In this document: positions 1 to 13,207 of the stretch, one piece after another | Numbering within the stretch: position 1 is the stretch's first letter | Layout of the letters: every line of letters begins with the position of its first letter | Assembly: GCA_947177715.1 (NCBI GenBank) | Contig: CAMWVM010000018.1 | Span: forward strand, 1 to 13,207 | Length of the DNA stretch: 13,207 bases | Source: an uncultured Ruminococcus sp. | Lineage (GTDB): Bacteria > Bacillota > Clostridia > Oscillospirales > Ruminococcaceae | Direction of reading: 5' to 3' | Program-made: the position numbers and the translations under genes | Notes under the pieces: model-generated | Databases searched by the model: none | Seen by the model: the letters and a program-made list of their open reading frames with translations, nothing else | Told to the model about the DNA's origin: nothing

Positions 1-151
1 CCCCTTTACAGTACTTGCGAATTGCTCTCGCTGGATTTTCATGACCCAAAATCTTAGCACACTGTGTAGCAGGAAAATATTCCTTGCTGTCAATAATCAT
101 CACTCCAAGCTCTCCAAACTCGGTATTACTGAAAACTTTTAAATCGTTCAT
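1..151 (-). CDS. BRO-N family phage antirepressor, N-terminal part (cut by window edge)
   Basis: This is a leftward gene that runs off the left edge, so only the first 50 codons are visible. The ATG at 151-149 is preceded by a near-perfect Shine-Dalgarno sequence, GGAGGT (159-164 on the plus strand reads acctcc). The reading begins MNDLKVFSNTEFGELGVMII and continues with a segment FPATQCAKILGHENPARAIRKYC. That matches the start of the BRO-N domain of phage antirepressors (a short beta-hairpin, then a helical 'AKxLGxxNPxxAI' segment). The BRO-N domain is a DNA-binding module common in phage Ant and Rha-like proteins. The gene follows the 55-residue protein at 182-349 with a 30-bp gap, so both probably belong to one leftward operon under the promoter at 447-475. 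The C-terminal domain cannot be seen. Family assignment is fairly secure; the exact role is inferred. Confidence 0.75.
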   Translation of the reverse strand, partial: MNDLKVFSNTEFGELGVMIIDSKEYFPATQCAKILGHENPARAIRKYCKG

Positions 152-181
152 GCTTTTTACCTCCATTTTAATCTAATTGTA

Positions 182-349
182 CTAATTCAAGGTCTTCATA
201 AAAACAATACCTTTCTTCTTGATAGTCTTTTCTGTTTTGTTATATTTAATATCCAATAATTCTGTTACTTCGTCTAAACTCATACTATGGTTTGTTAATA
301 CTGTTCCTAAAGTTTCTGCTGTAATTACGTTTTTTACTGCTAATTTCAT
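182..349 (-). CDS. small phage-type protein, 55 residues, unknown function
   Basis: This short leftward gene starts at ATG 349-347, with AGAGGT at 357-362 as ribosome binding site, and ends at TAG 184-182. The protein starts MKLAVKNVITAETLGTVL and ends KKKGIVFMKTLN. It is lysine-rich near its C-terminus and has one predicted helix-rich segment (SLDEVTELLDIKYNKTEKTI). No catalytic motif is visible and I do not recognise the family. It is the first gene of the leftward transcript that continues into the BRO-N antirepressor, which is the position of a cro-like or early regulatory gene. The 'DEVTELLDIKYNK' stretch could be a reduced DNA-binding fold, but that is only a guess. The clean start, ribosome binding site and stop support it being a real gene. 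Confidence 0.65.
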   Translation of the reverse strand: MKLAVKNVITAETLGTVLTNHSMSLDEVTELLDIKYNKTEKTIKKKGIVFMKTLN

Positions 350-367
350 TTTAATTACCTCTTTTTA

Positions 368-396
368 TTGACTTAAATTATTATTTTTGATACAAT
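368..396 (+). promoter_or_regulatory. rightward promoter 1 of the repressor gene
   Basis: TTGACT (368-373), a 17-nt spacer and TACAAT (391-396) form a good rightward promoter about 140 bp upstream of the repressor start at 534. It faces the leftward promoter at 447-475, so the two transcripts would overlap by a few tens of bases and the two promoters could interfere with each other. Confidence 0.55.
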
Positions 397-426
397 GTTA
401 ATATACACAATGGGATTGCTATGCCC

Positions 427-454
427 TTGCCGTTCACTATATATTTATTATAAT
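427..454 (+). promoter_or_regulatory. rightward promoter 2 sharing its -10 with the leftward promoter
   Basis: TTGCCG (427-432), a 16-nt spacer and TATAAT (449-454). The octamer ATTATAAT at 447-454 holds a perfect -10 on each strand, so this rightward promoter and the leftward one at 447-475 use the same base pairs. The -35 is weaker than that of the leftward promoter. A start near 461 would give a leader of about 73 nt. Confidence 0.45.
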
Positions 455-475
455 CCGTGTATACGTATTCGTCAA
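447..475 (-). promoter_or_regulatory. leftward promoter of the antirepressor operon
   Basis: On the minus strand, TTGACG (475-470) is followed by a 17-nt spacer and a perfect TATAAT (452-447). This is near-consensus for the housekeeping sigma factor. It would start transcription near 440 and drive the genes at 349-182 and 151-1. The palindromic candidate operator at 453-468 fills its spacer. Confidence 0.75.
453..468. promoter_or_regulatory. candidate repressor operator O1 (imperfect)
   Basis: ATCCGTGTATACGTAT matches the palindrome at 483-498 at 11 of 16 positions and begins exactly 30 bp from it, about three helical turns. It sits between the -10 and -35 of the leftward promoter, where a bound repressor would block the antirepressor operon. 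Assignment to the neighbouring Xre repressor is inferred from position. Confidence 0.35.
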
Positions 476-482
476 GTGTTTT

Positions 483-498
483 ATCCGCATTTGCGGAT
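483..498. promoter_or_regulatory. candidate repressor operator O2 (perfect palindrome, possible attenuator)
   Basis: ATCCGCATTTGCGGAT is a perfect 7-2-7 palindrome just upstream of the leftward -35 and in the leader of the repressor gene. It is a natural binding site for a dimeric Xre protein. As RNA it would also form a 6-bp GC-rich hairpin followed by TTTTTG, so it could act as a weak attenuator in the rightward transcript. Confidence 0.5.
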
Positions 499-533
499 TT
501 TTGTTAATTTGCACAAGAAGGGTGGTTGCTTTT

Positions 534-971
534 ATGACAATTTCACAACGTATTTTCCAAATATTAAAGGAAAATCATTTAACACAAAAGGAGTTTGCTG
601 AAAATTCAGGCATATCCGAATCGACTATCTCAGATTGGAAAAAGAAAGGCACTAATCCTGCTGCTGATAAATTATCCGTAATTGCGGATTCTATAGGAGT
701 TTCTTTAGATTATCTCATTACAGGCAAAGAAAAAAGCTCACCAACAGATTTAACCGATGATGAGCAGGAAATAATAGATATATATAGAGGTCTTAACGAA
801 ATAAACAAAGCTCGTTTTGCCGAGCGTGGTTTGTCGCTGATAGAACAGCAAAAACCAATAGTTAAAAAAGCCTTTATTGTTGCACGAAGTACAAATAATG
901 CACCACCAAGAATTGTTGAAGGTGATTTTAGTGATGTTCTGAATGCACCTGATGCAACTGATGAATACTAA
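534..971 (+). CDS. Xre/CI-type transcriptional repressor (ImmR-like)
   Basis: The protein has 145 residues. The ATG at 534 is chosen because AGAAGGGTGG (516-525) sits eight bases upstream; an upstream in-frame start at 501 would overrun this site. Residues 1-65 form a classical Xre helix-turn-helix domain (TISQRIFQILKENHLTQKEFAE, SGISESTISDWKKKG, LSVIADSIGVSLDYLITG). Residues 73-110 form an acidic, probably dimerising helical segment (DDEQEIIDIYRGLNEINKARFAERG). The short tail has no S24 peptidase motif, so this repressor cannot cleave itself. It sits directly upstream of an ImmA/IrrE-type metallopeptidase, which in the ICEBs1/phage paradigm cleaves the repressor. It should control the divergent promoters at 368-475 through the palindromes at 453-468 and 483-498. 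The family call is firm; the operator sites are inferred. Confidence 0.9.
   Translation: MTISQRIFQILKENHLTQKEFAENSGISESTISDWKKKGTNPAADKLSVIADSIGVSLDYLITGKEKSSPTDLTDDEQEIIDIYRGLNEINKARFAERGLSLIEQQKPIVKKAFIVARSTNNAPPRIVEGDFSDVLNAPDATDEY
674..689. promoter_or_regulatory. candidate operator O3 inside the repressor gene
   Basis: ATCCGTAATTGCGGAT within the repressor reading frame matches the intergenic palindrome at 483-498 at 14 of 16 positions, with the same 7-2-7 layout. It lies about 190 bp downstream of it, a distance compatible with DNA looping. The codons here encode the conserved LSVIAD segment of the Xre fold, so coincidence is possible. Confidence 0.3.
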
Positions 972-977
972 TAAATG

Positions 978-1021
978 ATAAATCACCTCGAATTCGGTAT
1001 AATAATTTCAAGGTGATTTAT
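978..1021 (+). promoter_or_regulatory. inverted repeat sequestering the immA ribosome binding site
   Basis: An 11-bp perfect inverted repeat (ATAAATCACCT at 978-988, AGGTGATTTAT at 1011-1021) lies between the repressor and immA. The right arm contains AAGGTGA, the only ribosome binding site for the TTG start at 1023. In a read-through transcript the site would be base-paired. The 22-nt loop holds TATAAT (998-1003); a transcript started there would lack the left arm and leave the site free. No good -35 accompanies that TATAAT. Confidence 0.5.
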
Positions 1022-1022
1022 T

Positions 1023-1550
1023 TTGAACTATGATATATACAAAAATGTCAGGGACGCCAGTTGGCAGTGTTTAATTGACTGCAAAATCAATCGTTTACCT
1101 ACAGATTTATCAAAGATTTGCAAACATAATGGTATAAAGATCATAAAAAACAGCAGTCTAAAAAACAATATGCTCTTAGAATCAGAACGAGGTAAAACTA
1201 TATATATTGATGGGCAATGTTTCATAATTATAAGAGACACTGAGCCAATGCCAATGCAGAGATATACTATAGCTCATGAAATAGGACACATTTTATTAGG
1301 TCAAGACTCTACAGAATATGAAGCTGAACGGTTTGCCATAGGAATACTTGCACCTGCGTGTATCCTTTGGGCATTAGAGCTAAATATACCACAAGAAATT
1401 GCATCAATATGCAATATTTCTATTCATTCCGCTACTATTAGAGCAGAGCGAATGACTATACTAAAGCAGAGGAATAAGTTTTTAGTTCATCCATTAGAGC
1501 AACAAGTTTATAATCAATTTAAGCAGTTTATATACGATAAGAAAAACTAA
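1023..1550 (+). CDS. ImmA/IrrE-type metallopeptidase
   Basis: The protein has 175 residues and starts at TTG 1023, with AAGGTGA at 1010-1016 as ribosome binding site. A zinc-protease motif HEIGH at residues 85-89 follows the typical 'RYTIAHEIGHILLG' helix. The 'EYEAERFAIGILAP' segment at about 98-111 supplies the usual third zinc ligand, probably Glu100. This is the peptidase_M78 (ImmA/IrrE) layout at the usual length. Family members cleave a cognate Xre repressor when the host signals DNA damage or quorum state, which induces the mobile element. The neighbour at 534-971 is the obvious substrate. Expression may be limited by the inverted repeat over the start region. The motif assignment is direct; the repressor-cleaving role is known for ICEBs1-type pairs and inferred here. 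Confidence 0.88.
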   Translation: MNYDIYKNVRDASWQCLIDCKINRLPTDLSKICKHNGIKIIKNSSLKNNMLLESERGKTIYIDGQCFIIIRDTEPMPMQRYTIAHEIGHILLGQDSTEYEAERFAIGILAPACILWALELNIPQEIASICNISIHSATIRAERMTILKQRNKFLVHPLEQQVYNQFKQFIYDKKN

Positions 1551-1644
1551 TGCAAACCAGTTCATATCAAGAAAAGTAAAGTTCGCATATTCGCATATAA
1601 ATATTAGAAATAATTCAATGTGATTTTTCAACTTTTCTTTTAAA

Positions 1645-1735
1645 CCGTTTTAATGAATAGTTGCTTTAAAATGCATAAAATAGGCATTTTAATAACCTTT
1701 AAAACGATTTTAAAATACTAGAACACTTTAAAACG
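1645..1735. repeat. cluster of CTTTAAAACG-like repeats
   Basis: CTTTAAAATG (1664-1673) and CTTTAAAACG (1697-1706, 1726-1735) recur in direct orientation at 33 and 29 bp spacing, with an inverted CCGTTTTAA at 1645-1653. Each direct copy is followed within a few bases by a run of A. They could be protein-binding iterons, for example integrase arm sites or a replication protein site. AT-richness makes chance repeats more likely, so confidence is low. Confidence 0.3.
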
Positions 1736-1745
1736 GATAAAATTT

Positions 1746-1794
1746 AATCGGTTCGGATTTTCTGTTTTTTACAGATTCCCAAGCCGATTTTTTT
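1746..1794 (+). terminator. long-stem terminator after immA
   Basis: AATCGG (1746-1751) pairs with CCGATT (1784-1789). An inner, interrupted stem forms around CTGT/ACAG, and a run of seven T (1788-1794) follows. It is placed to end the repressor-immA transcript, though it lies about 195 nt beyond the stop codon. Confidence 0.55.
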
Positions 1795-1990
1795 ACACCA
1801 TATTCTTGCATCGTTTTATTATTCACAATAATTAATGGTTAGTTTCGTCTATTTTACGAGATTTTCATGGGATTTAATTATTATTTCCGTTTATTCACAG
1901 GTTTTTACGTTTTCGAGTTTTGCTTGTCAGATAACATCTATAATGTTTCCGACTATAATTACAACATTTAAATAATTTCTTAAGAATATA

Positions 1991-2021
1991 TTTACTTCAT
2001 TATTTTATACTATGATATAAT
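1991..2021 (+). promoter_or_regulatory. extended -10 promoter for the ATPase-S24 gene
   Basis: TGATATAAT (2013-2021) is an extended -10 element with a perfect TATAAT at 2016-2021. The best -35 is TTTACT (1991-1996) at a long 19-nt spacing. Transcription would start near 2028, giving a leader of about 90 nt. I saw no Gram-positive LexA box here. Confidence 0.45.
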
Positions 2022-2119
2022 TTAGTAAATATATATAGCTTGTTGACGAAAAATGTAATCTCAGTATTGTATTTGAAATTGCATTATTTGATTATGCATA
2101 AAAAGTGGAGGCATATATC

Positions 2120-4870
2120 ATGATAGAAAAACTTTGTGGTATAACTATTCAAGGTAGATGTTTTTCTAATTTAACCTTATTAAAGCTTTTTCCTAACCCG
2201 AAAAACAGAATTACAATTGTTTATGGTAGAAATGGTAGTGGCAAAAGTACGATATCAGATGGAGTAAATTATTTAACTCAATCGGATGTTAACTCTGACA
2301 TCAATGTTAAATTAATAGATAACAATGATTCCTACATCAATTATGTTCCAAGTGATAATAAAATCTTTGTTTTTAATGAAAACTACATCAATAAAAAAGT
2401 AAAAATACATAGTGATGGATTAGATACAATTCTTTTATTTGGAGAAGCAGGAGAATACCAATCCGAAATAAACCATTATGAATTATTAAAATCTAACAAT
2501 GAAAAACAAAAGAATGACAAACAAAAAGAATTTGAAAAATACCAAAAAAATAATGAACCATTGAATCCTGAATATCATTTTAATCAAATCAAAAAAATTT
2601 TAAAACAAGATGATGGATGGGCAGATATAGATTCAAAACTTAAAGGTAATAAAACTAAAACGCCTATAAATGCAAATGTAATAAAAGAAATTGGTAAGTT
2701 AACTCCTCAATCAACTTTAAATGAAATTAAACAAAAGTTTAAAAAAACCAAATTAATATTTGACAAGATTTCAACAACTAATACAAGGTACTTAAATCCA
2801 ATAGTTCAAATCACATTAAAAAAAGATTTAGAAACATTAATTTGTGACCTTTTATCTAAACAAATAAAACAATCAGAACTAACCGATAGAGAAAAAGAGA
2901 TTCTTAAAGCAGTTCAAAATGGTCAACAAGAATTTATAGAAAAAGCATATTTAAATTTTAACAACTCTAATATTTCAACTTGTCCTTTTTGTTATCAAAA
3001 AATCAGTGATGAATATAAACAAAAACTAATTGAAAATATAAGACACGTTCTAAATAAAGATGTTAAAGAACATAAACAACAACTAAACAACATTGTCTTT
3101 CCTAATTTGAGTTTTAACTATGATAATTATTCTGTCATTGATGAGGAATTGGTTGATAAAATAAATACACAAAAAAATATTTGTCAGGATTTAATTAATC
3201 AATATCAAGAGCTTATCAACCGAAAGTTAGGGAATATTTATACTCCAATAAATATTGATAAAAACGGTCTTGTAGATAAAATTATAGACTTTAATATCTT
3301 ATTGCAGCAGTTAGAAAACAAGCGTTTAGACTTTAATGAATCTATAAGAAAAATAGATCGTTTAAAAAAAGAACTTATCAACTTAAATAAAGAAATTGCA
3401 TATTATCAAATTTTAGATCATTATGAATCTTATAAAAAACAAGAGAAAGAAAAAGATGATTTAGTTGCTGATATAGAACAAATAGACTCAGATTTAAATA
3501 TAATAGAAAGTCATTTAAAAGAACTAAAAGGAAAAATGTCTAAATTAGGATTAGCAGTAAATTATATAAATAAATCTTTGAATTATATATTTATGGATTC
3601 TAAAAGAATTTCTATTGAACTGAAAAATCAAAAATATTATTTAAAAGTTAATGGAGAAAACGTCACCCCAAATAATGTTTCTTTAGGCGAAAGAAACATT
3701 ATTGCTCTTTGTTATTTTTTCACTCAAATTATGGATCAAAAGGATATGTCAAAACCCTATAATGATGAGTCTCTAATTATTATTGATGACCCAATCTCTA
3801 GTTTTGATTTTGAAAACAGAATTGGAATCACTTCATATTTAAAATCTGAAATTGATAAAATAATTCGAGGAAATAAAAATAGCAAAATATTAATTTTATC
3901 GCATGACCTTTCTACTATCTTTGATCTTCAAAAAATTATGGAAGAAATTAATAAAGTTTCTATAGAAAAATCAATTTTTTTAAAATTTGAACTTATTAAT
4001 AGTAAACTTTGTGACTTTAAACGAAAACGAAATGAATATCAAGTGCTATTACAAAAAATATATCATTACGCCAGTGACGTAAATCAAAATGATGATAATA
4101 ATATTATTATAGGCAATATTATGCGTCGTGTTTTAGAAGCTTTCTCCACTTTTTCTTATCAAAACAGTATAGAAGAAGTCTCTTACAACAAACTTATACT
4201 TAAAAAACTTGGAAAATATTCGTTTTATTTTGAACATCTTATGTATCGTTTGGTTTTACATGGCGAAAGTCATTATGAGGAACAAGTTTATACGATGCAC
4301 GACGGACTAGAATTTCATGAGTTAATTTCAGATGATTCAAAAAAGAAAACCGCCAAAGATATTTTATGCTTTATTTATCTATTAAACGAAGTCCATATAC
4401 AATCATATCTTGGTGATAAAGCTGTAAATAATATAAAAAGATGGTTGTCTAATATAGAAAAAATCCTTTTCACTGAATCAACCATTGAACAAACTCAAAA
4501 TAAAAGGTCTATTGATTTATATGAACTTCCTTCGTCTGCTGGAGTAGGACTCCACCTTGATAACAATGTTCCTAAAAAAGAATATCAAACAGACAATAAA
4601 GAATGTGATTTTGCTTTAAAAATATCTGGCAATAGCATGGAACCAGATATACCTGATAATAGCATTGTATTAGTAAAGCAATGCAAAAATCTTGAAGACG
4701 GAAAAATTGGTGTATTTGTTCTTAACGGAAGTGCTTTTTGTAAAAAAATAACTCATAAAAATAATAATGCCTATTTAGAATCAATAAATCCCCAATATAA
4801 ACCAATAAAAATTATAGAATATGACTTACTTGAAACTTTTGGAGAAGTAATTGAAGTTTGCGAAAATTAA
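2120..4870 (+). CDS. SMC/AAA_13-like ATPase fused to a LexA/UmuD-type S24 self-cleaving peptidase domain
   Basis: The protein has 916 residues. The ATG at 2120 follows GTGGAGG (2105-2111) at eight bases. The ABC/SMC ATPase parts are Walker A GRNGSGKST (36-44), a long coiled-coil middle with a zinc-hook-like CPFC (288-291), signature SLGE (521-524), Walker B LIIIDDP (552-558) and H-loop SHD (594-596). This order fits the AAA_13 group that includes PrrC and RloC, which couple DNA or restriction sensing to RNA cleavage. A helical region follows (about 600-790). Residues from about 800 to 916 form a complete S24 domain: cleavage-type Ala807-Gly808, serine motif GNSMEP (Ser839) and the lysine at Lys875/Lys876. 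The Ala-Gly to Ser and Ser to Lys distances (32 and about 36) are close to those of LexA and UmuD. No helix-turn-helix is present. Self-cleavage after DNA damage, releasing or inactivating the ATPase, is my inference. Confidence 0.85.
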   Translation: MIEKLCGITIQGRCFSNLTLLKLFPNPKNRITIVYGRNGSGKSTISDGVNYLTQSDVNSDINVKLIDNNDSYINYVPSDNKIFVFNENYINKKVKIHSDGLDTILLFGEAGEYQSEINHYELLKSNNEKQKNDKQKEFEKYQKNNEPLNPEYHFNQIKKILKQDDGWADIDSKLKGNKTKTPINANVIKEIGKLTPQSTLNEIKQKFKKTKLIFDKISTTNTRYLNPIVQITLKKDLETLICDLLSKQIKQSELTDREKEILKAVQNGQQEFIEKAYLNFNNSNISTCPFCYQKISDEYKQKLIENIRHVLNKDVKEHKQQLNNIVFPNLSFNYDNYSVIDEELVDKINTQKNICQDLINQYQELINRKLGNIYTPINIDKNGLVDKIIDFNILLQQLENKRLDFNESIRKIDRLKKELINLNKEIAYYQILDHYESYKKQEKEKDDLVADIEQIDSDLNIIESHLKELKGKMSKLGLAVNYINKSLNYIFMDSKRISIELKNQKYYLKVNGENVTPNNVSLGERNIIALCYFFTQIMDQKDMSKPYNDESLIIIDDPISSFDFENRIGITSYLKSEIDKIIRGNKNSKILILSHDLSTIFDLQKIMEEINKVSIEKSIFLKFELINSKLCDFKRKRNEYQVLLQKIYHYASDVNQNDDNNIIIGNIMRRVLEAFSTFSYQNSIEEVSYNKLILKKLGKYSFYFEHLMYRLVLHGESHYEEQVYTMHDGLEFHELISDDSKKKTAKDILCFIYLLNEVHIQSYLGDKAVNNIKRWLSNIEKILFTESTIEQTQNKRSIDLYELPSSAGVGLHLDNNVPKKEYQTDNKECDFALKISGNSMEPDIPDNSIVLVKQCKNLEDGKIGVFVLNGSAFCKKITHKNNNAYLESINPQYKPIKIIEYDLLETFGEVIEVCEN

Positions 4871-4890
4871 ATCCCAACTAGGAGATTGTT

Positions 4891-5327
4891 TTGAAGAGAT
4901 ATCACTCATTTGCTAATCCATTTGATGTAGATAATTGGGTAAACCTAAACTAAAGCAAAGAACAAATAGACTCACTTTCAATAAAAAAGGATTTGGAAGC
5001 ACCTTTAGCATATTACAAAGGTAACTGTATTGCTGTTTATCGTTTCGTTGATATAAAAGAATTTCTAATTCTTAATTGGAATACTCTATGTAAAAAACTT
5101 ATTATTATCCTGGATTTCTTAGTACTACCTTACTAAAAGATTGCTATAGTAGGGATGATATAAAGAAAAGACGCATGGTAATTAAATTAAATGTAGACAA
5201 AAATTGCAAAGGCACATATATTCCAAAAGTCAATCCTGATAATCCATAGTTTGAAATTTTGTTTCATCACCACATTCCAATAAAAAGACTTAGGTGGAAA
5301 CAGTTTATAATAACAAATACCCCCTAA
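4891..5327 (+). pseudogene. broken ADP-ribosyltransferase-like gene (R-S-ExE type)
   Basis: A TTG start at 4891 follows TAGGAGA, 20 bp after the ATPase stop, so the gene was probably translated from the same transcript. The reading is broken three times: TAA at 4951-4953; a frame change near 5090-5105, explained by loss of one base in an A-run; and TAG at 5247-5249. Put together, it reads IAVYRFVD, then YPGFLSTTLLKD, then KGTYIPKVNPDNP-stop-FEILF. This order resembles the Arg, STS and ExE motifs of ADPrib_exo_Tox-type enzymes. The TAG falls exactly where the first Glu of ExE is expected (GAG to TAG). Intact length would be about 145 residues, short for the family. The damage is plain; the enzyme identity is a motif-based judgement without a database search. 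Confidence 0.6.
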
Positions 5328-5360
5328 TAGAAATAAGTACAATTTTAAACCAACAAAAAA

Positions 5361-5384
5361 GCACTCAATAAATGAGTGCTTTTT
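5361..5384. terminator. bidirectional terminator 1
   Basis: GCACTCA (5361-5367) pairs with TGAGTGC (5373-5379) around a 5-nt loop. Six A precede it and five T follow, so it works on both strands. It can end the ATPase-ART transcript from the left and back up the leftward PARIS transcript. Confidence 0.8.
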
Positions 5385-5425
5385 CTGCATTATTATTGGA
5401 TATTTTTGATTTTACTCTAATAAAA

Positions 5426-5460
5426 GCACTTTCTACGGTTTCATATACCATAGAAGGTGC
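5426..5460. terminator. bidirectional terminator 2
   Basis: A 14-bp stem with two imperfect positions (GCACTTTCTACGGT at 5426-5439, ACCATAGAAGGTGC at 5447-5460) and a 7-nt loop. AAAA lies on the left and a T-rich run on the right. It sits just beyond the stop of the leftward DUF4435 gene, and likely ends that transcript. Confidence 0.7.
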
Positions 5461-5499
5461 TTAATTTTTTTTATTAAGTTATGTAATAAGACGATTTAA

Positions 5500-6348
5500 T
5501 TAACTAGCGATATAGGCAAATAACTTGTCCTTCACATAGTTTAATTGAGAAATATCAAAACTACTAATTAACGCAGCTTTTAAATCATTATAACTAATTT
5601 TCTTTGTTAATTTTGAATTCAAGAACATTTTTAAACTGCTTATATAACATTTACCACATACAAAGCTACTTAATTCTGAACCGTATACCTCTTTAAGCCT
5701 TAATAACATTTGTTCAATTTTAGTATCAAGATCAGGTATAAACTCTATTATTTCTTTTTTATATGCTTCAAACATACTTACGTTAGGATAACCTCTTTTA
5801 TCTAAAAAACGCTCTACGCCTCGTGCAACATTTTTGATTTCTGGACAATACATTTGAACAAGACAATGTAAAGCAAATAATCTTTCTAAAAAAGGTGTGA
5901 TTGTATTTATCCAATTATCATAATCAACTATTTCTTTTGTTTCTGCGTAAGTTTTTCTTAGTTTAGGTCTCATAAATTGCAAGGTTGTTTCTTTATGTAG
6001 CAAATAACTCTCAATATTATATCTTCTTAAGTATAAAAAGTTATCCCCTACAATCACATTTTTACCCAATATTAAATCGAAATCTCCATCTGCAATAAAA
6101 AAGCAATTCCCATATTCGTCTGAATTTCCAAACAAATTATATGATTCTTCTAAAAAAGTTTTTCCACCTGTCGGAAATATACAGCTAATTTTTATTTCCT
6201 CAGGAAGTAACCGTTCAAATATTTCTTCATATTCATATTCTTTATGGGTATCTTCTACAAAAATATTGAGCTTATTTTTAGAAATTAATAATAATGCTCT
6301 TGATAATAAAGCTTCATCTGAATATTTCAAATCAAATTCAATTTCCAT
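5500..6348 (-). CDS. ariB: DUF4435/TOPRIM nuclease, AriB-like subunit of a PARIS system
   Basis: The protein has 282 residues. The start at ATG 6348 lies 15 bp after the ATPase stop, and TAAGGA at that stop is the likely, rather distant, ribosome binding site, so translation is probably coupled. DUF4435/TOPRIM-like features are IFVED with Glu32 (29-33), GGKTF (61-65), FIADGDFD with Asp87 and Asp89 (84-91) and FLYLRRYNIESYL (104-116), which matches the family's 'Y.IEnYL' motif. A helical C-terminal half follows. In E. coli PARIS, AriA holds AriB until a phage anti-restriction protein such as Ocr releases it; AriB then cleaves host tRNA-Lys and aborts infection. Size, order and motifs fit. The trigger and the tRNA target in this host are unknown. 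A relative outside PARIS, such as another OLD-like nuclease pair, remains possible. Confidence 0.75.
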   Translation of the reverse strand: MEIEFDLKYSDEALLSRALLLISKNKLNIFVEDTHKEYEYEEIFERLLPEEIKISCIFPTGGKTFLEESYNLFGNSDEYGNCFFIADGDFDLILGKNVIVGDNFLYLRRYNIESYLLHKETTLQFMRPKLRKTYAETKEIVDYDNWINTITPFLERLFALHCLVQMYCPEIKNVARGVERFLDKRGYPNVSMFEAYKKEIIEFIPDLDTKIEQMLLRLKEVYGSELSSFVCGKCYISSLKMFLNSKLTKKISYNDLKAALISSFDISQLNYVKDKLFAYIAS

Positions 6349-6363
6349 TATTCAATCAAATCC

Positions 6364-7650
6364 TTACATGTTTGGAATTAATTTAACGCACTTATCTAAA
6401 TGTTTTCCTATTATCTCAGGTGCATGCGTAGCAAATATTAACTGAACATTTTTATTAACAGACATTATTGAATCCACAAATTGCCTTTGCCAATTTAAAT
6501 GTAGAGATAGTTCAGGTTCATCAACAATAAATATACTTTGATTAGTATTTTCTAATCCAAAAATTAGATATGCAAAAAAAGTAACTATTTGCTTTTCTCC
6601 TGATGATAAATGCTGAATATCAACCTTATTACCATGTGTTTTTAAATTAATTGTACCATCAGTATCAATAATAATTTCTTTTTTAACACTATTATTTCCA
6701 ATAAATTTATTAACTGTCTTAACAAAATCATTTACTGGTTGTTTATGTTTTTTCTTACTTTGTTCAGATTCTTCAGCTTTTGAAATAATACTATTTATCT
6801 TTACCAATTCAGATAATTTAAATAAAACTTCTATTGAAAACCCTACATTTGTTTTTTCGGCTTCTTTTATATCTTTTTCTAATGATTCAAAAAAGTAGTT
6901 TATCCTTGTTTCAGTTTTATTATCCCATTTATTAATAGTTTTTAAAACATTAGCATAATCTTCTTGAATCTTTTTTACTTGATCTGAATCTAATTTATTT
7001 ATATATTTTATTAATTGTTCAACATTTGAACTATTTTCAACATCTAAAAATGATTTTAAAATATCATTACTGAATTTCTCATTAATTTTGTTCAATATGA
7101 AATTAACTCTATTATACGATCTTCTTACAAGACTTTCCACATCATGTAATGTAACATCTATATTACTAATATAACGTCTTCTATAGCTTGCCGATTTTTC
7201 AATAGTTAAAAAATCATTAGCAATATTCCCATCTCTGTTTAATGGCAGATACACATAATTAAAAGTATCTTTAATTTCATTCAATATAGGATATTGAGAA
7301 AGATAATATCTTTCAATTTCAAGTTTTCTTTCAGAATTTTCATAACGTTGTGACTCTATTAAATCTATTTGATTTAAAAAAATAACTTTAATATCGTTTC
7401 CCTCATGAGAAATGATTATGTTATCCACACTATCAGTTTTATCTGATGAATATTTTAAAATTATTTCCTTAAAATCATATTGAAACAATTCATAAATCTT
7501 GCCTGTAATTATATAAGTAATAATATTAAGAATAGTTGTTTTCCCACAACCGTTATCTCCATAAAGAAAAGTAATATCAGAATTAAAGGATACATCATAA
7601 TTAAAATATCCATGCATCTTGTCAATTTTTAAACCAACCAATTTCACCAT
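6364..7650 (-). CDS. ariA: AAA ATPase, AriA-like subunit of a PARIS system
   Basis: The protein has 428 residues from ATG 7650, with AAGGGTGA directly upstream (7653-7660); an upstream TTG at 7668 would overrun this site. It is an ABC-type ATPase with Walker A GDNGCGKTT (31-39), a helical insert, signature LSSGEK (348-353), Walker B IFIVDEPE (373-380) and H-loop THAP (408-411). That is the AAA_15/AAA_21 arrangement of OLD-like and AriA proteins at typical AriA length. In PARIS, AriA assembles into a multimer that senses the anti-restriction trigger and holds the toxic AriB. The partner directly downstream encodes a DUF4435 protein, which is the defining PARIS pairing. The family is secure; the PARIS label rests on the pair. 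Confidence 0.78.
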   Translation of the reverse strand: MVKLVGLKIDKMHGYFNYDVSFNSDITFLYGDNGCGKTTILNIITYIITGKIYELFQYDFKEIILKYSSDKTDSVDNIIISHEGNDIKVIFLNQIDLIESQRYENSERKLEIERYYLSQYPILNEIKDTFNYVYLPLNRDGNIANDFLTIEKSASYRRRYISNIDVTLHDVESLVRRSYNRVNFILNKINEKFSNDILKSFLDVENSSNVEQLIKYINKLDSDQVKKIQEDYANVLKTINKWDNKTETRINYFFESLEKDIKEAEKTNVGFSIEVLFKLSELVKINSIISKAEESEQSKKKHKQPVNDFVKTVNKFIGNNSVKKEIIIDTDGTINLKTHGNKVDIQHLSSGEKQIVTFFAYLIFGLENTNQSIFIVDEPELSLHLNWQRQFVDSIMSVNKNVQLIFATHAPEIIGKHLDKCVKLIPNM

Positions 7651-7688
7651 TATCACCCTTTGTTGCAATTTAGCACTTTATCATACAT

Positions 7689-7717
7689 ATTATAACATAA
7701 AGTATTGTAAAATGCAA
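7689..7717 (-). promoter_or_regulatory. promoter of the PARIS-like operon
   Basis: On the minus strand TTGCAT (7717-7712), a 17-nt spacer and a perfect TATAAT (7694-7689). The start would be near 7682, giving a leader of about 30 nt. A second minus-strand TATAAT at 7750-7745 lacks a well-spaced -35. Confidence 0.6.
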
Positions 7718-7993
7718 CTACTCCTTTCAAAAAAACATAAAATTATTATAACATACTAAAATATCAAATTTTATCTAAACAAGGCATCTCCTTTACATCT
7801 TAATTATAAAACGCTTGTTTAATATAATTAATTGATATTTTGTAAACTATCAAACTAATGTTTATTATTGTTGCTATTCATTGTTAAATTAAAATTAATA
7901 TTTTGCGAGCTACTTTTTTATTGCTCTACAAATGTCTAAATATGTATTATTTGTACAATATGTTGCCGAATTGTCAATTATTTATGATAGATA

Positions 7994-8022
7994 TTTACAA
8001 AATAAAACTTATATGTTATAAT
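7994..8022 (+). promoter_or_regulatory. promoter of the two-gene membrane-protein operon
   Basis: TTTACA (7994-7999), a 17-nt spacer and TATAAT (8017-8022) with an extended TGT at 8014-8016. Transcription should start near 8029, about 46 nt before the first ATG. This is one of the strongest promoters in the window. Confidence 0.75.
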
Positions 8023-8074
8023 TTCAACATAAACTAAATTTTACAAAAATTAAAATTATAAGGAGAGATTTATT

Positions 8075-8539
8075 ATGTCACAGTTCAGCAAAAACGAGCA
8101 AATCAATGTCCCATCAATACAAATTGACAAAAATGTTATTACATATGCAAATTCATTTATTTGTACTGATAACATATCACTTATTACTATTTCTCCAATA
8201 CCACCTAATAATACTTGGGTTGGCGCTATCATTTTAGGTATATTAGGAATATGTACAGTTTCTATGGATGGAATAGGAATTATCCCACTAATCATAGCAA
8301 TAATCTGGTTTGGACTTGTTATGAAGTACAATAATGAACGTGGAAAAAATTTAGCTATTAGTTTGAATTCAGGTGCAACACTATATTTTAATTGTAAAGA
8401 TGTAGAATTCCTTAATACAGTTGTTAATACAATGCTGAATAGTATCAAAGATAAAAACAAATCAACATATTCTATTAGTTTTGATAAATGTACAATTAAC
8501 GATGGTGTTTTAAAAGAAAGCACTCTTATTAATAGTTAA
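8075..8539 (+). CDS. two-helix membrane protein, DUF6232-like
   Basis: The protein has 154 residues and starts at ATG 8075 with AGGAGAG at 8061-8067. The N-terminal region (1-45) is a beta-rich, PH-like stretch (IQIDKNVITYANSFICTDN, then ISLITISPI). Two adjacent membrane segments lie at about 47-63 and 66-83, separated by a tight turn. A second soluble part follows (LAISLNSGATLYFNC, VEFLNTVVNTMLNSI). This layout resembles DUF6232 proteins, whose function is unknown; I make that match from memory at moderate confidence. The C-terminus reads FDKCTINDGVLKEST, strikingly like the N-terminus of the next protein (FENCTINGGILDGA). The two genes are 15 bp apart and share the promoter at 7994-8022 and the terminator at 8877-8921, so they probably work together, perhaps as a membrane-bound effector. 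Confidence 0.75.
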   Translation: MSQFSKNEQINVPSIQIDKNVITYANSFICTDNISLITISPIPPNNTWVGAIILGILGICTVSMDGIGIIPLIIAIIWFGLVMKYNNERGKNLAISLNSGATLYFNCKDVEFLNTVVNTMLNSIKDKNKSTYSISFDKCTINDGVLKESTLINS

Positions 8540-8554
8540 ATGAAGGAGGCAAAA

Positions 8555-8878
8555 ATGGATACAAAATTTGAAAATTGCACTATTAATGGCGGCATATTGG
8601 ATGGTGCTATCTTTGGAGATAATAACAATATTATACACGGCAATCAGATTAATAAAGAATCTGATAATTTTGTCAATTATCTTGATGAACTACTAAAAAT
8701 TTCAGATAGCTCAGTAGAAAAAGAATGTGCAAAGCAAGCTAAAATACTCTACTTAAATAACGATAAAAAAACATTGAAAGATTTCATTATAGAAAACATA
8801 GCTACTTTTACAACCGGCACTTTTGCGACTGTTGCAGGTGGATTGCTTTTAAATGCAATTCAAAACATTTTAAAATAA
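8555..8878 (+). CDS. small protein with CTINxG beta-motif and C-terminal hydrophobic helix
   Basis: The protein has 107 residues. The ATG at 8555 is chosen because GAAGGAGG lies just upstream; the ATG at 8540 would include that site. Residues 1-34 look like one or two turns of a beta-solenoid (FENCTINGGILDGA, FGDNNNIIHGNQ). Residues 42-88 are charged helices (LDELLKISDSSVEKECAKQAKILY). Residues 88-107 form a hydrophobic, glycine-rich helix (TGTFATVAGGLLLNAIQNIL) that may enter a membrane. I do not recognise a named family. The shared CTINxGxL motif with the membrane protein just upstream suggests that the two pair through matching beta strands. A toxin-like or pore role is conceivable, but nothing catalytic is visible. 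The gene is followed within a few bases by a strong terminator. Confidence 0.7.
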   Translation: MDTKFENCTINGGILDGAIFGDNNNIIHGNQINKESDNFVNYLDELLKISDSSVEKECAKQAKILYLNNDKKTLKDFIIENIATFTTGTFATVAGGLLLNAIQNILK

Positions 8879-8921
8879 AATAAGCCTTACACGCCATTTA
8901 CAGCGTTGTAAGGCTTATTTT
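8877..8921 (+). terminator. strong intrinsic terminator
   Basis: A perfect 15-bp stem (8877-8891 with 8907-8921), extended by CGC/GCG inside the loop, ends in TTATTTT. It overlaps the stop codon of the preceding gene and closes the rightward two-gene operon. The flanking A and T runs make it usable in both directions. Confidence 0.88.
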
Positions 8922-8974
8922 ATTTAACCTCATTTCCCTGCTCATATAACTCTAATTCAAATAATTAATCGCAT

Positions 8975-8998
8975 AAAAAAATCCGCATAAAGCGGATT
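8975..8998 (-). terminator. terminator of the Fic gene
   Basis: On the minus strand AATCCGC (8998-8992), a 5-nt loop, GCGGATT (8986-8980) and a T-run complementary to A8975-8981. It lies 10 bp beyond the Fic stop. The ATCCGC/GCGGAT core is the same as in the palindrome at 483-498. Confidence 0.8.
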
Positions 8999-9007
8999 GT
9001 AAAACTA

Positions 9008-9673
9008 TTATTTTATTTTGTTATTTCCGATTAAACATTTATCATATATAAATTTAATAATCTTTTCATTGTTATTGGTTTCATAAAACTCTACCAATAA
9101 CGTTAAAAAATTCAATCTTTCTTTGACAGGAATAGATATTAACCCACATCCATTTTCAATTAAGATTTTATTGGCTAATAACATACTAATTCTCTTATTA
9201 CCATCAATAAAAAATTGACCTCTCATGCAATAAAGCATAAGTAATATTGCCCTGTCTGTATCATCTTTTGTTTCAAGAATATCTATTAGATCTCTTTTAA
9301 TTTTTTCTTCATCAGGAAATTCAGGTTTCCAATCAGTACCGCCAATACCTGCATAATCATAAATGGTTCTAAACGATCCTGCATTAGCGACAGTAAATTT
9401 ACCTATAATTCTATGCAAATTTTTAATGTATTCAATGTCTATGATACCGTTTATATTTTCAAGAACAAATTGCCAGCCATATTTTAAATCATTAACTAAA
9501 TTTATTTCATCAATACTATAGCCACTTACAGACATACCATCTACAATTATTTGTATTTCTGGATATGTCATACCAATACCCTCAAGCTGAACACTTTTCC
9601 ATATGGAATCTACAATATTACGTTTAGCAAAAAAGATATTTTCTTCTTGGGTCATATCATATATACGGCTCAT
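9008..9673 (-). CDS. Fic-fold protein with Gln in place of the catalytic His
   Basis: The protein has 221 residues from ATG 9673, chosen because AGAGGTGA (9682-9689) lies eight bases upstream; in-frame codons further upstream have no such site. The Fic core is clear: AGSFRTI (98-104), then GQFFIDGNKR (152-161) where HPFxxGNxR is expected, then AN.ILIENG (167-175). The catalytic His is replaced by Gln153; the rest of the loop is kept. Near the N-terminus SVQLEG (27-32) fits the (S/T)xxxE(G/N) inhibitory helix of class II Fic proteins. Without the His, ordinary AMP transfer is unlikely. I recall other Fic-like proteins with a Gln here, so this may be a distinct subfamily, not decay. It has its own promoter and terminator, so it reads as a cargo gene. 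Confidence 0.8.
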   Translation of the reverse strand: MSRIYDMTQEENIFFAKRNIVDSIWKSVQLEGIGMTYPEIQIIVDGMSVSGYSIDEINLVNDLKYGWQFVLENINGIIDIEYIKNLHRIIGKFTVANAGSFRTIYDYAGIGGTDWKPEFPDEEKIKRDLIDILETKDDTDRAILLMLYCMRGQFFIDGNKRISMLLANKILIENGCGLISIPVKERLNFLTLLVEFYETNNNEKIIKFIYDKCLIGNNKIK

Positions 9674-9697
9674 AAAACACATCACCTCTACGCAAAA

Positions 9698-9726
9698 ATT
9701 ATAACATATGTACACGAAAAAATCAA
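9698..9726 (-). promoter_or_regulatory. promoter of the Fic gene
   Basis: On the minus strand TTGATT (9726-9721), a 17-nt spacer and TATAAT (9703-9698) with an extended TGT. It lies between the end of the Lar-like gene and the Fic start, so the Fic gene can be expressed from the prophage independently of the early operon. Confidence 0.7.
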
Positions 9727-9744
9727 GAATTATACCTTAACTAT

Positions 9745-9951
9745 CTAATGTACCTCATGTTCTTTATAATAAAAGCGTTTACCTTTATTCCAATTATTCA
9801 CCGCTTTATCTCTAATATCATGGCTTTTACTTCGCACACCACAATTGCGGCAAACTAATGTAAATTTATCTTTTGTATCATACATAATTTTAGGTTTTAA
9901 TCCACAGTGGCATGATAAAATTTTACGATGTTTACTTTCTCTACTAGCCAT
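9745..9951 (-). CDS. Lar-like zinc-ribbon phage protein
   Basis: The protein has 68 residues from ATG 9951, with AGGAAG eight bases upstream. A CHCG knuckle (Cys14, Cys16) and CRNCG (Cys34, Cys37) form a likely zinc ribbon, followed by DKAVNNWNKG (48-57), the 'eA...WN' tail typical of the Lar_restr_allev family. Many phages encode this fold. Rac-prophage Lar eases type I restriction by the host, but most homologs are uncharacterised, so an anti-restriction role is only suggested. The first knuckle is CxC where the classical form has CxxC. It is the last gene of the leftward early cluster, next to the Fic gene. Confidence 0.7.
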   Translation of the reverse strand: MASRESKHRKILSCHCGLKPKIMYDTKDKFTLVCRNCGVRSKSHDIRDKAVNNWNKGKRFYYKEHEVH

Positions 9952-9984
9952 TTTAAACACTTCCTTTTTTATATTTCAATTTAA

Positions 9985-10332
9985 TTAAGCAGCTTTTTTC
10001 TCTTCCGAATCTGTGTTAAGCAAAGTTTTAGACGCTATTTCCTTTAAAGCCTCTGATAACATACTTACACTTACATCATCAATATGAGTAACACTATTTA
10101 AATCACCGCTAACATGATTAATACAGTGAATTGACAACCGTCTATAACCGTCAATAAGATCAATTTCAAGAGTTACAGCTACCAAAACACGCTTGCCATT
10201 ATGCTCAAACAACGTAAAATAGTTGCTACACTTCTCACCATAATAATTAATCTTATTATCATTAAACAAACTGTTTATCAATTTACCTGCTACGATAATA
10301 GAACGACATGCCGTTATCTTAAATGATTTCAT
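9985..10332 (-). CDS. phage-type protein, 115 residues, unknown function
   Basis: The start at ATG 10332 has AGGTGAT directly upstream. The protein begins MKSFKITACRSIIVAGKLIN. It then shows a mixed alpha-beta pattern with strands around residues 50-60 (RVLVAVTLEIDLID) and 63-72 (RRLSIHCINH), and a helix at about 88-103 (VSMLSEALKEIASKTLL). The C-terminal tail is charged (DSEEKKAA). No catalytic residues, membrane segment or signal peptide stand out, and I do not recognise the family. It is part of the leftward early cluster, 33 bp upstream of the Lar-like gene. A small phage host-takeover or recombination accessory role would fit the location, but the sequence does not show it. Confidence 0.65.
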   Translation of the reverse strand: MKSFKITACRSIIVAGKLINSLFNDNKINYYGEKCSNYFTLFEHNGKRVLVAVTLEIDLIDGYRRLSIHCINHVSGDLNSVTHIDDVSVSMLSEALKEIASKTLLNTDSEEKKAA

Positions 10333-10373
10333 ATAATCACCTACTTTAAATCCATTTTACAAGCACTCAACAT

Positions 10374-10712
10374 TTAATATACCTTTAATAAGACCTTATG
10401 AATTGAGTCAAGAAATTTCGCAATATTTTCATCCAATGCTTTATCAAGATCAAGTAATTCTTCCAATCCATTATATTTAGACAAATCGCCTTCAGTATAG
10501 CAAACGAAATCAGAATTGCAATAATCATCAAAGTTAATTAATCCAGATTCATTATTATCCCAATGCGATACATTGCTTTCGTCTAATCCATCAAGTTCAA
10601 TGTCAAGAATATCTTTTGCGAGCCGTTCCATATCCTCATACATATGTATATACTCGTCACCTATTTTTGCAGCTGCTCCACCATTATTCAAAAAATAAAT
10701 CTTAACTAACAT
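10374..10712 (-). CDS. acidic phage-type protein, 112 residues, unknown function
   Basis: The start at ATG 10712 follows GAAAGGGAAG (10721-10730) with an eight-base gap. The protein begins MLVKIYFLNNGGAAAKIGDEY and is strongly acidic in the middle (ILDIELDGLDESNVSHWDNN, then INFDDYCNSDF and YTEGDLSKYN). It ends in a helix (LDKALDENIAKFLDSIHKVL). The charge pattern is like that of DNA-mimic or protein-inhibitor proteins encoded by phages, which act on restriction or CRISPR complexes, but I see no specific homology. The leader from ribosome binding site to start is nearly identical to that of the next upstream gene, which suggests shared control or a duplicated module edge. Confidence 0.65.
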   Translation of the reverse strand: MLVKIYFLNNGGAAAKIGDEYIHMYEDMERLAKDILDIELDGLDESNVSHWDNNESGLINFDDYCNSDFVCYTEGDLSKYNGLEELLDLDKALDENIAKFLDSIHKVLLKVY

Positions 10713-10736
10713 GATTTACACTTCCCTTTCATTTTT

Positions 10737-10967
10737 TTATGCTAATAGTAACCCAAAAGCACAACTTAATAATAAAGCTATACCACCGCACAAACCCATT
10801 AAACAAAGTAAACCACGACTTACTAAATCCCATTTATGAGCCTTTTGCCTATATGCTCTGTTCTGAATTCCTCTGTTATACCAACAGATTCCCTCTTGCT
10901 GTGCCGCTTCTGCTTCAACAATTTCATTATAATTACTATTTGCAATATGTATTGACTGATAGAACAT
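10737..10967 (-). CDS. small protein with C-terminal membrane helix, 76 residues
   Basis: The start at ATG 10967 follows AAGGGAAG (10975-10982). The N-terminal 50 residues are soluble and carry EIVEAEAAQQEG and YNRGIQNRAYRQKAHKW. Residues 53-76 are a hydrophobic segment rich in Leu, Gly and Cys (GLLCLMGLCGGIALLLSCAF), giving one membrane helix close to the C-terminus (a tail-anchored layout). I do not recognise the family. A solitary CRISPR-like repeat (10992-11024) lies in its 5' leader, nine bases upstream of the ribosome binding site. The gene is part of the leftward early cluster, 24 bp before the acidic protein gene. Confidence 0.65.
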   Translation of the reverse strand: MFYQSIHIANSNYNEIVEAEAAQQEGICWYNRGIQNRAYRQKAHKWDLVSRGLLCLMGLCGGIALLLSCAFGLLLA

Positions 10968-10991
10968 ATTTGCACTTCCCTTCTGTTATTT

Positions 10992-11024
10992 GTTTTAATC
11001 CTCACCCCACGTATGTGAGGCAAC
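10992..11024 (-). repeat. solitary type I-C-like CRISPR repeat 1
   Basis: A 33-nt element reading leftwards: GTTGC start, a hairpin of CCTCAC/GTGGGG around ATAC, then GGATTAAAAC. It matches the repeat at 12439-12471 except for four positions. One of these is a change in the stem that still pairs as G-U on the leftward RNA. It lies between the 24-residue gene and the ribosome binding site of the 76-residue gene. No second copy follows at CRISPR spacing. Confidence 0.65.
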
Positions 11025-11031
11025 ACTTCTT

Positions 11032-11106
11032 TTATTTAAACCATCTTTTGATTTCTTCAATTGAAGCTAAAACTAAGTATATAAACAGTCCTGCTAAGAA
11101 TTCCAT
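11032..11106 (-). CDS. 24-residue single-helix membrane peptide
   Basis: A very short leftward gene with ATG 11106-11104 and stop TAA 11034-11032. The ribosome binding site AAAGGAGT is well placed about eight bases upstream. The product is a hydrophobic helix followed by a charged end (MEFLAGLFIYLVLASIEEI, then KRWFK). Length and layout resemble small membrane toxins of type I systems (Fst/TxpA-like) or tiny phage membrane effectors. I see no antisense RNA promoter with confidence. Its stop lies 7 nt before the solitary CRISPR-like repeat at 10992-11024, so it could also be the shortened remnant of a longer gene. The strong ribosome binding site argues for real translation. Confidence 0.5.
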   Translation of the reverse strand: MEFLAGLFIYLVLASIEEIKRWFK

Positions 11107-11134
11107 ATGATTTAACTCCTTTGATAATATCCTC

Positions 11135-12010
11135 TTAAGTGTTTAATAACTCCTCAACAGCCTTTGTAAAACGTCTTTCTAAATCAGGACGTTCAGATAT
11201 CAACTTACGCTTGCATGGATTATGTTTTAATTTGTGTGAATTACGGTATCTACCTAATAATATTTTAAAATTACAACCCATTTGTTTGTATACTTTTTGA
11301 TATGTAGCATTGTAACCCTTTGAATGGTCGTTATATTTTTCTGCTAAGGGCATTATAATATCAGTAAGGTATGAATACTTATTAGGTTTGTAAAGTGGCT
11401 CTGAAGGCTTCTCAGTAGCTTTTAGAGGACTCTCTGTAACTCTGGATATGAAATCGAAAACACTTTTTGCACTTTCTTTTGGGGTAAATGAAAACTCTTC
11501 TTTATTATCGAGTGTATTATTATCAGTTGTGTTAATGGATTTGATTAACCTCGTGAGCCGTTCCTCAGTTTTAGCAAAATACAAACCTAATTTGTTATCG
11601 ATAATCTGTTCAATCATTTGTGGGGTTAGTGACAGGTTATTTTGCGTTAATTGAATATCACCTTTTCGCAATGATTTAATTACCCTTCTGACCCATGTTC
11701 TGAATTCTTTTGCTTTTTCTGTATTAGCTAAGAATGTTATTTCATAGATACCGTCTTCATTAAAAACACGGATATTACGGGATTTGCCATCAAGAGTGGT
11801 CAATTTGACCACCGTTGAAAATTCATCAGTTTTTAAGTAATTATTTCTATCAGTAACTTTCGAAACTGCTCTTACTGGATCGGCAAATCCCAAACACTCT
11901 CCTAATTGTCGTGCCGTCATAAACATATCATTATTTTCATCTTTATAGATATTAGTTGATATGTTACCGAATTGCTCAGTTGTTGCTAATACTAATTGGT
12001 TATCTGTCAT
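11135..12010 (-). CDS. BRO-N domain phage antirepressor
   Basis: The protein has 291 residues from ATG 12010, with AGGAGGTAA upstream. Residues 15-115 are a BRO-N domain (NISTNIYKDENNDMFMTARQ, LGECLGFADPVRAVSKV, FNEDGIYEITFLANTEKAKEF, WVRRVIKSLRKG). A linker with helical and Ser/Thr-rich parts follows. The C-terminal domain at about 210-291 (YLTDIIMPLAEKYNDHSKGY, ATYQKVYKQMG, then a basic KLKHNPCKRKL) looks like the variable second domain of phage Ant proteins. Such proteins counter the prophage repressor or regulate early genes. It belongs to the leftward early cluster. A solitary CRISPR-like repeat lies in its 5' region at 12063-12095, about 50 bases upstream of the start. A second, truncated BRO-N gene at 1-151 shows that the window has two such regulators. 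Confidence 0.82.
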   Translation of the reverse strand: MTDNQLVLATTEQFGNISTNIYKDENNDMFMTARQLGECLGFADPVRAVSKVTDRNNYLKTDEFSTVVKLTTLDGKSRNIRVFNEDGIYEITFLANTEKAKEFRTWVRRVIKSLRKGDIQLTQNNLSLTPQMIEQIIDNKLGLYFAKTEERLTRLIKSINTTDNNTLDNKEEFSFTPKESAKSVFDFISRVTESPLKATEKPSEPLYKPNKYSYLTDIIMPLAEKYNDHSKGYNATYQKVYKQMGCNFKILLGRYRNSHKLKHNPCKRKLISERPDLERRFTKAVEELLNT

Positions 12011-12062
12011 TTTTGTTACCTCCTGTTTATTAATTTTTTAATTTGGTTTTTCCTATTTATTT

Positions 12063-12095
12063 ATTTTAATCCACGCTCCCTGCATAGAGAGCGAC
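12063..12095 (-). repeat. solitary type I-C-like CRISPR repeat 2 (different stem)
   Basis: A 33-nt element reading leftwards: GTCGC start overlapping a GCTCTC/GGGAGC stem around TATGCA, then GTGGATTAAAAT. The frame is the same as in the other two repeats but the stem sequence differs. This stem is very close to common clostridial type I-C repeats. One stem pair is G-U on the leftward RNA. It lies in the 5' leader of the antirepressor gene. Confidence 0.65.
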
Positions 12096-12335
12096 ATAAA
12101 TGAATAATAAGTAATATAATTAGTTTTAAGTCTGATTTGCTTTTATGACTTTAATAAGCTGACACGGCTTTACCGTTCATTATTTCACATAATCAGACTG
12201 ATAAAGACAAGTTTTTGATATTCGTGAACTTTTCAAACACGATTCAAAACACTATAATGTTACTTGGATTTACAACTATTTTTCAAGGTTCACACCATAG
12301 CTATTCAATTTTCAAGCTGCTATTAAGGTTAAAAA
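12096..12335. other. structured intergenic region
   Basis: A 240-bp gap between the truncated regulator gene and the second solitary repeat. It holds a 9-bp inverted repeat (AGTCTGATT at 12129-12137, AATCAGACT at 12191-12199) enclosing a small hairpin ACGG-CTTTA-CCGT (12164-12176). The direct repeats TTCAAACAC and TTCAAAACAC lie near 12230-12251. No gene is supported. It could be a leader RNA, a small RNA or the remains of the lost C-terminal part of the upstream gene. Confidence 0.4.
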
Positions 12336-12902
12336 TTACTCTGTTATATGTCCGATACCGCTTTTAATCTCCAATAGATTGGTTGCGTTGTACATACAAT
12401 CAATATAATATTTTAACTTGTTGGGATAACGGTTGATTATTTCAATCCTCACCTCACGTATGTGAGGCGACCTTCTTACCTCTTTGGCAACTTCTGAATC
12501 ACGCAGAAGCATACCAAATCTTAAAACCGCTCTTTTACTATAACAACGAGTGCCACGATTAGGGATAACAAGAGTTGTAAGATCATCAATATTCACGATT
12601 AATTTTCCACGTTCTTGTTTAATTTTTTTAAAGGTACAAGTTGTACCATTAAAAAAATTTTTAAAGTCTTTTGGTGTTTTTCTTATCACACCATCTAAAT
12701 TAATTTCTTTTGAATTACGTTGATAGCATAATTTAATAGTATTAATATCAACCTCGTAGTATTGTGCGACCTGTGCCATTGTCATAACTTCCATTGCTGG
12801 AATCATCAATAATTTCTTGACTTTATCAAGAACCTCAGTTCTGTTGATGTATTGTTCCCTTATAACCTTGTTTTCTACTAAATCATTAACTTTATCTGTC
12901 AT
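12336..12902 (-). CDS. phage regulatory protein, probably truncated at a CRISPR-like repeat
   Basis: The protein has 188 residues from ATG 12902, with AAAGGAA upstream. Residues 20-140 read like a phage DNA-binding regulator I have seen in clostridial phages (EVLDKVKKLLMIP, MTMAQVAQYYEVDINTIKLC, RAVLRFGMLLRDSEVAKEVR). In those relatives the last motif continues as 'EVRTQLLN' with a long helical C-terminus. Here, three bases after the EVR codons, a 33-nt solitary CRISPR-like repeat begins, and the chain continues with unrelated sequence (RSPHIREVRIEIINR) to an early stop. The N-terminal part is therefore a helix-turn-helix regulator and the C-terminus looks replaced. The start overlaps the end of the upstream 57-residue gene by 11 bp, indicating coupled translation. 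Family recall is from memory. Confidence 0.72.
   Translation of the reverse strand: MTDKVNDLVENKVIREQYINRTEVLDKVKKLLMIPAMEVMTMAQVAQYYEVDINTIKLCYQRNSKEINLDGVIRKTPKDFKNFFNGTTCTFKKIKQERGKLIVNIDDLTTLVIPNRGTRCYSKRAVLRFGMLLRDSEVAKEVRRSPHIREVRIEIINRYPNKLKYYIDCMYNATNLLEIKSGIGHITE
12439..12471 (-). repeat. solitary type I-C-like CRISPR repeat 3, inside a coding sequence
   Basis: A 33-nt element reading leftwards: GTCGC start, a perfect 6-bp stem CCTCAC/GTGAGG around ATAC, then TGAGGATTGAAAT. The GTCGC...GGATTGAAAT frame is that of type I-C repeats. It is the closest to a functional repeat of the three. It lies in frame inside the gene at 12336-12902, exactly where family similarity stops. No partner repeat follows within 25-50 nt. 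Confidence 0.7.
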
Positions 12903-13065
12903 TTTCAACATTCCTTTTTATAGGCTCTACACTAAGGATTTTATAGTTACCGTGACGATAACATTCATTAAAGTCTTTTCTTGCCTGTCCCTCTGTGGCT
13001 GCTGCAAAGCGGTCAGTACCGACAGTTCCGTTTTCTCTTGAAAATTTGATTTCATACGTGTTCAT
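12892..13065 (-). CDS. first gene of the leftward early cluster, 57 residues, unknown
   Basis: This is a short leftward gene with start ATG 13065-13063, preceded by AGGAGGAAAC (13071-13080), and stop TAA 12894-12892. The product begins MNTYEIKFSRENGTVGTDRF and contains AAATEGQARKDFNECYRHGN and YKILSVEPIK. This is a compact beta-alpha-beta pattern with the feel of a small phage RNA- or DNA-associated protein, but I do not recognise a family. The stop codon lies inside the next gene, whose ATG at 12902 overlaps by 11 bp, a classic coupling arrangement. As the first gene behind the operator-promoter at 13155-13183, it takes the place that early regulatory genes occupy in temperate phages. Confidence 0.72.
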   Translation of the reverse strand: MNTYEIKFSRENGTVGTDRFAAATEGQARKDFNECYRHGNYKILSVEPIKRNVENDR

Positions 13066-13117
13066 TTGTAGTTTCCTCCTAAAGATTTGACTTTTTAATT
13101 TTTTTGTGATATTATTA

Positions 13118-13145
13118 GAAAAACAATTTTATTTAATTGTTTTTC
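13118..13145 (-). promoter_or_regulatory. AT-rich hairpin in the early leader
   Basis: A perfect 11-bp inverted repeat (GAAAAACAATT at 13118-13128, AATTGTTTTTC at 13135-13145) with a 6-nt loop. It lies right after the predicted start of the leftward early transcript. It could stabilise the 5' end, attenuate transcription or be a protein site. Confidence 0.4.
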
Positions 13146-13154
13146 TTTAATTAC

Positions 13155-13183
13155 AGTATACACTATTTAGTGTACTTTATCTA
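13155..13183 (-). promoter_or_regulatory. leftward early promoter
   Basis: On the minus strand TAGATA (13183-13178), a 17-nt spacer and TATACT (13160-13155). The -35 is weak and the -10 is good. It would start near 13148, upstream of the 57-residue gene. The palindrome at 13159-13174 overlaps the -10 and spacer, so a repressor there would block it. Confidence 0.45.
13159..13174. promoter_or_regulatory. candidate operator of the early promoter
   Basis: TACACTATTTAGTGTA is a perfect 7-2-7 palindrome with a TT centre, the same architecture as ATCCGCATTTGCGGAT at 483-498 but with a different sequence. A partial second copy (CACACGAATTAGTGT, 12 of 15 matching) begins 34 bp away at 13193 and runs to the window edge. 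Its repressor gene is probably beyond the right edge. Confidence 0.5.
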
Positions 13184-13192
13184 TTCACATTT

Positions 13193-13207
13193 CACACGAA
13201 TTAGTGT
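13193..13207. promoter_or_regulatory. partial second operator copy at the window edge
   Basis: CACACGAATTAGTGT matches the palindrome at 13159-13174 at 12 of 15 visible positions. Tandem operators upstream of an early promoter are typical of temperate phage control regions. The last base of the site is outside the window. Confidence 0.35.

Follow-up and report, generated by a model that had tools for sequence, protein, structure and literature searches.

The stretch analysed here, called the window, is 13,207 nucleotides long and carries an intact, single gene, rloC-S24, in which an ATPase of the Pfam AAA_13 type is joined to a C-terminal Peptidase_S24 domain in one protein. This gene, its motifs and the two genes upstream of it were placed as follows:

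501–971: XRE repressor, upstream of rloC-S24
1023–1550: ImmA-type metallopeptidase, upstream of rloC-S24 and followed by a 550-base gap
2107–2111, plus strand: ribosome-binding site GGAGG, 8 bases 5' of the ATG at 2120, read from the sequence
2120–4870, plus strand: rloC-S24 gene, 916 residues, Rad50-like ABC ATPase with coiled coil, RloC-type nuclease region and S24 self-cleaving domain
2225–2251, plus strand: Walker A motif GRNGSGKST, residues 36–44
2981–2992, plus strand: zinc-hook motif CPFC, residues 288–291, both cysteines present in 120/120 listed proteins
3680–3691, plus strand: ABC signature SLGE, residues 521–524
3773–3790, plus strand: Walker B motif LIIIDD, residues 552–557; D557 and P558 invariant
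3896–3907, plus strand: H-loop LSHD, residues 593–596; H595 and D596 invariant
4124–4138, plus strand: first part of the nuclease triad, R669-X3-E673, a motif as published for RloC
4268–4273, plus strand: end of the nuclease triad, S717-H718, 44 residues past E673
4508–4867, plus strand: S24 (LexA/UmuD-type) domain, residues 797–916, matched by both profile and fold
4538–4543, plus strand: predicted self-cleavage site, Ala807-Gly808
4634–4636, plus strand: predicted catalytic Ser839
4742–4744, plus strand: predicted catalytic Lys875

The first-pass annotation, made from the sequence alone, had described the product as an AAA_13/SMC-type ATPase fused to an S24 domain in one gene, and had proposed profile searches, a structure model and a survey of other genomes for the same two-domain order. 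Profile and fold matches bore the description out. PF00717 was found at the C-terminus in a profile search of the full protein, the structure model gave matches to the Rad50 fold and, for the S24 part, to LexA and CI, and the same domain order was found in two protein families, described below. When a HEPN fold was sought by structure, the lists of PDB matches to the model were taken up by the ATPase and S24 parts. The CPFC hook is predicted to have long helices on both sides, as in a coiled-coil insert. The Walker A, CPFC, SLGE, Walker B and H-loop motifs read in that annotation are all present in the alignment columns, and the alignment likewise confirmed that Ala807-Gly808, Ser839 and Lys875 make up a complete S24 catalytic set. 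The protein had been described as having no helix-turn-helix, and a Pfam scan of it gave no such family, nor any other DNA-binding family. LexA and UmuD have spacings of about 34–35 (Gly to Ser) and 37 (Ser to Lys); with 31 residues from Gly808 to Ser839 and 36 from Ser839 to Lys875 in the window protein, the remark that its spacing is close to theirs stands. The window protein thus shares with LexA, UmuD and phage CI the S24 profile and fold, the Ala-Gly site and the Ser-Lys dyad, but it lacks a DNA-binding domain, and its effector is an ATPase-nuclease rather than a repressor.

Three features have been used to define RloC (PMC2610378): ABC motifs like those of PrrC, a zinc hook, and a triad R-X3-E-X36–52-H in which Ser often precedes the His. 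The triad of the window protein, R669-X3-E673-X44-S717-H718, fits this published pattern. The lead to PrrC/RloC given in the first-pass annotation was therefore right, and the CPFC hook and the tRNase triad allow what had been called a defence-type ATPase to be named more exactly as RloC-type. The pattern MR..LE-X36–52-SH was present in 119 of 120 listed proteins of the window's own family (family 1), the exception being P0116, a chimeric-looking protein from which the triad is absent; a looser R...E-X36–52-SH appeared within residues 600–780 in 8 of 2000 shuffles of the window protein. The JGI name "wobble nucleotide-excising tRNase" is carried by P0123 and P0181, both fused and both from the second family, and by P0232, an S24-less relative. 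Of the listed family-1 proteins, P0067 alone has a source name, "AAA15 family ATPase/GTPase". On its motifs, fold and the JGI name, the window protein is very probably an RloC-type anticodon nuclease, and we expect the predicted nuclease to cut tRNA.

Like the RloC proteins of Geobacillus kaustophilus and Acinetobacter baylyi, the window protein has a Rad50-like ABC ATPase, a CXXC hook in a coiled coil and the triad R-X3-E-X36–52-(S)H; the nuclease region of RloC, described as HEPN-type, follows the ATPase (PMC3710099), as it does here. The window protein differs in adding a complete S24 domain past the nuclease region, and excerpts of the RloC descriptions mention no such domain. Among other known systems, the models of the PADLOC candidate PDC-S06 matched the AAA_13 part (best E 8.2e-43 for the window protein and 2.7e-154 for P0129 of family 2), but these matches end ahead of S24, with end points at residues 612–734 in the window protein and 463–739 in P0129. 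When the whole model was submitted to Foldseek, a chain of Lamassu (LmuACB) ranked first, with a TM of 0.21–0.29, and PADLOC gave LmuB at E 7.3e-9; given that TM, the likeness is a shared SMC-like build only. The window's system, moreover, consists of one protein that itself contains a nuclease triad, and the Pfam and PADLOC scans gave no match to LmuA or LmuC for the window ORFs they covered (for the AriA-like protein described below, among the best 25 of 96 PADLOC rows). In literature searches, some of which were swamped by unrelated words, no report of an S24-bearing RloC was among the best matches. The ATPase-nuclease (RloC) and the S24 domain are both known kinds; their union appears to be unreported.

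The fusion recurs. A protein search, which scored the 7994 candidates with the most words in common, gave 179 matches in family 1, and PF00717 was present in 99 of the 120 listed, counting the window protein. With the S24 part alone as query, proteins of similar size yielded 20 matches, each with AAA_13 and S24. Family 2 consists of diverged RloC proteins of about 880 residues, with S24 in 100 of 120 listed proteins and the same domain order. The profiles of the two families align across 820 columns, from the ATPase through the end of S24, with 22% identity, and a family-2 structure model again matched Rad50 and LexA, and also UmuD. Twelve of 79 genome loci (best 80 of 415 relatives) are fused, ten from family 1 and two (L078 and L079) from family 2. 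Among these are copies in the genomes of named strains, such as Robinsoniella peoriensis (L006) and Evtepia gabavorous (L003). Per genome, the fusion is rare: it occurs in 3 of 394 sampled genomes of the window's order, one of the three copies being divided into two pieces, and tblastn found no S24 with the other three matches in that sample. In a phylum sample of 398 genomes only the window's own carries it, and the four family-2 matches there all stop ahead of S24. Of 238 phage records matching the window protein, none covers 80% of the query; two scans of IMG/VR gave, respectively, no match and two weak, distant ones; and 2 of 30 plasmid records cover at least 80% of the query, but these two matches lack S24, reaching query residues 781 and 775. 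As to a common origin of the tail in the two families, a tree of 39 fused S24 tails and 10 controls was weakly supported, and a single clade of all 39 was not rejected (p-AU 0.467, compared with 0.338 for family 1 alone and 0.262 for family 2 alone).

Conservation was assessed in full-length proteins of at least 860 residues, 95 of the 120 listed in family 1 (with P0116 left out) and 90 of 104 in family 2. The Ala-Gly-Ser-Lys set is complete in 93 of the 95, the exceptions being P0008, with a Gly-Gly site, and P0085, which ends ahead of the Lys, and in 88 of the 90. The two family-2 exceptions are degenerate at the S24 catalytic positions (P0209 with S, K, S, R; P0210 with A, D, D, K) and have intact nuclease triads, making them natural cleavage-dead candidates. 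In family 1, 21 of 117 S24 columns reach 98% conservation, A807, G808, S839 and K875 among them, and mean conservation is 0.75 in both the S24 domain and the RloC part. Distances in the two parts correlate (mirror r 0.83 in family 1 and 0.60 in family 2; permutation p ≤ 0.0005). By these measures, the S24 domain looks active. After the predicted cut, the N-terminal fragment would end in LSA in 81 of 95 family-1 proteins, in ASA in 70 of 90 family-2 proteins and in SSA in the window protein; a new C-terminus of the LSA/ASA type presumably resembles the C-terminal tags read by ClpX. RecA is present in the host genome, as is LexA, which was named by eye; a third S24 match there, on contig C52, looked by eye like a signal peptidase.

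The S24 domain is missing from some close relatives. A tree of RloC parts was built from 87 chosen rows, from which broken genes in genome loci had been removed by a length filter; it came from a quick search with SH-aLRT support alone, and several long branches outside the fused clades leave the order there less sure. On this tree, S24 presence changes 11 times, 10 of these forced by starred branches, compared with 28.7 in shuffles, and R...E-X36–52-SH is kept in all 87 rows. S24-less proteins are nested inside both fused clades, and are most simply read as losses, with gains as a less likely alternative; the S24 tail seems to have been discarded repeatedly. The nested family-1 proteins without S24 end 12–24 residues past Trp775, and more distant S24-less relatives end 5–18 residues past it. 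In fused proteins the cut would fall 28–33 residues past Trp775, giving a predicted N-fragment about 4–21 residues longer than the nested relatives, so that self-cleavage would leave something near a free RloC. A separate S24 gene beside S24-less relatives was not found in loci L001–L082 (ORFs of at least 50 residues, E 1e-3; many loci have less than 10 kb on one side).

Several family-1 loci are linked to restriction genes. Four of the ten family-1 fused loci end early upstream. Of the other six, three (L003, L008 and L010) have the order hsdM-hsdS-hsdR-rloC, L020 lies behind two Eco57I-type methylases, and no relative of hsd or methylase genes was found in L004 and L006. The copy in L010 is broken into two ORFs. 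The same hsdM-hsdS-hsdR-rloC order occurs in L005, which is nested in the fused clade and in which tblastn detected no S24. L010 and L003 each have an extra ORF between hsdS and hsdR (at 6263–7021 and 6373–6972, respectively) with no Pfam match, and the two gave no mutual blastp match at 1e-6. The window itself had no hsd family in the 10 ORFs scanned with Pfam and no restriction-modification gene among the ORFs scanned. The window protein resembles PrrC-EcoprrI in its ABC ATPase and anticodon-nuclease triad, and the position of 3/10 fused family-1 loci directly behind hsdM-hsdS-hsdR recalls that of prrC in a type Ic hsd locus (PMC3710099); in contrast to PrrC, the window protein has a zinc hook and an S24 tail.

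Beyond the observed architecture, motifs, conservation, recurrence in two families and covariation, we infer a nuclease activity, self-cleavage, its dependence on RecA and its direction. The best explanation, to which we give about an even chance, is that the protein is an RloC nuclease with a detachable S24 regulator, in which self-cleavage driven by RecA filaments more likely turns the nuclease off. The Rad50-like ATPase part would sense a DNA break and drive the tRNA-cutting domain. RecA filaments forming on damaged DNA would cause S24 to cut the chain at Ala807-Gly808, releasing the tail from an otherwise RloC-sized protein. Cleavage would end nuclease activity, since S24-mediated pairing would be lost and the newly formed C-terminus, ...SSA in the window protein and ...LSA in most of its family, would be open to proteolysis. 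In this way the host could call off tRNA cutting while its own SOS repair works, a veto during repairable damage; under attack by a phage that degrades DNA or inhibits RecA, the nuclease would stay active. No experiment is known to us in which an S24-bearing protein of this kind cleaved itself or cut tRNA.

That cleavage is used as a switch we consider quite probable; given a switch, off is somewhat the likelier direction. In LexA and CI, cleavage ends the activity of the N-terminal effector part, and the domain order of effector, Ala-Gly and S24 is the same here. Off is favored also by the new LSA/ASA C-terminus and its likeness to ClpX-read tags, and by the tolerance of S24-less forms, which suggests that the tail is no indispensable brake. 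It further parallels restriction alleviation, in which type I restriction is relieved after DNA damage, either because ClpXP degrades HsdR or by a different mechanism (PMC12707154), and it would spare a prophage-borne RloC from sabotaging the induction of its own prophage; RloC has been raised as a thwarter of prophages (PMC3874168). RloC is activated by inducers of DNA breaks, and the authors of that report argue that it is inactivated with repair and active only while the break lasts (PMC3874168).

The first-pass annotation had taken the tail for a C-terminal brake whose cleavage would turn the ATPase on, or else silence it. In its serious but rather doubtful form, this is a cap restraining the nuclease, so that RecA-driven cleavage frees active RloC and the SOS response arms translation arrest. 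UmuD is activated by cleavage, and the near-free-RloC length of the N-fragment, which might amount to a fully working RloC, counts against the off direction and keeps the on direction a serious rival. Activation of RloC by break inducers fits a cap too (PMC3874168), but free RloC is described as already having an internal switch (PMC3874168). The brake picture is weakened by the nested S24-less relatives, which keep the triad and live without a cap, one of them (L005) in the hsdMSR order; an unbraked form is evidently tolerated. The same relatives count against the preferred reading of a RecA-driven off switch, since they make the role of the tail dispensable.

It is unlikely, though less so than the readings that follow, that cleavage is the switch and has a trigger other than RecA, such as phage binding, a nucleotide signal or stress. 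IrvR of Streptococcus mutans, a LexA-like protein, is a reported exception to RecA control, for which stress has been reported (PMC7101444), and that a LexA-like protein can cleave without RecA counts against the preferred reading as well; the RloC part also has a sensor of its own (PMC3874168). Against such a trigger, RecA-mediated Ala-Gly cleavage is stated as the S24 rule (PMC13148647), and the structure matches of the models include LexA, CI and UmuD solved on RecA filaments, although neither is specific proof.

S24 domains dimerize, and the tail could be a pairing or docking module, for RloC dimerization or for binding RecA, a phage repressor or an antirepressor; cleavage would then play a lesser part in the cell, or none. 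The phage-type regulator and anti-repressor genes in the window would suit this role, and P0209 and P0210, which keep the domain and the triad but have lost the cleavage residues, count for it and against the preferred reading. A pure docking role does not, however, predict the conservation of cleavage site and dyad among the most conserved columns of family 1, and we think it improbable, slightly more so than a trigger other than RecA. That the fusion is a chance joining or an assembly chimera of two genes, as the fragmented assembly of the window's genome (277 contigs) might suggest, has a negligible probability and is ruled out by the order recurring in 99/120 and 100/120 listed proteins of two families and by the copies in named-strain genomes.

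What is gained from RloC firing on DNA breaks, and how a potentially suicidal tRNA nuclease is limited in ordinary damage, were left open by its discoverers (PMC3874168); a LexA-type domain built into RloC narrows that question to one residue, Ser839. Tentatively, and at somewhat less than even chance, we see here a tRNA-cutting immune effector under direct SOS proteolytic control. In RloC variants of two lineages that diverged deeply, RecA filaments would veto translation arrest, or else license it, through a self-cut tail, and a cell would in this way tell its own repairable DNA damage from the destruction of DNA by a phage. The SOS response would thus be wired post-translationally to an immunity that arrests translation. 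Relatives that have the tail and others that lack it, some of them sharing the hsdMSR order, already occur in nature for comparison.

The remainder of the window is a prophage-like defence and regulation region, which also holds anti-repressor and phage-type regulator genes. Control of rloC-S24 by a LexA box was rejected: allowing at most 1 mismatch, GAAC-N4-GTTC occurs twice in the window, against 2.62 expected, both times away from the region upstream of the gene. A palindrome, ATCCGCATTTGCGGAT, lies at 483–498 ahead of the XRE gene, with a one-mismatch copy at 674–689 inside it (2 found against 0.15 expected, the pattern having been chosen after the first copy was seen). These are possibly an XRE operator; control of rloC-S24 by XRE was likewise rejected, as the region ahead of that gene gave no copy of the palindrome even when 3 mismatches were allowed. 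An AT-rich inverted repeat at 1986–2034, with 24-base arms that are 83% complementary and one base apart, ends about 85 bases before the start of rloC-S24; it could be an operator, or a chance product of the AT-rich sequence. Rfam gave no match in the window. Relatives of the ImmA neighbor were absent from the ORFs of loci L002–L082 (blastp, 1e-3), making it particular to the window.

Farther along, on the minus strand at 5500–7668, is a PARIS-like pair, an AriA-type ATPase of 434 residues (PADLOC AriA, E 4.4e-29) and, after it, a DUF4435/AriB-type protein of 282 residues (E 3.7e-9). In PARIS, AriB has been described as a tRNA-cutting Toprim nuclease (PMC12409363), and a second defence directed at tRNA may thus be present in the window. 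Two adjoining small proteins (154 and 112 residues; 8075–8878, plus strand), the first hydrophobic by eye, lie between the AriA and Fic genes and matched nothing in Pfam, PADLOC, NCBIfam or PHROGs. The Fic/Doc-type protein (9008–9715, minus strand) matched phrog_11900 at E 1.2e-33; RloC-like genes have been noted near Doc genes (PMC3710099). Next to it, at 9745–9960 on the minus strand, is a small Lar-like restriction-alleviation protein (phrog_6795, E 8.7e-5), which shares the window with two systems whose relatives are tied to restriction or anti-restriction.
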